DNA of 64,000 nt from an uncultured Lachnospiraceae bacterium. Lineage in GTDB: Bacteria > Bacillota > Clostridia > Lachnospirales > Lachnospiraceae. The notes under the pieces are model-generated. The model saw only the letters and a program-made list of their open reading frames with translations, did not search any database and was not told where the DNA came from. The position numbers and the translations under genes were made by a program. Where the stretch lies: NCBI GenBank assembly GCA_947382625.1, contig CANDAG010000020.1, forward strand, positions 1-64,000, in the 5' to 3' direction. The stretch's first letter is position 1, and each line of letters opens with the position of its first letter. Below, one piece after another: positions 1 to 64,000 of this stretch.

Positions 1-144
1 TTAAATAAAAACAGTTAAGAACAACAAAGAACACGCCGAGTTCGAGTAACGGATAGATGATTTTGCAGAAAATATTTTGTCTCACGGCAGAAGATAAATT
101 TCGCTGAGACGGAAATCAAAAACCAATAGAATTACCAGAGGATC

Positions 145-330
145 TTGGGGGTTCATACCTTCAAGAATCTGACCGGGGAATATAAAAGGATGGAGCTGGA
201 CTGCCGGGAGGGAGTAAGGGCGCAGTTGGAGCGTATGAAAGAATTGTGCAAAGAGCGCAATAGTCTGTACGAAAAGCAAAATGACTTGAAAGGGCAGAAG
301 TACAAAATAGAAAAATCGTTGGAACGATAA
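145..330 (+). CDS. Small coiled-coil-like hypothetical protein or gene remnant
   Basis: A 61-residue open frame starting at TTG, with an alternative ATG at 190 (46 residues). It is charged and mostly helical, with Lys/Glu/Arg in heptad-like spacing from about residue 17, so a short coiled coil is plausible. I recognise no family. Neither start has a convincing ribosome binding site, and no gene is visible upstream of it in the window, so it may be the C-terminal tail of a lost gene. A good intrinsic terminator follows directly, which argues that this strand was once transcribed through here. Treat it as a remnant unless homologues of the same length exist. Confidence 0.3.
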   Translation: MGVHTFKNLTGEYKRMELDCREGVRAQLERMKELCKERNSLYEKQNDLKGQKYKIEKSLER

Positions 331-369
331 AAAATATAGGGCATGGCGGTTGCTGTGCTCTATATTTTT
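331..369 (+). terminator. Rho-independent terminator
   Basis: A 13-bp stem (331-343 pairing with 356-368, one G-U pair) with a 12-nt loop, ending in a T run. It directly follows the stop codon of the small frame at 145-330 and separates it from the Nudix gene. Confidence 0.7.
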
Positions 370-474
370 GTGGAAAGTGAGAAGTAAGAGTGCTATTATC
401 AAATGGTAATTGTGATTTTACGAGATACAAACATGAGAACTTATTATAAACATAATTTTGAAAGGATTATAAAT

Positions 475-939
475 ATGTCAAGGCAAATACGAACATCTGC
501 AAAAGCGGTTATAATTGAAAATGGTAAATTACTTGCAATAAAGTTGAATGACGGAAAAGAGGAATGGTACATTTTACCCGGCGGCGGACAAGACAGTGAG
601 GAAATGCTTCCGCAGACTGTTGAGCGGGAGGTTAGGGAGGAAGCAGGGATAGAAGTTAAATGCAAAGATTTGCTTTTTGTCATAGAGGGAGTCCATGGTG
701 AGAGTTTTCATAGAGTTGATTTAGTATTTTTATGTGATTACTTGGGGAAAGCAAACAATACAATGCTTCATAACGATACTAATCAAATTGGATTTGATTG
801 GTTGGACTTGTCTGAATTGAACAGATTACCATTGTTTCCGTCAAAACTTCGCCGCCCCATAATGAATTTTTATGAGGGAAGAGAATACACAAAGTATCTT
901 GGAAATGAAGAGGTAGGTGATCCCGAATGCTTAGAATAG
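475..939 (+). CDS. Nudix hydrolase
   Basis: Predicted nucleoside-diphosphate-linked hydrolase of about 154 residues. The Nudix box is complete: a Gly, five residues on a Glu, then seven residues to REVREEAGI, which carries the metal-binding glutamates. The frame is open from 403, but the ATG at 475 has GAAAGGA at the right distance, and the protein then begins MSRQIRTSAKAV, the normal start of the fold. The substrate cannot be read from sequence. The 3' end overlaps the next gene, a nucleotidyltransferase, by 13 bp, so the two are very probably co-transcribed. The pair is AT-rich compared with the catabolic operons further along and sits in a strip of gene fragments, which suggests lateral acquisition. 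Confidence 0.85.
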   Translation: MSRQIRTSAKAVIIENGKLLAIKLNDGKEEWYILPGGGQDSEEMLPQTVEREVREEAGIEVKCKDLLFVIEGVHGESFHRVDLVFLCDYLGKANNTMLHNDTNQIGFDWLDLSELNRLPLFPSKLRRPIMNFYEGREYTKYLGNEEVGDPECLE

Positions 940-1592
940 ATGAATATATTAATGAGTTAATAGCTATATTAAAAGAGGCTTTTGGTGAAAGATTGGTATA
1001 CATAGGATTACAAGGCAGTTATCTCCGTGGCGAAGAAACTAAAAGTAGTGATATTGATATTATGGCTGTGATTGACAATATAGCAGTGGGAGATTTGAAA
1101 ACCTATCAAAAAGCCCTTATTTCAGTAGGAAATTTTGATAAGTCCTGTGGATTTATTTGCGGCAAAGCTGATTTAGAGTATTGGAATCCGTTGGAAATAT
1201 GTCATTTATTGAACACGACTAAAGATTATTATGGAGAATTAAAAAATCTTGTTCCGGCATATACCATTGAAGATGAAAGAAACTATGTAAAATTTAGTTT
1301 AAATAATCTCTATCACGAAATTTGTCACCGTTATGTACACGCTGACAAGCAATATAACATTTCAAGATTACCGATAACATGTAAATCAGTATTTTTCATT
1401 ATGCAGCATTTGTATTATTTGAGTAGTGGTAATTTTGTTTCAACAAAACGAGAATTACTTGAGTGTTTACAAGATGAAGATAAAATTGTCTTGGAATTGA
1501 GCATATCATTACAAAATTGTAATGACTATGACTTTGATAGTGCGTTTTCTGTATTGTTTAATTGGTGTCAGAATGCTTTATCGAGAATATGA
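927..1592 (+). CDS. Nucleotidyltransferase-domain protein (aminoglycoside-NTase-like fold)
   Basis: A 221-residue protein with the DNA polymerase beta-type nucleotidyltransferase signature near the N-terminus: Gly30-Ser31 followed by Asp42-x-Asp44, the metal-binding acids of this superfamily. The remaining 170 residues are helical and resemble the C-terminal helical half of stand-alone NTases. The family transfers a nucleotide to a small molecule or macromolecule, but the acceptor is unknown here; an antibiotic-modifying role is possible and unproven. It overlaps the Nudix gene by 13 bp in another frame, implying translational coupling. The very AT-rich codon use matches its Nudix neighbour and not the carbohydrate operons. 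Confidence 0.75.
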   Translation: MLRIDEYINELIAILKEAFGERLVYIGLQGSYLRGEETKSSDIDIMAVIDNIAVGDLKTYQKALISVGNFDKSCGFICGKADLEYWNPLEICHLLNTTKDYYGELKNLVPAYTIEDERNYVKFSLNNLYHEICHRYVHADKQYNISRLPITCKSVFFIMQHLYYLSSGNFVSTKRELLECLQDEDKIVLELSISLQNCNDYDFDSAFSVLFNWCQNALSRI

Positions 1593-1674
1593 TTAAGAGG
1601 ACTTGATTATATGTTCCTATGTCAATGAAGTAGAAAAATCAATTTATGTGTAGCTATATAATGGAGGAGAAAGA

Positions 1675-1767
1675 ATGTTTGAACAATTTGGTAATTTAAC
1701 AATAAGAAATGCAACTGTTGAAGATGCAGTTTTATTATCTGCATGGTGGAATGATGGTAAAGATTGA
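1675..1767 (+). pseudogene. N-terminal fragment of a GNAT acetyltransferase
   Basis: Thirty codons with a good ribosome binding site (GGAGGAGAAAGA before the ATG) read MFEQFGNLTIRNATVEDAVL and end NDGKD before a TGA. The 'LTIRNATVEDA' opening is the beta-1/alpha-1 start of GNAT N-acetyltransferases. The acetyl-CoA site that should follow is missing, and the downstream DNA belongs to another gene fragment. It is too short to fold as an enzyme. Confidence 0.65.
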
Positions 1768-1883
1768 AAATGAAAAGTAGAGGATATCCATTACCTTAAT
1801 CGCGCAAGAAATAAGTCATCATATGGTGGCTGCTTTAAAAATTGAATATTAAGAATGTTAAGGTTATGCAGTTGCTGACTTAA

Positions 1884-2078
1884 TCCGATAAGCTTGATTC
1901 TTTGAAAAAAGTTGCGATATTGCCTGTGGAGAAGGTGCTTCCGGGACATCATTCACTGGATATAAAGCCGGAAATCTTAATTCGTATGCGGGAGGCATTT
2001 AGAAATCTTAAGGCCGCCGGAAAACTTCATCATGGACGCGGAACATTTAACTATGGGGATTGGGGAGTATGGTTATAA
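1884..2078 (+). pseudogene. C-terminal fragment of an MBL-fold metallo-hydrolase
   Basis: An open frame without a start, preceded by a stop at 1881. It contains VEKVLPGHHSLDIKPEIL, the late strand of metallo-beta-lactamase-fold hydrolases whose PGHH histidine is a metal ligand, then an Arg/Lys-rich helix and a stop after WGVWL. All earlier metal-binding motifs are absent, so this is the last 64 codons or so of a lost gene. It abuts the GNAT fragment at 1675-1767. The DNA from 1768 to 1883 holds nothing recognisable. Confidence 0.6.
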
Positions 2079-2254
2079 GAAGTAAGCTGTGGCAAAGATA
2101 ATGTTTCTTTTGGCGATAATTGACACATGGTTCTGGCACCATGTAGGTTAGAGCAGATAAGGGAAATGATAATGTGGCAATTTGCAGTTATAGGTGGATT
2201 GCCATATTTTTGTGGGAAAATGAGCGTTTATATGGTAATATATAGAGGCAAAGA

Positions 2255-2385
2255 TAAAAACACAACGCAAGGCAATCTTGCAGAACTGGTAGGTAGTCCA
2301 GTCGCACCGATTTGGTGTAAGTAGCCCTCCCTCCTTAGGGGCGTCCGTTCTTTGTTCATTACAATCATTTTAAGGAGGATTTGTC
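2255..2385 (+). promoter_or_regulatory. Structured leader of yjdF, candidate yjdF-type riboswitch
   Basis: The leader folds as a chain of short hairpins: 2267-2271 with 2277-2281, 2285-2289 with 2298-2302, 2305-2308 with 2314-2317, and a C-rich/G-rich pair at 2325-2328 with 2337-2340. It ends in a strong AAGGAGG ribosome binding site before the YjdF start. Genes of this family in Firmicutes are known to be preceded by the yjdF RNA, which binds planar azaaromatic compounds and acts at translation. The gene assignment is firm; the riboswitch call rests on location and foldability, not on an alignment to the known consensus. Confidence 0.5.
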
Positions 2386-2820
2386 ATGGACAAAATCAAC
2401 AAGTTGATTTCAGTATCAGGAAAGCTTACAGTATTTTTTGAAGCCCCCTTTTGGGTGGGAGTGTTTGAACGTGTATCGGATGGAAAGCTATCTGTGTGTA
2501 AGGTTACGTTTGGCGCAGAACCAAAAGACTATGAGATTTATGATTTCGTTCTGAAAAATTACTATCGGTTACGATTTAGCCCGGCTGTGGCAACTGATGT
2601 AAAGGAAGCGGGGCGCAATCCTAAACGGGTACAGCGTGAAGTGCGGAAACAGGTACAGAATACAGGGATAGGTACAAAATCGCAACAGGCTTTGAAATTA
2701 CAGCAGGAGCAGTTGAAAATTGAACGCAAGACTGTGAGCAGGGAAGAACGGGAAGCAGAAAAACAGCGGCAGTTTGAACTAAAACAGCAGAAAAGGAAGG
2801 AGAAGCATAGGGGCAGGTAA
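2386..2820 (+). CDS. yjdF: YjdF family protein
   Basis: A 144-residue protein. The N-terminal half matches the YjdF family: an early strand pair LTVFFEAPFWVGVFER, then CKVTFGAEPKDYEIYDFVL and LRFSP. The C-terminal 60 residues are a Lys/Arg/Glu/Gln-rich helix, typical of family members and probably able to bind nucleic acid. Its molecular function is unknown; regulation by the azaaromatic-sensing yjdF RNA suggests a role in handling such toxic compounds. The start is secure: AAGGAGG lies 8-9 nt upstream of the ATG. It stands alone, with decayed genes upstream and a possible weak terminator overlapping its 3' end. Confidence 0.85.
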   Translation: MDKINKLISVSGKLTVFFEAPFWVGVFERVSDGKLSVCKVTFGAEPKDYEIYDFVLKNYYRLRFSPAVATDVKEAGRNPKRVQREVRKQVQNTGIGTKSQQALKLQQEQLKIERKTVSREEREAEKQRQFELKQQKRKEKHRGR

Positions 2821-2837
2821 GGCTGCCCTGCTTTTCT
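2809..2837 (+). terminator. Weak intrinsic terminator after yjdF
   Basis: A six-bp G/C stem (2811-2816 with 2823-2828) with a six-nt loop that includes the stop codon region, followed by a short T-rich run. Plausible but short. Confidence 0.4.
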
Positions 2838-3153
2838 GTAATAGGGTATTTGTATTGAGTGAACAGAGGAAAAATAGTATGTTTGGAAATGTTGTTTATT
2901 ATGATAAGAAAAAATGATGAATATAAGGAAAATTCCTTGAAACTGCATCCTCGATTCATTTTTATTGCATATTTTATATTTGCAGACAGGCGATGCGCAA
3001 CATCTACAATTATGGAATTGATGTGGTGGATAAGAATTGTAAGGAAGAAATTGATTGAGGAAATGGTCTTTTTGGATATATAATATATAAAGAGAGTTTT
3101 CCTTATCCGATTATGGAGAAAATTTGTATTTCAGGAAAGAAACTGTATTGTAA
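2838..3153. other. Intergenic stretch without a recognisable gene
   Basis: AT-rich DNA between yjdF and the Rpn-type gene. A 74-codon frame runs through it (2859-3083), but it has mixed composition, no ribosome binding site and no recognisable motif, so I do not call it. I see no repeat or strong promoter here. Confidence 0.5.
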
Positions 3154-3912
3154 ATGGATAAATCAGAAGCAAATATAGAGAAAGATATTGCCGAAAAGAC
3201 ATTGGAAGCTTACAATGACGTGTTTGAGGATATCATAAATGTGTTGCTGTTCGGAGGAAAACTTCTTGTGAAAGAGGAAGAACTGGATGACGAAAGTCCT
3301 GATTTCAGTTATAAGGCAGATGGGAAGCTGCATGCGCAGGAAAGAGATGTTGCCAAATATTGGCGGAAGGGGCTTGTGCGTATTGCACTGTACGGTTTGG
3401 AAAATCAGACAGATATTGATAATGACATGCCTCTCCGGCTGTTTTCTTATGATGGAGCAGCTTACCGGGCGCAACTTTTGACGGATAAGGAGATGCGGGA
3501 AAAGACAGGGAAAACTGCGGCGAGATATCCTGTGGTAACACTGGTTTTGTATTTTGGATATGGCAGGCAGTGGAAAAAGCCGAGAACATTATATGAGTGT
3601 CTGGATGTTCCGGAAGAGTTAAAGCCGTTTGTGAATGACTATCGCATGAATCTGTATGAAATTGCATATCTTACTGATGAACAAGTGCAGATGTTCACAA
3701 GCGATTTTAAGATTGTAGCAGATTATTTTGTGCAGATGCGTAAGAACGGGAATTATGAAGCACCGCAGACGGCGATAAACCATGTGCATGAATTATTGCA
3801 GCTTATGTCAGTTATGACGAAAGATAATCGGACAGAGGATATTAAAAGGATAACAGAGGATGTTACTTATAGAAATAAGCTGCTTGCAGAAATGCTGGAA
3901 GCTCAAATATAG
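3154..3912 (+). CDS. Rpn family recombination-promoting nuclease / putative transposase (PD-(D/E)XK)
   Basis: A 252-residue protein of the Rpn/YhgA-like group, which have a PD-(D/E)XK nuclease core and are often annotated as transposases. Signature segments are RDVAKYWRKG, then RIALYGLENQTDIDNDMPLR, where the Glu-x-Gln pair and flanking Asp form the expected active-site region, and YDGAAYRAQL, followed by VTLVLYFGYGRQW and a helical C-terminus. Characterised Rpn proteins promote RecA-independent recombination and some act in phage defence. Length is close to the family's short clostridial members. It has no partner gene and no flanking inverted repeats, so I see no evidence that it is mobile now. 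The start is the only ATG that keeps the N-terminal helix; its ribosome binding site is poor. Confidence 0.75.
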   Translation: MDKSEANIEKDIAEKTLEAYNDVFEDIINVLLFGGKLLVKEEELDDESPDFSYKADGKLHAQERDVAKYWRKGLVRIALYGLENQTDIDNDMPLRLFSYDGAAYRAQLLTDKEMREKTGKTAARYPVVTLVLYFGYGRQWKKPRTLYECLDVPEELKPFVNDYRMNLYEIAYLTDEQVQMFTSDFKIVADYFVQMRKNGNYEAPQTAINHVHELLQLMSVMTKDNRTEDIKRITEDVTYRNKLLAEMLEAQI

Positions 3913-3971
3913 GTTTTGTTGCTATAAATTCATTTGTATAGTATTAAAGAAATATTACTGATATATAAATG

Positions 3972-3997
3972 AATCCGCTACACGCGTGTAGCGGATT
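3972..3997. repeat. Perfect 26-bp palindrome
   Basis: Two 13-bp arms with no spacer (3972-3984 and 3985-3997), centred on ACGCGT. It lies 60 bp after the Rpn-type gene. No T run follows on either strand, so a classical terminator is unlikely; it could be a binding site for a dimeric protein or a recombination site. Confidence 0.6.
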
Positions 3998-4048
3998 AAA
4001 AAATGAGAGTAATTAGCCATATTTTAAATATTCAGGTGGAGGAGAAAA

Positions 4049-4203
4049 ATGGTCGATCCTTCCAAAAGAGATTGGAAACTATACAGGGAGAAAATTGGTA
4101 AATGGCAGGAACATTATATGGAGAAACGCTTATTTGGATGGATGATCTTGAAGAGTTCAGCGATGATTTAAAAGAAGCAGTGGCGCTGATTTTGAGAAGA
4201 TAG
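4049..4203 (+). pseudogene. Internally deleted small conserved hypothetical gene
   Basis: A strong GGAGGAG site precedes ATG 4049, which opens MVDPSKRDWKLYREKIGKWQ and continues to about residue 26. The frame then changes, and the second half reads WMDDLEEFSDDLKEAVALIL to a TAG at 4203. From memory of a common clostridial family of about 100 residues, these are its first and last parts, with the middle (about 50 codons) deleted out of frame. No function is known for the family. Confidence 0.5.
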
Positions 4204-4238
4204 GAATTGGAAATAAAAAATATTGAGGATAAGCCGGT

Positions 4239-5570
4239 ATGGATAAAAAAACGATAAATAAACTGACAGGAAAATTTGATGAGAAACAGCTACGGGAACT
4301 TATTGTATATATTGCCGGAACAAGTGAAGCAGCGGGTGAGTTATTGCTCAATTATTGCAGGGAAAAAGATGAGGAAGTAAAAACAGATAACCATGCGCTG
4401 ATCATTGAAAGTAAGATAAAGCTGCATTGGAAAAAGGCAGGCGAGATTATTGAGGAATTCGATATGTATGGCGGCGGACCTGAATCGGAAGAGGATATCG
4501 CATACTATGAGCTCGGGGAAATGGAAAAGCTGATAGAAGAAAGTGAGGTATCCTGGGTTGTGCGTAAAGAGATATTGGATCAGCTGCTGGAGCTTGTGGC
4601 GTCTGATAATAGCGGATTTACGGATTATCTGATGGATATAGCGTTTGTGATGTGTAAAACAAAGGGAGAAAACCTTTATCTGGCGAATTTTCTGGATAAA
4701 AATGCAGGCTCTTATTATAAGGACGTGGCGGCGAGAATCTATCTGAAAAATGGGGAAGATGAGAAGTTTATAGAAAGCAAGAAAGCTAACCTACAATATG
4801 AATCAGATTATCTGGAACTGGCAGCTTATTATAAAAAGCACAAAGATGAAAAAAAGGCGCTGGAGATCGTTCTGGAGGGATTACATAAGACAAACGGGAG
4901 ACTGGATGGAATATATGAATACCTGTTCCGGTATTATAAAAAGAAAAAAGATGAGACAGCCCTGGAGAAGCTGTACGCAGGAGCGGAAAAACGGCGGTGG
5001 AATCAGGATACGATAACAGAACTGATGCATGGATATTATCAGGAGAAGGGGGATTATAAAAAACAAAAGGACGCGCTGATCAAGCTGATATCGTGTTGTG
5101 ATGAAAGGTGGCTTTACAAGTTATATCAGCAGTGCGGGCAGGAACTGGCGGAGGAGGATTTTCAAAAGGAAGAGCAGGAGATCTTGAAAGTCATAAGGAA
5201 GAGAAAGATTTCCGTTTATTTTGATATTCTTATGGATAAGGATGAAACGGCGGAAGTGATAGAGTATCTTATGGAGCATCAGCATTATGGCGGATGGGGA
5301 GGTCTGGATGAGGGGCACTATTTCAGTAAACGGCTGGCAGGCAGTTATCCGCGTGAGATAGTGGAGATGTACCGGAAGGAAGTCTCATACTATGTCAGTC
5401 TCGGAAAGGAAAAGAATTACAGCCATGCAGTGGGAGTGTTGAAAGAAATTAAGGGGATTATGAAGAGGAATAAATGGACAGATGAATGGGATGTTGAATA
5501 TAGGGCGTTTTTGGAGGAACATAAAAGGAAAAAGTTGCTGTTAGGTGCATTGGAGAGAGCTAAGCTGTGA
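4239..5570 (+). CDS. Alpha-solenoid (TPR-like) protein of unknown function
   Basis: A 443-residue, strongly charged, almost wholly helical protein. From about residue 150 it shows repeated helix pairs with TPR-like spacing, such as YLELAAYYKKHKDEKKALEI followed by similar helices, which points to a protein-binding solenoid. No transmembrane segment, signal peptide or catalytic motif is visible. The N-terminal region resembles helical domains that accompany SWIM zinc-finger proteins in clostridia, but no SWIM cysteines are present. The gene is monocistronic, flanked by a pseudogene upstream and a GNAT gene downstream, and is AT-rich like the rest of this strip. I do not assign a function. Confidence 0.6.
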   Translation: MDKKTINKLTGKFDEKQLRELIVYIAGTSEAAGELLLNYCREKDEEVKTDNHALIIESKIKLHWKKAGEIIEEFDMYGGGPESEEDIAYYELGEMEKLIEESEVSWVVRKEILDQLLELVASDNSGFTDYLMDIAFVMCKTKGENLYLANFLDKNAGSYYKDVAARIYLKNGEDEKFIESKKANLQYESDYLELAAYYKKHKDEKKALEIVLEGLHKTNGRLDGIYEYLFRYYKKKKDETALEKLYAGAEKRRWNQDTITELMHGYYQEKGDYKKQKDALIKLISCCDERWLYKLYQQCGQELAEEDFQKEEQEILKVIRKRKISVYFDILMDKDETAEVIEYLMEHQHYGGWGGLDEGHYFSKRLAGSYPREIVEMYRKEVSYYVSLGKEKNYSHAVGVLKEIKGIMKRNKWTDEWDVEYRAFLEEHKRKKLLLGALERAKL

Positions 5571-5696
5571 GAAGTGATAGAACACGCTGTAAAGTTTGCA
5601 AAATGATACAGAAATATTGAAATAGGTAGATGCTTTAAACCGCGTATATCTTACAAGTAACGGGCCTGGCAAAGTCATTATAAAAATAATGAGAGA

Positions 5697-6140
5697 GTGA
5701 ATATGGACAGGAATGTTTGTGGAAAAATTAGACTTGTTGATAATGTTTTACAACCAGAGGACTTTATAAGGCTACGAATTGAAGCCGGATTTGTTGAGAT
5801 ACCAGTGGATCATGCTAGAAAGGCTTTGCAGAATGGGTTAATAAATGTTTCTGCAATATATAATGGGGAACTTGTTGGGATGGGGAGGCTTGTTGGAGAT
5901 GGTGCTATGTATTGGTATCTTCAAGAAATAATAGTTTTACCGCCATTTCAGCGAAAAGGTATTGGCACAATGATTGTTAATCACTTAGTTGATTATGCAA
6001 AAGCAAATTCTATGACTGGAAAATTTACAACAATTGAGGGTGTTTCAGCCAAAGGGAAAGAACCATTTTACGAAAAGATGGGGTTTGAGGTTATCTCAAA
6101 TGGAATTAAAAAGATGATAGAAATTGGACCTATGTTATAA
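5697..6140 (+). CDS. GNAT family N-acetyltransferase
   Basis: A complete GNAT fold of 147 residues. The core reads ISAIYNGE-like strand 3, LQEIIVLPPFQRKGIGTMIV with the acetyl-CoA pyrophosphate loop Q/R-x-x-G-x-G/A (QRKGIG), and the late FYEKMGFEV segment typical of the family. The acceptor substrate is unknown; the layout resembles small clostridial GNATs that acetylate amines. The start is GTG at 5697, with ATG 5703 as an alternative two codons in; GAGAG lies just upstream. It is a single gene in an accessory strip with several other GNAT genes or fragments. Confidence 0.8.
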   Translation: MNMDRNVCGKIRLVDNVLQPEDFIRLRIEAGFVEIPVDHARKALQNGLINVSAIYNGELVGMGRLVGDGAMYWYLQEIIVLPPFQRKGIGTMIVNHLVDYAKANSMTGKFTTIEGVSAKGKEPFYEKMGFEVISNGIKKMIEIGPML

Positions 6141-6187
6141 ATTTGATTAAGCTAAAATAATGCTGATTAATTTGAGGAGAAAAAGAC

Positions 6188-6286
6188 ATGGAATATATAT
6201 TTGAAACAGAGAGTCTGAGGGTTAGAAAGTTTGAGATAGAAGATGTCAAATGCTTGTATGAAAAACATTTGGAGGTATGTGAATGA
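6188..6286 (+). pseudogene. N-terminal fragment of a GNAT acetyltransferase
   Basis: Thirty-two codons with a GAGGAGAAAAAGAC ribosome binding site read MEYIFETESLRVRKFEIEDV, the standard opening of RimJ/RimL-type GNATs. The frame ends in ATGA, overlapping the methyltransferase start at 6283. Everything after helix 1 is lost. As it stands it could serve as a short translated leader for the methyltransferase. Confidence 0.65.
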
Positions 6287-6975
6287 ATTTTATTAATACA
6301 ATAGATGATTTGTATAGTATGCTGGACAGATATACCGAGGGAGTGGATTGGAATACCTTCTATATTAAGCGGGATAAGCCTGCTCCATTTTTGAGATATA
6401 ATAAACTGCCGGATAAATGTGTTGTTGATTTTATAAGAGAGCATAATGTTAAAAATGCTTGCGAATTTGGCTGTGGAGAAGGACGAAACGCAATTTATCT
6501 TGCTAAAAACGATGTTGATACAGAAGCATATGATTTATCCGAGATTGCAATAGAAAACGCAAAAAGGAATGCAAAAGAAAGCAAGGCTGAAAAAGTAGTC
6601 TTTAAGGCAGAGAATATTTTTTCATTAGATTTAATGGATAAGAAGTTTGGTTTGGTAATAGACAGCGGTATTTTCCATCATTTGGCACCCCATAGGCGTT
6701 TACAATACAGAGATATTGTATCAGGTATACTAGAAGAAAATGGTTATTTTATTTTGTTGTGCTTTGCGGCGGGGGAAGATGGAGCTGACGAAGTGGATGA
6801 TTATGAGTTTTACAGGAGCAAACAAACAGGAGTTGCATTTACGGAAGAAAGATTGAGAGAGTTTTGGGGAGAAAAATTTGATGTTATAGATTTGCGTAAA
6901 GGGGAGGACATTGTGGATGATCAGATGTGGGAGAGCGAATATTTGTACATATGTGTGTTAAAAAAGCATAGTTAA
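6283..6975 (+). CDS. Class I SAM-dependent methyltransferase
   Basis: A 230-residue methyltransferase. Motif I is ACEFGCGEGRNAIYLAK at residues 59-75 (glycine-rich SAM loop), followed by the acidic strand-2 end in YDLS and motif IV around LVIDSGIFHHLAPHRR. The fold is the Methyltransf_11/25-type Rossmann domain; the FHHL segment is typical of small-molecule methyltransferases, and some relatives act on toxic oxyanions or drugs. The substrate is not determinable. The start overlaps the stop of the GNAT fragment (ATGA), so translation may be coupled to that relic. Its 3' end overlaps the convergent GNAT gene by 4 bp. Confidence 0.8.
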   Translation: MNFINTIDDLYSMLDRYTEGVDWNTFYIKRDKPAPFLRYNKLPDKCVVDFIREHNVKNACEFGCGEGRNAIYLAKNDVDTEAYDLSEIAIENAKRNAKESKAEKVVFKAENIFSLDLMDKKFGLVIDSGIFHHLAPHRRLQYRDIVSGILEENGYFILLCFAAGEDGADEVDDYEFYRSKQTGVAFTEERLREFWGEKFDVIDLRKGEDIVDDQMWESEYLYICVLKKHS

Positions 6976-7472
6976 TCTTTCGAAATTATCATGTTACATC
7001 TGCTCCATAACTCGTCCTTATAGGAAAATACGCCTTTGTCAATATGTCTTTCAACAAAGCCGATTTTTTCATAGCATTGCTTCGCCAAAGGGTTTTCATT
7101 GAAAACATTTAGTTGAACCGCTTTTGCACCGGTTATCTGAAAGGCATATTGCAGAGCCAGATTCAGCATTTCTTTTCCGTAACCTTTTCCACGTTTGGTT
7201 TTATCGACGATAATAAATTTTAGAAAACCAATATTATCCTCTGTATTGACAGAATAACAGAAGAAGCCTATCGGCTGACCATTATTTTCGGTTGCTACAT
7301 AGGCGCTGTCCGTCCAGTCGATTGAATTTTTCTCTAATAAACCATGGAAAGAGTTTTGCGTCATGGGGTATGGCAAAAGATTTGCACTCCAAAAGGCATG
7401 GGTTCTTTCGTTATCGATCCACTTTGATACATATTCATAATCTTTACCTGGTATATATGGCCGGATCCTCAT
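6972..7472 (-). CDS. GNAT family N-acetyltransferase
   Basis: A 166-residue acetyltransferase. The conserved core is FLKFIIVDKTKRGKGYGKEM, where RGKGYG is the acetyl-CoA pyrophosphate-binding loop, followed by VQLNVFNENPLAKQCYEKIG, the strand-5/helix-4 region. The opening MRIRPYIPGKDYEYVSKWID resembles ribosomal-protein-type or small-molecule acetyltransferases. Transcribed toward the methyltransferase, with which it overlaps tail to tail by 4 bp. A perfect inverted repeat lies about 20 bp upstream of its start (7491-7530). Confidence 0.8.
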   Translation of the reverse strand: MRIRPYIPGKDYEYVSKWIDNERTHAFWSANLLPYPMTQNSFHGLLEKNSIDWTDSAYVATENNGQPIGFFCYSVNTEDNIGFLKFIIVDKTKRGKGYGKEMLNLALQYAFQITGAKAVQLNVFNENPLAKQCYEKIGFVERHIDKGVFSYKDELWSRCNMIISKD

Positions 7473-7490
7473 AAATAGAATGTCCTTTCT

Positions 7491-7530
7491 GAATATAGGC
7501 AGTACACCACAATGTATTCTGCCTATATTC
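7491..7530. repeat. 12-bp inverted repeat upstream of the GNAT gene
   Basis: Perfect arms GAATATAGGCAG (7491-7502) and its complement (7519-7530) around a 16-nt loop. No T run follows on either strand. It sits just upstream of the minus-strand GNAT start, so a regulatory hairpin or operator is more likely than a terminator. Confidence 0.5.
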
Positions 7531-7744
7531 TGGCATAATTCAGATAATACAGCAACAGAAATTTGTCAGAAATGAGTAATTTAATAAAAAGATAAGATTA
7601 ACTAATAAGCTATTGATGACAACAGAAATGTTAAGTATACTACATATTAACAACGCAATCTGACCAGGGAATATAAGAAGATTGCCATATTTAAACCAAT
7701 CGCAGGATATGAAATATAAATAGGAACAGGAGGTAGAAAGAAGA

Positions 7745-8488
7745 ATGAAAAGAGTATTTGGAAGAAAGATTATGATCAAAGCGGCCAGCGCAGCCCTTGC
7801 CGGAATGATGCTGTGCGGAAGCCCCATGCAGGTGCTTGCAGCAGAGAAGTTTGACCCTGCATTTTATGCGGCAACCTATGCTGATGTAGTGAATGCTTTG
7901 GGCACAGATGTGAATGCACTTTATAACCACTATCTTACTTATGGACAGAAAGAGGGAAGGATGCCGTATGCCGGAGCAAAAGGCGGAGCGGAGGTTGAAG
8001 GAATTGCTGACACCACTGTGACAGTGACGGCAGAAGAGACGACAGCAGATGGAATCGTTCCTCTGGATCAGCTGGCAAATTATAAGAGCATAAAGAAAAA
8101 GATGACAGATGATGAATTCCAGGCGGCGTACGATGCGGCGCTGAGTATTGTGCAGCCACTTGCAGGATTGAGCGCGGAAGAACAGTTGATGGGAATTATG
8201 ATAGCATTACGGGCAAGATTTGAGAGTGGGATGGCATATTCCACATCGGCAAATCACTACAATGACCCGTATGGTTATCTGATCCTGGGAGCCGCTTCCT
8301 GTGCCGGAAGTGCAAGAACCACGGGATTGTGTCTGAATATGCTGGGCTATTCCTATGAGCATGTAAATGAGAACCAGTGGTCACATCAGTGGTGCCGGGT
8401 CAATATTGACGGAACGTATTGGATCTGTGATCCCTATGGATTATACGCAGGACCTGAGCCATCCGCTTATGCGCATCCTTATCTGTAA
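7745..8488 (+). CDS. Secreted transglutaminase-like cysteine protein
   Basis: A 247-residue exported protein. Residues 1-33 are a signal peptide (basic start, hydrophobic core, VLAA cleavage region). Residues about 35-75 form one copy of the short repeat found in many clostridial surface proteins (FDPAFYAATYADV, then HYLTYGQKEGRMPY). A Thr-rich linker follows. The C-terminal domain has the transglutaminase/protease-like triad: Cys186 in SCAGSARTTG, His214 in SHQWCRV and Asp229 in CDPYG. The domain is shorter than in classical transglutaminases. It could crosslink or cleave surface or peptidoglycan-linked peptides. AGGAGG sits upstream of the ATG. It is monocistronic and not related to its neighbours. 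Confidence 0.75.
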   Translation: MKRVFGRKIMIKAASAALAGMMLCGSPMQVLAAEKFDPAFYAATYADVVNALGTDVNALYNHYLTYGQKEGRMPYAGAKGGAEVEGIADTTVTVTAEETTADGIVPLDQLANYKSIKKKMTDDEFQAAYDAALSIVQPLAGLSAEEQLMGIMIALRARFESGMAYSTSANHYNDPYGYLILGAASCAGSARTTGLCLNMLGYSYEHVNENQWSHQWCRVNIDGTYWICDPYGLYAGPEPSAYAHPYL

Positions 8489-8507
8489 AGCAGTAAATAT
8501 AAAATTT

Positions 8508-9089
8508 TCACAGCCTCTTACAGTGGCGGAGTATGATATCCAGATTTTCCTTCACAGGGAGCCTTCCGTCCAACGTGGCAACAGGACAGGGAAGGCTTTC
8601 TGCGCTTTCCTCGAGAGTTTTTGGATCCCGGTTTTCCACCATTTTCAGGAAATCCTTTTGCTGTGTATACATATCTCCGCCTATAAGAACCCGTTCTCCG
8701 AACCGCCGCTCCTCTCTTGCCTGAATTCTTTGCAGGCGTTCTTTAAGCGGTACCTGAACCCAAAAGGCAATCGCAATGTGGGAAAGGATTTCGTGATCCC
8801 AATTCATTGAAACGCCGGATAAAATAAATTTTGGATGAGCTTCTATGTCTTTTTTGATGGCAGAGAGTACCTCCTGCTTTGCCCTGGGAATGGAAAAGGG
8901 CAGATCTCCCAAATGCTCCGTATGGATCATGTCGTTATTTTCGATGGCCCATTTGCGTGACAGACTCTGCTCGGGGAAATAATAATCCTCTGCATCCATC
9001 TCAAAATAACCTGTCTGTTTTGCCAATGCATGGGCAAGCGTTGATTTGCCGCTGCCGTTTAGTCCGAAAAGGGCAATTCCGTATATCAT
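8508..9089 (-). CDS. P-loop nucleotide kinase-like protein
   Basis: A 193-residue AAA_18-type kinase. The Walker A motif is GLNGSGKST at residues 9-17; MDAEDYYFP (residues 35-43) resembles the substrate or magnesium loop of small-molecule kinases. ILSGVSMNWD fits the Walker B strand, and an arginine-rich lid (RLQRIQAREERRFGERV) follows. Related clostridial proteins are annotated only as ATP-binding. The substrate is unknown. It lies on the same strand as the GH112 operon but after a strong terminator, so it is probably transcribed separately, and it converges with the transglutaminase gene 20 bp away. Confidence 0.75.
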   Translation of the reverse strand: MIYGIALFGLNGSGKSTLAHALAKQTGYFEMDAEDYYFPEQSLSRKWAIENNDMIHTEHLGDLPFSIPRAKQEVLSAIKKDIEAHPKFILSGVSMNWDHEILSHIAIAFWVQVPLKERLQRIQAREERRFGERVLIGGDMYTQQKDFLKMVENRDPKTLEESAESLPCPVATLDGRLPVKENLDIILRHCKRL

Positions 9090-9106
9090 TTTCCTGCCGC
9101 CTCCTT

Positions 9107-9143
9107 AAAAAACCATGGGAAAAGGAAATCCCTCTTCCCATGG
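9107..9143 (-). terminator. Terminator of the GH112 operon
   Basis: On the minus strand a 9-bp CCATGGGAA/TTCCCATGG stem, extended by further pairs around a short loop, is followed by six T residues. It lies 28 bp after the phosphorylase stop codon. Confidence 0.8.
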
Positions 9144-9170
9144 CCCATCTTTGGATCTTAATTAAATCCA

Positions 9171-11336
9171 TTAAATCTCATACCAGATGATCTGATTCGC
9201 CTCCAGATCCAGAGAAAAGCTTGTGCCGTCCCCTTTATAAACAACGGTACTCTGGGGCTCATAGGTGTTGTTTACCACGCAGTATTTCCCGTTTTCGGGA
9301 TAGGCGTGTACGTCAACGTTGTAGTTTTCCGAGAACCACTGGTGCAGATTTGCCTCGTCACCGGTGCTCCAGAGGATTGCCCGGTACAAAAGCCTGCTGT
9401 TTTCGAAGCTATAGGGAAGGCCGCTGATGTAGACTGCCCGGCCGGCGCCAAAGCTGTTTACTGCCAGCTGGACTTCCTTTTCGCCAAGCCTGCTGTCTGC
9501 CACAAGGACAGTGGTACCTTCCAGGGCATAAATGTTTTTCTTTCCCTCGCCGAAATCGATATTTTTCTTCACATCCTCTGTGATGAAATGCTGGTGGCTT
9601 TCCCAGTTATATTTGTCGTAGCCAAGAGTAAAGCCCCGCTCCTCCTCCACGCCGAAAACGTTGGACAGCTGGAAGAAATGGCCGTTTGCCTGATGGGCAC
9701 AGGGCTCGCCCACGCCGATGATGCCGCCGCCTTCATAGACAAACTTCTTTACCATGGAGGAAATATCCGGATCGCACCACCATTCGCCGCCGGTATGGGC
9801 AGTGTCAGCATCGCCTACGTTGATCAGCACATCGATATCCTTCAAGAGGTCAGGATTTTCCTTTAAATCAGCGAAGCTGATAAACTGTACATCAAAGGGC
9901 GCTCCGGACAGTGCCTCAATGATCCCGGAATAAGAATAATTCTGTTTATAATAAAGAGCATGATGCACCATATGGCAGCCCCAGGCGCGCATTTTTCCCC
10001 AGCAGTTCAGCACGGCAACCTTTTTTACACAGTAAGGAACACAGCCCTTGATGTTGTCATATAATTCCCGGAATTCCTTGCAGACGGATTCCACATAATC
10101 CACAAAATCAGGGAAATCCAGGGCCAGCTTTAAGTATCCGCCGTAACCGATCCTGTCAATGGGCTTACGGAGAATGGCACGACGGGCAGTTACCCAGTTT
10201 ACCTTGGCTTCTTTTACGGGATCGCCGCCTTCGTAAAAGGTATCCGGGAAGAAGTAGGGCAAAAGCCGTCCTTCGGTATAGGACACGCCTTCAATATCGC
10301 TGATCAGCCGCAGGGTGGAACCGTTTCCTACGCTTCCCACTACAGCGTCCAGACCCATTTCTTTAAATTCACCCATGAAGGGCTCTGTGCCGATCCAGTG
10401 ATCCCCAAGGAACATCATGGCCTCCTTGCCGGCCTCGTGAGTGATGTCCACCATTTCTTTGACGATCTTCCGGACCTCTCTTCTCTGGAAGGCCTGGAAA
10501 TCCTGGAATTCCCTGGAGGGGATCCGATACTGGTTATTGTAATAGCCCTGATCGATAATGTATTCCGGACGGAAGGGATATCCCACTTCACTCTCAAACT
10601 GCTCCAGGATATAGGGACTTACAGAGGCTGAGTAGCCGTACCAGTCCACATATTTTTCCCGTGCAAGCTCATCGAATACCAGTGTAAACTGGTGGAAAAA
10701 GGTGGTGAAACGGAGTACGTTCACATAAGGATGATCTTCTATAAATTTCCGGAGACGTTCCAGAGTAAAAGCATGTGTCTTGGGCTGTCTTACATCAAAG
10801 GTGATCTGATGCTCCACATCCTGCCATTCGTTTACGATAGCATTGTACATATGGACGGGATCCCACATGATATAGGCAAGGAAGCTGACGGTATAATCAT
10901 GGAAGGGAACCGCACTGATCACGACCTCTCCTGTTTCCTCGTCATAGCGCCAGTCTGAAGTGGAAACCACCTCTCCGGTACTCCTGTCGATCACCTCCCA
11001 CCACCGGGTAATATCATCGTTGGTGTTAGGAGTCAGCATATCCCGATACAGACCTTTCATCAGGCGGATGCGAAGCTCTGGCCCCGCGGCGGTATAAATG
11101 GGGGTCATAAGGTACATCTGCTGGATCTCGTCCGGATTGGCCTTTGCCCAGGCGTTGTCCTTTCTGGTGGTATAATAAGTGGCGTATACCTTCAGCCCGG
11201 CATCCTTCAACTCTATGGGAAAGCTGGTTCCATCGCAATCCCGTACGGCGTCGGCGCCCCACCTTTCTGACAATTTAATTGTTTCTTCGATTACATCCAT
11301 ATCGGTTGGTATTGTAATGCGTCCTTTTTCATTCAT
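9171..11336 (-). CDS. gnpA: GH112 galactosyl disaccharide phosphorylase (galacto-N-biose/lacto-N-biose type)
   Basis: A 721-residue intracellular phosphorylase of glycoside hydrolase family 112, matching the family's usual length. These enzymes split Gal-beta-1,3-GlcNAc or Gal-beta-1,3-GalNAc (or, in one subgroup, Gal-beta-1,4-rhamnose) with phosphate, giving galactose 1-phosphate. The TIM-barrel N-terminal domain carries MFLGDHWIGTEP, whose Asp312 corresponds to the general acid; a glutamine-amidotransferase-like domain (GGGIIGVGEP) and a C-terminal beta domain follow. The gene is last in an operon with a solute-binding protein and two permeases, so it works on imported disaccharide. GGAGCG precedes the ATG. 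Specificity between galacto-N-biose, lacto-N-biose and galactosyl-rhamnose cannot be settled by eye. Confidence 0.9.
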   Translation of the reverse strand: MNEKGRITIPTDMDVIEETIKLSERWGADAVRDCDGTSFPIELKDAGLKVYATYYTTRKDNAWAKANPDEIQQMYLMTPIYTAAGPELRIRLMKGLYRDMLTPNTNDDITRWWEVIDRSTGEVVSTSDWRYDEETGEVVISAVPFHDYTVSFLAYIMWDPVHMYNAIVNEWQDVEHQITFDVRQPKTHAFTLERLRKFIEDHPYVNVLRFTTFFHQFTLVFDELAREKYVDWYGYSASVSPYILEQFESEVGYPFRPEYIIDQGYYNNQYRIPSREFQDFQAFQRREVRKIVKEMVDITHEAGKEAMMFLGDHWIGTEPFMGEFKEMGLDAVVGSVGNGSTLRLISDIEGVSYTEGRLLPYFFPDTFYEGGDPVKEAKVNWVTARRAILRKPIDRIGYGGYLKLALDFPDFVDYVESVCKEFRELYDNIKGCVPYCVKKVAVLNCWGKMRAWGCHMVHHALYYKQNYSYSGIIEALSGAPFDVQFISFADLKENPDLLKDIDVLINVGDADTAHTGGEWWCDPDISSMVKKFVYEGGGIIGVGEPCAHQANGHFFQLSNVFGVEEERGFTLGYDKYNWESHQHFITEDVKKNIDFGEGKKNIYALEGTTVLVADSRLGEKEVQLAVNSFGAGRAVYISGLPYSFENSRLLYRAILWSTGDEANLHQWFSENYNVDVHAYPENGKYCVVNNTYEPQSTVVYKGDGTSFSLDLEANQIIWYEI

Positions 11337-11367
11337 CTGACAATTACGCTCCTTTCATGAAATATGT

Positions 11368-11547
11368 TTATTTGTATTGTCTGTTATAAAGCCATAACAG
11401 AACAATCAATCCTGCAAGCCCTGCCAGCTGGGTTAAAAGACCGGAAGGCCCGATATTCCTCTGCCCGGTCACCACAAGGGCTACACATGCGATAAAAACA
11501 ACAAAGACGATGATCCCTATCAGGATTTTCTTGGTAAATTCGTTCAT
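11368..11547 (-). CDS. Small two-helix membrane protein of a GH112 operon (DUF6903-like)
   Basis: A 59-residue protein beginning MNEFTKKILIGIIVFVVFIA. Two hydrophobic segments (about residues 8-27 and 37-54) are joined by the short loop TGQRNIGPSG and end in a basic tail. GGAGG lies upstream of its ATG, and it sits between the second permease gene and the phosphorylase with short gaps, so it is part of the operon. Similar tiny membrane proteins accompany GH112 transport operons in other clostridia, from memory. A role in stabilising or tuning the ABC permease is an inference from position only. Confidence 0.75.
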   Translation of the reverse strand: MNEFTKKILIGIIVFVVFIACVALVVTGQRNIGPSGLLTQLAGLAGLIVLLWLYNRQYK

Positions 11548-11580
11548 TTGATCCCTCCTATTCCGGCTCTGGTTACGCGT

Positions 11581-12471
11581 TTAACCTTTCAGACCGCCGA
11601 CGGTCATACCCTGTGTCAGTTTCTTCTGTACGCACATATACAGGATCAGCGTGGGCAGCATGACGATCACCAGTCCGGCATAAAGCTGTCCATACTGTAC
11701 TGCGGATTTCTGGGCGGCCATCAGGTTCATGAGTCCTACCGGAAGTGTCTTCAGATCCTGCTTGGTGAGCAATGTCATGGAGATGATATATTCATTCCAG
11801 AATGCCAGGAAATTGAACAGGATCACAGTCACGATGCTGGGCTTTGCCATAGGGATGATCACCCGTACCATGGTATAGAAATATCCGGCGCCATCCACAT
11901 AGGCGGCTTCCTCGTAATCTCTTGCCAGGGATTTGAAATAACCCGAAAGCAGATAGATCGTAAAGGGCAGGGCAGTGGATGCATATACAAGAGCCAGAAT
12001 AAACAGGTTATTCAAAAAGAATGGCTTTCCGAAGGTCTTCCGCAGAAACATATCTCCGTTGTTCAGCATCAGGAAGATGGGAACCACGATGTAGTTTACA
12101 TTGATGAACAAGCCTCCCATAAAAAGGGTGTTCCATATGGCCTTGCTCTTAAACTTAAACCTTGCAAGCACATAGGACGCCGGAAGGGAGATGACGATCA
12201 AAAGTACCAGGGAGAGCGCTGTCACAATAACAGATTTGAGCATGTATTCGCCCATGTTTGCCGTCTGCCATGCGTCCACGAAGTTCTGATAATGAAATCC
12301 CTGGGGAATGGTCCATGGATTCCGGTAAAACTCGGAATTCTCTTTGATGGACGCCACGAATACCCACGCCACCGGAACTAATATGGTGACTGCCAGAAGG
12401 ATCAGGATCACATAGATCAAAGCTTTAACAATTTTGGGGCTTTTGCCGAATTGGCTGTTTTCGTTTTTCAT
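11581..12471 (-). CDS. Carbohydrate ABC transporter permease (MalG type)
   Basis: Inner-membrane permease of about 296 residues with six predicted helices. The cytoplasmic coupling loop EEAAYVDGAGYFYTMVRVII is the EAA motif that docks the ATPase, and the C-terminus ends in GMTVGGLKG as in MalG relatives. The frame is open further upstream, but AGGAGGGACGGAAC lies directly before the ATG at 12471, giving the start MKNENSQFGKSPK. It pairs with the permease gene 16 bp upstream. No ATPase is encoded nearby; such importers usually share one MsmX/UgpC-type ATPase encoded elsewhere. Confidence 0.9.
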   Translation of the reverse strand: MKNENSQFGKSPKIVKALIYVILILLAVTILVPVAWVFVASIKENSEFYRNPWTIPQGFHYQNFVDAWQTANMGEYMLKSVIVTALSLVLLIVISLPASYVLARFKFKSKAIWNTLFMGGLFINVNYIVVPIFLMLNNGDMFLRKTFGKPFFLNNLFILALVYASTALPFTIYLLSGYFKSLARDYEEAAYVDGAGYFYTMVRVIIPMAKPSIVTVILFNFLAFWNEYIISMTLLTKQDLKTLPVGLMNLMAAQKSAVQYGQLYAGLVIVMLPTLILYMCVQKKLTQGMTVGGLKG

Positions 12472-12487
12472 GTTCCGTCCCTCCTGT

Positions 12488-13375
12488 CTAAAATTCGATT
12501 TCATCACGTTTGGTTACTGCATTCAAAATTCCTGCAAGTGCAAAGGAAAAAATGAATACGGTCACGCCGATGGCCATACCATAGCCGTAGGAGGAGTTGG
12601 TGTACGCCTCCTGATACATATAACTCAGGAATACGTTTGAGGCTCCGTCCGGGCCGCCGCTGGTCATAGCCTTGACCATCAAAAAGCTCATGTTGATCGT
12701 ACTGATGATAAAGAATGTCAGCGTGGTACGGATATTCGTCCAGACAAGGGGCAGAGTGATGGAAAAGAACTGGCTGATCCGTCCTGCGCCCTCCAAGGCT
12801 GCAGATTCGTAAAGACTCTCAGGTACATTTGCCATACTTGCCATATACATGACCATATAGTAACCGACTGCCTGCCATACCATGGCGATAGCCACGCTGT
12901 AGATGACAAGCTTGGGGCTTCCCAGCCACAGGATAGGGTCTTTGCCATGGCGGAACAGATTTAAAATGCTGTTCAAAAGTCCCTGATTCGGATCGTAGAT
13001 CGCGGAAAAAATTGCGCTGATAACTACAACGGAAAGAATATTCGGTATATAAAACACAATACGGAAAAAATTCTGTCCTTTTAGTTTTTCTCTGGTGAGA
13101 ATGGACGCGAAGATCAGCGACAGGCAAAAGGTAACCAGAGTGACAATGACGATCAGAAGAATACTGTTCTGGAATGACTGATAGAACTTGGGGTTCTGGA
13201 ACAGCTTCTTGAAATTCTCAAGGCCCACAAATGTCTTTTCGGCTGTATAACCGCCCCACTTATACATGGACATACGGAACACATCGATTGTGGGAATGAT
13301 CATAAAAACAATAAACAAAATAATGGCAGGAGCCGTGCAGGCAATGATAAACCCGCTTCTTCTCTTTTTTTTCAT
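12488..13375 (-). CDS. Carbohydrate ABC transporter permease (MalF/UgpA type)
   Basis: A 295-residue permease with six predicted transmembrane segments. The EAA loop is ESAALEGAGRISQFFSITLP, the ATPase-docking helix of binding-protein-dependent permeases. The start at 13375 (MKKKRRSGFIIACTAPAI) is preferred because TAGGGGG precedes it; the upstream open frame lacks homologous sequence and would run toward the terminator. It is the first permease gene after that terminator and forms the heterodimer with the MalG-type subunit downstream. The predicted substrate, from the GH112 enzyme in the same operon, is a galactose-containing disaccharide. Confidence 0.9.
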   Translation of the reverse strand: MKKKRRSGFIIACTAPAIILFIVFMIIPTIDVFRMSMYKWGGYTAEKTFVGLENFKKLFQNPKFYQSFQNSILLIVIVTLVTFCLSLIFASILTREKLKGQNFFRIVFYIPNILSVVVISAIFSAIYDPNQGLLNSILNLFRHGKDPILWLGSPKLVIYSVAIAMVWQAVGYYMVMYMASMANVPESLYESAALEGAGRISQFFSITLPLVWTNIRTTLTFFIISTINMSFLMVKAMTSGGPDGASNVFLSYMYQEAYTNSSYGYGMAIGVTVFIFSFALAGILNAVTKRDEIEF

Positions 13376-13439
13376 GGATATACCCCCTAAGCTGTGAGGT
13401 GATAACAACGGATACCGGTTTTGCAAGTCATTCTTGTGA

Positions 13440-13470
13440 AAAAAAGGCCGGTGAGAACTTCTCACCAGCC
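13440..13470 (-). terminator. Intra-operon terminator between solute-binding protein and permeases
   Basis: On the minus strand the stem GGCTGGTGAGAA/TTCTCACCGGCC (13446-13470, one mismatch, tight loop) is followed by seven T residues. It lies 41 bp after the solute-binding-protein stop. This arrangement gives high expression of the binding protein and partial read-through to the permeases. Confidence 0.75.
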
Positions 13471-13511
13471 TCTTTCACCTTTTGCCTTAGCTACTATTTT
13501 ATTTTTCGGAT

Positions 13512-14984
13512 TTATTCTTTCAGGGCAGCACGCAGTGCGTCGCTGTCGGATTTGATCTGATTTACCCAATCATCTTTGGACTTGTCGCCGGTTACAAGAG
13601 AGTTGACCGGATCAAAGAAGGTTGCACGGGTAGTGATACCTTCCACAGGCTCTGTTGCTGCGAATGCATCCATAACTGCAACTGCGCCGGTATCATAGAT
13701 GGCGTAGTAGAGCTTGTTGTCGCCGTCAAGCTTGTCTGTCATTCCCTGGATCGGCTGAACAGCGCCGCTCTTGGCAAAGATTTCTGCTGCTGCATCAGAG
13801 TAAAGGAAAGCGATGAACTCTTTTCCAAGATCCTGATTCTCTGCGCCTGCCGGCATCCATACCTGCTCGAAGAAGGAATAGGAAGCTCTCTCTCCGCCTT
13901 CAGTAACTGCGGGAAGTGCTGTAAAGCCCCACTCAAAACCGTCAGCTCTGGGTGCTTCTGCCATTTCTCCGATTACCCAGTTTCCGTTAGGCATGAATAA
14001 TGCCTTGTCATCTAAGATCAGCTGCTGGTTCTTCTGGAAATCATTGTCGTTGGCGTTGGCAGGAGTGGTGGACTCTGTATAGGAAGCCAGCTTAACAATG
14101 ATATCAAATACAGTCTGAGCTTCCGGGGTATCCCAGATGCCTTCGCCGTATCTTAAAGCTTCCTGGAACTTGTCATTTCCCATGCTCTCATGGAGCAGTG
14201 CATAAAAGAATGCGTCAAAGTATCCGGCGGTAGGATAAGTAAACAGCGCAATGCCTTCTTCTTTAGCCTTGTCTCCTAACTCCCACATTTCATCCCATGT
14301 TTCAGGAACTTCCCAGCCCTTGGCTGTGAACAGACCCTGGTCGAAGAACAGACCGCAGGGGCCGTAGAACATAGGCATGAGATAAGTTTTGCCATCGCTG
14401 TAAGGATTGCAGATGGAATTTTCTACAAAGCCCGGTAAGATCTTGTCACCAACTGTGGTGCTCTCGCCGGGAACTGTCATGGAAAGTACGTCTGTCAGAT
14501 CCACCAGGTTGTTGTCCTTTACGAAGGTTTCGGTGAGACCGGATGCTGCGCCTACTGCACGTAAGATCACATCAGGATATACACCGGACTTCATCTCGGG
14601 AGTGATAACATCCTCAAGATTCTTGTCAACTGTCAGTTCTATGGTGACTCCCTCATGACTCTCTTCAAAAGCGGCACATACCTCTGTCCACATATCTGCG
14701 CCGTACGCTGTTTCTACGGCAGCAACCTTCAGAGTTCCGGTGACTGCAGCGCCTTCGTCGGAAGCGCCTTCGTCGGAAGCGCCTTCGTCGGAAGCGCCTT
14801 CATCGGCCTCCTGGCTTTCCGCGTCATCCTGCGCAGTAGTTTCTTCTTCTGCGCTTCCTGTATCCTCAGTGGAAGCGGCATCCTCGGTCTTGCCGGTGTC
14901 TGTTGAGCCGCTGCCTCCGCAGGCTGCTGTACCGACTACCATCATGGCCGCCATTAAGATACATAAAACCTTTTTCATTTTCAT
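13512..14984 (-). CDS. Extracellular solute-binding lipoprotein of the GH112 sugar importer
   Basis: A 490-residue family-1-type binding protein. Residues 1-22 form a lipoprotein signal ending GTAAC, with the lipidated cysteine at 22. A long Ser/Thr/Asp/Glu linker follows, including four near-identical five-residue EGASD/EGAAV units, and holds the receptor away from the membrane. The binding domain then runs from about residue 83 to the end, with typical segments such as FFDQGLFTAKGWEVPETWDE. It delivers sugar to the two permeases encoded downstream. GGGAGG precedes the ATG; the MKKV two codons later is an equally good start. The divergent AraC gene is the likely regulator. Confidence 0.9.
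   Translation of the reverse strand: MKMKKVLCILMAAMMVVGTAACGGSGSTDTGKTEDAASTEDTGSAEEETTAQDDAESQEADEGASDEGASDEGASDEGAAVTGTLKVAAVETAYGADMWTEVCAAFEESHEGVTIELTVDKNLEDVITPEMKSGVYPDVILRAVGAASGLTETFVKDNNLVDLTDVLSMTVPGESTTVGDKILPGFVENSICNPYSDGKTYLMPMFYGPCGLFFDQGLFTAKGWEVPETWDEMWELGDKAKEEGIALFTYPTAGYFDAFFYALLHESMGNDKFQEALRYGEGIWDTPEAQTVFDIIVKLASYTESTTPANANDNDFQKNQQLILDDKALFMPNGNWVIGEMAEAPRADGFEWGFTALPAVTEGGERASYSFFEQVWMPAGAENQDLGKEFIAFLYSDAAAEIFAKSGAVQPIQGMTDKLDGDNKLYYAIYDTGAVAVMDAFAATEPVEGITTRATFFDPVNSLVTGDKSKDDWVNQIKSDSDALRAALKE
14749..14808. repeat. Tandem 15-bp repeat inside the solute-binding-protein linker
   Basis: Four head-to-tail copies of a 15-bp unit (GCGCCTTCGTCGGAA on the plus strand), the last slightly diverged. 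The unit length keeps frame, so copy-number change would only alter linker length. Confidence 0.85.
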
Positions 14985-15348
14985 AGCGATTACCTCCCTT
15001 TCAAACTATGCATTGTAGCTTCGGTTTCCTAAAGTATAACACCCATATGGCGGGATACTACTCATATATTGCTGTATTTTTTATATATCTTGCTTTCTGA
15101 TTCTCGCTGTGATATGATTTATTTGTATAAAAAATATGAAAATAAAGGGAGAAAATGTATTTATATGCAACATTTGCGTTAAAATAAACAACATATTTTA
15201 TACAAATTGCATATGGAAAGCTGAAAGAGCTACAAAGGAATCTGTATGCATTGAAATTTGCCCGTTTTTTAGACTTTGATAAATATCTAAATTCTGGAAA
15301 GGCCTGAATTTTTGTTTTATAATAACGAAATCATACAATTAACCGACC
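14985..15348. other. Divergent control region between the GH112 operon and its AraC regulator
   Basis: AT-rich intergenic DNA serving both directions. A TATAAT at 15318-15323 is a candidate -10 for the AraC gene. On the minus strand a TATACT-like box lies about 50 bp upstream of the solute-binding-protein start, without a good -35 element, as expected for an activator-dependent promoter. I see no clear symmetric operator. Confidence 0.4.
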
Positions 15349-16212
15349 TTGCAGAACCAAAGGAGGTGTCTTCAGATAGGAACTTCAATTTATTCCATCG
15401 ATCATGCGTTTACAGATGCGACGCAGAATAAGCTGCTTTATATTACCCACTCCAGATATGAAAACGACTGGCACAGCCATCCCCACATCCATCCCTTTAC
15501 CGAATTGTTTTATGTAAAGGACGGCATGGGGAGCTTTCTGGTGGAAGAAAAGGAATACGCCATCCAGAAGGACGATTTCGTGATCGTCAATTCCGGAATC
15601 TCCCATACGGAGATCTCCTCCGGCGAGAAGCCTCTGGAATACGTGACCATCGGGATGGAGGGCGTGGGTTTTTCCTTTGAGGGAAACAAGGAACACATCA
15701 TTTTCAGCTGCAAAAATGAAAAGAAGGATCTGCTTTTCTGCATGGACGCCATGCTCAGCGAAATGGAAGAAAAAAACAGGGACTGTGAGATCGTCTGCCA
15801 GAACCTTCTGGAGGTGCTGATCATCAAGCTGATCCGCAGGACCAATTTCGCCTTCGAGGTGGCCTCTGCCGCCCAGATCAACAGAGAATGCATCAAGATC
15901 AAGCGATACATTGAGGCAAACTATATACAGAACATCACGCTGGATTCCCTGGCAGAGATTTCTCATCTGAATAAATATTATCTGGCTCACTCCTTTACCC
16001 TGCACTGCGGCTGCTCGCCGATCCGCTATCTGTGCCAGATCCGCATCAACGCCAGTAAGGAGCTGCTTGCCAACACGGACTACAGCATCACGGAGGTGGC
16101 GCATTATGCGGGATTTTCTTCTCAGAGCTACTTCGCCCAGAGTTTCTTAAAAAGCTGCGGGCAGACGGCGTCTGCTTATCGGAAGGCGTGTAAAAAGAAG
16201 AAGGGGGAATAG
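15349..16212 (+). CDS. AraC family transcriptional regulator with cupin sensor domain
   Basis: An N-terminal cupin-like sugar-sensing domain (HSHPHIHPFTELFYVKDG, then a beta-barrel) is followed by a C-terminal AraC DNA-binding domain with two helix-turn-helices (LDSLAEISHLNKYYLAHSF and ITEVAHYAGFSSQSYFAQSF). It is divergent from the GH112 operon and probably activates it in response to the disaccharide. The start is odd. The open frame begins at TTG 15349 without a ribosome binding site, while a perfect AAAGGAGG at 15359-15366 points to codon 15376, which is ATA. Either a rare ATA start is used or a start codon was mutated. It ends 9 bp before the defence helicase, where composition shifts sharply to AT-rich. 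Confidence 0.85.
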   Translation: MQNQRRCLQIGTSIYSIDHAFTDATQNKLLYITHSRYENDWHSHPHIHPFTELFYVKDGMGSFLVEEKEYAIQKDDFVIVNSGISHTEISSGEKPLEYVTIGMEGVGFSFEGNKEHIIFSCKNEKKDLLFCMDAMLSEMEEKNRDCEIVCQNLLEVLIIKLIRRTNFAFEVASAAQINRECIKIKRYIEANYIQNITLDSLAEISHLNKYYLAHSFTLHCGCSPIRYLCQIRINASKELLANTDYSITEVAHYAGFSSQSYFAQSFLKSCGQTASAYRKACKKKKGE

Positions 16213-16221
16213 GAATATATT

Positions 16222-19155
16222 ATGGAAAACAGAGAAGCTAAAATAAAAAAATTACAACAGGGCTTTGGCACTGCTTTTGTAGACAGCACATACAATTCAA
16301 ATCTGGCATATCGTCCAGAGTTTATATCAAATGATTATAAAAGAGGCAAAAAGGTATTGGCGTCTATTGAACAGGAATTGTCCAATTGTGATGAATTTTG
16401 CATTAGTGTGGCTTTTATTACAAAAAGCGGAATAACTCCTTTGCTCCAGATTTTGGAAGAACTGGAGAGAAAAAATATACCAGGGAAAATACTTACAACA
16501 GACTATCTGATGTTCAGTGATCCATCCGCTCTTGAAAAGCTGGCAGCATTAAGAAATCTTGAGCTTAGAATGTTTTGTACTGATTCGGAAACCGGTGGAT
16601 TCCATACCAAAGGGTATATTTTCAGAAAGGAAGAAATATACCGTATTATCATCGGAAGCTCCAATATGACATTAACTGCGGTTACCAAAAATCGGGAGTG
16701 GAACACGAAGCTTGTATCTACAAAAGAAGGAGAAATTGCGCAAAGTATTCTGGGAGAGTTTGGTGAATTATGGAATAGTAAGCACTCAAAAAGATATGAT
16801 GAGTTTTTTGAGGAATATAAAGTAAAGTACAAAATTGTAAAAGAGCAACAGCGAACTGCCCAAAAGGAGCAGATAGTTGGCTTCGAGCAATATACGTTAA
16901 CGCCTAACAAAATGCAGATTGCTTTTACAGAAAACCTTATGAAAATGAGGAGAAATAATGCTGAGCGTGCTCTTTTGATAAGCTCCACAGGTACAGGGAA
17001 AACATATGCCTCTGCATTTGCGCTTAGAGAGATGCAGCCGAGGAAGGTCTTGTTTTTGGTCCACCGTGAGCAGATTGCAAAGCAGGCGGTTAAGAGCTAT
17101 AAAAAGGTATTTGGTAATACCAGGAAGTTTGGCTTGCTTTCTGGTACAAGTAAAGAACTGCAGGCGGATTATCTTTTCTCTACAATGCAGATGATGTCAA
17201 AATCGGAAATATATACGCAGTTTGCGGCAGATGAATTTGATGTGATCGTAATTGATGAAGTACATCATGCAGGGGCAAGCAGCTATCGGAGAATCATGGA
17301 TTATTTTAAGCCCCAATTTTGGCTTGGAATGACGGCATCTCCGGATACGAATCAGTATGATATATATTCGATATTTGATCATAACATAGCGTATGAAATT
17401 CGCCTGCAGCAAGCGTTGGAGGAGGATTTGCTGTGTCCGTTTCATTATTTTGGAATTACAGATTTAGAACTTAATGGACAAGTATTTGATGATAATACCG
17501 GTGTACGAAACTTTAATGCCTTGGTTTCTGAGGAACGAGTGAAGTATGTGATCGAAAAGGCCGAGTATTATGGCTTCAGCGGCGAACGAGTAAAAGGTCT
17601 TGTTTTTTGCAGTAGAAAAGAAGAAGCGAAGGAGCTGTCGGAAAAGTTCAATCGCTTTGGATACAGGACAGAGGTGCTGACAGGCAAAGATAACCAGGAA
17701 AGGCGTGAGAGGGTAATTGAAAGATTGGTGGATGATGAAGATATCAATCATCAATTAGATTATATTTTCACGATAGATATTTTTAATGAAGGTGTAGATA
17801 TACCGGAAATCAATCAGATTATTATGCTTCGACCAACAGAATCCCCTGTTATATTTATTCAGCAGTTGGGGCGTGGTCTGCGTAAATTTGAAAATAAAGA
17901 ATATGTAGTAGTACTTGACTTTATTGGTAATTATATGAACAATTTTATGATTCCGATTGCGTTGTCGGGAGATCGTTCTTATAATAAGGATACGATTCGG
18001 AGGTATGTTATGGAGGGCTCCAAAGTAATTCCCGGGAGTTCAACAATTCACTTTGACGAAATATCTAAGAAACGTATTTATGCATCCATAGACACAGCGA
18101 GAACAAATGATTTAAAATTGCTGAGGGAATCCTATCAAAGTCTGAAATATAAGCTTGGAAGAATACCGACTCTTAACGACTTCAAAGAATATGGCTCTAT
18201 TGATATCACAAAAATTTTTGATAAGTGCGGTTCCTATTATGCTTTTTTGGTTAAATATGAAAAGGAATATAATGTAAGGCTGGGTAAAGCAGAGGAGAGT
18301 ATCATTGAGTTTTTGTCTAAGAAGGTGTTATCCTATAAAAGGGTTCATGAGCTCGCGCTGCTAAAGCATTTAATGCAATATGATGATAGAACACTGGCAT
18401 ATTTTAAAGCCTTAATGAAACAAAAATATCAGATTAATATATCAGCAGCCATAGAAAGCTCTGTTGTCAGAAATCTTACAAATGAGTTTCCGAAAGAGGA
18501 AGAAAAAAAGAAATATGCGGAGTGCGTTTTGATTGAAGCGTATGAACATAATGGATATCGGATTTCAAAGGATTTTTGGCAGAGACTGCGAAATAAAGAG
18601 TTTGCAGCTATGGTTACGGAATTAATTGATTTCGGAATTGCAAGGTATTTTGAATACTATTCCGATGCTTATAAGGATACAAATTTTCAGTTATATCAAA
18701 AATATACATATGAAGATGTCTGCAGATTGCTTAATTGGAAACGCAATATGAATGCGCAAAATATTGGCGGATATTTTTATGATGAAGCTACCAAGACGCT
18801 TCCGGTGTTTATAAACTATGACAAATCACATGATGCCATTGCATATGAGGATAGATTTATATCGGAAAGCGAGCTAATAGCTCTCTCAAAGCATCCCAGA
18901 AAAGTGACATCCAGTGATGTTACGCATATTTATAAGCGGAGTGAAGAAGATGAGGATAACCGCATTTTCTTATTTGTGAGAAAGAATAAGGATGACAATG
19001 AGGCGAAGGAGTTTTACTTTTTAGGTGAGATATTTGCAGAAGGTGACCCATACCCGATTCATATGGAATCTACAAATGACGATGCCTTTGAAATTATGTA
19101 CCGTTTGGATGTACCAATCAGAACCGATATTTATGATTATATCGTAAATGGATGA
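16222..19155 (+). CDS. PLD-nuclease / SF2 helicase / DUF3427 fusion protein
   Basis: A 977-residue multidomain protein. Residues about 20-190 form a phospholipase-D-like nuclease domain with an HxK motif (His128, Lys130) and the later GSSN (145-148), as in HKD nucleases. Residues 230-600 form a superfamily 2 helicase: Walker A STGTGKT (255-261), DEVH box (345-348), GMTASPD motif III region, and QQLGRGLRK motif VI. The C-terminal region matches the DUF3427 type that follows such helicases. Proteins of this build are common in defence islands and are thought to process foreign DNA, but the mechanism here is inference. The gene lies 9 bp after the AraC gene and is followed after 25 bp by a Nudix gene, a recurring partner. 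Confidence 0.85.
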   Translation: MENREAKIKKLQQGFGTAFVDSTYNSNLAYRPEFISNDYKRGKKVLASIEQELSNCDEFCISVAFITKSGITPLLQILEELERKNIPGKILTTDYLMFSDPSALEKLAALRNLELRMFCTDSETGGFHTKGYIFRKEEIYRIIIGSSNMTLTAVTKNREWNTKLVSTKEGEIAQSILGEFGELWNSKHSKRYDEFFEEYKVKYKIVKEQQRTAQKEQIVGFEQYTLTPNKMQIAFTENLMKMRRNNAERALLISSTGTGKTYASAFALREMQPRKVLFLVHREQIAKQAVKSYKKVFGNTRKFGLLSGTSKELQADYLFSTMQMMSKSEIYTQFAADEFDVIVIDEVHHAGASSYRRIMDYFKPQFWLGMTASPDTNQYDIYSIFDHNIAYEIRLQQALEEDLLCPFHYFGITDLELNGQVFDDNTGVRNFNALVSEERVKYVIEKAEYYGFSGERVKGLVFCSRKEEAKELSEKFNRFGYRTEVLTGKDNQERRERVIERLVDDEDINHQLDYIFTIDIFNEGVDIPEINQIIMLRPTESPVIFIQQLGRGLRKFENKEYVVVLDFIGNYMNNFMIPIALSGDRSYNKDTIRRYVMEGSKVIPGSSTIHFDEISKKRIYASIDTARTNDLKLLRESYQSLKYKLGRIPTLNDFKEYGSIDITKIFDKCGSYYAFLVKYEKEYNVRLGKAEESIIEFLSKKVLSYKRVHELALLKHLMQYDDRTLAYFKALMKQKYQINISAAIESSVVRNLTNEFPKEEEKKKYAECVLIEAYEHNGYRISKDFWQRLRNKEFAAMVTELIDFGIARYFEYYSDAYKDTNFQLYQKYTYEDVCRLLNWKRNMNAQNIGGYFYDEATKTLPVFINYDKSHDAIAYEDRFISESELIALSKHPRKVTSSDVTHIYKRSEEDEDNRIFLFVRKNKDDNEAKEFYFLGEIFAEGDPYPIHMESTNDDAFEIMYRLDVPIRTDIYDYIVNG

Positions 19156-19180
19156 AAACACTAAAGGATGGAATCTGTAA

Positions 19181-19585
19181 ATGAAAAAAATTGAAGTAGT
19201 GGCAGCAATCATTCAAAAAGACCGGAAAATTTTTGCAACACAGAGGGGATATGGGGAATTCAAGGATGGCTGGGAATTTCCCGGCGGGAAAATAGAATCG
19301 GGAGAATCTCCACAGCAGGCATTAGTCCGCGAAATAAGAGAAGAGCTGGATACAGAGATTGAGGTGGGAGAATTGATTGAGACGGTAGAGTATGATTATC
19401 CTCAGTTTCATTTAACCATGCATTGCTTTTGGTGCACGATTAAAAGCGGAGAGTTGATATTGAAGGAGCATGAAGCGGCAAAGTGGCTTACAGCAGAAGA
19501 ATTGGAAAGTGTGGATTGGCTTCCGGCGGATTTGGGAGTGGTCGAGAAGCTTAAATGTCAATGTGCAAACGTAGCCACGGAGTAG
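19181..19585 (+). CDS. MutT-like Nudix hydrolase, partner of the PLD-helicase
   Basis: A 134-residue Nudix protein of the MutT / (d)CTP-diphosphatase type. The box is GGKIESGESPQQALVREIRE continuing ELDTEI, with all metal-binding glutamates present. The opening MKKIEVVAAIIQKDRKIFAT is typical of MutT. The family hydrolyses (oxidised or modified) nucleoside triphosphates. It lies 25 bp after the helicase gene with its own AAAGGATGG site, so the two form one unit. A duplicated remnant 1.2 kb downstream also joins helicase to Nudix, showing the pair has travelled together. A role in defence, such as acting on nucleotides during infection, is inferred from context. Confidence 0.85.
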   Translation: MKKIEVVAAIIQKDRKIFATQRGYGEFKDGWEFPGGKIESGESPQQALVREIREELDTEIEVGELIETVEYDYPQFHLTMHCFWCTIKSGELILKEHEAAKWLTAEELESVDWLPADLGVVEKLKCQCANVATE

Positions 19586-19712
19586 TGTGAAATAGCTTCC
19601 CAAGCTGTCGGACTTTATTATTTAAACAAAAATCAGGAGCGACAACACCTTGCGGATATGTCCCTCCTTCCAAAATGGCAAAGCCATTTTCAATTCTGTT
19701 AGTATTATATGC

Positions 19713-20654
19713 TTAAACGGGTAGAGAATCAACAATTTTTTTCACAAATCCATAAATTCCCTTTATTTTGGTATTGGATTTGAAATAGTCGGCATGTTGC
19801 GTCATCCGTTTTCCAAAAAGTTCCTGTATTTCCTGATGGCGTTTAGTTTTTGCCTTTCCGTCCGGAACAACAGTGCCGTAAATATATAGCAATATTACAA
19901 AACTGTAAACAACGCGGTAATTCAGGTTTTTTGCCCTGGATGATGGAGAAATTCCGGACACACTTTTCACATAATTAGATATAGCGCTGTCTATCTGCTG
20001 TTTGGGATTTAGTGGCGCAAACAGCTTATTGATCAGGCAATTACTATGGGCGGCTGCATTTCTCATATCGCGGACGGTGTTCATAAATTTATTGTTCACA
20101 ATTTGCTCTGAGTATAATTCATCGTAAAAGGCAATGAGGTATGTCAAATCGCCAAAAGAAATTAGTTCTACAAATACCCAGACAGGGAAATATGGATAAT
20201 ATTTTTCTATTAGGTCTTTGCAGTAATCACTGGATTTATGTCCGCGGATTTTCTTCAGTATATACTCGTTTTGCGCCTGACCCTTGGAATTTGTATATCC
20301 AATGAACTTGCGGATGAGTTCGTATCCATCTTCCTGAGGATTATTTTCAACATGTGTGATCAGAGATACTTTCAAAGCATGTTCGATATCAAGGCACATT
20401 TGCATGATTAAGTATCTAAGGTGCATGTCAATGGTTGAAAGTTCCTTCAGGTAAGCAAAATCCAAATTTATGTATTGCCCGGTTTTGGCACCAGTAAGAT
20501 ATTTGGGATAATTTGCCCGATAGGAGGCGAGTTTCATGTAATAGTTACTATTTTGAAGAAAGACTTTGGCATCATCCTCAGACACAGTATTGAAGGTAAT
20601 GCCCTTTTCTTTCATGTGCTCAATCAAATCGTCTATTGACAGGAGTAATTTCAT
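19713..20654 (-). CDS. Abi family (AbiD/AbiF-like) abortive-infection protein with HEPN motif
   Basis: A 313-residue member of the Abi_2 group. Diagnostic parts are the N-terminal LNS/NSNYYMKLASYRANY region, the DMHLRYLIMQMCLDIEHALK helix and the HEPN ribonuclease-type motif R-N-A-A-A-H in RDMRNAAAHSNCL near residue 200. Relatives block phage by killing or arresting the infected cell; RNA cleavage by the HEPN motif is the likely activity. ATG 20654 is preferred over the TTG two codons earlier because GAGGG lies just upstream. It has its own promoter (20696-20724). It is inserted, reversed, between the helicase-Nudix pair and a decayed copy of that pair. Confidence 0.85.
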   Translation of the reverse strand: MKLLLSIDDLIEHMKEKGITFNTVSEDDAKVFLQNSNYYMKLASYRANYPKYLTGAKTGQYINLDFAYLKELSTIDMHLRYLIMQMCLDIEHALKVSLITHVENNPQEDGYELIRKFIGYTNSKGQAQNEYILKKIRGHKSSDYCKDLIEKYYPYFPVWVFVELISFGDLTYLIAFYDELYSEQIVNNKFMNTVRDMRNAAAHSNCLINKLFAPLNPKQQIDSAISNYVKSVSGISPSSRAKNLNYRVVYSFVILLYIYGTVVPDGKAKTKRHQEIQELFGKRMTQHADYFKSNTKIKGIYGFVKKIVDSLPV

Positions 20655-20695
20655 TCGCAACCCTCATTTCGAAAGTTTTTTTCTTATTATATCCG

Positions 20696-20724
20696 TATTA
20701 TTCGACAAGAACAATTATTTATGT
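20696..20724 (-). promoter_or_regulatory. Sigma-A promoter of the Abi gene
   Basis: On the minus strand TTGTTC (20724-20719) and TATAAT (20701-20696) are separated by exactly 17 bp, about 40 bp upstream of the start codon. Confidence 0.6.
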
Positions 20725-20790
20725 CAATAAATTTTGTATTAAAGCAAGAACTGGAGGAGTTGGGTTCGTTTTGTTATTTTAGAGTTATAG

Positions 20791-21116
20791 AAATCACATG
20801 ATGTCATTGCATATGAGGATATAGATTTATAACAGAAAGCGGGTTAATAGCGCCCTCAAAGCATCCCAGAAAAGTGACATCCATTGATGTTGCGTATATT
20901 TATAAGGGGAGTGAAGAAGACAAAGATAACCGCATTTTCTTGTTTGTGAGAAAGAATAAGGATGACCATGAGGCGAAGGAGCATGAAGCGGCAAAGTGGC
21001 TTACACCAGAGGAAATGGACAGTGTGGATTGGCTCCCGGCAGATTTGGGAGTGGTCGAGAAGCTTAAACGCCAGTGTTCAAACGCAGCCGCAGAGGTATC
21101 TCCGCGGCTGCGATAA
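20791..21116 (+). pseudogene. Decayed duplicate of the helicase tail fused to the Nudix tail
   Basis: This stretch is a diverged copy of helicase codons near 18823-19011 joined directly to Nudix codons near 19462-19585. The junction falls in GAAGGAG, present in both parents at 19005-19011 and 19462-19468, so the 457 bp between them were removed by deletion across a 7-bp direct repeat. A one-base insertion near 20821 breaks the helicase part. The ending differs from the intact Nudix by several added residues. No start signal is visible. It shows that a second helicase-Nudix cassette once sat here. Confidence 0.85.
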
Positions 21117-21129
21117 AGCATCTCTTGCT

Positions 21130-22527
21130 TCAGAATTCCGCATACAGCCGATCTATTTCATCAAATTCCTTCTGGAGATTGTCCTGAATGCGCTCCTCGA
21201 TGTATTCCTGTCTGATCCGGGCAATGAACCGGACATCCAGGAAAAGATGAGACACTGTGTTCAGCAGGCTCCCGATGTCAAGGTTCTTGGGGTTAGATGT
21301 GATTGCTGTATTGATAATTGTGCTGGCAGACGCGATGGAACTGGAAACGAGCAGGATTTTTCGTGTGCGGACTTCATAAATATTCTTTGGAACGTCTTTG
21401 CCGCGAAAGAACCCATGAACAAGCCCGATGATCATGTCGATCAGGGCAGACACAACAAAAGAAGCTCCAACTATTTTGGCATCCCGCGAAAAACAGAGCG
21501 CATCATAATGTTCTTTATAAAGCCGGCTTGCAAATTGTTCATTGATAGCAGAGAGCACCGGAACAGGAAGCCCCATTTTGGTAAACTCGTCTGATTTTAA
21601 ATGCTGGGCCTGGGCAAAGACTGCCGCCGGAAGATTCAGCCAGTCATTTTTGATCTTCCAATAGCTTTCCTGAACCATGGAAGCGATTGAGACAGGTTCG
21701 GGGGTGATGACCATAGGGGTGCGTTTGACCCGGCGTGACTGGAAGGTGTTTGTCGTGAGGATGTCTGTCAGGATGTTCATTGTACCGAACAGCCAACCAA
21801 GCACAGGATCGTGCCCTAAGGTATACAATCGATGCTGTCCTCCGTGGAGCTCAATTCCGGCGGCGGGAGCCCCTTTTGTAATGTCATAGGGCGGCGTTCG
21901 ATATAGCATCTCAATCCACTCTCCGGTTTTGCCTTCATTTTTTTCCAGAATTTTATCCCGGAAGGTGTCATTGGCTTCTCGCTGTGCGTCTTTGATTGAC
22001 TTATCATTATGTGAAAGGCGTGTGTCCGGGTCGAAGGCAGTTCCATACCCGGCCTTTTCTGCGATATAAGGAAAGAGCAATGCCTTTGTTACCTGCATTG
22101 CCGTTGCAACAGCAAGAAAAGACAGATCAGTCTTATTGATCAGGCTCGTCTGCCGGGAGAACTCCCTGTTGATGGAGTCCAACTCGAGAAAAGACGCAGC
22201 AATCTCATCGGGGGACATGATGTCTTCCAATACCACTGGATCGGGGCAATATTCATTGGCCTGACGGACAATTTCGTCCCAGTTTTCCAGCTTTGGACAA
22301 TGCTCTGATCGGTGTTCGGTTGACCTGACCTCCTTGGTCAATTCGGCAGTTTCTGAACCTTTACCGAGATTGGACAATATTTCCAGAGACGAGCCTATAT
22401 TTGCATCTGCTTCTGCTCTGGTATCATCCATTGGTCTGTTGTGAAGCATACTATTGGAGATATCCTGATTCATTTTCAGAACCTTATTCAAATCTTTTTC
22501 CTGATCTGAATATTGGAATTGGCTCAT
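21130..22527 (-). CDS. Unrecognised 465-residue membrane-associated protein of a two-gene module
   Basis: I do not recognise this family. Residues 1-110 are acidic and polar. A middle region contains conserved-looking blocks GGQHRLYTLGHDPVLGWLFG and MNILTDILTTNTFQSRR. Hydrophobic segments occur around residues 130-155 (LSFLAVATAMQVTKALLFPYI), 365-385 (IVGASFVVSALIDMIIGLVH) and 405-425 (LLVSSSIASASTIINTAI), so two to four membrane helices are likely. The tail is a charged helix. It follows the 182-residue Gly/Ala-rich gene by 20 bp and shares its promoter. Its position between an Abi gene and other defence genes suggests a membrane effector or sensor. The start has GGAGG upstream and is secure. 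Confidence 0.6.
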   Translation of the reverse strand: MSQFQYSDQEKDLNKVLKMNQDISNSMLHNRPMDDTRAEADANIGSSLEILSNLGKGSETAELTKEVRSTEHRSEHCPKLENWDEIVRQANEYCPDPVVLEDIMSPDEIAASFLELDSINREFSRQTSLINKTDLSFLAVATAMQVTKALLFPYIAEKAGYGTAFDPDTRLSHNDKSIKDAQREANDTFRDKILEKNEGKTGEWIEMLYRTPPYDITKGAPAAGIELHGGQHRLYTLGHDPVLGWLFGTMNILTDILTTNTFQSRRVKRTPMVITPEPVSIASMVQESYWKIKNDWLNLPAAVFAQAQHLKSDEFTKMGLPVPVLSAINEQFASRLYKEHYDALCFSRDAKIVGASFVVSALIDMIIGLVHGFFRGKDVPKNIYEVRTRKILLVSSSIASASTIINTAITSNPKNLDIGSLLNTVSHLFLDVRFIARIRQEYIEERIQDNLQKEFDEIDRLYAEF

Positions 22528-22547
22528 AATGATGTCCTCCCTATAAT

Positions 22548-23096
22548 TTAAACTATGCCCAAATCATGCTGTAAGTCCTTGATAGCGGCTTGCAGAAGGA
22601 TATTTAATCTGTTCAGATAGTCAATCCGTTCTTTGTCCGCAGCGGTTTCTTCTTTGAGGGCCTTCAAAATAGCAGTTTGCTTTGCAATAGCGTTCTTGTA
22701 GACCAGCTCTTTGGCCTGGCGCAGATTTTTGTTTTTTACATGAGAGGCAACGCCTACTCCGATCCCGCCAAGAACAGCAGCGGGAGCCGCCAGCACGGCG
22801 ATGCCGGCCACCATGCCGCCTCCAATGAGGCCTCCTGCCGCCGCAAGACCGCTGGTGATTCCGGCAGCGCTCAGCCCGACAACAGACCCGCCCAGATAGA
22901 GCCCTGCAAACCCCATTGCAGCCCCTGCGCCTACCCCAAGCGCACCGGCAAGGGCTTCACCGATAGGGGAATCTGCTATCTTTCTTGATTTGTCATGCAA
23001 AGCCAGATCCGCATCGTCAATAACGCTTTGCACTGTTTTCAGTGCGTCCTGACTTTGAAATTTCATGTCTGCTTTTTTGGTAACATAGCTTCCCAT
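22548..23096 (-). CDS. Gly/Ala-rich glycine-zipper membrane protein, first gene of the two-gene module
   Basis: A 182-residue protein of unknown function. Residues 1-45 are polar and helical. Residues about 46-118 are a long Gly/Ala/Val-rich hydrophobic block with repeated G-x-G and GxxxG spacing (for example GALGVGAGAAMGFAGLYLGG), as in glycine-zipper membrane or pore-forming proteins. The last 60 residues form a charged, probably coiled-coil helix. It is preceded by AGGAGGT and a clear promoter and followed 20 bp later by the 465-residue membrane protein. A pore or membrane-remodelling subunit is my inference; no family is recognised. Confidence 0.6.
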   Translation of the reverse strand: MGSYVTKKADMKFQSQDALKTVQSVIDDADLALHDKSRKIADSPIGEALAGALGVGAGAAMGFAGLYLGGSVVGLSAAGITSGLAAAGGLIGGGMVAGIAVLAAPAAVLGGIGVGVASHVKNKNLRQAKELVYKNAIAKQTAILKALKEETAADKERIDYLNRLNILLQAAIKDLQHDLGIV

Positions 23097-23121
23097 TTTA
23101 CTGACCTCCTAAATGTCTCTG

Positions 23122-23150
23122 ATTATAGCATGGTTGCCGTCAGGAGACAA
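23122..23150 (-). promoter_or_regulatory. Sigma-A promoter of the two-gene membrane module
   Basis: On the minus strand TTGTCT (23150-23145) and a perfect TATAAT (23127-23122) with a 17-bp spacer, about 25 bp before the start codon. The short leader leaves little room for a repressor site downstream. Confidence 0.7.
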
Positions 23151-23302
23151 TAACCAGTGCCGTAATTAAAACCCGGATCTGGTGGTCGTTATGCTTTATA
23201 TTTCTGTAGTAAATAGGTTTCATAGGTGCTATAATCAAATCCATAAATCGCCAGCTTCCCGAGAAGAGCTATGGAGCACCTAACAGCAAAGGAGAATACC
23301 AG

Positions 23303-23665
23303 ATGAATCAATGGGTTAATGTAACGGATACTTTTTCGGAGACACAAAGGCATTACCAAAATACTTATCTCGAAATCTCTGAAGTACTTAATGAAGAATT
23401 GGAGGTCAGTCTTTTCTCTTCTGAGGATGCTCCCTACGAGATTTATTTTTCTTTTGGGATCATGTATGGGATTGTTTATGCAGAGAAAGAAAACGCATAT
23501 GAGAAGCGGGAGCAGATGAAGCTGGATCTGGAGAGGGAGTACCGGAAAAATCACGAACCATCAAACGAATTTATTGATAGCTTCACGGAAAAATATGATG
23601 TCTGCTTACCAGGCGATGTTTTATTTGATGAGGATGCATTGATGGAAAAGCTTCTGGAGCTATGA
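23303..23665 (+). CDS. Small acidic hypothetical protein
   Basis: A 120-residue soluble, acidic protein, helical with one central hydrophobic strand pair (YEIYFSFGIMYGIVYAEKEN). No motif or signal peptide is visible, and I do not recognise the family. AAAGGAGA at 9-10 nt before the ATG supports translation. It is divergent from the two-gene membrane module and lies 87 bp before the nucleoside phosphorylase. Possibly an immunity or antitoxin-like protein by size and charge, but that is a guess. Confidence 0.5.
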   Translation: MNQWVNVTDTFSETQRHYQNTYLEISEVLNEELEVSLFSSEDAPYEIYFSFGIMYGIVYAEKENAYEKREQMKLDLEREYRKNHEPSNEFIDSFTEKYDVCLPGDVLFDEDALMEKLLEL

Positions 23666-23751
23666 TGTTGGCAAAGGTTTTTATCAATAAGCCGACTCGT
23701 GAAGTGTGATGGCGTTTAATAGAAAACATTCAAAGACAGGAAATCATCAAA

Positions 23752-24513
23752 ATGATACATGAAACATTAGATCAGAAATCAGAGCCATTATTGACGCCGG
23801 AGGCATTTTATGGGAAGCATGAAAAAATATGTGATGTGTGTGTGATCACGTTTTCCTGTAAGGTGATCGAATGGGCACTGCAAAATTTAAGCTGTGAGAA
23901 AGTGGCGGAGATCGGATGCTGTAATGGCAATCGTCCCATCTATCTTACGGAGTGGAAAGGAAAGAAAATTGCCTTTTATATGACTTTTGTTTCCTCTTCA
24001 GGGGCGGCAACCTGTCTGGAGGAGGTCCGTTGCCTCACCGGATGCAGGGATTATGTAGTATTCGGTTCCTGCGGGACGTTAAATGGTCAGCTGACAGATG
24101 GCAAGCTGATCATTCCGACCCATGCATATCGTGACGAGGGGCTATCCTATCATTATATTGCCGCGTCCGAATATATTGAAATGAAGGATTGGAAAAAGGT
24201 CGCCGATTTCATGGAAGAGAGAAAGATATCCTATCTGACAGGACGTACATGGACTACGGATGCCCTTTACCGCGAAACCTCCGGGAAAGCCGCGAAGCTG
24301 CGAAAAGACGGATGCATCACGGTGGAAATGGAGCTTGCAGGCCTGCAGGCTGTATGTGAGTATCATGGCCTGTCATTGCAGGCATTTCTGTTTGCTAGCG
24401 ATTACCTGGATTCGGAGGACTGGCATAATGAGCTGCTGGGAAGTGAGCATGAATGGGATATGCAGATTAAGTGTTTCCGGTTGGCGCTGGATTTATTCAA
24501 ATCTCCTTCCTGA
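23752..24513 (+). CDS. Nucleoside phosphorylase (PNP/UDP family)
   Basis: A 253-residue member of the PNP_UDP_1 superfamily. Supporting segments are the phosphate/ribose-binding strand VVFGSCGTLNGQLTDGKLII, the Thr-rich TGRTWTTDALYRET loop, and ITVEMELAGLQAVCEYHGL, where the Glu-Met-Glu triad contacts ribose. The final FLFASDYLDSEDW corresponds to the purine- or uridine-binding strand. The reaction is reversible phosphorolysis of a nucleoside; base preference is not clear. Its last 17 bp overlap the convergent AAC(6')-like gene. It may be simple salvage, or, in this neighbourhood, a nucleotide-pool effector. Confidence 0.8.
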   Translation: MIHETLDQKSEPLLTPEAFYGKHEKICDVCVITFSCKVIEWALQNLSCEKVAEIGCCNGNRPIYLTEWKGKKIAFYMTFVSSSGAATCLEEVRCLTGCRDYVVFGSCGTLNGQLTDGKLIIPTHAYRDEGLSYHYIAASEYIEMKDWKKVADFMEERKISYLTGRTWTTDALYRETSGKAAKLRKDGCITVEMELAGLQAVCEYHGLSLQAFLFASDYLDSEDWHNELLGSEHEWDMQIKCFRLALDLFKSPS

Positions 24514-24931
24514 AGCAAATAATACGATTGGCTTCCTCGAATCCCATTGCCAAATGAAATTTGAGACTGTCGATATTATCTATTTCACAGTCGCTTGCAA
24601 ATTCGGAGCATTCCTTCTCCTTTGCCCATCGCTGGCATTCCTGCAGTAGCTCCTTTGCAAAGCCTTTATGCCGGAATTCCTGCTGGATGAAGATTCCTTC
24701 CAGATAGCCGACAGGAGATGTTTCCGTACCTTCCACATAATCATACCTGAGCTGGCACTGTGCAAAACCGATCGGCTGATTCTCCACATATTTAATAAAG
24801 CATGCAGCATTTTGGCTGCTGATAATTTCTGCAAAATCTGTTTCCAGTTCGGATAGTGTGTGGCTGTCCCACATTTGTATGGCTAATTTGGCTAAGGTTA
24901 GCGCATCGGCGCCAGTTGCCTGTTTGATCAA
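24497..24931 (-). CDS. Aminoglycoside 6'-N-acetyltransferase-like GNAT
   Basis: A 144-residue GNAT that reads like the AAC(6')-I group: FAQCQLRYDYVEGTETSPVG, YLEGIFIQQEFRHKGFAKEL (acetyl-CoA loop RHKGFA) and CSEFASDCEIDNIDSLKFHL then MGFEEANRIICF. In that group the enzyme acetylates the 6'-amino group of aminoglycosides. Function in this host is unproven, and anaerobes are intrinsically little affected by these drugs. The open frame extends to 24952, but AGGAGG lies inside the extension, 8 nt before TTG 24931, so MIKQATGADA is the likely N-terminus. It overlaps the convergent nucleoside phosphorylase by 17 bp. Confidence 0.75.
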   Translation of the reverse strand: MIKQATGADALTLAKLAIQMWDSHTLSELETDFAEIISSQNAACFIKYVENQPIGFAQCQLRYDYVEGTETSPVGYLEGIFIQQEFRHKGFAKELLQECQRWAKEKECSEFASDCEIDNIDSLKFHLAMGFEEANRIICFRKEI

Positions 24932-25136
24932 AATAGTTTCCTCCTGTCTCAAAATTTGAAATTTGTTGTAACACCGGATACAATAAACTTGGAGTGAGTT
25001 TCTACATCCTCTAACCTTATTTTATTAAAAAAATATTTTTCGTCAATAAGAACAAAATTATAAAAATTTCATAATTTACTCACTGTTCCGGATTATATAT
25101 AAGTGGTATACTATAAACATAAAGGAGGGCGGAGAA

Positions 25137-25568
25137 ATGGCAAATGTATTTGATACAGCAAAATATATTCTGGAGCAAAGCGGTTCCATGTCAACGATGA
25201 AACTTCAGAAGCTGTGCTATTACTCTCAGGCATGGTCGCTTGTCTGGGACGATTCTCCTTTATTTGAGGAGGACTTTCAGGCATGGGCGAATGGTCCGGT
25301 ATGTCCTGAACTGTTCTTTAAGACAAAGGGGAAGTATTCTGTAAATGCCGGAGATGAGACCGGTGGTGAAGAAGACTTGTCCGATGATCAAAAGGATACT
25401 ATTGATAAAGTATTAGAGCATTATGGCAGCCACAATGCTCAGTGGCTCAGCCAATTGACACATATGGAAGATCCCTGGATCAAGGCGAGAGAGGGTGTTC
25501 CGTCAGGGGCAGGGTGCAATAATGTGATCACAAAAGAAAGCATGGCATTATATTATGGCGGGCTCTAA
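25137..25568 (+). CDS. Panacea-domain (DUF4065) antitoxin
   Basis: A 143-residue protein of the SocA/GepA group, now called Panacea. Diagnostic features are the opening VFDTAKYILEQ, MKLQKLCYYSQAWSLVW and the ANGPVCPELF segment. In characterised systems this domain neutralises several unrelated toxins and is encoded just before the toxin. Here it overlaps the next gene by 14 bp, the standard antitoxin-toxin layout. AAAGGAGGGCGGAGAA precedes the ATG, and a TATACT box at 25107-25112 is the probable -10. Autoregulation is likely but no operator is obvious. Confidence 0.85.
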   Translation: MANVFDTAKYILEQSGSMSTMKLQKLCYYSQAWSLVWDDSPLFEEDFQAWANGPVCPELFFKTKGKYSVNAGDETGGEEDLSDDQKDTIDKVLEHYGSHNAQWLSQLTHMEDPWIKAREGVPSGAGCNNVITKESMALYYGGL

Positions 25569-26022
25569 ACGAAAAAAAGAAGTAAAACATAAAGAACTTT
25601 CTGATGGAAAACGTATCGCTCAGGGTGGAGATCCTGAGCGATATTATTCGGAGAATCCAGCATGGACCTTTGCAAACTCAGATCAGGAGATGTGGGCATT
25701 CTCGCAGGATCACCTGGGAGAATTGGTTTGGACAGAGATATTACCCAGATTAAAATCCTTAGAAACGCAGACCTGGAGTGAGATATTAGTCAGAGACAAA
25801 AAACAAAATCACTCGTTGGATCTGAACGAATTAAACAAGGTTGCCCAAGACAGACTGGCTTCAAAATATATAGAAGCAGAGTCATTGATATCCCTAAGAG
25901 TAACAGGTAATCATAGATTATACGGGTACATGACGGGAAGAGTTTTTAATATATTGTGGTATGATGATGACCATGGTGATAACAGCAAGTGTGTATGCAG
26001 ATCTTATTTGAAACATACATAA
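25555..26022 (+). CDS. Putative toxin paired with the Panacea antitoxin
   Basis: A 155-residue basic protein. The N-terminal 30 residues are Lys-rich. A middle part has EMWAFSQDHLGELVWTEILP, and the C-terminal domain contains LNKVAQDRLASKYIEAESLI then SLRVTGNHRLYGYMTGRVFN and ILWYDDDHG. This C-terminal pattern recurs in proteins next to DUF4065 genes and looks like a small RelE-like or related fold with conserved His/Arg/Trp. The start overlaps the antitoxin gene by 14 bp in another frame, so the two are translationally coupled. The toxin's target is unknown. Confidence 0.65.
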   Translation: MAGSKRKKEVKHKELSDGKRIAQGGDPERYYSENPAWTFANSDQEMWAFSQDHLGELVWTEILPRLKSLETQTWSEILVRDKKQNHSLDLNELNKVAQDRLASKYIEAESLISLRVTGNHRLYGYMTGRVFNILWYDDDHGDNSKCVCRSYLKHT

Positions 26023-26136
26023 GTCATCTCTGAAATATATAAGGAAAAACCAGTTGAAACCCTCCCCATAAACTGCTAAAATCTTAAGCAAAAGAAATCC
26101 CCCCAAACCTCCCTGGTCTTAACGGAAAGGCACATT

Positions 26137-27516
26137 ATGTTCAACACCCTATCAGACAACTTTTTTGTGCCTCTGGCGTCCCCTAACAAACTGGTATATT
26201 GGGAATGTATCTGCAAGCTGTTTTCCATCATGGACAATCAGCTTTCTTTTGGTGTGGAAAGGGACGTGCTGGTGGACGAGCTACAGTACTATTTTGAGCA
26301 GAATAATGCGGCGGATTTTTCGGAGGAGGAGCTGGCAGGGACGGACAGCCGGAGCAAGGCCAACTGGATGCTGCGGCGATTGGAGCACTACGGCTGGCTG
26401 GAGATTGAAACCGATAAAAGCTATGTGCAGAGGGTCAATTTCAAGGAGCATGCGGTCAGGATCATTAAGACGCTTCTGGAGATCGCCCAGGGGCGGCAGA
26501 TCGAATATCAGGGATATATTTATACTATTTATTCTCTGGTACGGAGCAATACGGATCATCCCGGAGTGGTGCTTCTGCAGATCCTTGAAAATACGGATCT
26601 TCTGATCACGGGACTGAAAAATTTAAATTCCAGTATCAAGCATTATATTGACGATCTGACCAGGCATAAGACAGTGGCGGAAATCATGGACGCCCTTTTT
26701 AATGACTATATTACCAATATCGTGGATAAGGCCTATCACAGGCTTCTTACTTCGGATAATGTGTCAAAATTCCGGCCGGAGATCATAGAACGGCTGGAGG
26801 GCAAAAGCCGGAGCAGATCTTATGTGGAAAAGGCGGCGGCAGAAATTGCCGGGATCAGGGAAGTTCCCATCGAAGAGGCGGAGGAGCTGGTCTATCATTA
26901 TCTCCATGGGATCGTGGATGCCTTTCAGAATATGGACGATATCCTGAAGGAGATCAATCAGAAAAATACCAGATATCAGCGATCGGCGGTAAACCGGGCC
27001 AGGTTTATGCTGACCGGGAGCGAGGATGTGAGAGGGCAGTTAAAGGAAATACTTACGGGGATCAATGAGGAGATCACCAGAGAGCAGATGAATCTGGGCG
27101 GTATCTACAGGATCGATTTTTTGGAGGAGCTGATCCGGATTTACAGCGTCAGCTGTCTGGATGAGAAATCCTTTTATTCTCCCGTGGAGGGAAAAAAGGA
27201 ATTTAAACCGGAGAAGCTTGCGGACGCCGAGCCGGATCTGGCGCTGCGGCAGGAAAAGCTGCGCAAAATGGCAGAGAAGATGCAGAAGGTACTGAGTCCT
27301 GTGAGGATCAACGCTTACGTCAGGATGCAGATCGGGGACAAAAAAGAGCTGCTGGCCACACAGCTTCCGTTGGAAAATACAGAGGATTTTGTGAAGATCA
27401 TTTACATCCGGCTGTACGGACAGCGAAAGAACATGGATTATACCATAGAACTGAGAGAAGAAAAAGAAGTAGGCGGTTATCGGTTTAAGGATTTTTTGAT
27501 CCGCCTGAAAAAATAG
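26137..27516 (+). CDS. jetA: Wadjet system protein JetA (DUF5716 type)
   Basis: A 459-residue helical protein, first gene of a complete Wadjet operon. The opening FFVPLASPNKLVYWECICKL and a winged-helix region (SKANWMLRRLEHYGWLEIET) fit the MukF/kleisin-like JetA subunit that bridges the SMC-like heads. Wadjet detects circular DNA such as plasmids by loop extrusion and cleaves it. This JetA is of the DUF5716 kind, not the DUF3375 kind of type I, so the locus is probably type II or III. GGAAAGG precedes the ATG. The jetB gene starts 18 bp after its stop. Confidence 0.85.
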   Translation: MFNTLSDNFFVPLASPNKLVYWECICKLFSIMDNQLSFGVERDVLVDELQYYFEQNNAADFSEEELAGTDSRSKANWMLRRLEHYGWLEIETDKSYVQRVNFKEHAVRIIKTLLEIAQGRQIEYQGYIYTIYSLVRSNTDHPGVVLLQILENTDLLITGLKNLNSSIKHYIDDLTRHKTVAEIMDALFNDYITNIVDKAYHRLLTSDNVSKFRPEIIERLEGKSRSRSYVEKAAAEIAGIREVPIEEAEELVYHYLHGIVDAFQNMDDILKEINQKNTRYQRSAVNRARFMLTGSEDVRGQLKEILTGINEEITREQMNLGGIYRIDFLEELIRIYSVSCLDEKSFYSPVEGKKEFKPEKLADAEPDLALRQEKLRKMAEKMQKVLSPVRINAYVRMQIGDKKELLATQLPLENTEDFVKIIYIRLYGQRKNMDYTIELREEKEVGGYRFKDFLIRLKK

Positions 27517-27534
27517 CGGGAGGAGAGGGCGGCG

Positions 27535-28149
27535 ATGAACCTGCTGGATGGAATGCTTCAAAGGGATAAGGATAATTTTGTCAGGGTCTGCAATAAACTG
27601 CTCAGTACCTGCTTTTTGTGTAAAAATAATGCTGCAGGCAGGGCGGACTATTATTTTGTTCTGAAGCATAAATCTGAGATTACGGAATATTTATCGGTTC
27701 TGGGATACCGGCTGGAGGTCAATGAAGAATACGGAGTGATCCAGCTGACCAATCCACAGAATTACAACAGATTAAATTTAAAGCTTTACGAGTCGGTGAT
27801 CCTTTTGATCCTGCGGGTTCTTTTTGATGAAAAGAAAAGGGAGCTCTCGGAAGCGGACGAGGTGATCGTGAATCTGGGGGATATCCATGAGAAATTTTTA
27901 AGCTTAAAGGTCAGGGACAAGCTGATCGATAAGACCACCATGAGGAATGCCTTAAGCCTGTTCAGGCGATTCCAGATCATCGAGATACTGGATAAAAATC
28001 TGGACAACGAGGATGCCAGAATATTGATCTTTGATTCCATTTTGATGGCTGTGCGGGTGGAGGATATCCGGCAGGCCTACGAGAAGCTGGAGATTTACAG
28101 AAAAGGAGCAAAATCAGATGAAGACATTGAAGAGAGTGAAGCTGATTAA
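27535..28149 (+). CDS. jetB: Wadjet system protein JetB (DUF4194)
   Basis: A 204-residue MukE-like subunit. Characteristic parts are the winged-helix segments YLSVLGYRLEVNEEYGVIQL and LYESVILLILRVLFDEKKRE, followed by RNALSLFRRFQIIEILDKNL. In Wadjet it binds JetA and helps to load the SMC-like JetC. The ATG at 27535 has GGGAGGAGAGGGCGG upstream. Its 3' end overlaps jetC by 32 bp, which enforces coupled translation and is normal for this operon. Confidence 0.9.
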   Translation: MNLLDGMLQRDKDNFVRVCNKLLSTCFLCKNNAAGRADYYFVLKHKSEITEYLSVLGYRLEVNEEYGVIQLTNPQNYNRLNLKLYESVILLILRVLFDEKKRELSEADEVIVNLGDIHEKFLSLKVRDKLIDKTTMRNALSLFRRFQIIEILDKNLDNEDARILIFDSILMAVRVEDIRQAYEKLEIYRKGAKSDEDIEESEAD

Positions 28150-31100
28150 CTGGCATCGTTTCACCAACGCCACCATAGAGCTTGGCGTATCTACGCTCCT
28201 TTCAGGGGAAAACGGAGCCGGGAAGTCCACGCTCTTAGACGCCATCCAGTTTGTGGTGACCTGCTCTGCCAATTACTTTAACAAGGCGGCCCATGAGAAT
28301 GGAAAGCGGAAGCTGACCGGATATATCCGCTGCAAAACGGGTAAGGAAAACAGGCCCTATGAGCGGACGGGAGAGATCAGCGCCCACGTGGCGCTGGAAT
28401 TTTATGAGGACAGCAAAAAGCAGTATTTTGTGGTAGGGGCAGTTATTGACTCTGCTTCCGAGGGGCAGGAGACAACAGTCCGTTATCTGATGGATCACAC
28501 CAGATTTACGGAGGATATGTTTTTTCAGGAGAAAACCCCGAGATCGATCACTCAATTCCGAAGCGCCAACAGCGGAAAGATCAAAATGTGGTGTAAGACC
28601 GGTCTGGAAGCCAAAAAGATGATAAAAAGCCGCTTCGGCAGGATCGAGGATAAATTCTTTACCCTGATCCCCAAGGCGCTTGCGTTCCGGCCGATCGATG
28701 ATATTAAGGACTTTGTGTACTCTTATGTGTTGGATGAGAAGGAAGTCAATATCGATATTCTGAGAGAAAATGTGAGAACCTATCAGGAACTGGAAAAGAC
28801 CCTGGAGAGCGTGAAACGCCGTATCGCCAAGCTGGAGGTGATCGAGGGCTATCACTCGCAGGTGATGGACGGCCTTAATAAGGATAAGATGTATGACTAT
28901 TTTCTGGAGAGAGCGGAAGCCGATATTCTGGGGGAAAGATTCTCACAGACAAAGGATCGGATGCAGATGGAAATGTTCCGTCTGGAGCAGCAGGAGAAGA
29001 AGGTTCAGGCTGTAACGGATGAAAAAAATGAAAAGCAGCAGATACGGGACGCCTTGATGGCGGAGCTTGCAAAGGATGATGATTTTCTTGCGCTGGACGG
29101 ACAGAAAAAGGAGCTGCAAAAGCTGCAGACAGCGTTGCAGGAGCAGAAGGAGGACAGGAAGGAGCTGCTTGCCAGCGTGCGCACGTCCCGAGATCAGGTG
29201 ATCAGATTGCTGGAGGTAAAGGACGTAGACTCCTGCATCAGAGAGTATGGTGAACAGCTGGACAATCTGGAGGCACAGGAGGATCTTGCCCGGATGAAGC
29301 AGCTGATCCGCAGGGTGATCGATTATAAGAAGCAAATGTATGATAAAGTACAGATGAAGAGCGCTAAGGTACAGGTACAGCTGAACGATACAAAATCAGA
29401 GCGGCTGGCGTTGGATAAAAGGATAGAACAACTGAAGCAGAAAAGGCTGACTTATCCGGAAGAGGTGGTCAGGGTCCGGCAGGCGATCCAGGAGGAATTT
29501 TCACGGATCGGACGGAACTCAGAGCCGAGGATTTTGTGCGAGCTTCTGGAAATTTCGGACGAGCAGTGGAGGAATGCGGTGGAAGGCTATTTGAATACCC
29601 AGCGTTTTTATATTCTGGTGGAGCCGGAGAGCTTTGACATTGCTCTGGGAATTTATGATAAGCTGCGCAAAAGCAAAAAGGCCTATGGGGTAGGGCTGAT
29701 CAATACCAGAAAACTGGAAAAGTACAATGAGGCGCCGGAGGGGACGCTTGCATCGGTGGTTTCCTCCAAAAACCAATATGCTAACCGGTTTATCAATATG
29801 GTATTGGGGAAGGTACAGATGTGCGCTCATTACAGCGAGCTGAAAAATTACCCTGTTTCCATTACAAAGGAGTGTATGAAGTATCAGAATCATGTGGCCA
29901 GCGCCATCAAACCGGCGATCTTTGAAACGCCTTTTATCGGCCAAAATGCGGTAAGGGTACAGCTGCAGCAGGCGTTAAAGGAAAGAGAGCGGCTATCGGA
30001 AGAGATTGACAGGCTGGGAAGACAGATCGATGATCTTACTTATGTGATGGAACCCTTAAGTGTGGATACCGATATCGACATCCAGTACAGACTGGACGTG
30101 CTTGACCGGATCCGGACGATCCGGGCGGGGATAGAGAAGTGTAAGACTAATATTGCCACATTAGAAAAAAACGCCACCATGATCCAAAAGCGGATCCAGC
30201 TGGAGACTCTGGAAAATCTGATCGGTGAACTGGAGGTGAAACTGAGAAGGTGGAATCAGGAAACCGGCAGATTCGAGCAAAAAATCGAAGATCACAAAAA
30301 GGAGATGGAAAGACTGCAGGCAGAACGCGCTCTGAAGCAGGCAGCGGCAGCGGAATTGGGGGCGGCGGCAGGAGATGTGCTGCCTGCCTGGAACAGTGAC
30401 TACGAAAAGCAGACCGGAAATAAATCCTTTGACCAGTTCCGGGATAATTTTGCGCGGAGAAAGAAGGCCAACGCTACCACCACGGACAACGCCCGGACAA
30501 ATATGATCAATGTTATGGTTTCTTATAAGACGGAGCATGATTTCGGTGCGGCTCCCAGTATGGAGGGATATCCGGAATTTGCAGATGTTTATGAGAGGCT
30601 TCGGACATCGGAGCTCCTTCAGTATGAAGAAAAAGTCCAGTCTGCAAGAATGGCGGCGGAGGAGGAGTTCCGGGAGCAGTTTTTATCCAAGCTTCAGGAA
30701 AATATGAAGCAGGCTCAGAGTGAGTTTAAGGAACTGAATAAAGCCCTTAAGGATATCATTTTCAGTAATGAAAGATACGAATTCCTTTATCTGCCAAGTA
30801 AGCGGTACAGGCAATATTATGAGATGATCATGGATGATTTTAACGCCATGCAGGGAGAGTCTATTTTCAGCGGGTTATTCCATGAAACCCATAAAGAGGT
30901 CATTGACGAGCTTTTTGAGAAGCTGGCCCTTGACAATGAGAACAGCGCCCGGGCGTTGGATGAATTTACGGATTACAGAACCTACATGGATTACGACATT
31001 AAGATCATGCACAGCGATGACAGCTATTCCTACTATTCTAAGGTGTGCGAGGAAAAGAGCGGCGGCGAGACCCAGACGCCCTTTTATGTTACGGTGGCCG

Positions 31101-31360
31101 CTTCCTTTGTGCAGCTGTACGGAAACAATATCGGGGGCGAGGCTATCGGCCTGGTGATGTTTGACGAGGCCTTCAACAATATGGATGACGAGCGCATCGG
31201 CGGCGTCCTGGAATTTTTGAGCCGCCTGCCGCTCCAGATCATTATTGCGGCGCCGCCTGACAAGATTCAGTATATCAGCCCTTCCGTGGAGGAGACGTTA
31301 TTGGTATTGACGGATGAAAAGGTCAGCTTTGTGGAGAGGTATCACAATGGCGCAATATGA
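28118..31360 (+). CDS. jetC: Wadjet SMC-like ATPase JetC
   Basis: A 1080-residue MukB/SMC-like ATPase. Walker A is SGENGAGKST (residues 29-38). Long Glu/Lys/Gln-rich coiled coils run from about 240 to 440 and again from about 650 to 740, separated by a hinge-like globular part (LEISDEQWRNAVEGYLNTQR and after). The ABC signature EKSGGETQTP lies near residue 979 and Walker B LVMFDEAFNNMD near 1010. The dimer extrudes DNA loops with JetA and JetB and passes substrate DNA to the JetD nuclease. The length is normal and no frameshift is visible, so the motor is predicted intact. It overlaps both neighbours. Confidence 0.92.
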   Translation: MKTLKRVKLINWHRFTNATIELGVSTLLSGENGAGKSTLLDAIQFVVTCSANYFNKAAHENGKRKLTGYIRCKTGKENRPYERTGEISAHVALEFYEDSKKQYFVVGAVIDSASEGQETTVRYLMDHTRFTEDMFFQEKTPRSITQFRSANSGKIKMWCKTGLEAKKMIKSRFGRIEDKFFTLIPKALAFRPIDDIKDFVYSYVLDEKEVNIDILRENVRTYQELEKTLESVKRRIAKLEVIEGYHSQVMDGLNKDKMYDYFLERAEADILGERFSQTKDRMQMEMFRLEQQEKKVQAVTDEKNEKQQIRDALMAELAKDDDFLALDGQKKELQKLQTALQEQKEDRKELLASVRTSRDQVIRLLEVKDVDSCIREYGEQLDNLEAQEDLARMKQLIRRVIDYKKQMYDKVQMKSAKVQVQLNDTKSERLALDKRIEQLKQKRLTYPEEVVRVRQAIQEEFSRIGRNSEPRILCELLEISDEQWRNAVEGYLNTQRFYILVEPESFDIALGIYDKLRKSKKAYGVGLINTRKLEKYNEAPEGTLASVVSSKNQYANRFINMVLGKVQMCAHYSELKNYPVSITKECMKYQNHVASAIKPAIFETPFIGQNAVRVQLQQALKERERLSEEIDRLGRQIDDLTYVMEPLSVDTDIDIQYRLDVLDRIRTIRAGIEKCKTNIATLEKNATMIQKRIQLETLENLIGELEVKLRRWNQETGRFEQKIEDHKKEMERLQAERALKQAAAAELGAAAGDVLPAWNSDYEKQTGNKSFDQFRDNFARRKKANATTTDNARTNMINVMVSYKTEHDFGAAPSMEGYPEFADVYERLRTSELLQYEEKVQSARMAAEEEFREQFLSKLQENMKQAQSEFKELNKALKDIIFSNERYEFLYLPSKRYRQYYEMIMDDFNAMQGESIFSGLFHETHKEVIDELFEKLALDNENSARALDEFTDYRTYMDYDIKIMHSDDSYSYYSKVCEEKSGGETQTPFYVTVAASFVQLYGNNIGGEAIGLVMFDEAFNNMDDERIGGVLEFLSRLPLQIIIAAPPDKIQYISPSVEETLLVLTDEKVSFVERYHNGAI

Positions 31361-32570
31361 AAAGAGAATTCTGAATCAGCTGCTGGATTCTTATGAAGCC
31401 AGTACTTTGTTTACCGGAAAAAATAAAGTGGCAGTGCATATCAGCTTTCCCTTTAACAAAAAAACGATCCCCGCCTACTTTGACGAAAGCTCCCTGGCTT
31501 ATGAGGAGATCCATGCTTCCATGGAAAGGCTGGAGAACCAGGGGCTTATCAGGATTGAATGGAAAAAGGGAAAGGAAGGCCACATTATTTCCAAAGTGAT
31601 CCTGCAGATGGACGGACTGGATGAGGCCTACGCCTGTGTTTCCAGAACGCCCAGGGCGGAGCAGATCAAACAGAACAGGGAGCTGCTTTCAGAACTGCGG
31701 GAGCGCTGCCATACGCCGATCTGCCGGTCATTGATCGATCATCTGGACAGGCGACTTGAAGATGCCCGATCGGTGAAGGAATTTATTGATCTGTCGAATC
31801 CTTCGGAGACAGAAACCCTTTTGACTGCAATAGCCCAGATAGAACAGAATTGTCGGGCTTGCTATATCAGAGAATTTTCCATCGAGCATTTTCACGATTC
31901 CAAGATTTTTGAATCCCTGAGCGGAAAGATCGCAAAGGTAATGCATACCTTCGGGGAGGACTGCAGGGAGAAGGAGCTGGATGAGATCCTTGCGGAATAT
32001 GGGATCTATCATACCCCCAACTATGTGTACTTTAAGGGAAATGTTTCTCTTGGTATCGGAAGCGATGCATACCCCATAGGTCAGCTGCGCCAGGGCATAG
32101 GCATTTCCGGCGAAGACATCGAAAGGATTTCTTTTCGGGACGCCGGGCAGATCAAAAAGGTGATCACAATAGAAAATCTTACCACCTTTTTCCGTTGGGA
32201 GGAGCCGGAAAGTCTTATGGTGTATCTGGGAGGATACCATAACAGTGTCCGGCGCGCGTTGCTGAAGGAGCTTTACCGGACCCTTCCCGATGCGGAGTAT
32301 TATCATTTCGGGGACATCGATGTGGGCGGGTTTCTGATCTACGAGGATCTGTGCCGGAAAACCGGGATTCCTTTCAGACGTTATAAGATGGATCTGGATA
32401 CTCTGGTGCAGTATGAAAGGTTCGGGAAACCGCTGACAGAAAATGACAGGGTCAGGATAGAGAGGATGCTGAAGGAAAAACCGGATGTGGCCTATGGGGA
32501 TGTCCTCCGGTATATGCTGGATGCGGGGGTAAAGGTGGAGCAGGAGTGTTTTACGGGTCCTCTCTCTTAA
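31347..32570 (+). CDS. jetD: Wadjet nuclease JetD (toprim/DUF2220)
   Basis: A 407-residue protein with a winged-helix N-terminal region (LAYEEIHASMERLENQGLIR) and a C-terminal toprim domain. The toprim acids are Glu near residue 273 in TIENLTTFF and the Asp-x-Asp of HFGDIDVGGF near residue 320, as in the JetD nuclease that cleaves plasmid DNA. ATG 31347 is chosen over the upstream in-frame ATG at 31314 because GAGAGG precedes it and MAQYEKRILNQLL is the natural helix start. It overlaps jetC by 14 bp. Its last 20 bp overlap the convergent LacI gene, which marks the right edge of the defence island. Confidence 0.88.
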   Translation: MAQYEKRILNQLLDSYEASTLFTGKNKVAVHISFPFNKKTIPAYFDESSLAYEEIHASMERLENQGLIRIEWKKGKEGHIISKVILQMDGLDEAYACVSRTPRAEQIKQNRELLSELRERCHTPICRSLIDHLDRRLEDARSVKEFIDLSNPSETETLLTAIAQIEQNCRACYIREFSIEHFHDSKIFESLSGKIAKVMHTFGEDCREKELDEILAEYGIYHTPNYVYFKGNVSLGIGSDAYPIGQLRQGIGISGEDIERISFRDAGQIKKVITIENLTTFFRWEEPESLMVYLGGYHNSVRRALLKELYRTLPDAEYYHFGDIDVGGFLIYEDLCRKTGIPFRRYKMDLDTLVQYERFGKPLTENDRVRIERMLKEKPDVAYGDVLRYMLDAGVKVEQECFTGPLS

Positions 32571-33555
32571 CCACCCCGGCAGACCCCCGCTCAACAAGCT
32601 CTGCCCGAAGCAGAAGAGAGCTGATATAGGTCTGGTTTAAAAGGCTGCTGAGGGCATAGTAGCCGCAGCGGCCGAGGGCATTCTGATCCTGGCGGATGGT
32701 GGTGAGAGGCGGCGTTGTGTAGGCGCAAAAGGCGGCATCGTCAAAACCGATAATGCTGACATCCTCAGGAACCTTATAGCCTAATTCCTGGCAATGGATC
32801 ATGACGGCGTTTGCAAGCTGGTCATTATCGCAGAGGATGGCGGTGGCGTGGTGGCGCAGAAGCCGGGGCAGATATTTCTGGATGCATTTGGAAATATGAT
32901 AGGTGTGCCCTGTAAGGGCGGCGTCCTCGGTCAGGCCGTGATGCCTCATGGCCCGGCTGTAGGCAGTATAGCGGGCCCGGGTGATATGGGAATTCATATC
33001 TCCGCCCAGATAGCCGATGCGGGTGTGCCCCAGCCCCTTCAGATAGGAGACGGACATATCAAAGCTTTCGTCATTGTTAACGCCTACATAGGAAACCAGC
33101 GGGTTTTCCTGTATGTAATTATCATAGAGGACAGTGGGAGTCCTTGCAGTCTTTAAATCCTCCATCCAGGGATCTAACAGAGAAAAGCCCAGGATAAAAG
33201 CGCCTTCAAACTGATTGCTCAGCATAAAAGTATCATAAGACATTTCTTTTTGTTCCCGGGAGGTTATGGGCACAGTGCTTACCTCCCATCCGGCAGGAAT
33301 CGCCATCTGTTCAAATCCGATCACAAGACCATGCCCGAATCCGGCAGGGTTTTCCACATCAATGTTTTCCACAAGAATACATAATTTTTGAGGCGAATCC
33401 TTACGGATCCGGTTTTTTTTGTATCCGATCTCCACAGCGGTGTCCAGAACCTTTTTGCGCAGGGAAGCGCTGATATCGTCGGCATTATTCAGCGCTTTGG
33501 AAACAGTGCTTTTGGAAATATCCAGTTTGGCGGCTATATCATTGATGGTGGGCAT
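32551..33555 (-). CDS. LacI family transcriptional regulator
   Basis: A 334-residue repressor. Residues 3-22 (TINDIAAKLDISKSTVSKAL) are the LacI helix-turn-helix and NADDISASLRKKV the hinge region. The rest is a periplasmic-binding-protein-like effector domain with YVGVNNDESFD and the late VSIIGFDDAAFCAYTTPPLT-type segment. It is divergent from a MalEFG-type sugar importer 328 bp away and is the probable repressor of it. AGGAGG lies before the start. Its 3' end runs 20 bp into jetD on the other strand, so the sugar locus and the Wadjet operon meet tail to tail. Confidence 0.9.
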   Translation of the reverse strand: MPTINDIAAKLDISKSTVSKALNNADDISASLRKKVLDTAVEIGYKKNRIRKDSPQKLCILVENIDVENPAGFGHGLVIGFEQMAIPAGWEVSTVPITSREQKEMSYDTFMLSNQFEGAFILGFSLLDPWMEDLKTARTPTVLYDNYIQENPLVSYVGVNNDESFDMSVSYLKGLGHTRIGYLGGDMNSHITRARYTAYSRAMRHHGLTEDAALTGHTYHISKCIQKYLPRLLRHHATAILCDNDQLANAVMIHCQELGYKVPEDVSIIGFDDAAFCAYTTPPLTTIRQDQNALGRCGYYALSSLLNQTYISSLLLRAELVERGSAGVVKREDP

Positions 33556-33711
33556 ATGATTCCTCCTGTAAAGGCATAGGTATGAAAATAGCGTTTTGAA
33601 GCAGTTCTGCGCACTTTGCCATACAGAGCCTGCGAGCTATCCTTATTATACAGAGTTTTCAGTTAAAGTACAATGTAAAAACACAATATTGCCATATAAG
33701 TTTAGTTATGT

Positions 33712-33743
33712 TTCGCGAATGCAATAAACTGATTTGCTATAAT
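33712..33743 (+). promoter_or_regulatory. Candidate promoter and LacI-type operator of the maltodextrin-like importer
   Basis: An 8-bp palindrome TTCGCGAA (33712-33719), with a CG centre usual for LacI-family operators, lies just upstream of a perfect TATAAT (33738-33743), overlapping where the -35 element should be. No good -35 hexamer is visible. Assignment is by pattern and position. Confidence 0.4.
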
Positions 33744-33883
33744 AATGCCGTAGAAAGATAAAATTTTTAGAAAAATACTGAAAAAACTGTAAAAAAATTA
33801 TTTACAGATGAATATTTATGTATTAATATAGAGATTAACAAAACTAAGCGAAACAAATCAATGAAGGAGGAATGAGCGGAGCT

Positions 33884-35116
33884 ATGAAAAGAAGATTAGC
33901 AATTCTGATGGCCGCGGTGATGGGGATCTGTACCCTGGGCGGATGCGGCCGGCAAGAACAGTCTGCATCAGGAGGAGTGGAGCATATCAGCCTAATGATA
34001 TGGGCGCCCTCCGGAGACCAGTCCAAGGACAAGGGAGAGTGGCTTCAGACATGCTGTAATGCGTTCGCAGAAGAACACCCGGAATATGACATTGAATTTG
34101 TTTATGGGGTAGCGGATGAGGCCACGGCGGCGGACGCTGTGGCGCAGGATGCGGAAGCAAGCGCGGATGTATTTATGTTTGCCAATGACAACATCACCAC
34201 CCTGACGGACGCTAAGGCGGCAGCGAAATTCGGAGGGATCTATGCGGATGAGATCATAGCCACGAATTCGGAGGCGGTTTTGGATTCCGTGAAGGTGGAC
34301 GGCTATATTTACGGCGTGCCCTTTACCACTAATACCTGGTTTATGTATTATGACAAGCGGGTATTCAGCGAAGAAGATGTGAAGAATTTGGATACCATGC
34401 TGGAAAAGGGAGTAGTGTCCTTCCCTTTCACAAATTCCTGGTATCTGCCTGCCTTTTATATCGGAAACGGATGCACGCTTTTTGAGGATGGAACCGTAGA
34501 GGAAGCAGGAGTGGACTTTGCAGGGGAGAAGGCGGAGGAAGTGACGGACTATCTCATCGATCTTCTGGCAAATCCCAATTTTGTAGTGGATGCGGACGGA
34601 TCCGGAATTGCCGGTATGCGGGATGGAAGCATCAACGCCATGTTCAGCGGTTCCTGGGAGGCAGGAAACCTGCAGGAGATTCTGGGAGAGAATATGGGAG
34701 TGGTATCCCTGCCCACCTACACGCTGAACGGGGAAGAGAAGCAGATGATGTCCTACGCCGGCTCCAAGGTGATCGGGGTTAACTCAAGATCAAAGCATAT
34801 GGTGGCGGCGGTCCAGCTGGCGATCTACTTAGGATCGGCAAAAGCCCAGAGCCTGCGCTATGAACTGGAGACGGTAGTACCCTGCAACACAGAGCTGCTT
34901 GCGGATGAGAGCATTGCCGCTGATATGCTGGTGAAGGCTCAGAATGATACATTTAATAACACATCGATCCTCCAGCCCACAGTGGGCGCAATGAAAAACT
35001 GCTGGAGTCCGGTGGAGCTTATGGGTAAGGGAATCCGAAACAAAACGGTTACCCATGAAAATTCCAAGGAACAGACTCAGGCAATGAATGATGCAATGAA
35101 CAGCGATGGATTATAG
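33884..35116 (+). CDS. Sugar ABC transporter solute-binding lipoprotein (MalE type)
   Basis: A binding protein of about 410 residues. The signal peptide ends in the lipobox TLGGC, so it is a lipid-anchored receptor. Body segments VPFTTNTWFMYYDKRVFSEE, NAMFSGSWEAGNLQEILGEN and SYAGSKVIGVNSRSKH fit maltose/maltodextrin-type receptors. An in-frame ATG at 33872 lies only 1 nt from GGAGG, so 33884 is the more likely start. It is first in an operon with MalF- and MalG-type permeases and a HAD phosphatase, opposite a LacI gene. Alpha-glucoside import is inferred from family and from the debranching enzyme nearby. Confidence 0.88.
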   Translation: MKRRLAILMAAVMGICTLGGCGRQEQSASGGVEHISLMIWAPSGDQSKDKGEWLQTCCNAFAEEHPEYDIEFVYGVADEATAADAVAQDAEASADVFMFANDNITTLTDAKAAAKFGGIYADEIIATNSEAVLDSVKVDGYIYGVPFTTNTWFMYYDKRVFSEEDVKNLDTMLEKGVVSFPFTNSWYLPAFYIGNGCTLFEDGTVEEAGVDFAGEKAEEVTDYLIDLLANPNFVVDADGSGIAGMRDGSINAMFSGSWEAGNLQEILGENMGVVSLPTYTLNGEEKQMMSYAGSKVIGVNSRSKHMVAAVQLAIYLGSAKAQSLRYELETVVPCNTELLADESIAADMLVKAQNDTFNNTSILQPTVGAMKNCWSPVELMGKGIRNKTVTHENSKEQTQAMNDAMNSDGL

Positions 35117-35138
35117 AATGCAGATGAGGTGGAAGAAG

Positions 35139-36518
35139 ATGGCGATTATCAAAAAAAGAGTAAATGAATTCCCAACGCCCTACACTGCAACGGCAGCAAT
35201 CTCAAAGGGCGCGGTGGAGACAAAGCTTTCCATGCTGGTCATGGGGCTGGGAAATATCATGCATAAACAGGCGGTAAAGGGACTCCTTTATCTGGTCATA
35301 GAAGCGGCCTATCTGATCTTTATGGCGGTGAGCGGGATCCATTGTCTGGCAATGCTGCCGAGCCTGGGAACGGTAGAACAGGAGGAGGTCTGGAACGAGG
35401 CGCTGCAGATCTATGAGTATACCCAGGGGGATAATTCGGTGCTGATCCTTTTGTACGGGGTGGCAACTATTTTGATCACGGTACTCATGTTCCTTTTCTG
35501 GAGAGAGGCTTTAAGGAGCGCTTACAAGGCGGAATGTCTGGACAGGGAAGGAAAGCACCTAAATACCTTCCGGGAGGATTTAAGAAGCCTTCTTCATGAA
35601 AATGTGCAAAAGCTCCTGATGACCCCGTCGCTGGTATTCATATTCGGATTGACGGTACTGCCGCTGATCTTTATGATCTGCATGGCCTTTACCAATTACA
35701 GCAAGATGAACGAGCATCTGGTGCTGTTTGACTGGGTGGGACTGGACAATTTCAAGACTTTATTTGATTCCGGCAGTATTATCGGAAGTACCTTCTGGTC
35801 GGTACTGGCCTGGACCATCATCTGGGCGTTTTTTGCCACCTTTTCCAATTACATATTCGGTATGATCCTGGCCATCGTGATCAACCGTAAGGATACAAAG
35901 GCAAAGAGCTTCTGGCGGTTCTGCTTCGTGCTTTCCTGCGCAGTGCCTTCCTTCGTATCGCTGCTGATCATGAGGACCATGCTCCAGCCGGACGGCGCGG
36001 TGAACGTACTGCTCCGGAATCTGGGATGGATCGCAGGGGACAGCTCCCTTCCTTTCTTCACGGATCCTCTGTGGGCAAGGGTTACGGTTATTGTGATCAA
36101 CGTATGGGTTGGCGTACCTTATACACTGCTTCAGCTCACAGGCGTGCTGCAGAATATTCCGGGAGAGCTTTACGAGGCGGCAAAGGTGGACGGCGCCAAT
36201 GCGGTTCAGACCTTTTTCAAGATCACACTGCCTTATATGGTTTATATTACAACTCCTTATCTGATCGCTACCTTTACAGGCAATGTGAATAACTTCAATA
36301 TCATATATCTGCTTTCGGGAGGAGATCCTGTGACGGATCTGGCATCCACGGCCGGAAGCACAGACCTTCTGGTTACCTGGCTCTATAAGTTGACAATTGA
36401 TAAGCAGTACTACAACGTAGGCGCTGTGATCGGAATTCTGACCTTTGTGGTGCTGGCAGTGGTTTCACTGGTTACCTACCGCAACAGTAAATCATACAAA
36501 GAGGAGGGAGGATTTTAG
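35139..36518 (+). CDS. Sugar ABC transporter permease (MalF type)
   Basis: A permease of about 459 residues. Compared with ordinary 290-residue partners it has a long N-terminal extension containing two extra membrane helices (LYLVIEAAYLIFMAVSGIHC and VLILLYGVATILITVLMFLF) and a soluble linker, a feature of maltose-type MalF subunits. Six core helices follow, with the EAA loop YEAAKVDGANAVQTFFKITL. The open frame reaches back to 35106 and overlaps the receptor gene, but ATG 35139 after GGTGGAAGAAG is a better start. It is followed 2 bp later by the MalG gene. Confidence 0.88.
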   Translation: MAIIKKRVNEFPTPYTATAAISKGAVETKLSMLVMGLGNIMHKQAVKGLLYLVIEAAYLIFMAVSGIHCLAMLPSLGTVEQEEVWNEALQIYEYTQGDNSVLILLYGVATILITVLMFLFWREALRSAYKAECLDREGKHLNTFREDLRSLLHENVQKLLMTPSLVFIFGLTVLPLIFMICMAFTNYSKMNEHLVLFDWVGLDNFKTLFDSGSIIGSTFWSVLAWTIIWAFFATFSNYIFGMILAIVINRKDTKAKSFWRFCFVLSCAVPSFVSLLIMRTMLQPDGAVNVLLRNLGWIAGDSSLPFFTDPLWARVTVIVINVWVGVPYTLLQLTGVLQNIPGELYEAAKVDGANAVQTFFKITLPYMVYITTPYLIATFTGNVNNFNIIYLLSGGDPVTDLASTAGSTDLLVTWLYKLTIDKQYYNVGAVIGILTFVVLAVVSLVTYRNSKSYKEEGGF

Positions 36519-36520
36519 AG

Positions 36521-37393
36521 ATGGCAGGAGAAAAAGTAAAATCAGCAAAACAAAAACGGCTTGTCAATAATATCATTGTCCATATCGTTCTGGCAGTGCT
36601 GGCGGTAATATGGGTGTTCCCGATTTTCTGGGTGGTGCTTACAAGCTTCCGGGCGGAAAAAGGCTCTTATGTGTCCACTTTTTTCCCGCAGAACTATACC
36701 CTTGACAATTATATAAAGCTGTTTACCGATACAACACTTTTGAACTTTCCCAGAATGTTTGCCAATACCCTGATCATAGCGATCTGTTCCTGTATCCTGT
36801 CAACCTTCTATGTGCTGGCGGTATCCTATTGTCTTTCGCGCCTGAAATTCAAGCTGCGCAAGCCCTACATGAATATGGCAATGATTCTCGGCCTGTTCCC
36901 GGGCTTCATGTCCATGGTGGCGGTATATTTCATACTGAAGGCTCTGGGGCTCTCGGAAGGCGGGCTGATCCGGCTGGCGTTGATCCTGTGCTACTCCGGC
37001 GGCGCGGGGCTGGGCTTCCAGATCGCAAAGGGATTTTTTGATACTATCCCTCTGGCCATCGATGAAGCGGCCCTGATCGACGGGTGCACCCGCTGGCAGA
37101 TCTTCTGGAAGATCACGCTGCCCTTAAGTAAGCCGGTGATCGTATATACGGTGCTTACTTCCTTTATCGGACCCTGGGTGGATTTCATATTTGCCAAGGT
37201 AATCTGCCGTGCAAACGCCAATTATTATACGGTTGCCATCGGACTCTGGAGGATGCTTGAAAAAGAGTATATCGACAACTGGTATACCTGCTTCGCTGCA
37301 GGCGCGGTGCTGATCTCTATCCCCATCGCGGCGCTGTTCATGTTCCTGCAGAGGTACTATGTGGACGGAATGTCCGGTGCTGTAAAGGGATAA
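36521..37393 (+). CDS. Sugar ABC transporter permease (MalG type)
   Basis: A 290-residue permease with six predicted helices. The ATPase-docking loop is DEAALIDGCTRWQIFWKITL, and the C-terminus MFLQRYYVDGMSGAVKG is the standard MalG ending. GGAGGGAGG overlaps the end of malF, so translation is coupled. A G/C-rich hairpin 30 bp downstream may end or attenuate the operon before the HAD gene. No dedicated ATPase gene is present; sharing of a housekeeping MsmX-like ATPase is expected. Confidence 0.9.
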   Translation: MAGEKVKSAKQKRLVNNIIVHIVLAVLAVIWVFPIFWVVLTSFRAEKGSYVSTFFPQNYTLDNYIKLFTDTTLLNFPRMFANTLIIAICSCILSTFYVLAVSYCLSRLKFKLRKPYMNMAMILGLFPGFMSMVAVYFILKALGLSEGGLIRLALILCYSGGAGLGFQIAKGFFDTIPLAIDEAALIDGCTRWQIFWKITLPLSKPVIVYTVLTSFIGPWVDFIFAKVICRANANYYTVAIGLWRMLEKEYIDNWYTCFAAGAVLISIPIAALFMFLQRYYVDGMSGAVKG

Positions 37394-37422
37394 AAAAGGT
37401 TTACAACATATGTTAATAACGG

Positions 37423-37445
37423 ATGCCGCAGGTTGACTGCGGCAT
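37423..37445 (+). terminator. Hairpin after the MalG gene
   Basis: A perfect 9-bp stem ATGCCGCAG/CTGCGGCAT with a 5-nt loop, followed by a short T-poor tail (TCATT). It is probably a weak terminator or an mRNA-stabilising hairpin. Confidence 0.5.
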
Positions 37446-37466
37446 TCATTATAAGGTGGAAGAAGG

Positions 37467-38231
37467 ATGTATCAAAATTTTATATTTGATCTGTACGGCA
37501 CATTAGTGGATATTTGTACCAGAGAGGATGATCCTGTGGTCTGGGAAAAGATGGCGTTGTTTTATGGCTATTACGATGCCCAGTATACGCCTGAAGAGTT
37601 ACAGGAGACTTACGGGCGGCTTGTCCGCAGGCAGAAGGATCCGGCGCTGCAAAGCAGAAGGTATGAAGCAGAGCAGGTCGGGGATGCAAAGAAAAGCCAT
37701 GAGGGATATCCGGAGATCCGCATAGAAGAAGTATTTGAAGGACTTTACAGGGAAAAGGGAACAGAGGCGTCAAAAGAACTGATTCTCCACACAGGTCAGA
37801 TGTTTCGGGCACTGACTACAGAATACATTCGTCTCTATCCAGGGGTAAAAGAGATGCTTGAAAGACTGCGTAAGAAGGGCAGTGGAGTATATCTTTTATC
37901 TAACGCCCAGAAGATATTTACGGAGTATGAGCTGCATATGCTTGGGATTGCCCGGTATTTTGACAGTATTTTGATTTCCTCGGAGTACGGCGTCAAAAAG
38001 CCGGATATCCGTTTCTTTGAAATTTTGCTCAGGACCTGTGGAGTAAATCCGAAAACCTGTGTTATGATTGGAAATGATGCAAAGTGCGATATTGAGGGAG
38101 CCAAAAAAGCGGGGATGGATACCTGCTATATTCATTCCAATATCTCTCCATCTGCAGATGCTGATGTGGACGCAACCTATGTGCAGATGGAGATGGATAT
38201 TGGAAAAGTGTGCAGGATGCTGGGAATATGA
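37467..38231 (+). CDS. HAD family hydrolase (subfamily IA)
   Basis: A 254-residue phosphatase-like protein. Motif I is FDLYGTLVD (residues 7-15), with the nucleophile Asp8 and a Tyr in place of the second Asp. This YGT variant is seen in some HAD-IA proteins and usually still leaves a hydrolase, although loss of the acid/base Asp may reduce phosphatase activity. Motif II is LLSNAQ, motif III Lys is in GVKKPD, and motif IV is MIGNDAKCDIEGAKKAG. A helical cap lies between motifs I and II. It follows the importer operon by 73 bp, across a weak hairpin. Its substrate is unknown. Confidence 0.8.
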   Translation: MYQNFIFDLYGTLVDICTREDDPVVWEKMALFYGYYDAQYTPEELQETYGRLVRRQKDPALQSRRYEAEQVGDAKKSHEGYPEIRIEEVFEGLYREKGTEASKELILHTGQMFRALTTEYIRLYPGVKEMLERLRKKGSGVYLLSNAQKIFTEYELHMLGIARYFDSILISSEYGVKKPDIRFFEILLRTCGVNPKTCVMIGNDAKCDIEGAKKAGMDTCYIHSNISPSADADVDATYVQMEMDIGKVCRMLGI

Positions 38232-38246
38232 AAAGCGGGATCCTTC

Positions 38247-39053
38247 TTATTTCTTCCCGGCCTGAAGTGCATGATGCAGGCCTGCAAATACTTCCTCATA
38301 ACGCTGGCACTTCTGCAGACTAACTACGGCAACATGGAGGACTAAAGGGATTTCCCGGTTTTCATATAAAAAGGTCTGGTTGTTCATCTGTCGGATACGA
38401 TCCGCAATCCGCTCTGCATATGTGATTTCATTGCTGGCTGTCAACATGCAGAATTCATCGCCTCCGATGCGGAATACAATATCATCGTCACCGGCAGCCG
38501 CTGTCATGCGCCGCATCTGCTCCAGGATCGCCAGGTCTCCGGCTTTATAGGAGAGCTCATTGATAAGCATCATCTCCTTAATGTCGCACAGGACGAAAAA
38601 GCAGTCCCGTCTTTCCTGAAATAAATCGTATAATTCACTGATATCTACATGCCTTCTTTGCATAATATAATTGTCTCCTTTCAAGGGAGGCGCTGTGAGC
38701 CTCGGAAATAGCTCTGTAAATTTCGCACTGCGGAATTCAGAGGGTTTACAGTTCCATATTTGTTCAAATGCACGTGCAAAGGATTCGTGAGTACTATAGC
38801 CATATTCCAGGGCGATATCCAGAATTGAGGTTTCCGGCTGTCCAGTCAACTTTCTCGCCGCCAGCATCATCCTTCTGCGGACAATGTATTCGTGGACAGA
38901 AATGTTATGTACCCTGCGAAACAGCTTTTCAAGGGTGGACTTTGAGCAAAAACAGGCAGCTGCAATGTCCTCTGTCCGGATTTCATTACATAAATGAACC
39001 TCAATATACTCAAGTGCTGCCATTAAAAGTTCTATATGCTGCATAAGCTGCAT
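38247..39053 (-). CDS. AraC-type DNA-binding domain fused to a GGDEF-like domain
   Basis: A 268-residue fusion. Residues about 8-110 are an AraC/XylS DNA-binding domain placed at the N-terminus (DIAAACFCSKSTLEKLFRRV and DIALEYGYSTHESFARAFEQ). Residues about 148-265 resemble a diguanylate cyclase domain with an intact GGDEF motif at 197-201 (RIGGDEFCML). The segment that normally reads D-x-D-x-F-K-x-I-N-D is reduced to CDIKEMMLINELSYKAGD and the domain is short, so catalysis is doubtful. A GTP- or dinucleotide-sensing transcription factor is an attractive reading. It converges with the HAD gene and has no operon partners. Confidence 0.75.
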   Translation of the reverse strand: MQLMQHIELLMAALEYIEVHLCNEIRTEDIAAACFCSKSTLEKLFRRVHNISVHEYIVRRRMMLAARKLTGQPETSILDIALEYGYSTHESFARAFEQIWNCKPSEFRSAKFTELFPRLTAPPLKGDNYIMQRRHVDISELYDLFQERRDCFFVLCDIKEMMLINELSYKAGDLAILEQMRRMTAAAGDDDIVFRIGGDEFCMLTASNEITYAERIADRIRQMNNQTFLYENREIPLVLHVAVVSLQKCQRYEEVFAGLHHALQAGKK

Positions 39054-39187
39054 CCCCCTTCTGGTATTGTAAAATCAGGATGGCCAATCCCGGCCGCGTC
39101 CGGCGTTTAACAGATTCCAGGTTGGATGAATTCGCGAGTTCTAAGCTGGAATGTTATCTTATTATATCAGAGGCGGTTTTGGTGAAC

Positions 39188-39215
39188 TTGACATTTTGAA
39201 TAAAAAGCATAATAC
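39188..39215 (+). promoter_or_regulatory. Sigma-A promoter of the DUF402 gene
   Basis: Consensus TTGACA at 39188-39193 and TAATAC at 39210-39215 with a 16-bp spacer, 65 bp before the start codon. Confidence 0.65.
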
Positions 39216-39279
39216 TTTTCTTATTGTAGAATGAGTGTGATGTATAATAGAAAAAGCAGAATTGCTAAAGGAGAAAATG

Positions 39280-39813
39280 ATGAAGAGAAGCCGTTTGTCT
39301 TATGATGAGTGGAAATGCATCCTTTCAAAGGATATGCAGATAAAGAGAGTGGATACAGAATTGCTGAAAGGCCATATGGGACTGATAAATATACATGAGG
39401 TGAGCGAGCCGCAGATTTGGAAGTTTAATGGGCAGGATATTGTGGTCTGTGATAAAGGGATTAATTGGCTGACTATTTTACCGGAGGCTGACTGGTATTG
39501 CATCACTGCCATGCTGAGTGAAAAGGGAGAGAGCATCTTATGGTATATTGATATGATAGCGGGTCAGGGGATCGATCAGGACGGAGTGCCGTACTTCGAT
39601 GATCTGTATCTGGATTTAGTGGTACATCCGGATGGGACGATCATAGTCGATGATATGGATGAGCTGGAAGAAGCTCTGGATAAGCAGGATATCACACCGG
39701 AACAATTTGAGCTTGCGGTCAGAACAAGTGAGAAACTGAAAAAAGGGATTTTAAGCAATATCGACGCTTTTATTGCATATACGGGCAAGTGCTGTGAGCT
39801 GTTTCATATATGA
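39280..39813 (+). CDS. DUF402 protein, putative nucleotide or diphosphate phosphatase
   Basis: A protein of about 177 residues with the DUF402 fold of Ntdp-like phosphatases: WLTILPEADWYCITAMLSEKG, then WYIDMIAGQGIDQDGVPYFD and DLYLDLVVHPDG, whose aspartates bind metal, followed by DMDELEEALDKQDITPEQFE. Relatives hydrolyse nucleoside tri- or diphosphates. ATG 39280 is preferred because AAAGGAG lies six nt upstream; two earlier in-frame ATGs are too close to or upstream of that site. A consensus promoter precedes it. It is followed by the glycogen debranching enzyme after 28 bp. Confidence 0.8.
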   Translation: MKRSRLSYDEWKCILSKDMQIKRVDTELLKGHMGLINIHEVSEPQIWKFNGQDIVVCDKGINWLTILPEADWYCITAMLSEKGESILWYIDMIAGQGIDQDGVPYFDDLYLDLVVHPDGTIIVDDMDELEEALDKQDITPEQFELAVRTSEKLKKGILSNIDAFIAYTGKCCELFHI

Positions 39814-39841
39814 AAATCTCACAGGAGAAAGGGATATAATC

Positions 39842-41854
39842 ATGAAATTCATCTACGGAAAACCAAACTGGAGTACCAGAGCACGGGGAGAAGAGAATTG
39901 CTATCTGCTGACAAACGGGTTAGGCGGTTTTTCCTCCGGCACCATGATAAACTCTAACACAAGAAATGACCATGCGTTGCTCATGGCCTGTGTTGAACCG
40001 CCGAACCACCGCTATAATATGATCCACAGGCTGGAGGAGGAGCTGGAGAGTGCAGAGATAAGCGTGCATCTTTCGGGGCAGGAATATCTGGATCCTGAGC
40101 AAAGCGAGGAAGGCTTTCGCTTTCTTTCGTGTTTTTCCTTTGAGGATTACCCGGAATGGACGTATCACCTGGACGGAGTGGAGATCGTGAAAAGGATTGC
40201 CATGAAGCAGGGGAAAAACCTGGTGGCTGTGAAATATATCATAGATAACCGGACATCAGAAAAGATAACGCTCAAGGTAACCCCGCATCTGCAGTTTGTT
40301 CCTAAGGGGGAGGCGGTGGCTCCTGAACAGAAATTTGTGTTGACGGAAGACAGGATTATCTCCGGCGGTCTCACTGTCATCTTTAAGACCAACGGACAGG
40401 TTAAGCCTTTCCCGCAGAAGTTTTCCGAGGGCCTTTATTATGCATATGACGCCTGTGATGGGAGAAAAAAAGAAGGAAGTACATGGACGAACCATCAAAT
40501 CATGGCAGAAGTGCCAGGAAAGCAAGAGGGAGTGTTGGAGATCCTGTATGGAATGGAAGAAATCCGGGAATCGGCAGATCAGGTTATCCGGGAGGCGGTA
40601 TCCTATCGAGAGGAACTGGTCCGGGTTTCGGGGATGAAACAGGAGGCAGCCCGCATGCTGGTAAAAAGTGCAAACCAGTTTGTGGCGGAAAGAAGGACTA
40701 CCGGCGGAAAAACCCTTTTGGCTGGCTTCCCCTTCTTTGAGGATTGGGGGCGAGATACTATGATCGCACTGGGAGGCTGCTGCATTGCATCGGGGCAGCT
40801 TGAGGCGGCAAAGAGCATTCTCAGAACTTTTTCAGTATACTGTAAGGACGGGCTGATGCCCAATCTTTTCCCGGAAGGCAGTAAGGAGCCCCAGTACAAC
40901 ACAGCGGATGCCGCCCTTTTGTACATCCACGGAGTGTATCTTTATTTTCAGAAAACGGAAGATATAGCGTTTATAAAAGAAATCTGGCCTGTAATGAAAG
41001 AAATTATAAAGTGGTATCGTAAAGGAACCGCCCATGGAATCCGTATGGACGAAGACGGACTTATTGAGGCTGGCGAAGGACTGGATCAGGTTACGTGGAT
41101 GGACGTGAGGATAGGAGAAATTCTTCCCACACCTCGCCACGGAAAGCCGGTGGAGATCAATGCCTATTGGTATAATGCGCTGCGCATCATGGAAGTGTTT
41201 GAGAAATTGCTGGAAGATGGATTTCCGGAGGAAGAGACAGATTACGGAGCCCTGGCAGCAAAAGTAAAGGACAGCTTTCGGGAGAAGTTCTGGAATGAAA
41301 AGAAGGGCTGCCTTAGGGATGTACTTTCCGGTACGACAGCCGATGAACAGATAAGGTGCAACCAGATCTGGGCGGTTTCCATGCCTTTTTCCATACTGGA
41401 TGCGGAGCAGGAAAAGCAGGTGGTGGATACTGTTTTTGAAAAGCTGTATACCCCGTTGGGGCTCAGAACCCTTGAGAAATCTGACCCGGAATTTCACGGT
41501 GAATATGGGGGAGAACAGAAGCAGAGGGATCTGGCCTACCATCAGGGGACGGTGTGGGTGTTCCCGCTGGGAGCCTACTATCTGGCTTATCTTAAAACAC
41601 GGGACTATTCCCAAGAGGCAGCAGAGAAGGTGGCACGCCAGATGGAAGCGCTTCAGGCTACTATGGCAGAAGGGTGCATCGGACAGCTTCCGGAGATTTA
41701 TGATGGGGAGAATCCTTCTTTTTCCAGAGGCTGCTTTGCCCAGGCATGGAGCGTGGGGGAAATCCTCCGGGTGTATGAAGTGCTTGAGGAGGTGGAAAGG
41801 GATGAATTCCCGGTTTCTGTTTCTGACAAAGGTTCTGTTGCCAAAGCAGGATGA
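39842..41854 (+). CDS. Glycogen debranching enzyme (amylo-alpha-1,6-glucosidase type)
   Basis: A 670-residue enzyme with the GDE N-terminal beta domain (NGLGGFSSGTMINSNTRNDH) and the GH133-like (alpha/alpha)6 catalytic domain. Signature segments are TLLAGFPFFEDWGRDTMIAL, GLMPNLFPEGSKEPQYNTAD and GQLPEIYDGENPSFSRGC, with acidic catalytic residues in the expected blocks. It removes alpha-1,6 branch stubs of glycogen or limit dextrins. An open frame extends 69 bp further upstream into the DUF402 gene, but the ATG at 39842 with GGAGAAAGGG upstream matches the family start. Near a maltodextrin-type importer, it suggests alpha-glucan metabolism. Confidence 0.9.
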   Translation: MKFIYGKPNWSTRARGEENCYLLTNGLGGFSSGTMINSNTRNDHALLMACVEPPNHRYNMIHRLEEELESAEISVHLSGQEYLDPEQSEEGFRFLSCFSFEDYPEWTYHLDGVEIVKRIAMKQGKNLVAVKYIIDNRTSEKITLKVTPHLQFVPKGEAVAPEQKFVLTEDRIISGGLTVIFKTNGQVKPFPQKFSEGLYYAYDACDGRKKEGSTWTNHQIMAEVPGKQEGVLEILYGMEEIRESADQVIREAVSYREELVRVSGMKQEAARMLVKSANQFVAERRTTGGKTLLAGFPFFEDWGRDTMIALGGCCIASGQLEAAKSILRTFSVYCKDGLMPNLFPEGSKEPQYNTADAALLYIHGVYLYFQKTEDIAFIKEIWPVMKEIIKWYRKGTAHGIRMDEDGLIEAGEGLDQVTWMDVRIGEILPTPRHGKPVEINAYWYNALRIMEVFEKLLEDGFPEEETDYGALAAKVKDSFREKFWNEKKGCLRDVLSGTTADEQIRCNQIWAVSMPFSILDAEQEKQVVDTVFEKLYTPLGLRTLEKSDPEFHGEYGGEQKQRDLAYHQGTVWVFPLGAYYLAYLKTRDYSQEAAEKVARQMEALQATMAEGCIGQLPEIYDGENPSFSRGCFAQAWSVGEILRVYEVLEEVERDEFPVSVSDKGSVAKAG

Positions 41855-41871
41855 TGGAGGAGGAAAGAACA

Positions 41872-42459
41872 GTGATAAAAATAAATGAACAAACCCCAAG
41901 ATGCCTGATACGTTTTTTGGAGGAAGAAGATTATGATGTCTTTGTTGCTGGGTATCGTAATTGCCTGCCATCAAAAAATCAGTTTGATGAGGGGCAGGTT
42001 GATGTTTCTTTTTTGACGCGTGAATGGTATAGCAATTTGCTGAAGCGAAGGAAAAAAGAAGCAGACAATGATTATTGTTATATGTTCAACGTTTTTCGTA
42101 AAGAGGATGGTTGTTCAATTGGTTATTGTGATATTACAACACAGTACAGAGAGGATATTCAATACGCAAAAATCGGTTATACAATTTTTAACAACTACTG
42201 GAATTCAGGATTTGCAACGGAAGTTGTCAAGGCATTAACACGCATTGGATTTGAGCACTTAAATTTTCACCGCCTTGAGGCCCATATCAATATAACGAAT
42301 CCAGCTTCAAAAGCAGTTGTTTTAAAGTGTGGGTATGCTTTTGAATCTATTCGGTCAGGTTTTATTTATGAAGATGGCGAATGGACTGATAATGAAATTT
42401 ATTATATAAATAATGGAAATTGGAGGAACCAAAGCCATGAATTTATTTCAGGAGATTAA
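41872..42459 (+). CDS. GNAT acetyltransferase (RimJ/RimL-like)
   Basis: An acetyltransferase of about 195 residues: CLIRFLEEEDYDVFVAGYRN, AKIGYTIFNNYWNSGFATEV (acetyl-CoA loop around NSGFAT) and FHRLEAHINITNPASKAVVL followed by CGY, all hallmarks of the ribosomal-protein-type GNAT group. The frame can begin at ATG 41851, overlapping the debranching enzyme stop, but GGAGGAGGAAAG sits before GTG 41872, which is the better start. It is markedly more AT-rich than the debranching enzyme, so it was probably acquired separately. It overlaps the Nudix gene by 23 bp. Confidence 0.8.
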   Translation: MIKINEQTPRCLIRFLEEEDYDVFVAGYRNCLPSKNQFDEGQVDVSFLTREWYSNLLKRRKKEADNDYCYMFNVFRKEDGCSIGYCDITTQYREDIQYAKIGYTIFNNYWNSGFATEVVKALTRIGFEHLNFHRLEAHINITNPASKAVVLKCGYAFESIRSGFIYEDGEWTDNEIYYINNGNWRNQSHEFISGD

Positions 42460-42997
42460 AAATTATTTTCCCGTCAATGAACAGGAGGAATGTGACAAGA
42501 CGCAGATGCTGCAATGCATGATACATAATGCAAATTACCTGAACAGGGAAGACAAAATCGCACATTTTTCAGCCTCTGTGTGGACAGTCAATAAGGAGCA
42601 TACAAAAACTCTGATGGTATACCATAATATCTATAACTCCTGGTCATGGATCGGCGGCCATGCAGACGGCGAGGAGGATTTGGCTGTGGTGGCGATGCGG
42701 GAGCTGCAGGAGGAAACCGGCGTTGCAAATGCCTCCCTGATAAGCAGGGAGATTTTCAGCCTGGAGACATTGACGGTTAACGGGCATATCAAAAAGGGAG
42801 TTTATGTACCAAGCCATTTACATTTTAATGTCACTTATCTGGCCGAAGCTGATGAAAGGGAGACGCTGGTCATAAATGAGGAAGAAAATCAGGCGGTAAA
42901 ATGGAGGTCTTTTGAGGAGGCTTTGCGCATGCCGGAGGAGCCCTGGATGGTAGAGTGGATTTATAAAAAGCTGATCGAGAGAACTCCTGCGGTATGA
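42437..42997 (+). CDS. Nudix hydrolase
   Basis: A 186-residue Nudix protein. The box GGHADGEEDLAVVAMRELQE continuing ETGV is complete. The N-terminal part (CMIHNANYLNREDKIAHFSA) and the phrase VYHNIYNSWSWIGGHADGEE are typical of a clostridial subgroup of unknown substrate. ATG 42437 follows TTGGAGGAACC and gives MNLFQEIKNYF, the usual start; an upstream in-frame ATG at 42413 lies within the GNAT gene. It overlaps that gene, so the two are co-translated. It converges with the ABC permease gene. Confidence 0.85.
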   Translation: MNLFQEIKNYFPVNEQEECDKTQMLQCMIHNANYLNREDKIAHFSASVWTVNKEHTKTLMVYHNIYNSWSWIGGHADGEEDLAVVAMRELQEETGVANASLISREIFSLETLTVNGHIKKGVYVPSHLHFNVTYLAEADERETLVINEEENQAVKWRSFEEALRMPEEPWMVEWIYKKLIERTPAV

Positions 42998-43051
42998 GAG
43001 AGCATAGCAGCGAACTGCTTTCAAAGAAAAAGCACGACGGTCTGTTTCTGT

Positions 43052-43822
43052 TCACTTCCTGCTTACATGCAAAGAAACCATAAATAAAATGCCCGAAACA
43101 GCCCCCAAAAAGAGAAAGGACTGAAGGAAGGGCATAAAATTATAGGAGCCGCCCTGCCAGAAGGTAATAAAGTCGCTGCTGATATAGGACATGGGAAGAG
43201 TCCGGGCTGCGGCCTGCATTGGTCCGGGCAGCTGACTGGTCTGGATTCCCATCATGCCGGAGAGGATCATGAATACAAAATAAAGGAACATGGTGATGCC
43301 AAAGGTGGTGCTGAATTTTTGGCACATTGTGGCAATGGAGTGGGAAATGATCAGGAAGATGATTCCCAGCAGGTATAAGGACACAAGGAGACACAGCAGC
43401 GATGAAAAAGCAGGCCACAGGACATCCATTACAGTTACCTGAAAAATGCCGAATATAACAAAGGTGATGGTCAGGAAGATAAGCTGTGCAATGGTTTTGG
43501 CGACAATTTCGCAGACCGGGTCAAAGCCGAAAAGACGCATTCTGATGGGAATGCCCTTTTCAATTTCGGTGGAATACAGGCAGCCATAGCCAAGAAGCAT
43601 GGTGGACATGGGCATGATCAGCGCCATGGTCAGCATTACGGAGGTGGCAGCCTCTCTGTACATACCTTCCGGCATCTGGCTCCCAACCACTCTGGAAATC
43701 AACAGACACATTAAATTTGGGAATACAATTCCAAAAAAGTGAGGCATAAGATTGCCGTTAATGTTTCGGAGTTCATATATGATCAGGTTTCGATTGCATT
43801 TCTTTTTCATATTCATAACCAT
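43052..43822 (-). CDS. ABC-2 type transporter permease
   Basis: A 256-residue membrane protein with six predicted helices and the ABC2_membrane layout: a cytoplasmic N-terminus, a first extracellular loop, and a conserved ILSGMMGIQTSQLPGPMQAA stretch before the last helices, as in drug or polyketide exporters. It is the last gene of the operon response regulator - histidine kinase - ATPase - permease, read on the minus strand, and it starts 80 bp after the ATPase gene. The exported compound is unknown; an antimicrobial-peptide or drug export role is suggested only by the operon type. Confidence 0.82.
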   Translation of the reverse strand: MVMNMKKKCNRNLIIYELRNINGNLMPHFFGIVFPNLMCLLISRVVGSQMPEGMYREAATSVMLTMALIMPMSTMLLGYGCLYSTEIEKGIPIRMRLFGFDPVCEIVAKTIAQLIFLTITFVIFGIFQVTVMDVLWPAFSSLLCLLVSLYLLGIIFLIISHSIATMCQKFSTTFGITMFLYFVFMILSGMMGIQTSQLPGPMQAAARTLPMSYISSDFITFWQGGSYNFMPFLQSFLFLGAVSGILFMVSLHVSRK

Positions 43823-43901
43823 ACCCTTTCTATTATCTGCAAACTTTCGTACGTGTGCAACATGTACTGTGCAGGCACAAAGTTGCGTGTGAAAATTTTT
43901 T

Positions 43902-44789
43902 TTACACTATTCTCTCATCTGCATTTTTATTCAGAAAACGCTCTCTGGCATTGATGTACATGATCTCAATATCTGAGCTGCTTCGTTTGAAATTCACATT
44001 ATTTTCTATCAGAAGGGACATCATTTTCCTTTCCGTTTCCTGATCATTGCAGGATAAGGCGATCAGGTGCTCGGGAGACTTCAAGGTGGGAAGTCCTGCG
44101 GAGAGAGCCCGGTTTGTGGGAGTGTTCTCCAGGATATAGACCACCCTGCCGCAGTAGGTGCTAAAAAGCGCCTCCTTTTTGCCATATGCTACCACCTTGC
44201 CTTTATCCAGGATGAGGATTTTATTGGCAAGCTGTTCCAATTCCTCATAATAGTGAGATACCACCAGCAGAGTATCTTCTTTGGCCTGATACCAGGCATT
44301 AAGCTTTTCCGTCAGCTTTTGCCGTGTTTCAAAATCCAGGCCGGAGGTGACCTCATCGTAAAAGGTCAGCTCTGCGTTCTGGAACATCACCATAATGATG
44401 GTAAATTTCTGTTTCTGACCGCCGGAAAGGGCGTTAAACTTTTTGGACAGGCACGGCTCAAAGTCAAAAAAGTCGATCAATTCCTGTAATTCCTTATTTT
44501 TGCGGATTTTGGTATTTAAGATAGTTTCCATGACGTATTTCACGGGCATGGTGGTGGCATACTCATTAAACTGCATGTGTACCGCCATCTGTTCCGGCGA
44601 AAGCGGCGTCGTAATGGTTCCCTGACAGGGCACCAGCCCTAAGAGGGCCTTTACCAGAGTGGACTTTCCCGCTCCGTTGGAGCCGATGATGCCTACCCGA
44701 TCCCCTTTTTCAAAGGAAACCGGGCTGGTGATCTCAAGGGCAGTCTGCCCTCCGTATTTGACCTGTAATTGATGGATCGTCAGTAGCAT
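43902..44789 (-). CDS. ABC transporter ATP-binding protein
   Basis: A 295-residue ATPase. Walker A is GSNGAGKST (residues 37-45), the signature LSGGQKQKF, and Walker B LTFYDEVTSGLD, with the switch His in VVSHYYEEL. In the LTFYDE block the usual Asp-Glu pair is kept. The C-terminal 70 residues extend past the nucleotide-binding domain, as in many ABC-2 exporters. The gene overlaps the histidine kinase by 10 bp and pairs with the ABC-2 permease. Confidence 0.9.
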   Translation of the reverse strand: MLLTIHQLQVKYGGQTALEITSPVSFEKGDRVGIIGSNGAGKSTLVKALLGLVPCQGTITTPLSPEQMAVHMQFNEYATTMPVKYVMETILNTKIRKNKELQELIDFFDFEPCLSKKFNALSGGQKQKFTIIMVMFQNAELTFYDEVTSGLDFETRQKLTEKLNAWYQAKEDTLLVVSHYYEELEQLANKILILDKGKVVAYGKKEALFSTYCGRVVYILENTPTNRALSAGLPTLKSPEHLIALSCNDQETERKMMSLLIENNVNFKRSSSDIEIMYINARERFLNKNADERIV

Positions 44790-46513
44790 TGCCTTTCTCC
44801 TTTCCTGTTTTCAACCGTTGCTTCGGGGCATTCCAAAAGGGAGCGGACGCAGTTTTCCCCGTTTTTGATGGTCAGCCTCATGCCGGAGAGCCGGCTGTAG
44901 TAAGCTGCGATATAAAGTCCCAGCCCCTTACCGGTTCCTTTTTCGCTGCTGGTGACAAAGGGGTCAAAGATGTCAGACAGCAGCTCTTCGTCGATAGTGA
45001 CTCCGTAATTTGTAATGGACAGTTCTGTACTTTCAGCGGCTCCTTTAACTATTTTTTTGATCCTGATTTCGATCTGCCCGCCGCAGGGAGTGTACTGCAC
45101 CGCATTGGAGAGCAGGTTATCCAGGATTTTTTTCAGAATTTCCCTGTCCGCAAAGGCGGTGCCCTTTCCCGTCAAAAGCACTTTAAGGTTTTTCGCTTCC
45201 GATTGAACCTGATACAGATTCAGAAGCTCCTCAAGCAGGAGCTCCAGCGCAGCAGGCTCAGGCTGAAGCTGACCGGTGTGATAGTTCAGATAGATAACGT
45301 CATCTACAATCTTTCGCATGGACAGGAGCTGTTTTTTTACTTCCGGAAGCCAGGCGTCAGTGTCTTTATATTTACCGATGCGGTTTCTCATACCATCCAC
45401 CAGCAGAAGCGCCGCTGTGATGGGGGTTTTCAGCTGGTGGGAGGTGGCGCGCAGAAAAACCTCCTGCCGCTTATTTTCCTCCTCCAGGATCCTGTTTTTT
45501 TCGGCCAGCGCCAGATAGCTTTGGCGCAGTCTTTCATACAGATCGCTTAAAGCCTTGCCAAGTGCGCCGATCTCATCCTTTCGGTTTAGGTCAAAGGTGT
45601 GGGTGCCGGGCAAATCCGTTTCCAAATGTTCCGTGTCTTTGACGGAGACCGAAGCAGTATTTTCCGGAATTCCCGTGATGGTCTCTGCCTGGCCCGCCAG
45701 GCGGATAATAGGATTGACAATCCGGCCTGCAAAGAAACGGGAGGAAAGCAGGACCAGCAAAAACACCACAGCCACGATCATAGGCATGCTCTCTGCCACA
45801 ATGGGACGGATCTCTTCCATTTGAGGCGTCATGGTGGGAAGTATCGTAAATAGAAAAGCATTTGTTGTCGCACCGAAGGCAATATAGGTGGTGTAGCTGT
45901 AATCATTGTCCGAAACACCTGCTTCAAAGACCGCGAAGCCATCAGCGGTCATATGGGTACGGGAGTACTCCTCCCGGTAGGCGCCCTGACTTCCATTTTG
46001 CGCAAGTTCAAACGCCAGGGGATAGTCGTCCATGGCGGAAAAGGCGCTTCCGGCCAGCTTTTCCTTTAATAAATCCCAGAGAGCGGCAAAGTCTTCTTGG
46101 CGGAGGATTTCGGAGTCAACCGGATTTGCGGAGGCAGAAGACGCCCCTGCGCTGCCTGTGTCTTCCAGGCGGCCAAGCATATTCTTTATTTGGTTTAAGT
46201 ATTCCTGCAGTTCTTCATCGCGGACATCGACCGTCAGCCGAAAAAATTTTCCTGACACAAAAATATTGTTGCCGGTGCGGGGGATTTCCAGTGAATAAGT
46301 GGAGGATGGATTTTTGACCGTTAAATTTTTATAGCTTTTTTCCCTGGCGTAGCCTCTGTGGATCTCTTCCACTGACTCCAGGTTGCTCCTCATCACATAA
46401 TTTACATACAAAGAGGGCAGCATGAAGACGAAATAGCCGGTGATAAAGGCCGTCATAGCTACTGCAAGTATGATGCTGTAAAGAAATGTTTTTTTGGAAA
46501 GTCCCATGTTCAA
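44780..46513 (-). CDS. Membrane sensor histidine kinase
   Basis: A 577-residue kinase. One helix near residues 10-33 and another near 245-265 flank a 210-residue extracellular sensor with a Ser/Ala-rich disordered part. A HAMP-like linker (FAGRIVNPIIRLAGQAETIT) leads to the dimerisation helix with the phospho-accepting His in ATSHQLKTPITAALLLVDGM, then the ATPase domain with N box ILDNLLSNAVQYTP and G box GTGKGLGLYIA. The gene overlaps the response regulator by 4 bp and the ATPase gene by 10 bp. The ligand is unknown; regulation of the adjacent exporter is likely. Confidence 0.9.
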   Translation of the reverse strand: MNMGLSKKTFLYSIILAVAMTAFITGYFVFMLPSLYVNYVMRSNLESVEEIHRGYAREKSYKNLTVKNPSSTYSLEIPRTGNNIFVSGKFFRLTVDVRDEELQEYLNQIKNMLGRLEDTGSAGASSASANPVDSEILRQEDFAALWDLLKEKLAGSAFSAMDDYPLAFELAQNGSQGAYREEYSRTHMTADGFAVFEAGVSDNDYSYTTYIAFGATTNAFLFTILPTMTPQMEEIRPIVAESMPMIVAVVFLLVLLSSRFFAGRIVNPIIRLAGQAETITGIPENTASVSVKDTEHLETDLPGTHTFDLNRKDEIGALGKALSDLYERLRQSYLALAEKNRILEEENKRQEVFLRATSHQLKTPITAALLLVDGMRNRIGKYKDTDAWLPEVKKQLLSMRKIVDDVIYLNYHTGQLQPEPAALELLLEELLNLYQVQSEAKNLKVLLTGKGTAFADREILKKILDNLLSNAVQYTPCGGQIEIRIKKIVKGAAESTELSITNYGVTIDEELLSDIFDPFVTSSEKGTGKGLGLYIAAYYSRLSGMRLTIKNGENCVRSLLECPEATVENRKGERQCY

Positions 46514-47166
46514 TCCCCTTCCTGATATTGATAGCCGATACCGATAACTGTTTTGATATAATTGCCGGGAAGCTTTTTGCGGAGATTTTTTACATGGGCG
46601 TCGATGATCCTGTCATTTCCCATATAATCCTCGTTGAAGATCCGCAGGATGAGCTGCTCCCTTGTAAAAGCCCGGCATGGCTCCTTCATTAAAGTCTGCA
46701 GCAGCAGAAATTCGCTTAAAGTAAGCGCCAGAGGAACTCCATCATAAAATGCCTGATAGGAACTCTCCTGGAGGACCAGCCCCTTTTCTTTGTCAGGTTT
46801 TGCCTTTTTTACCCGCCTCAGGATGGTCTCCATTCTTTTCAGCAAAATAACAGGTGATACAGGCTTGATCACATAATCATCCGCATAGAGATTAAATGCC
46901 TGAACCTGGGTCTTTTCGTCATCGAGAGCGGTCAGCATGATAACGGCCAGATCCGGGAAGGCCTCTTTAATATAAGATAAAACCTCAAGGCCGCTGATCT
47001 TAGGCACCATAATATCCAGAACCGCCATGTCAAAGGTCTGACTTTTTAAAAGAGAGAGAGCCGTTTCCCCATCAGAGGTGCCGGTCACCTGATAATTCTG
47101 CATTTTCATATATTCTGTTAATACATCGCGTATGGTAGGTTCGTCTTCCAAAAATAAAATGTGCAT
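46510..47166 (-). CDS. OmpR/PhoB family response regulator
   Basis: A 218-residue regulator. The receiver domain has the acidic pocket EDE (residues 7-9), the phospho-accepting Asp51 in VLDIMVP, the switch Thr in MLTALDD and Lys in VIKPVSP. The C-terminal winged helix (LTLSEFLLLQTLMKEPCRAF and RIIDAHVKNLRKKLPGNYIK) binds DNA. It is first in the operon and overlaps the kinase gene by 4 bp. It probably controls this operon and perhaps the divergent lipoprotein gene, whose start lies 102 bp away. Confidence 0.93.
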   Translation of the reverse strand: MHILFLEDEPTIRDVLTEYMKMQNYQVTGTSDGETALSLLKSQTFDMAVLDIMVPKISGLEVLSYIKEAFPDLAVIMLTALDDEKTQVQAFNLYADDYVIKPVSPVILLKRMETILRRVKKAKPDKEKGLVLQESSYQAFYDGVPLALTLSEFLLLQTLMKEPCRAFTREQLILRIFNEDYMGNDRIIDAHVKNLRKKLPGNYIKTVIGIGYQYQEGD

Positions 47167-47268
47167 AGGCTATACTTTTCTCCCCGTTTTGATTTATAAT
47201 CACATTAGCTATATGCTTCATTGTATCACAGGCATATGAATTTCAGATGAAGATGGGATGAGGATATT

Positions 47269-48675
47269 ATGAGAAAAGAGAGAGTTGCGCTATTTCTTAT
47301 ACCGCTGTTTTTGGGGATCAGCGGATGTGGAAGGGCGGATGAAAATGTTATTGAGGAGCCGCAGTGGGAAACGGTGGATGAAAGCGATCCTTATGAAGAT
47401 GCCGCCGGAGAGAATGGAGCAGGACTTGCGGAGGGAGAAGGCAAGTCGGCGAATGAGGATGGAAAGTCTGCAGCCGGCACAGAAGGCGATGCAGACCTGG
47501 GGCCGGGGCTGATAGAGAACCAGAGCTTTGAGACGGAGTTAGACGGCTGGGGGAAGGTTTTCTTTGCGGCTGCCGCGCCTTCAAAGGATGGCGAACCGCC
47601 GCATTTTATGCTGTTGAAGGATAAAGAGGTGGTTTATACCTTCCCGGAGACGCCAAAGAGTACGGAGGATAAATTTGTCGAAGTAAGCGCGGTGGCATTT
47701 CAGGATTTTAATAAGGATGGAAAAAAGGATGTGCTGGTTTTGGTCACCTACAGCGATGGCCAGAGCAGCTGGAAGGAACCGGGGATATTCCTTCAGGAGA
47801 ATTCCGACAACATGTTTTATCTCGATCATCCGGACCTGGAAAGCTATCGGGTCTTTCAGGATCTGGAAAGCGATCAGGCAGAGGAGATGGCAGGGGCGGC
47901 CTTTTACAGGGATACCTTTCTGGAAGAATATTTAAGCAGGCAGGGCCTGACGGAGAGTATCGCGGCGCTTGCAGAGAGCTGGGTCGATTATGTGGATTAT
48001 GTGGACAGCCTTTCGGGATCCTTTGGCACAGAGCAGCAGATAGCGCTGTTTGCAAAGAGCAGGGATGCATGGGCGGAGACTATGGATTACGCCAATGACA
48101 TTAACCGTTTTACCATTGCCGGTATGGGTTATGACGGGAAGCTTACTCTGATCGTATCCAATCAGGGAGGGACGGGGAACTACACCTACAGCAGGTTCTA
48201 CCAGATCAATGAAAAGGGGGAATTAGAGGAGCTTGAGACCTCCTTTCGGGAGGGGGATTCCCAGCCGGATATCATAATGGATCAGATGACGGTGTACAGC
48301 AGCTTTTCCAACCATGGGAACCGGAATTATTTTGTTGTGTATGATATGCTGAAGGATTCTCCGGCCAGCTATATCAACAGGATCAGTTCCTTAAGCCTTA
48401 CAGACGGCTTCGTGCTGGAGACGCCCCTGGCGAGCCAGACCATCCTTTATGAAGGAGAGGAACATTCTGCCCGTATCGTAAGCGAAGACTGTAACGGAAA
48501 TCCGCTGACGGAAGAGGAGTACGACCATTTTGCGGATACCTATTACAGCAACATGGGGCTGACAAAGCAGACGGCGTTCTTTAAATGGCTGGATATAAGC
48601 TCTTTGGAGGGCGTAAGCGATGAGGAGGTGGGGGCTTTGCTGCAGCAGGCTTATGATGGATTTTCCGTAAATTGA
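47269..48675 (+). CDS. Large lipoprotein of unknown function
   Basis: A 468-residue exported lipoprotein. The signal peptide ends in GISGC, with the lipidated Cys at 20. A 60-residue low-complexity Glu/Gly/Ala/Asp linker follows. The folded part has an FG-GAP/EF-hand-like stretch AFQDFNKDGKKDVLVLVTYS, which may bind calcium, and two acidic alpha/beta regions. No enzyme motif is recognised. Genes of this type are common in Lachnospiraceae. It is divergent from the two-component system and could be part of the same regulon, but no shared site was identified. Confidence 0.7.
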   Translation: MRKERVALFLIPLFLGISGCGRADENVIEEPQWETVDESDPYEDAAGENGAGLAEGEGKSANEDGKSAAGTEGDADLGPGLIENQSFETELDGWGKVFFAAAAPSKDGEPPHFMLLKDKEVVYTFPETPKSTEDKFVEVSAVAFQDFNKDGKKDVLVLVTYSDGQSSWKEPGIFLQENSDNMFYLDHPDLESYRVFQDLESDQAEEMAGAAFYRDTFLEEYLSRQGLTESIAALAESWVDYVDYVDSLSGSFGTEQQIALFAKSRDAWAETMDYANDINRFTIAGMGYDGKLTLIVSNQGGTGNYTYSRFYQINEKGELEELETSFREGDSQPDIIMDQMTVYSSFSNHGNRNYFVVYDMLKDSPASYINRISSLSLTDGFVLETPLASQTILYEGEEHSARIVSEDCNGNPLTEEEYDHFADTYYSNMGLTKQTAFFKWLDISSLEGVSDEEVGALLQQAYDGFSVN

Positions 48676-48691
48676 AAACAGAGTAAAAAAG

Positions 48692-48745
48692 AACACCTCT
48701 GCGGGGGAGCAGTACCTGAAAAGCTGCTTCTGGCAGAGGTGTTTT
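48692..48745. terminator. Bidirectional intrinsic terminator
   Basis: Arms AACACCTCTGC and GCAGAGGTGTT close a hairpin with an internal smaller stem. On the plus strand the 3' arm is followed by TTTTG; on the minus strand the arm is followed by six T residues. It serves the lipoprotein gene and the convergent chemoreceptor gene. Confidence 0.75.
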
Positions 48746-48794
48746 GTTAACGGCAGGTGTCCTGTGGAGGCTGACTGCCATTATGAACATAAGG

Positions 48795-49721
48795 TCAGCC
48801 TGCGGAAATATAATCCTGTATGATCGGAGGTATCTGGGAGAGCATATTGTCCACATCTTCAAACATGGAGCTTTTGGTGGTTCCTAAGCTTTTGGCATGG
48901 TTGATATGTCGTACAACCTCCTGATACTGCCCCTTTATCTTGTCAAAGTAGTTGCAGAGCTCCTGCAGGGAGTTCTTTGATTCATGAATGACGCTGTTGA
49001 TCTCTGACTGCACAGTGGTAGCGTTTTCGGCCGCCAGGGTGATATTTTCAAACAGATCATAGGTTTCATCCACCTTTTCAATGCTTTGACCCAGGGCTTC
49101 CCGGGAGGTGTTGATGCTGACGTGAAGTCTTTCCGTTCCCTGTTCCACATCATTGATGCCGGTGCCGACTTCGGCAACTAATCCTTTGATTTCCTCTGCC
49201 AGCCGTTTGACCTCCTCCGCTACCACAGAAAATCCTTTGCCGTGGGAGCCGGCCTTGGCGGCTTCAATGGAAGCGTTAAGGGCAAGGATATTGGTCTGGT
49301 CAGCAATGGATTCGATCCTGTCGGTGCAGACCTTGATCTTCTTTACGGCAGTCTGGAAGGCTTCAAAGGTGCTTAGCATCCCGTCAAAATAGGATTCTAC
49401 CTGCAGGGAGCTGTTTTTGAGGGCCTCCACTTCATTCTGGGACTGAACCACAGACTGAGCGATTTCGTGTTTTACCTCTTCAAACTGTCCGGATACCTGA
49501 TTGATGTTGGAAAAGGACTCATCAAAATTTCGAAGAGTTTCCTGGAAATTGTCCGCTTCATCTATTACATTGCCAAAAGAATTGCTGACATTGCTCAGCT
49601 CCTGCAGGGAGGCCACTTCGCTCTGTACAAGGTCTTTTTGATAGTCTTTCAGACTGTCTGTCACATGCAATACCGGATAGAGGCTTTTTTCCTGATCCCG
49701 CGTTTTTTTGTTCAATAACAT
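48795..49721 (-). CDS. Soluble methyl-accepting chemotaxis-type signalling protein
   Basis: A 308-residue protein with no membrane segment or signal peptide. The C-terminal half is the MCP signalling hairpin: [40 protein letters not shown] and the flanking coiled coil. The N-terminal half is also coiled coil with no sensor domain of its own. AAGGAGGTGATTACA directly precedes the ATG at 49721. The gene upstream, 13 bp away, encodes a FIST sensory protein, so the ligand-binding module may be supplied in trans. Coupling to CheA/CheW encoded elsewhere is expected. Confidence 0.88.
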
Positions 49722-49734
49722 TGTAATCACCTCC

Positions 49735-50790
49735 TTATTCAAATACCACACATGTCATGGACTGGTTTACAAACTGGTTATTATAGTGTTCTCCATATCC
49801 CACAAAGCCGACATGATTGCCTAAGGTACTCATTTCCTGCAGGTAGTTTGAAAGATAGTGGTTATCCTTAAACAGGAGGTACCGGAACAGGCAATTAACA
49901 GAAAACACGGTTGATATCCTGGGGAAATCCTGGCGGATCTTCTGTACAGTATTTTTTACAACCTGTTGATAATCGTCTAACTCCAACAGGATAAGTACGT
50001 CCGAGTCGTTTACCTGGCGGAAGCATTTCAGGGCATTTCCGCTGACCTCCTTGATGGAAATGATACAGATGTCATTGCCGCTGATCTTTCCAAAGGGATT
50101 CTTGAAGGTTTGGGTCAGAATTTCCTTTTCTGTTACGTGAAGGATATCCTGATAAACGTCTCTGGCAGGCCTTCCGTTCAACTCTCCGATCATATATTCT
50201 GCTTTATTGGTTTTGGATGCAATAAAATAGTGGCTGCCCATTTGGTGATAAATATTCTCCTTGTAGGCCTTTACCCTTCCGCCGAGATTTTTTACCAGAA
50301 TATAAGCGGCGGCATCATGATAGACCTGTCCGTTGGCTGATACCCGGCCGGCATCCCCGGTTCCCCCTACCAGCGAAATACTTCTGCGCTTGAGAACACT
50401 GTAAATGGTGGTCAGGACGCAGGCGTCATTTCCGGAACAGAAGTCAATACATATGGTGTCCTTCTGTGAGGCGTTTATTGCCTTCAGGTCCTGTTCCAGA
50501 CGGTTGATGTATTTCACAGGCATTGTGGATGCATTCTCCAGAACACCGGCAGCAGCGCTGACACCGTCATAAAAGGCGATGACGCTGACGCCTTTTTCGG
50601 CGATCTGTGCGGCATAACCCATACCAATGCAGCCGATGCTGGGCACATGAGGAAAAAATTTCTCCAGTTCTTTTACGTGAGCTTCAAACTGCTCATCATT
50701 AGAAAACAGCATGATCAACTGAGGGCTTTTTAATCCGCGTACAGCTTCTTTTAAATTTCCCCTCTGGCTTGTGCCAAAAAATTGTTTCAA
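49735..50790 (-). CDS. FIST domain sensory protein
   Basis: A 351-residue cytoplasmic protein made of FIST N and FIST C domains. Supporting segments are [20 protein letters not shown], then [20 protein letters not shown] with DAAAYILV for FIST N, and [20 protein letters not shown] and [20 protein letters not shown] followed by MTCVVFE for FIST C. The domain is thought to bind small ligands, possibly amino acids, and often accompanies signalling proteins. TTG is the start, supported by GAGAGGAGC upstream. It is encoded 13 bp before a soluble MCP without its own sensor, which suggests a two-part receptor. Confidence 0.88.
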
Positions 50791-50933
50791 TATTACTGCT
50801 CCTCTCTTCGATATTTTGTCGTATTTTTATTTCCGGAATAAAAAATTGTCCGAAATTGACACACTTTTAGGAATATTATAAATTCTGGTCCGCAGGCTGT
50901 CAATATCGACTCAAAAGAAGGTCAAAAACAGGA

Positions 50934-50962
50934 TTGCCTCCGGGAGGAGAAACCGATACAAT
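50934..50962 (+). promoter_or_regulatory. Candidate sigma-A promoter of the GH3 gene
   Basis: TTGCCT (50934-50939) and TACAAT (50957-50962) with a 17-bp spacer, about 40 bp before the start codon. A second pair, TTGACA (50856-50861) and TATAAA (50877-50882), has a 15-bp spacer and is less likely. Confidence 0.5.
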
Positions 50963-51004
50963 AGAATAAATCTATTATCTGTAAGATATCAGGAGGGTTA
51001 CAGC

Positions 51005-53428
51005 ATGGAAAAATGGACACGCGTTAAGTATCAGCCAGGTCTTCCTCTGGGGGAAAACGGGGAGCGGCTGACAGGTTCCTTACAGCATATCACGCTGTCA
51101 AAGGAAGCGGCAAAGGAAGGTATGGTTCTGCTGAAAAACCAGGAGGAGATTCTTCCCCTGCAAAAAGGGACAAGAGTTGCTTTGTTCGGGAAGGGCACCT
51201 TTGATTATGTAAAGGGCGGCGGCGGAAGCGGAGACGTTACGGTGGCGTACACCCGTAATCTCTACGAGGGATTGAAGCTGCAAAAAGACATCATAAGCAT
51301 TTTTGAGCCTTTGTGCGATTATTACCGGAAGGATGTGGAACGTCAGTATGCAGAGGGAAGTGTTCCCGGCATGACCATCGAACCGGAGGTTCCCGGGGAG
51401 CTTCTTCAGCAGGCCAGGGCCTATGCTGACACGGCTGTCATTTCTATCTGCCGTTTTTCCGGCGAGGGATGGGACAGAAAGAGCATCGTTGACAGAGATA
51501 ATAAGAACAGCTGGGAGAGCGAGCAGGATATGGCCGCCCGCTCGGCAAAGATTTTCGCCAATGGAGATTTCTGCCTTTCTGCGCAGGAAGAGGCAATGGT
51601 AAACACCGTAAAAGAAAATTTCTCTAAGGTGGTTGTTGTCATGAACGTCGGAGGAATGGTGGATACCTCCTGGTTTGTGAAGGAAGATGCCATAGGTGCG
51701 GTGCTGATGGCATGGCAGGGCGGCATGGAAGGCGGTCTGGCAGCGGCTGAGCTTTTGGTTGGGAAGGGAAACCCCTCCGGCAAGCTTTCGGATACCTTTG
51801 CCGGGGCCTTAGAGGATTATCCCTCTACCGGTGATTTCCATGAATCCAAGGATTATGTGAATTATACAGAGGATATTTATGTGGGCTACCGCTATTTTGA
51901 GACCATACCGGGAGCTGCAGAGAAGGTGAATTATCCCTTTGGCTACGGCCTGTCTTACACCACTTTTCAGGTGGAGGTTCTTTCCGCCGGAGAACAGGAT
52001 GGACAGGTTCAGGCCAAGGTGCAGGTGACCAATACCGGAAGCAGGGACGGTAAGGAAGTGGTCCAGATCTATTTTGAAGCACCTCAGGGAAGGCTTGGCA
52101 AGCCGAAAAAGCAGCTCATTGCTTTTGCAAAGACCAGAGCCCTTAAACCGGGGGAGACTCAGATTTTGTATTTATCCTTTATGCTGAAGGATATGGCATC
52201 CTACGACGATCTTGGAAAGGTGCAGAAGGCGGCTTATGTGCTTGAAAAGGGGAAGTATCTTTTCCACGTGGGCACCTCCGTCCGGGATACGGTGCAGCTT
52301 GACTATGTATATCAGGCAAAAGAGGATATTGTGACAGCGCAGCTTGCAAGCAGGCTCACACCCTCCTGCCTGCCGAAGAGAATGCTCTCTGACGGAAGCT
52401 TTGAGGAGCTGCCTCAGACTGAGGGGAATGATCCCGATGCCAGTGAGATCGGAAAGATCCCCACAGATGAAATGGAGGGATATGCCCCTGCCAACCGGGG
52501 AAGAGGCAGATATCAGCTGTGGAGTGAGGCTTACAAAAAGGGTGCCCATACTCTTAAGGAGGTGGCAGAAGGAAAGCTTACTGTGGAAGAATTCCTGGCT
52601 CAGCTCTCCGATGAGGAAGCGGCCCATCTTCTGGGAGGACAGCCTAACATGGGAGTTGCCAATACCTTTGGCTACGGCAATCTTCCGGAGTACGGCGTGC
52701 CTTCTATTATGACCGCAGACGGCCCTGCAGGACTCCGTATTGCACCTGAATGCGGTGTGACCACTACCTGCTGGCCCTGCTCTACTCTTCTTGCCTGCAG
52801 CTGGAATCCGGAGATCGTGGAGGCCGTAGGTGCGGCAGGCGGCGCGGAGGTTAAGGAAAACAACATTGCCATGTGGCTGACACCGGCGGTGAACATTCAC
52901 AGAAGCCCTCTGTGCGGCAGGAATTTTGAATACTATTCAGAAGATCCCTATCTGGCAGGTAAGCTGGCAAGCGCCATGGTGCGGGGGATCCAGACGAACC
53001 ATGTAGGCGCTACCGTCAAGCACTTTGCACTGAATAATAAAGAAACCAACCGTAAGAACAGTGACTCCAGAGTATCGGAGCGTGCCGCAAGAGAGATTTA
53101 TCTGAAGGCCTTTGAGATCATTGTCCGGGAGGCAAAGCCATGGTCCATTATGACCTCCTACAATATCATCAACGGACATCGTGCTTCGGAGAACGCAGAT
53201 CTGATGGAAGGCATTCTGCGGGGAGAATGGGGATTTGACGGCTGCATCACCACAGACTGGTGGACCTGCGGCGAGCATTACAAGGAGGTAAAAGCAGGAA
53301 ACGACATCAAGATGGGCTGCGGCTATCCGGAGCGATTGCTGATGGCTCTTGAAAAGGGATGCCTTACCAGAGAAGAGATAGACGCCTGTGCTTTGAGGGT
53401 GCTTAAGCTTATTCTGAAGGTAGATTAG
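51005..53428 (+). CDS. GH3 family beta-glycosidase with reversed domain order
   Basis: An 807-residue glycoside hydrolase family 3 enzyme. The usual C-terminal (alpha/beta) sandwich domain comes first (EGMVLLKNQEEILPLQKGTR, GGGGSGDVTV), then a fibronectin-III-like domain (NTGSRDGKEVVQIYFEAPQG), and the TIM-barrel domain comes last. The barrel holds the substrate block CGRNFEYYSEDP, KHFALNN and the nucleophile Asp near residue 752 in GCITTDWWTC. This swapped order is known for some clostridial and ruminococcal beta-glucosidases. No signal peptide is present, so it acts inside the cell on imported beta-linked oligosaccharides. AGGAGGG precedes the ATG. Confidence 0.9.
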   Translation: MEKWTRVKYQPGLPLGENGERLTGSLQHITLSKEAAKEGMVLLKNQEEILPLQKGTRVALFGKGTFDYVKGGGGSGDVTVAYTRNLYEGLKLQKDIISIFEPLCDYYRKDVERQYAEGSVPGMTIEPEVPGELLQQARAYADTAVISICRFSGEGWDRKSIVDRDNKNSWESEQDMAARSAKIFANGDFCLSAQEEAMVNTVKENFSKVVVVMNVGGMVDTSWFVKEDAIGAVLMAWQGGMEGGLAAAELLVGKGNPSGKLSDTFAGALEDYPSTGDFHESKDYVNYTEDIYVGYRYFETIPGAAEKVNYPFGYGLSYTTFQVEVLSAGEQDGQVQAKVQVTNTGSRDGKEVVQIYFEAPQGRLGKPKKQLIAFAKTRALKPGETQILYLSFMLKDMASYDDLGKVQKAAYVLEKGKYLFHVGTSVRDTVQLDYVYQAKEDIVTAQLASRLTPSCLPKRMLSDGSFEELPQTEGNDPDASEIGKIPTDEMEGYAPANRGRGRYQLWSEAYKKGAHTLKEVAEGKLTVEEFLAQLSDEEAAHLLGGQPNMGVANTFGYGNLPEYGVPSIMTADGPAGLRIAPECGVTTTCWPCSTLLACSWNPEIVEAVGAAGGAEVKENNIAMWLTPAVNIHRSPLCGRNFEYYSEDPYLAGKLASAMVRGIQTNHVGATVKHFALNNKETNRKNSDSRVSERAAREIYLKAFEIIVREAKPWSIMTSYNIINGHRASENADLMEGILRGEWGFDGCITTDWWTCGEHYKEVKAGNDIKMGCGYPERLLMALEKGCLTREEIDACALRVLKLILKVD

Positions 53429-53470
53429 GAAAAAACAGCGAAAGAGTTCCAATGGCAGGTAACAGGAATC

Positions 53471-54229
53471 ATGTCAGGGCAGGATTATTTTAAAAGCGCA
53501 TTGTCAAATTTTACCCATGAGGCAGCCAGTGGCGGAGCGATCCGCCATCTGGCTGATCTGGGTTATACCGTAAAGCAGATCACGGAGCGGCTCACCTTTC
53601 CCACGCCGGAGGAAAGAGTGAGAAGGGAGGTCTGGGAGAGATTGGTAGATACAGGAGTTATCCTTTTAGAGGAGCCGGGAAGCGGAGGGCAGCGGGAAAA
53701 GGCTGTGTTTGTGGAAGAGCGCGACCGGTTTGGAAGAGTTAGCTTTCGCAGGGTGGCGGCTGAAGGCGAACAGAAGGAGGTTCTGTGGAAAGAGAGGTGC
53801 TTTGAGGTATTAAAACAGAGGGAGAGTAGGAAACAGGGAAATCGCATGCACCAAAGCGGGAATCCGCGGCAATGTGAGGGTATATCTCGGGGCGGCACCA
53901 GGAGACTTGCGGAATATCTGTCAGAAAAATCTGCTGAAAATGGAGAGGGTCATTCCTATTGCTCCTGTAGCTTTGGGGTTCTGAGAAGAGAAGATCCCGC
54001 AGGTTTCCAGGCGGCAATGGAGTTGCTTGACGGTCGGCAGAGAGAGTATGTGGAGGGATTGCCATGGGAAAGGAAGATATGCTATCACAGGCTGGATCTG
54101 CGGATGCGTGAGATTGTGGAAAGACTGTATGAGAATGAAAGATACGGCGGAGCCTTTTATTTTTTGAAGACAGAAGAAAAGGTATTTATAGGAACTGCGG
54201 CTGATAGTAGTTCGGATGGCTCTGCGTAA
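53471..54229 (+). CDS. Hypothetical protein truncated at its end by a MITE
   Basis: A 252-residue soluble protein of unrecognised family. The N-terminal 90 residues are helical (NFTHEAASGGAIRHLADLGY, then RREVWERLVDTGVILLEEPG), the middle is basic and low in complexity, and the C-terminal part has a Cys-containing block and ends in YGGAFYFLKTEEKVFIGTAA. A 142-bp inverted-repeat element lies at its 3' end and supplies the TAA stop. Without it the frame would continue for six codons (HLPHSLD-like) to a TGA. It may be co-transcribed with the GH3 gene, whose stop lies 42 bp upstream, but no functional link is evident. Confidence 0.6.
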   Translation: MSGQDYFKSALSNFTHEAASGGAIRHLADLGYTVKQITERLTFPTPEERVRREVWERLVDTGVILLEEPGSGGQREKAVFVEERDRFGRVSFRRVAAEGEQKEVLWKERCFEVLKQRESRKQGNRMHQSGNPRQCEGISRGGTRRLAEYLSEKSAENGEGHSYCSCSFGVLRREDPAGFQAAMELLDGRQREYVEGLPWERKICYHRLDLRMREIVERLYENERYGGAFYFLKTEEKVFIGTAADSSSDGSA

Positions 54230-54368
54230 CTATTCAGCCAGGACTTTGCACCTGCTGCAAAGTCCGTAAGAAAGCGCTGATTAAGCCAGGAGTGAATCTG
54301 CCCCTCCGCCGAAGGCGGCCTTAAATGGGCAGATTCAGTAACTATGAAGCCGAAGGCTGAATAGTTAC
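54227..54368. mobile_element. 142-bp MITE with 14-bp terminal inverted repeats and 9-bp target duplication
   Basis: The ends are TAACTATTCAGCC and its complement, extended to 14 bp if the flanking base is counted. The element is bounded on both sides by GGCTCTGCG (54218-54226 and 54369-54377), a 9-bp direct repeat that fits a target-site duplication. Inside are two strong hairpins (GGACTTTGCA arms, and GAATCTGCCC arms at about 54291-54336). A second copy of GTAACTAT at 54338-54345 can pair with the right terminus, offering an alternative fold. It carries no coding sequence, so it would need a transposase in trans. Confidence 0.8.
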
Positions 54369-54470
54369 GGCTCTGCGCATTTGCCTCATAGCTTGGACTG
54401 ACTGTCCAATGACAAAAGATATAAAATCAGGTATCCTCTGGTCAGGGAAACAGGATCGGAGGATTTTTTT

Positions 54471-55197
54471 ATGCTGCATTTTATGATCGATCTGGAAAAT
54501 ACAAGAAGTAAGGGACTACAGGGAGCGGAATATCTGACGGCGGAGGATAAAGTGACTATATTTTACAGTAAGTCCTGCTTTCAGATTACCAATGGCCGGA
54601 TGCAGGAGATCCTGGATTCGGGATGCGAGCTGAATATATAATGAAGCACGCTGATGCGAGTATGGGTCATAAGGAATCCTCCCACCTACGGCGGGTCCCT
54701 CCTTACGACATAAAATGCCGTCTGGAAAACACAGGGAAAAAAATGCACTGGACTTTTATATTGCTTCGAGAATAGGAGAAGTGTATGGACAAGGCTTTGA
54801 AGGCATGGTTGCAGTGGTGAGCAATGATAAAGGGTTCCGGGCGGTACAGGATTACTGGAAATGCCGGACGGCAACGCCTAAAAGAATTATCCTGAAGCCT
54901 GATATAGAGCAGAGCATAGTTTCGTCCAATGAAAACAGTCCGCGCAGGGCGCTGATACAGAGACAGCTCAGGGAAATAAATCTTGAAACAGAATACCAAA
55001 AATATGAAGAAAAGCGCAGAATGCGGCGAGAGCTGGAAAAGGCTTTTGAAGGAACAGAGCATGAGCAGCTGATCGACAAAATCATGTTTCTGATAGAAGG
55101 TAAGAAGGAGCATAAAATTCTTTATCTGGATTCCCTGAAGCAGTTTGGAAAAAAGAACGGACTTGAAATTTATAACAGGGTAAAAGTTCTGGTATAA
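54471..55197 (+). pseudogene. PIN/NYN-like domain protein gene, interrupted
   Basis: The first part (54471-54641) begins MLHFMIDLENTRSKGLQGAE, with the acidic Asp typical of PIN/NYN-like RNases, and runs to residue 56, where a stop arises inside an inserted element. The second part (from about 54716, in another frame from 54715) continues with NALDFYIASRIGEVYGQGFE and MVAVVSNDKGFRAVQDYW, the second acidic and Ser-Asn-Asp motif of the fold, then a long charged helical tail. Two lesions separate them: a 77-bp hairpin repeat, and an A7 run at about 54739-54745 that shifts frame. The original protein would have been about 215 residues. The 3' part could still be translated from ATG 54715, but lacks the first catalytic strand. 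Confidence 0.75.
54639..54715 (+). repeat. 77-bp hairpin repeat, short copy, inserted in the PIN/NYN-like gene
   Basis: Begins TAATGAAGCACGCTGATGCG and ends GACATAAAA. The centre is one imperfect palindrome with GTCATAAGGAATCC on the left and a CCTTACGAC right arm. A longer inverted copy of the same element lies at 57089-57212. Removing these 77 bp restores the reading ELNI-CRLENTG across the gene, which fixes the insertion boundaries. Confidence 0.8.
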
Positions 55198-55369
55198 TTT
55201 TGTAACTGTGAAGGTGCTGAGTAGTTGCATAATTTAAAAAAATATATGGCAAGTCATTTGCAGATAGGATAAACTGGAAATCAGAGAATTTATTTGCCGG
55301 GAGCTGACATAAATGGCGCAGCAGCCCGTCGGCGTTTGTTACAGGCAGAGGAAGGGAGATAATATTGAA

Positions 55370-56419
55370 ATGAAACTGGAATATGATAAAGAGCAGATCA
55401 CGGAGGTGATCGACCGCATTGTAGAGCGCACCATGAAAATGGACCTGACCTGGGACTGGCCCTGCGGCGTGGCATATTATGGGATTTGCGAGGCTTATGA
55501 GAAGACTGGAAATGAGAAATATCTAAAGCTCCTAAAGGACAGGATCGATGAGCTGATCGAGCTTGGACTGCCTGAGGTGTGGACGGTGAATTCCTGTGCC
55601 ATGGGGCATTGCCTGATCAGTTTACATCAGGCAACGGGGGAAGAGAAGTACTGGGAGCTTGTTGTGAGCAAGGCGGCCTATCTGCAAAAGGACGCTCTCC
55701 GCTTTGGGGATCATGTGTTGCAGCATACCGTATCGGCGGGGAACGATTTTCCGGAACAGGCCTGGGCGGACACGCTTTTCATGGCAGCGCTGTTTTTGCT
55801 TCGGGTAGGCGTGATCAGCAAGGACGAAGAAATGATAGATGATGCTTTAAACCAATGGTACTGGCATATCAATTATCTGCAGGATCCGGAAAGCGGCCTT
55901 TATTATCATGGTTATAACAATATCACTAAGGATCATATGTCGGGAATTTACTGGGGGCGCGCCAATGCCTGGGCGGCTTATACCATGTCCAGAGTGGGTT
56001 CGATCCTCCCGGAATGCTATCTGTACCCCAAGTACATGGATGTAGCCGGTTCTCTCAACGACCAGCTTTCAGCCCTGAAAACGGTACAGACCGAAAAAGG
56101 GCTTTGGAGAACGGTGCTTAATGATGAGGAATCCTATGAAGAAATTTCCGCATCGGCAGGCATTGCGGCGGCTATGCTTGAGAGAGGCAATCCGCTCCAT
56201 ACCCGTTATCTCAATAAGGCAATCCGGGGATTGCTTGAAAATATCAGTAAGGACGGAAGAGTGATGAATGTTTCCGGCGGTACTGCCGTGATGAAGGATG
56301 TGGAAGGCTACCGTGGAATTTCCAGAAGATGGATCCAGGGCTGGGGCCAGGGGCTTGCCCTTACTTTTTTTGCAGGCGTGCTGGTATCGGATGGTGTGCA
56401 GAAGGACGGGGCATTGTAA
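55370..56419 (+). CDS. GH105 unsaturated rhamnogalacturonyl hydrolase-like protein
   Basis: A protein of about 349 residues with the (alpha/alpha)6-barrel of glycoside hydrolase family 105 (GH88-like). Key blocks are WDWPCGVAYYGICEAYEKTG, QHTVSAGNDFPEQAWADTLF (Asp134 is the expected catalytic acid), YHGYNNITKDHMSGIYWGRA and SASAGIAAAMLERG. The family hydrates and removes unsaturated galacturonate from pectin (rhamnogalacturonan-I) fragments inside the cell. ATG 55370 gives the family-like start MKLEYDKEQI; the 57 bp of open frame upstream look non-coding. It is probably monocistronic. No pectate lyase or transporter lies beside it. Confidence 0.85.
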   Translation: MKLEYDKEQITEVIDRIVERTMKMDLTWDWPCGVAYYGICEAYEKTGNEKYLKLLKDRIDELIELGLPEVWTVNSCAMGHCLISLHQATGEEKYWELVVSKAAYLQKDALRFGDHVLQHTVSAGNDFPEQAWADTLFMAALFLLRVGVISKDEEMIDDALNQWYWHINYLQDPESGLYYHGYNNITKDHMSGIYWGRANAWAAYTMSRVGSILPECYLYPKYMDVAGSLNDQLSALKTVQTEKGLWRTVLNDEESYEEISASAGIAAAMLERGNPLHTRYLNKAIRGLLENISKDGRVMNVSGGTAVMKDVEGYRGISRRWIQGWGQGLALTFFAGVLVSDGVQKDGAL

Positions 56420-56427
56420 ATATAGTT

Positions 56428-57069
56428 TTAATCAATAAGCTGGCTCGCGGAGCGCGGCAGTGTTTGATATGCATACAGATCATCTTTTTCAAACTGTAAT
56501 AAGCATCCTTTTTTCGTTTGTTTTAATACCTGATAAACATTAAAATAATCGGGATAAGGGGAGGTTAGCCCCATTACCATAAGTCCAAACATAAGGCCGT
56601 TTAATGCCCTGTTTGTTTCCGGTGATATAAGAAAGATCATGAGAGGAATAACGCCCAGAATGATTGGCAGCAAGGACATCAAAATGAACCTGTTGCGGCT
56701 GACCGGGTAGGAAGTTAATGCCAAAGCAGTAAGCTGCTTTGGCATAATGCCTATATAAACAGTTGCTTCTTTTGGATATACGATAGCGTGAAGCAATTCG
56801 TGTATCGGTATTCCGACGAAAAAGCTCAATAAGAATCCTAATACGACATAAAGCGGAGCGATTACAGGTTGTCCTGCGGACAATGTTTTAAAAAGCACAG
56901 AAAAAACTATAATCACAACAGATGGGATTAAAAACGGAATTGCTTTTAACATCATCTCTCCCATTGTATCAGGCATATTAAGTTTTTTTGCAGTTGCCGG
57001 CAGAATGCCGCTCTGGTAATCCGCTGTATTTTGTACAACGCCAGCCCATTTGATTTTTGGCATCTTCAA
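56428..57069 (-). CDS. DUF3267 membrane zincin-type putative peptidase
   Basis: A 213-residue integral membrane protein. Four or more hydrophobic segments surround the zinc motif HELLH (residues 90-94) in GIPIHELLHAIVYPKEATVY, and a later conserved SPYPDYFNVYQVL may supply the third ligand. This is the layout of DUF3267 proteins, thought to be membrane-embedded metallopeptidases related in design to site-2 proteases; the substrate is unknown. It converges with the GH105 gene 8 bp away. The hairpin repeat at 57089-57212 lies just upstream of its start and may carry or disturb its promoter. Confidence 0.8.
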   Translation of the reverse strand: MKMPKIKWAGVVQNTADYQSGILPATAKKLNMPDTMGEMMLKAIPFLIPSVVIIVFSVLFKTLSAGQPVIAPLYVVLGFLLSFFVGIPIHELLHAIVYPKEATVYIGIMPKQLTALALTSYPVSRNRFILMSLLPIILGVIPLMIFLISPETNRALNGLMFGLMVMGLTSPYPDYFNVYQVLKQTKKGCLLQFEKDDLYAYQTLPRSASQLID

Positions 57070-57088
57070 ATTTCCCCGTAAATATATT

Positions 57089-57212
57089 ATTTTATGTCGT
57101 AAGGAGGGACCCGCCGTAGGTGGGAGGATTCCTTACGATCAAATGTCATAAGGGGTACCATCGAAGATGGGGGATTCCTTATGACCCATGCACGCATCAG
57201 CGTGCTTCATTA
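57089..57212 (-). repeat. 124-bp hairpin repeat, long copy
   Basis: Reverse complement of the element at 54639-54715, with 46 bp more. It holds two stem-loop modules, one with GTCGTAAGGA arms around ACCTACGGCGGGT-type loop sequence and one with GTCATAAGG arms. The short copy equals the left arm of one module joined to the right arm of the other, as expected from recombination between the similar arms. It ends with the same GCGTGCTTCATTA terminus. Confidence 0.8.
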
Positions 57213-57405
57213 TTTCACATTATGACCAATATCCCCAAAGCTGTCAAATGTAAAAATCGTCCCATAAATGTGGCAGACAATGGAGGGCTATTTTTTGCTA
57301 TTATGCATATGATAAGAATATAATTGTATTTTGCATGAAACTAGTGTAGAATATAATTAGAAAAGCTGTAAATCAGCGGTGGGTTGACACCTAAAATCTG
57401 ATACC

Positions 57406-57505
57406 TTTTCCGGACGCAGGTGCCGGAGGTTGGCAGGCAACAGAAAAACCTGTTATTTTCCGGACACAGGTGCCGGAGGTTGGCAGACAACGGAAAAATC
57501 AACCA
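57406..57505. repeat. Two tandem 50-bp units
   Basis: Units 57406-57455 and 57456-57505 share a 43-bp core (TTTTCCGGAC then AGGTGCCGGAGGTTGGCAG) with three differences. Each core contains a TCCGG/CCGGA stem. Two copies only, no spacer diversity, so not a CRISPR array. Non-coding in appearance; function unknown. Confidence 0.75.
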
Positions 57506-57507
57506 TG

Positions 57508-57548
57508 AAAAGGGAATGTTTGGTGCTGCGGCATGAACATTCCCTTTT
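57508..57548 (+). terminator. 13-bp perfect hairpin, terminator-like
   Basis: Arms AAAAGGGAATGTT (57508-57520) and AACATTCCCTTTT (57536-57548) with a 15-nt loop. The A/T-flanked stem could terminate transcription in both directions. Together with the tandem units it accounts for most of the gene-free stretch 57213-57623; the rest shows nothing recognisable. Confidence 0.6.
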
Positions 57549-57623
57549 AAAGTTAATACGCTGGGGCGCGAAGCATGGTAGCGGCAACGTTTGGTATAAA
57601 GCCAATTTAAAGGATGCATTACA

Positions 57624-58192
57624 ATGGACAAAAGAAAAGCAATTCAAATTATGACAAAGGCGGCAACGCTATATAAATCAAATCTTGAGGATCAAAAAAT
57701 ACTTTTTCTATATGGTGTTCCCATCGAGGTCAAAAGACAGCTGAAAACTCAAAATGATAAGCCGCTTTCCTTAAAAGGATATGAAGCTGCCTTCCATCGC
57801 TATAATTTCCTGCATTTGACGGGGGTAAAAGTGAATAATTCCAAAGTGGCTTCTGCAATCCATTTTTATGAAAAATGTTTGGATAATCGCCTTATGTAGG
57901 ATGATTTTAGTTTTTCTAAAGATGGGTCTACAGCACAGAAACTTGACATACTGGAAAATATGATGAAAATAAAGCAGAGTTACAGAAGGTTTATGCAGTT
58001 TTTTCTAAGAGCTATGCGGCAGAAAAATATGTAACAGTAGAGAAAATTGATAAGGAAATAAATCTTCAGAATTGCTTTTTCTCAAAGGATATAGAAAAAT
58101 TGTTGGAAAGAGAAGCTTTTTCAAAACAGTACCAAAAGATTTGCAGAGGTAAATACGATGGAGATATGGGATGCATACGATATAAAATTTAA
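57624..58192 (+). pseudogene. PBECR4-like nuclease domain protein, broken
   Basis: The first 91 codons open MDKRKAIQIMTKAATLYKSN and match the PBECR4 family (phage-linked barnase/EndoU/colicin-like RNase folds), including LFLYGVP and HLTGVKVNNSKVASAIHFYE. A TAG stops the frame after CLDNRLM, although the same frame then continues with family sequence (DDFSFSKDGSTAQKLDILEN). From about 57983 the family's C-terminal part follows in another frame (QKVYAVFSKSYAAEKYVTVE to the stop at 58192), with the middle (perhaps 60 codons) missing. So there is a nonsense change, an internal deletion and a frameshift. Its tail overlaps the next gene. Confidence 0.7.
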
Positions 58193-58646
58193 CAAAATCG
58201 AGGGTATATCATTGGTTCGTGGGGAACCAGTACCTGAGGGTTGTTTTCATCTTGTGAGCGAAATAATAGTCAGACACAATGACGGAAGCTATTTATTAAT
58301 GCAAAGAGATGGAAGGAAGCATTTAGGCGGAATGTGGGAAGCAACGGCAGGCGGATCAGCGTTGCAGGGAGAAAGTCCCTTAGACTGTGCCATCAGGGAA
58401 TTACAGGAAGAAACAGGCATTTTTTCAGAACAGCTTGTAGAAATCGGGCGAGTGCTGCATTATAGCCATAAAACAATTTATGTGGAATATCTGTGCCATA
58501 CAAACGTTGATAAGAACAGCATTGTCTTGCAGGAAGGTGAAACAATTGCCTGTAAATGGGTTACAGGCGATCAATTACAAAACATGTCAAAAAGTGAATT
58601 GGCAACGCAAAGGATTCAAAATTTTATTGATGAATTAAATCACTAA
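58158..58646 (+). CDS. Nudix hydrolase (isopentenyl-diphosphate-isomerase-like subgroup)
   Basis: A 162-residue Nudix protein. The opening MEIWDAYDIKFNKIEGISLV and RGEPVPEGCFHLVSEIIVRH are characteristic of the Nudix subgroup related to IPP isomerase; the box is GGSALQGESPLDCAIRELQE with ETG following. The substrate is unknown. AGAGG lies upstream of the ATG. It starts inside the tail of the broken PBECR4 gene, so it replaced that gene's downstream DNA. It reads on into a truncated HAD gene 48 bp later. Confidence 0.85.
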   Translation: MEIWDAYDIKFNKIEGISLVRGEPVPEGCFHLVSEIIVRHNDGSYLLMQRDGRKHLGGMWEATAGGSALQGESPLDCAIRELQEETGIFSEQLVEIGRVLHYSHKTIYVEYLCHTNVDKNSIVLQEGETIACKWVTGDQLQNMSKSELATQRIQNFIDELNH

Positions 58647-58694
58647 ATTTCTGATGGCGTAACAGGAAATATCCAGATTGATGGGGTCGAAAGT

Positions 58695-59102
58695 ATGAGT
58701 ATACTTTATGTATCGGATTTGGATGGAACACTACTCAGAAGGAATGAAAAAACCTCTGAATATACAAATAATGTGATAAACAGTTTGACAGAAAAGGGAA
58801 TGCTTTTTCTTATGCCCCTGAATGCTTCCAAAGCAAAGGCAATAAAGCAGCTGCAGTCACTTTTGAAATGTGAGAAGCTGGTTGCGTTTGGTGATGGAAA
58901 AAATGATATAGACATGTTTGAACTGGCAGATGAAAGCTTTGCTGTTCAAAATGCGCATGAAGATCTAAAAAGAATTGCAACCGGTATAATTTCCTCAAAT
59001 GATGAGGATGGCAATAAGCGTGAATATTCGAACTTTTGTAAAAACAGTAAAAACTGCTCGTACGACAGAAGGGAAAAGATTGACTCCTCACAGTTTCACT
59101 GA
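58695..59102 (+). pseudogene. Cap-deleted copy of the Cof-type HAD phosphatase gene
   Basis: A 135-codon open frame that copies the intact HAD gene at 60727-61542. It keeps motif I (SDLDGTLL) and motif IV (FGDGKNDIDMFE), but about 153 codons of the cap and middle are missing between GMLF and LMPLNASK. The breakpoints are TTATGC in the parent (60843-60848 and 61301-61306). A one-base loss in the adjacent T run makes the junction in frame. The last 30 codons are unrelated and run into the promoter of the next gene. A capless core might fold, but loss of motifs II and III argues against activity. Confidence 0.75.
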
Positions 59103-59130
59103 TATAATGTGTTTCACTAAAATAGTGAAA
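59080..59130 (+). promoter_or_regulatory. Promoter with symmetric operator of the AbiEi-like gene
   Basis: TTGACT (59080-59085), a 17-bp spacer and a perfect TATAAT (59103-59108). Immediately downstream lies TTTCACTA-AAA-TAGTGAAA (59112-59130), an 8-bp inverted repeat. A further TTCACT half-site lies in the spacer. The site sits where bound protein would block initiation, as in autoregulated antitoxin genes. Confidence 0.75.
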
Positions 59131-59142
59131 GCGGTGATTTGA

Positions 59143-60168
59143 GTGAAAATAGATAGCCGGAAAGGGATGGAATGTGTAGAAAACAAGTTCCTCAGACTTC
59201 CCAATATCCAAAAATATGAAGTAGACAGGAGAACAGAGGAAGGGTTTGAAGCGTCTGTTGAAATGGACGATGGTTTTGAATTTAAACTATATGCCCGTTT
59301 CATGCAGCAGGCATTCCCGTCAACGGTCATGCAGCTGATCGAAAAGGGAAAAAATGATGCGGGAGCCTGCATTCTGGTATCGCCATATATATCGGACAGG
59401 ACGGCACAGATTTGTGAAGAAAACGGGATCGGGTATTTTGACTATGCCGGGAACTGCCTGTTTGTGGGGCATTCCATTTATCTGTGCGAGCGGGGGAATA
59501 AGAATCCCCAGCCAAAGCAGTATAAAGCAGTTTCTATATTTGAGAGGTCATCTGTGGTTTCTTCCTTGATCCTGCGGGAACTTTTTGCGGATATAGATAA
59601 AGTATGGAAGCTGAAGCACCTGGCGGAAAAGGTTGGCTGCAGCATCGGCCAGGTATCCAAGGTAATGGGATTTCTTGTAAGGAATGCCTGGGCGGAAAAA
59701 ACGGCGGAGGGTTATATGGTTTCGGAACCTGTCCTGGTTTTAAGGGAATGGGGCAGGGTCTATGGAAGCAAAGAGGTACTTTCCTATTCCTGTTACAGTC
59801 TGGACAATCTTTCGGTCCTAGAAGGGAAACTACGGAAATTGAAACAGGATATGGGGATAGACAGTTATCTTACAGGCATTTCCGGCGGAGTACGGTATGC
59901 GCCGGTGGTCCGATACAGTAAGATTCATCTGTATATGGCCCCGGAGGATATACAGGAGGCAGTCCGCTATCTGGGGATAAAAGAGGTGGACAGCGGTGCC
60001 AATGTGGTCATCTTTCCCCTGGAGAATGATTCCTATATAAAAGGATTCCGGATCATCGCAGGGGATATGGTGGTGTCCCCATTGCAGGTTTATCTGGACA
60101 GCCTGCAGTTAAAGGGGCGCGGGGAAGAGATGGCGGAAGCGGTACTGAAGAAGGAGATCGTCAGATGA
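59143..60168 (+). CDS. AbiEi-like type IV antitoxin family protein
   Basis: A 341-residue protein of the group annotated as AbiEi-type antitoxins. A winged-helix region around residues 150-195 (LKHLAEKVGCSIGQVSKVMG) can bind DNA, and the C-terminal block VVSPLQVYLDSLQLKGRGEE matches the end of this family. The start is GTG 59143; ATG 59167 is possible. The gene follows a consensus promoter with a symmetric operator, probably its own binding site. Its stop overlaps (ATGA) the start of what was the partner nucleotidyltransferase, of which only about 24 codons remain, so the system is now an orphan antitoxin-like regulator. Confidence 0.75.
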   Translation: MKIDSRKGMECVENKFLRLPNIQKYEVDRRTEEGFEASVEMDDGFEFKLYARFMQQAFPSTVMQLIEKGKNDAGACILVSPYISDRTAQICEENGIGYFDYAGNCLFVGHSIYLCERGNKNPQPKQYKAVSIFERSSVVSSLILRELFADIDKVWKLKHLAEKVGCSIGQVSKVMGFLVRNAWAEKTAEGYMVSEPVLVLREWGRVYGSKEVLSYSCYSLDNLSVLEGKLRKLKQDMGIDSYLTGISGGVRYAPVVRYSKIHLYMAPEDIQEAVRYLGIKEVDSGANVVIFPLENDSYIKGFRIIAGDMVVSPLQVYLDSLQLKGRGEEMAEAVLKKEIVR

Positions 60169-60293
60169 TAAGGGATGAGGATTTAAAAAGCAGCATTGAC
60201 TACTCAAAGGGGCAGAAAGAAGCGGCTCACCGGATTCCTGATGGCTTAACAGGAAAGGATGCCATATATGATCAGGGAAATTGTGAAAGATGA
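60165..60293 (+). pseudogene. N-terminal stub of the AbiEii-like nucleotidyltransferase partner
   Basis: The ATG overlaps the antitoxin-like gene's stop. The first 24 codons, MIRDEDLKSSIDYSKGQKEA then AHRI, read like the opening of the nucleotidyltransferase toxin that normally follows. From about 60238 the sequence switches to DNA also found at 58650-58670 (CTGATGGC and TAACAGGAAA), marking a recombination junction, and the frame closes at 60293 inside the GNAT gene. No catalytic residue is retained. Confidence 0.6.
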
Positions 60294-60702
60294 TTTGGAT
60301 GATTTGTTAAGACTGTATATGCAGCTGCATAATGATCTTATGCCGGAAAAGACCCCGGAACTATTACGGATTGTGGATACTATTTTACAGGATAAAAACC
60401 ATCATGTGATAGTTGCAGAAGAAAATGGAAAAATTGTATCTTCCTGTGTCTGCGTCATCATTCCAAATCTGACGCACGATCAGCGTCCATATGCCCTTGT
60501 TGAAAATGTGATAACTGATGAGAGATACAGAAAGAAAGGGCTGGCAACACAGTGCCTGGATTATGCAAAAGAAATTGCTATAAAGGAAAACTGCTATAAA
60601 ATGATGCTTCTCACAGGTTCTAAGAAGGAAAGCACGTTGAATTTTTACAGAAAGGCCGGTTATAACAGTAACGATAAAACAGCATTTATTCAATGGATAT
60701 GA
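60268..60702 (+). CDS. GNAT family N-acetyltransferase
   Basis: An acetyltransferase of about 144 residues. The sequence MIREIVKDDLDDLLRLYMQL is a classic GNAT opening; VENVITDERYRKKGLATQCL contains the acetyl-CoA loop RKKGLAT, and MLLTGSKKESTLNFYRKAGY is the late conserved segment. ATG 60268 is preferred over 60259 because AGGAAAGG abuts the earlier codon and is 9 nt from the later one. The substrate is unknown. It lies 24 bp before the HAD gene, and the pair forms a unit of which a decayed copy lies at 58648-59012. Confidence 0.85.
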   Translation: MIREIVKDDLDDLLRLYMQLHNDLMPEKTPELLRIVDTILQDKNHHVIVAEENGKIVSSCVCVIIPNLTHDQRPYALVENVITDERYRKKGLATQCLDYAKEIAIKENCYKMMLLTGSKKESTLNFYRKAGYNSNDKTAFIQWI

Positions 60703-60726
60703 TCCGGATTGATGGAGAGCAAAAGT

Positions 60727-61542
60727 ATGAGTATACTCTATGTATCAGATTTAGATGGAACATTACTTAGAAGTAATGAAAAAACCTCTGAATATACAAA
60801 TAATGTAATAAACAGCTTGACAGAAAAGGGAATGATTTTTTCTTATGCTACCGCGCGTTCGTTGATAACTGCAAAAAAAGCAACAAGCGGAATAAACGCT
60901 AAAATCCCCCTGATCGTATACAACGGTGCTTTCGTAATAGATAATCTTACACAGGATATTTTGATCGCCAACTATTTTGATGACAGGGTAGATTCGGTGT
61001 TGGATGAGTTGTTTGCAAATAAAGTATATCCCATTGTTTATGCGCACATAGACGGTAAAGAGAAGTTTTCATTTGTTCCCCGATTATGCTCGGGTGGAAT
61101 GAATAAGTTCCTTGACAGCAGAAAAGGAGATATTCGTACCAATGCGGTGAAGGCGATAAGCGATCTGAAGGCAGGAAACATTTTTTATATCACTTGTATA
61201 GATGAACCGCAAAAGCTTAAATCATTATATGAGAAATACAAGGATTCTTATCATTGTGTATATCAGACTGATATTTATACAAATGAACAGTGGCTCGAAA
61301 TTATGCCCTTGAATGCTTCAAAGGCAAGGGCGATAAAGCATCTGCAATCACTTTTGAAATGTGAGAAGCTGGTTGTGTTTGGTGATGGAAAAAATGATAT
61401 AGACATGTTTGAACTGGCAGATGAAAGCTATGCTGTTCAAAATGCGCATGAAGATTTAAAAAGAATTGCAACCGGGATAATTTCCTCAAATGATGAGGAC
61501 GGCGTTGCAAAATGGCTTGCGGAAAATTATATTATAGTGTAA
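60727..61542 (+). CDS. Cof-type HAD-IIB family phosphatase
   Basis: A 271-residue HAD hydrolase of subfamily IIB. Motif I is VSDLDGTLL (nucleophile Asp8, acid/base Asp10), motif II lies in SYATARSL, motif III Lys is in MPLNASKARAI, and motif IV is FGDGKNDIDMFELAD. The middle 110 residues form the IIB cap that selects substrates, usually sugar phosphates or cofactor phosphates. GGAGAGC lies before ATG 60727; the upstream ATG at 60709 has no such site. It is the intact parent (or sister) of the cap-deleted copy 2 kb upstream. Confidence 0.9.
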   Translation: MSILYVSDLDGTLLRSNEKTSEYTNNVINSLTEKGMIFSYATARSLITAKKATSGINAKIPLIVYNGAFVIDNLTQDILIANYFDDRVDSVLDELFANKVYPIVYAHIDGKEKFSFVPRLCSGGMNKFLDSRKGDIRTNAVKAISDLKAGNIFYITCIDEPQKLKSLYEKYKDSYHCVYQTDIYTNEQWLEIMPLNASKARAIKHLQSLLKCEKLVVFGDGKNDIDMFELADESYAVQNAHEDLKRIATGIISSNDEDGVAKWLAENYIIV

Positions 61543-61605
61543 GGTTGAAAAAACTCAATGTTTAATTTCTTAAGATATTTTTGTGATATACAGGAGGTAT
61601 GAAAG

Positions 61606-61836
61606 ATGAGTCTGAATCCGGCAGCAATTATGAAGCTCATGAGTGCGAAGCAGAAGTTTAACAAAAATCACCCTAAATTTGAGAGTTTTGTAAAATCTAT
61701 TTTTTCAAGGCCTTTGGAGGAGGGAACGGTTATGGAGATTACCGTTACCAGGCCGGGAGAAGCGCCCGTTACGGCAAATCTGAAGGTGCAGCAGTCAGAT
61801 CTGGAGCTTTTGGCTGGATTGAAGGAACTGATGTAG
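61606..61836 (+). CDS. Small conserved hypothetical protein
   Basis: A 76-residue protein with a basic N-terminal helix (MSLNPAAIMKLMSAKQKFNK, including NHPKF) and a C-terminal strand-helix unit containing VMEITVTRPGEAPVTANLKV. AGGAGGTATGAAAG lies right before the ATG, so translation is likely. The family seems familiar from Lachnospiraceae genomes but no function is known. Its base composition is closer to the host-like regions than to the adjacent accessory genes. Confidence 0.6.
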   Translation: MSLNPAAIMKLMSAKQKFNKNHPKFESFVKSIFSRPLEEGTVMEITVTRPGEAPVTANLKVQQSDLELLAGLKELM

Positions 61837-61938
61837 TGACCAATTTCCTTATAGGAAACTGCGTCGCAAGAGTGCGAAGTACTCTTTTAAAAAAGCATTT
61901 ATGAGACATATATTGTAAAAAGGGCCAGGGAATCTGCA

Positions 61939-61967
61939 TTGTTAAAATACAGAATTTTTTGTATACT
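61939..61967 (+). promoter_or_regulatory. Sigma-A promoter of the DUF3791 module
   Basis: TTGTTA (61939-61944), a 17-bp spacer and TATACT (61962-61967), about 55 bp before the DUF3791 start codon. Confidence 0.6.
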
Positions 61968-62022
61968 GATTATAAAGTGAAAGAATATTTCGCATCATGG
62001 AAATGAATGCAGGAGGTAACCT

Positions 62023-62238
62023 ATGGATAGAGAATCCTTTTCTTTTGTTATATATATGATTCATGCCTGTGCTAACAAATGGAACAGGATGCCAACAGAG
62101 GTTTATCGGAAATTGCAGAGCGTAGAGTGTATCAACTGTTATCTTGTACCGCATTATGATATTCTGCACACACAGGGAACGGCATATCTTGTGGATGATA
62201 TCAGAGAATACCTGGAAGTGCGAGGATGTACGATCTGA
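62023..62238 (+). CDS. DUF3791 protein
   Basis: A 71-residue protein of the DUF3791 family: FSFVIYMIHACANKWNRMPT, then VYRKLQSVECINCYLVPHYD and ILHTQGTAYLVDDIREYLEV. These small proteins are encoded beside DUF3990 proteins in a conserved cassette suspected to be a toxin-antitoxin module. Here AGGAGG precedes the ATG and the gene appears whole. It overlaps the start of the next frame by 13 bp, but that DUF3990 gene is reduced to its C-terminal part. Confidence 0.8.
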   Translation: MDRESFSFVIYMIHACANKWNRMPTEVYRKLQSVECINCYLVPHYDILHTQGTAYLVDDIREYLEVRGCTI

Positions 62239-62420
62239 TATTTGGTAAAGTGGCAAATGATAAAGTGTTCCGGGTGGTGGATATGTACCATATGAGAATC
62301 TGGGATAAGGAGCGTGCGCTCAGAGAAATCAGGGTTTATCCATTCTATGACCAGATTGCGTTTATTACCCAAAAAGCGATAGACAGATTGCTGACATTCA
62401 AATCCTTTGAGGAGGTATGA
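62226..62420 (+). pseudogene. C-terminal remnant of a DUF3990 protein
   Basis: A 64-residue frame, MYDLIFGKVANDKVFRVVDM then DQIAFITQKAIDRLLTFKSF, which matches only the last third of DUF3990 proteins (normally 150-180 residues). The N-terminal ADP-ribosyltransferase-like part, which would hold the active site, is missing. The frame overlaps the DUF3791 gene by 13 bp and could still be translated by coupling. The presumed toxin is therefore inactivated, or the module has been reshaped into a non-toxic form. Confidence 0.65.
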
Positions 62421-62423
62421 CAG

Positions 62424-62648
62424 ATGGACGGGGAAATACTGGAAAGAGTTTACCAGGAGAATCTGGAAGAAAGGATTATCGCGTATTTGGCCGAGACAGA
62501 AAATATTACACTGGAAAAAGCGATGGATATTTACTATAGCAGTTCTCTGGCCAATAAGATTCACTTGGGGGCAGAAGGTATTCAATACTTGGATTATAAG
62601 GTACTTGCCCAGATATTGCATGAGACAGAAGAGGAATTATTTGGATAA
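62424..62648 (+). CDS. Small protein of the DUF3791/DUF3990 cassette
   Basis: A 74-residue acidic protein: NLEERIIAYLAETENITLEK, AMDIYYSSSLANKIHLGAEG and IQYLDYKVLAQILHETEEEL. It resembles small helical proteins that accompany DUF3990 genes, probably the antitoxin side of the cassette. GAGGTATGACAG lies upstream of its ATG and it starts 3 bp after the DUF3990 remnant. It is followed at once by an ATPase gene. It seems complete although its presumed toxin is not. Confidence 0.65.
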   Translation: MDGEILERVYQENLEERIIAYLAETENITLEKAMDIYYSSSLANKIHLGAEGIQYLDYKVLAQILHETEEELFG

Positions 62649-62649
62649 A

Positions 62650-63510
62650 ATGATCTATTTAAAACATTTTTCTTTTCCTCATATTGGGCAGGAATACGAT
62701 TTTTCATTCCGTCTGCAGAAAACCTGCTATGATACCATATATCCGTTTTTTGTGGTGTCAAAGCGGGGACTTAGAATGCTGGATTTTGAGCCTGTGACGA
62801 TCCTTTACGGCGGGAACGGCTCCGGCAAGACCACAGCGCTCAATGTCATTGCGGAGAAATTAAAACTCCAAAGAGACAGTCTCTATAACAGAAGCAATTT
62901 CTTTGAGGATTATACCCGGCTATGCGATTTCGAGACAAAAAAAGCAGTCCCGAAGGCGAGTAGGATCATCACCAGTGACGATGTCTTTGATTTTATTCTG
63001 AATCTGAGGAATCTCAATGAGGGGATCGATTTAAAAAGGGAAGAACTTTTTGAGGAATATCTGGAAAATAAGTATACCAATTTCCGTATGAACTCATTGG
63101 ATGATTATGACAGGCTTAAGAAGGTCTGCTTAGCGCGAAGCAAGACACAATCTAAATATGTGAGGGCAAGTCTGCCCGACAATACCAGAGAACATTCTAA
63201 TGGAGAGAGTGCATTCCTGTACTTTACCGAAAAAATACAGGAGAAGGGTCTTTATCTTCTGGACGAGCCGGAAAACAGCCTCTCTCCCCTGCGTCAACAG
63301 GAGCTGGCAAAATTCCTTGAGGATTCCGCCCGCTTTTTTGACTGCCAGTTTATCATATCCACCCATTCGCCTTTTCTTTTGTCTCTGCGGGGAGCCAAGA
63401 TCTATGACATGGATGAGGAGCCGGTGGATGTAAAGCGCTGGACAAAGCTGGAAGGTGTCCGGGCTTATTTTGACTTTTTCAAAGAGCATGAGAGGGAGTT
63501 TGAGTTGTAA
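62650..63510 (+). CDS. AAA/SMC-like ATPase (AAA_21 type)
   Basis: A 286-residue ATPase of the ABC/SMC-head kind. Walker A is YGGNGSGKTT (residues 53-62), the signature is HSNGESAFLYF, Walker B is GLYLLDEPENSLSP, and the switch His is in IISTHSPFLL. Such stand-alone proteins occur in defence loci (OLD-like or retron and AbiL-type partners) and in house-keeping roles; no nuclease domain is present. The open frame runs 243 bp further upstream, but that part overlaps another gene out of frame; ATG 62650 (or TTG 62641) is the real start. It follows the small cassette protein by 1 bp, so they are co-expressed. Confidence 0.85.
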   Translation: MIYLKHFSFPHIGQEYDFSFRLQKTCYDTIYPFFVVSKRGLRMLDFEPVTILYGGNGSGKTTALNVIAEKLKLQRDSLYNRSNFFEDYTRLCDFETKKAVPKASRIITSDDVFDFILNLRNLNEGIDLKREELFEEYLENKYTNFRMNSLDDYDRLKKVCLARSKTQSKYVRASLPDNTREHSNGESAFLYFTEKIQEKGLYLLDEPENSLSPLRQQELAKFLEDSARFFDCQFIISTHSPFLLSLRGAKIYDMDEEPVDVKRWTKLEGVRAYFDFFKEHEREFEL

Positions 63511-63536
63511 AAATAATTAAAAGAAATATGCTCTTA

Positions 63537-63869
63537 TTATATATTTTTATTCAGAGATTCTTTTAATGCTTTAATAATATCTTCGATAATTCGTACTTGT
63601 TGAGTTGAACAATCATTCAACAATTCTATAATATAGGTTATGGATGTAGTGCGGTCTTCGGGTCTGTTATCATAAAGTAATTCATCAGTTCGTACTTCTA
63701 ATACAGAAGCGAGTTCTGTAAAAGTAGATAAACTCATCTTTGTATTTGCTGTCTCAATATGGCTCATATGAGTTGTGGATATACCTACTTTTTCTGCTAA
63801 TTTTTCTTGTGACCATCCTCTTGCTTTTCTGATTTTCCGTATTCTTTGCCCAATTGCATAGTAATTCAT
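63537..63869 (-). CDS. XRE family helix-turn-helix regulator
   Basis: A 110-residue repressor-like protein. Residues 5-60 are the XRE domain (IGQRIRKIRKARGWSQEKLA, EKVGISTTHMSHIETANTKM and LSTFTELASVLEV). The C-terminal 45 residues form a helical dimerisation or sensing tail. It is convergent with the ATPase gene and begins an AT-rich stretch that leaves the window. Similar regulators sit at the edges of conjugative or plasmid-like islands, so an element may start beyond 63.9 kb. Confidence 0.85.
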   Translation of the reverse strand: MNYYAIGQRIRKIRKARGWSQEKLAEKVGISTTHMSHIETANTKMSLSTFTELASVLEVRTDELLYDNRPEDRTTSITYIIELLNDCSTQQVRIIEDIIKALKESLNKNI

Positions 63870-64000
63870 ACAATTAACCGCCTTTTTAGTTTAATGTTAC
63901 TTGAATTGTATAGGCTATAATGATATAATTCTATAAACTATTAAGGCTGAAACATGTCTATATAGTTATAAAAATGATGAGCGTATCTCGAACTAAAAAT

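Follow-up and report, generated by a model that had tools for sequence, protein, structure and literature searches.

A probable short-form Bunzi gene pair in a defence island of an uncultured Lachnospiraceae bacterium

Gene layout and upstream signals

The window, i.e., the whole 64,000-nucleotide stretch of contig CANDAG010000020.1 that was analysed, carries two adjacent genes on the minus strand, named here after the PADLOC Bunzi models that they match. The pair, its upstream signals, and a neighbouring defence gene were located as follows:

19713..20660, minus strand: AbiD-like (Abi_2) gene, a neighbour outside the module (Pfam Abi_2, 4.3e-26; PADLOC AbiD, 2.4e-28)
21130..22527, minus strand: bnzB-type gene, 465 aa (PADLOC BnzB match and relatives)
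22548..23096, minus strand: bnzA-type gene, 182 aa (short N-terminal helix, glycine-zipper hydrophobic core, and helical-hairpin tail)
23104..23110, minus strand: ribosome-binding site AGGAGGT of bnzA (read off the sequence)
23122..23150, minus strand: promoter-like site TTGTCT-17-TATAAT upstream of bnzA (pattern scan)

The bnzA-type gene lies upstream of the bnzB-type gene, and a gap of 20 bp (22528-22547) separates them, compared with a median spacing of 14.5 bp in 46 relatives. An earlier note on this DNA had given open reading frames of 182 and 465 residues 20 bp apart; the lengths and the gap were correct, and the strand, which it did not give, is the minus strand. The promoter with 17-bp spacing that it had described also exists in the right place (TTGTCT at 23150, a 17-nt spacer, and TATAAT ending at 23122, with 10 of 12 matches and a TG before the -10 element), but the pattern alone was not above chance, as a scan of 2.4 kb returned five sites against 3.2 ± 1.6 in shuffled sequence. 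The site is plausible by its position upstream of the AGGAGGT of bnzA. In comparisons with three relatives, the dN of both genes was 0.08-0.20 (0.08-0.14 for bnzA) and the pS was 0.70-0.86, so that synonymous differences were near saturation; the low dN at this level of synonymous change indicates that bnzA and bnzB are real genes under purifying selection.

Defence island and neighbouring genes

All the flanking genes claimed previously were found, namely, the AbiD-like gene, a nucleoside phosphorylase, an AAC(6')-type acetyltransferase, Panacea, and the Wadjet genes for JetA and JetC. Judged by the AbiD-like, Wadjet, and Panacea matches, the pair sits in a genuine defence island. The acetyltransferase (24497-24952) belongs to AAC(6') group E, scoring 199.9 bits against an NCBIfam cut-off of 140. 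The Panacea (SocA-like) gene overlaps a gene for 155 aa with weak NsnC and MAG6450 matches (25137-26022), and the two look like a toxin-antitoxin type pair. Adjoining both the Abi gene and the pair is a partial duplication (20791-21095), in which a decayed copy of the end of a DUF3427 helicase gene (18823-19011) is fused to that of a NUDIX gene (19462-19582) at 88-91% identity.

For the surroundings of relatives, 29 pair loci supplied 172 neighbours, of which 135 were compared with 135 of 155 control genes; the control genes came from 20 contig starts, five of which were short. Defence genes showed no clear excess near the pair loci, with single matches on both sides among the best 25 of 85 and 58 families, respectively. 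The earlier note had proposed a co-occurrence search near known defence genes; the pair was found to be conserved together, but defence families were not clearly enriched around these 29 loci. WYL genes made up 11 of the 135 pair-locus neighbours and were not among the control's best 25 of 58 families. A WYL gene stood within 700 bp upstream in 6 of 46 loci with a strong BnzA match, 3 of 14 with a weak match, and 5 of 39 without BnzA; as it is present in few loci and absent from the window, it is optional. WYL regulators of defence loci are a topic of published work.

The BnzA-type protein

Two parts of the 182-residue protein were delimited:

22752..22970, minus strand: glycine-zipper core, residues ~43-115 (hydropathy and invariant Gly columns)
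22560..22757, minus strand: C-terminal helical hairpin, residues 114-179 (AlphaFold helices 114-149 and 155-179)

The protein is 45-86% identical to 45 relatives, with invariant Gly columns in the core, and its Gly/Ala-rich hydrophobic middle spans residues ~43-115. In the AlphaFold model (mean pLDDT of 65), residues 70-119 are without a resolved fold, and the helices at 114-149 and 155-179 are fairly confident from about residue 121, where the block pLDDT is 73-88. Hydropathy and the model thus bore out the earlier description of a glycine-zipper protein with a tail, and this glycine-rich protein looks membrane-inserting. A sequence search of the PDB gave two unconvincing matches only (PurE, 0.0053; an uncharacterised protein, 0.093), and NCBIfam gave only nickel_Mua at E 0.015, far below the cut-off. 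A presumed likeness of the core to Ifi-6-16 (PF06140) was rejected, since none of 10 genomes or records matched at E up to 10.

The core was also found in larger proteins. It is fused to Sel1 repeats in L174 and to an ADP-ribosylglycohydrolase in the viral contig L188 (4149-5528; core E 9.7e-80, PF03747 1.4e-36), where BnzB follows. A weaker case is L055, in which TerB scored 25.8 bits (cut-off 24.4) and the BnzA core appeared only with filters off (E 5.8e-5). Because the core is joined to Sel1 or ADP-ribosylglycohydrolase in relatives, we interpret it as the constant part of the system, a membrane module to which different inputs can be attached.

Several further gene arrangements were recorded. 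In L197 (1817-2461), another of the weaker fusion cases, an XRE-like start, recognised by eye, is joined to a BnzA-type zipper, and the 4.85-kb contig holds no BnzB. A third small gene, which resembles the BnzA tail and not the zipper, lies between BnzA and BnzB in L050 (9248-9622), L157 (3018-3416), L168 (5610-6008), and L070 (1306-1653). In L082 (2359-3144), BnzA has an ADP-ribosylglycohydrolase gene just before it, a macro-domain gene follows BnzB in L159 (4853-5401), and genes of both kinds (9627 and 11725) lie within ~6 kb of a BnzA-less BnzB relative in L172. ADP-ribosylglycohydrolase or macro-domain matches occurred in four records in 1.70 Mb and in none in a 0.21-Mb control of 20 loci, which is eight times smaller and too small for a statement on enrichment.

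The BnzB-type protein

Two regions of the 465-residue protein were considered:

22183..22527, minus strand: N-terminal part, residues 1-115 (the extension that goes with a BnzA-type neighbour)
21589..22128, minus strand: span of the conserved polar residues D134, D215, H232, H239-D240-P241, H309, and D313 (identical in 23 of 23 rows of alignment A1)

Alignment A1 comprised the window protein and 22 relatives gathered without the motif; L046 (partial), L052 (a chance match, acetolactate-synthase-like by eye), and L055-L059 (BnzB by PADLOC only) were left out. D134, D215, H232, H239, D240, P241, H309, and D313 were identical in all 23 rows. The GHDPVLGWLFG block, earlier called conserved-looking, is indeed conserved, with H239, D240, P241, G244, and G248 being the same throughout. 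The conservation claim uses the 22 relatives of A1, as loci L072-L174 were picked by an HDPxxG pattern and the HDP block is conserved there by construction; in this motif-selected set, D134, D215, H232, H239, D240, H309, and D313 were each present in 93 or 94 of 94 rows. Alignment A3 took in 93 of 99 BnzB references.

The His/Asp set is not universal, as five further loci matched by the PADLOC BnzB model differ. L057-L059, which are far matches to the profile (two of ~800 aa), have His in place of D240 (HHP, not HDP) and keep two His and an H-x2-S-D block, and L055 (a short piece) and L056 have no such motif. The conservation of these polar residues suggests that most members of the BnzB family have a metal or catalytic centre. 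No enzyme homologue was found by a PDB profile search (best E 0.86, no match) or by hhalign against YdjM. The latter comparison, prompted by a common H-x3-D-x5-G motif, used a profile from 30 YdjM sequences; homology to this YdjM/DUF457-type membrane hydrolase (PF04307) was rejected, as the scores of 17.3 and 16.1 lay within the range obtained by shuffling, in which 60 column shuffles gave a median of 13.6 and five top values of 17.3-22.0; the reversed profile scored 16.1.

The several membrane helices previously ascribed to this protein were weakly supported. Kyte-Doolittle averages over 19 residues revealed two hydrophobic segments (~349-373 and ~391-409), but no other windows exceeded 1.6.

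Association of the two genes

The 103 BnzB loci that were fetched (L072-L174) were reduced to 101 by dropping two identical copies. A BnzA-type neighbour was present in 60 of them (46 strong and 14 weak matches), none was detected in 39, and two ended at a contig edge. Starting from BnzA, 22 of 24 viral loci had BnzB within 515 bp downstream (in one case split in two pieces); of the other two, one had a 72-residue piece of BnzB only and one had no BnzB. These 24 loci include several near-copies, and many are records of the BnzB viral-contig scan; not all are independent. The pairwise distances of BnzA and BnzB covaried over 43 pairs (r of 0.72, with 0 of 5000 permutations as high), to which shared ancestry may contribute. 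The mean identity over these pairs was 59% for BnzA versus 39% for BnzB. The earlier claim of a conserved two-gene, membrane-linked, defence-type module was upheld, as the two genes accompany each other in viral contigs and in hosts that are not related.

The presence of BnzA was associated with an N-terminal extension of ~60-70 residues in BnzB. Of the 46 loci with a strong BnzA, 41 were aligned, and all of these had 117-149 residues before D134; of the 39 loci without BnzA, 35 were aligned, and 30 of these had 48-104. The five exceptions have small unassigned neighbours, which may be divergent BnzAs. Where BnzA is absent, the BnzB core can stand next to other proteins, some of which are dynamin-like ([Eubacterium] eligens plasmid; L133). 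In L041, L047, L067, L068, L095, L133, and L151, BnzA-less BnzB relatives are followed by proteins with a common GAxPFExKF-type start, some of which are dynamin-like.

Distribution

A single-sequence search of the family sample gave a BnzB-like match in 15 of 397 genomes, the window's own included, the weakest of which (E 4.5e-4) is probably a chance match. Profile matches in the phylum sample numbered 10 of 398 genomes, own included, and two of these were weak (E 6e-4 and 9e-4). Within the genus, 3 of 37 genomes had a BnzB-like match, again counting the window's own; in the two others, BnzA was 60-65% identical, and BnzB was 22% identical over its full length in one and 34% over 104 residues in the other. 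A single-protein search of genome contigs found no relatives. Alignment-based scans yielded 253 from the genome contigs, 80 of which were retained, and 23 from viral contigs. The titles of the relatives' records include Bacillota, Bacteroidales, Spirochaetales, Treponema, and Desulfovibrio. The occurrence of the pair is patchy, with relatives also in phage records, viral contigs, and plasmids.

Of the 37 genomes of the genus, 18 had matches to the left flank of the island (14000-16200). The gene at 15349-16212 was kept in the three best of them (G791, G828, and G831), and none of the window's island genes followed in the fetched stretches beyond, one of which was shorter than 2 kb; the island is therefore not fixed at this place in the genus.

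Assignment to Bunzi

The pair had been described as unrecognised; this did not hold, as both proteins match PADLOC Bunzi models. The BnzB match (E 2.8e-27) runs nearly end to end, with residues 10-454 aligned to profile positions 45-492 of 504. The match of the 182-aa protein to BnzA (E 3.5e-11) covers only the glycine-rich core at positions 296-408 of 544, and the positions on either side are without a match; the N-terminal part of ~290 residues of full-length BnzA is absent. The two genes are adjacent and co-directional in the order bnzA-bnzB, as in Bunzi, and most of the length of the BnzB profile is covered, which is not so for BnzA. A match of one protein to a well-known housekeeping family, which the earlier note had named as counting against its reading, did not turn up in Pfam or NCBIfam.

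The link between the two forms of BnzA was examined in both directions. A profile of the short BnzA found the 549-aa BnzA of L249 at 301-389 (E 2.2e-7), within a common stretch most of which lies in the core, and hhalign of the short and full-length BnzA gave a probability of only 15%. The link rests on the Gly-rich stretch, and a stronger case is made by the location of the gene beside BnzB. A TerB domain is listed for Bunzi in PMC10952713. Neither window protein matched Pfam TerB at E up to 1, and no such match was reported at E up to 0.1 for the full-length BnzA of L249, where the domain is perhaps too divergent for Pfam.

The window pair is very probably a Bunzi variant. Because the N-terminal part of BnzA is missing, we classify it by sequence as a short-form variant rather than a canonical member. 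The Bunzi and BnzB literature, represented mostly by titles, yielded no description of a short form.

Proposed mechanism and alternative explanations

The best overall explanation, to which we assign a probability of roughly 0.4, is a short-form Bunzi locus in which a BnzA of core and tail is followed by BnzB, with BnzA as the membrane platform and BnzB as the executor. The mechanism proposed for it is tentative. BnzA would form a Gly-packed assembly of helices in the cytoplasmic membrane and hold BnzB through the N-terminal extension of the latter. A phage-caused cue, perhaps at the membrane, would be passed to BnzB, whose His/Asp centre would act at or near the membrane by a metal-dependent or enzymatic action and so stop the infected cell or the phage.

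This division of roles is favoured, as the conserved His/Asp residues of BnzB would allow it to be an enzymatic executor. A pore made of BnzA, with BnzB as its gate, comes close in probability, given that BnzA is the better conserved protein (59% versus 39%), and this could equally mark BnzA as the effector. BnzA would then form a glycine-zipper pore and make the membrane of infected cells permeable, and BnzB would be its gate and phage sensor, a possible arrangement that agrees with the invariant Gly columns of the core. This reading refines the idea of the earlier note, which had inferred a pore-forming or membrane-disrupting effector pair that is possibly abortive. A constant effector with a varying sensor would also be expected to show the conservation found in the two other genus genomes, where BnzA was far closer to the window protein than BnzB was. 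However, no BnzA was detected by profile in 39 of the 101 BnzB loci, the pore leaves the conserved polar residues of BnzB without explanation, and the AlphaFold model has no resolved fold for residues 70-119.

It is unlikely that the pair acts early, by blocking entry or injection at the cell surface or membrane without cell death, for which the partners of membrane type at several loci, some of them dynamin-like, and the phage resistance conferred by a Bacillus dynamin (PMC8844932) would speak. The lack of a clear excess of defence families among the 135 neighbours of the 29 pair loci is what would be expected of a pair that serves in membrane stress or housekeeping and is in a defence island by chance. 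Such a non-defence role is nevertheless improbable in view of the matches to Bunzi models, the patchy occurrence in the family and genus, and the relatives in phage records, viral contigs, and plasmids.

A broader proposal goes beyond the platform-and-executor reading and is doubtful. The glycine-zipper core would be an exchangeable immune executor or platform on varied inputs (Sel1, ADP-ribosylglycohydrolase, probably TerB, and XRE-type HTH), BnzB would be an unrecognised family of metal-dependent enzymes that act at the membrane with interchangeable partners, and some branches would be wired to ADP-ribose chemistry (the L188 fusion; the genes near BnzA or BnzB in L082, L159, and L172).

The short form points to a smallest conserved set of a ~182-aa membrane core and BnzB. 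It provides specific BnzB residues and a specific N-terminal extension as targets for testing, and a first clue to possible inputs comes from the domain fusions.

Comparison with known systems

The anti-phage system Bunzi was reportedly first described by Millman et al. in 2022. Its occurrence has been reported since (PMC12482510, PMC11305592, and PMC11206119), and its mechanism is listed as unknown in a 2026 review (PMC12926258).

The PADLOC candidate PDC-M09, for which a literature search gave no paper, touches this family through PDC-M09A, which is matched by BnzB neighbours in L053, L054, L055, L120, and L122. The window proteins matched neither PDC-M09A nor PDC-M09B at E up to 1. Short BnzAs match LeoBC weakly, and some BnzB relatives adjoin dynamin-like proteins, which recalls LeoABC and dynamin-like systems; the window pair differs in having no GTPase, and its LeoBC match reached only E 0.16.

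A second short pair was found in L248, on the enterobacterial IncHI2A plasmid pK29, with proteins of 165 and 462 aa, a core-only BnzA match (E 1.6e-6), and a BnzB match (E 6.5e-53). Unlike in the window, a HipA-family toxin gene is annotated nearby, and the BnzB of L248 is a more distant relative of that of the window. A Lactococcus plasmid (L066) carries a short BnzB relative adjoining a pair of 549 and 513 aa, the sizes seen in L249, after a WYL gene. The closest point of reference is the full-length Bunzi of L249 on the Lactococcus plasmid pUCCL635A, whose BnzA (549 aa, E 1.8e-126) and BnzB (513 aa, E 5.4e-153) both match the PADLOC models. The window pair shares with it the gene order, the tight spacing, most of BnzB, and the glycine-zipper region of BnzA, whereas its BnzA has 182 aa compared with 549 aa in L249.
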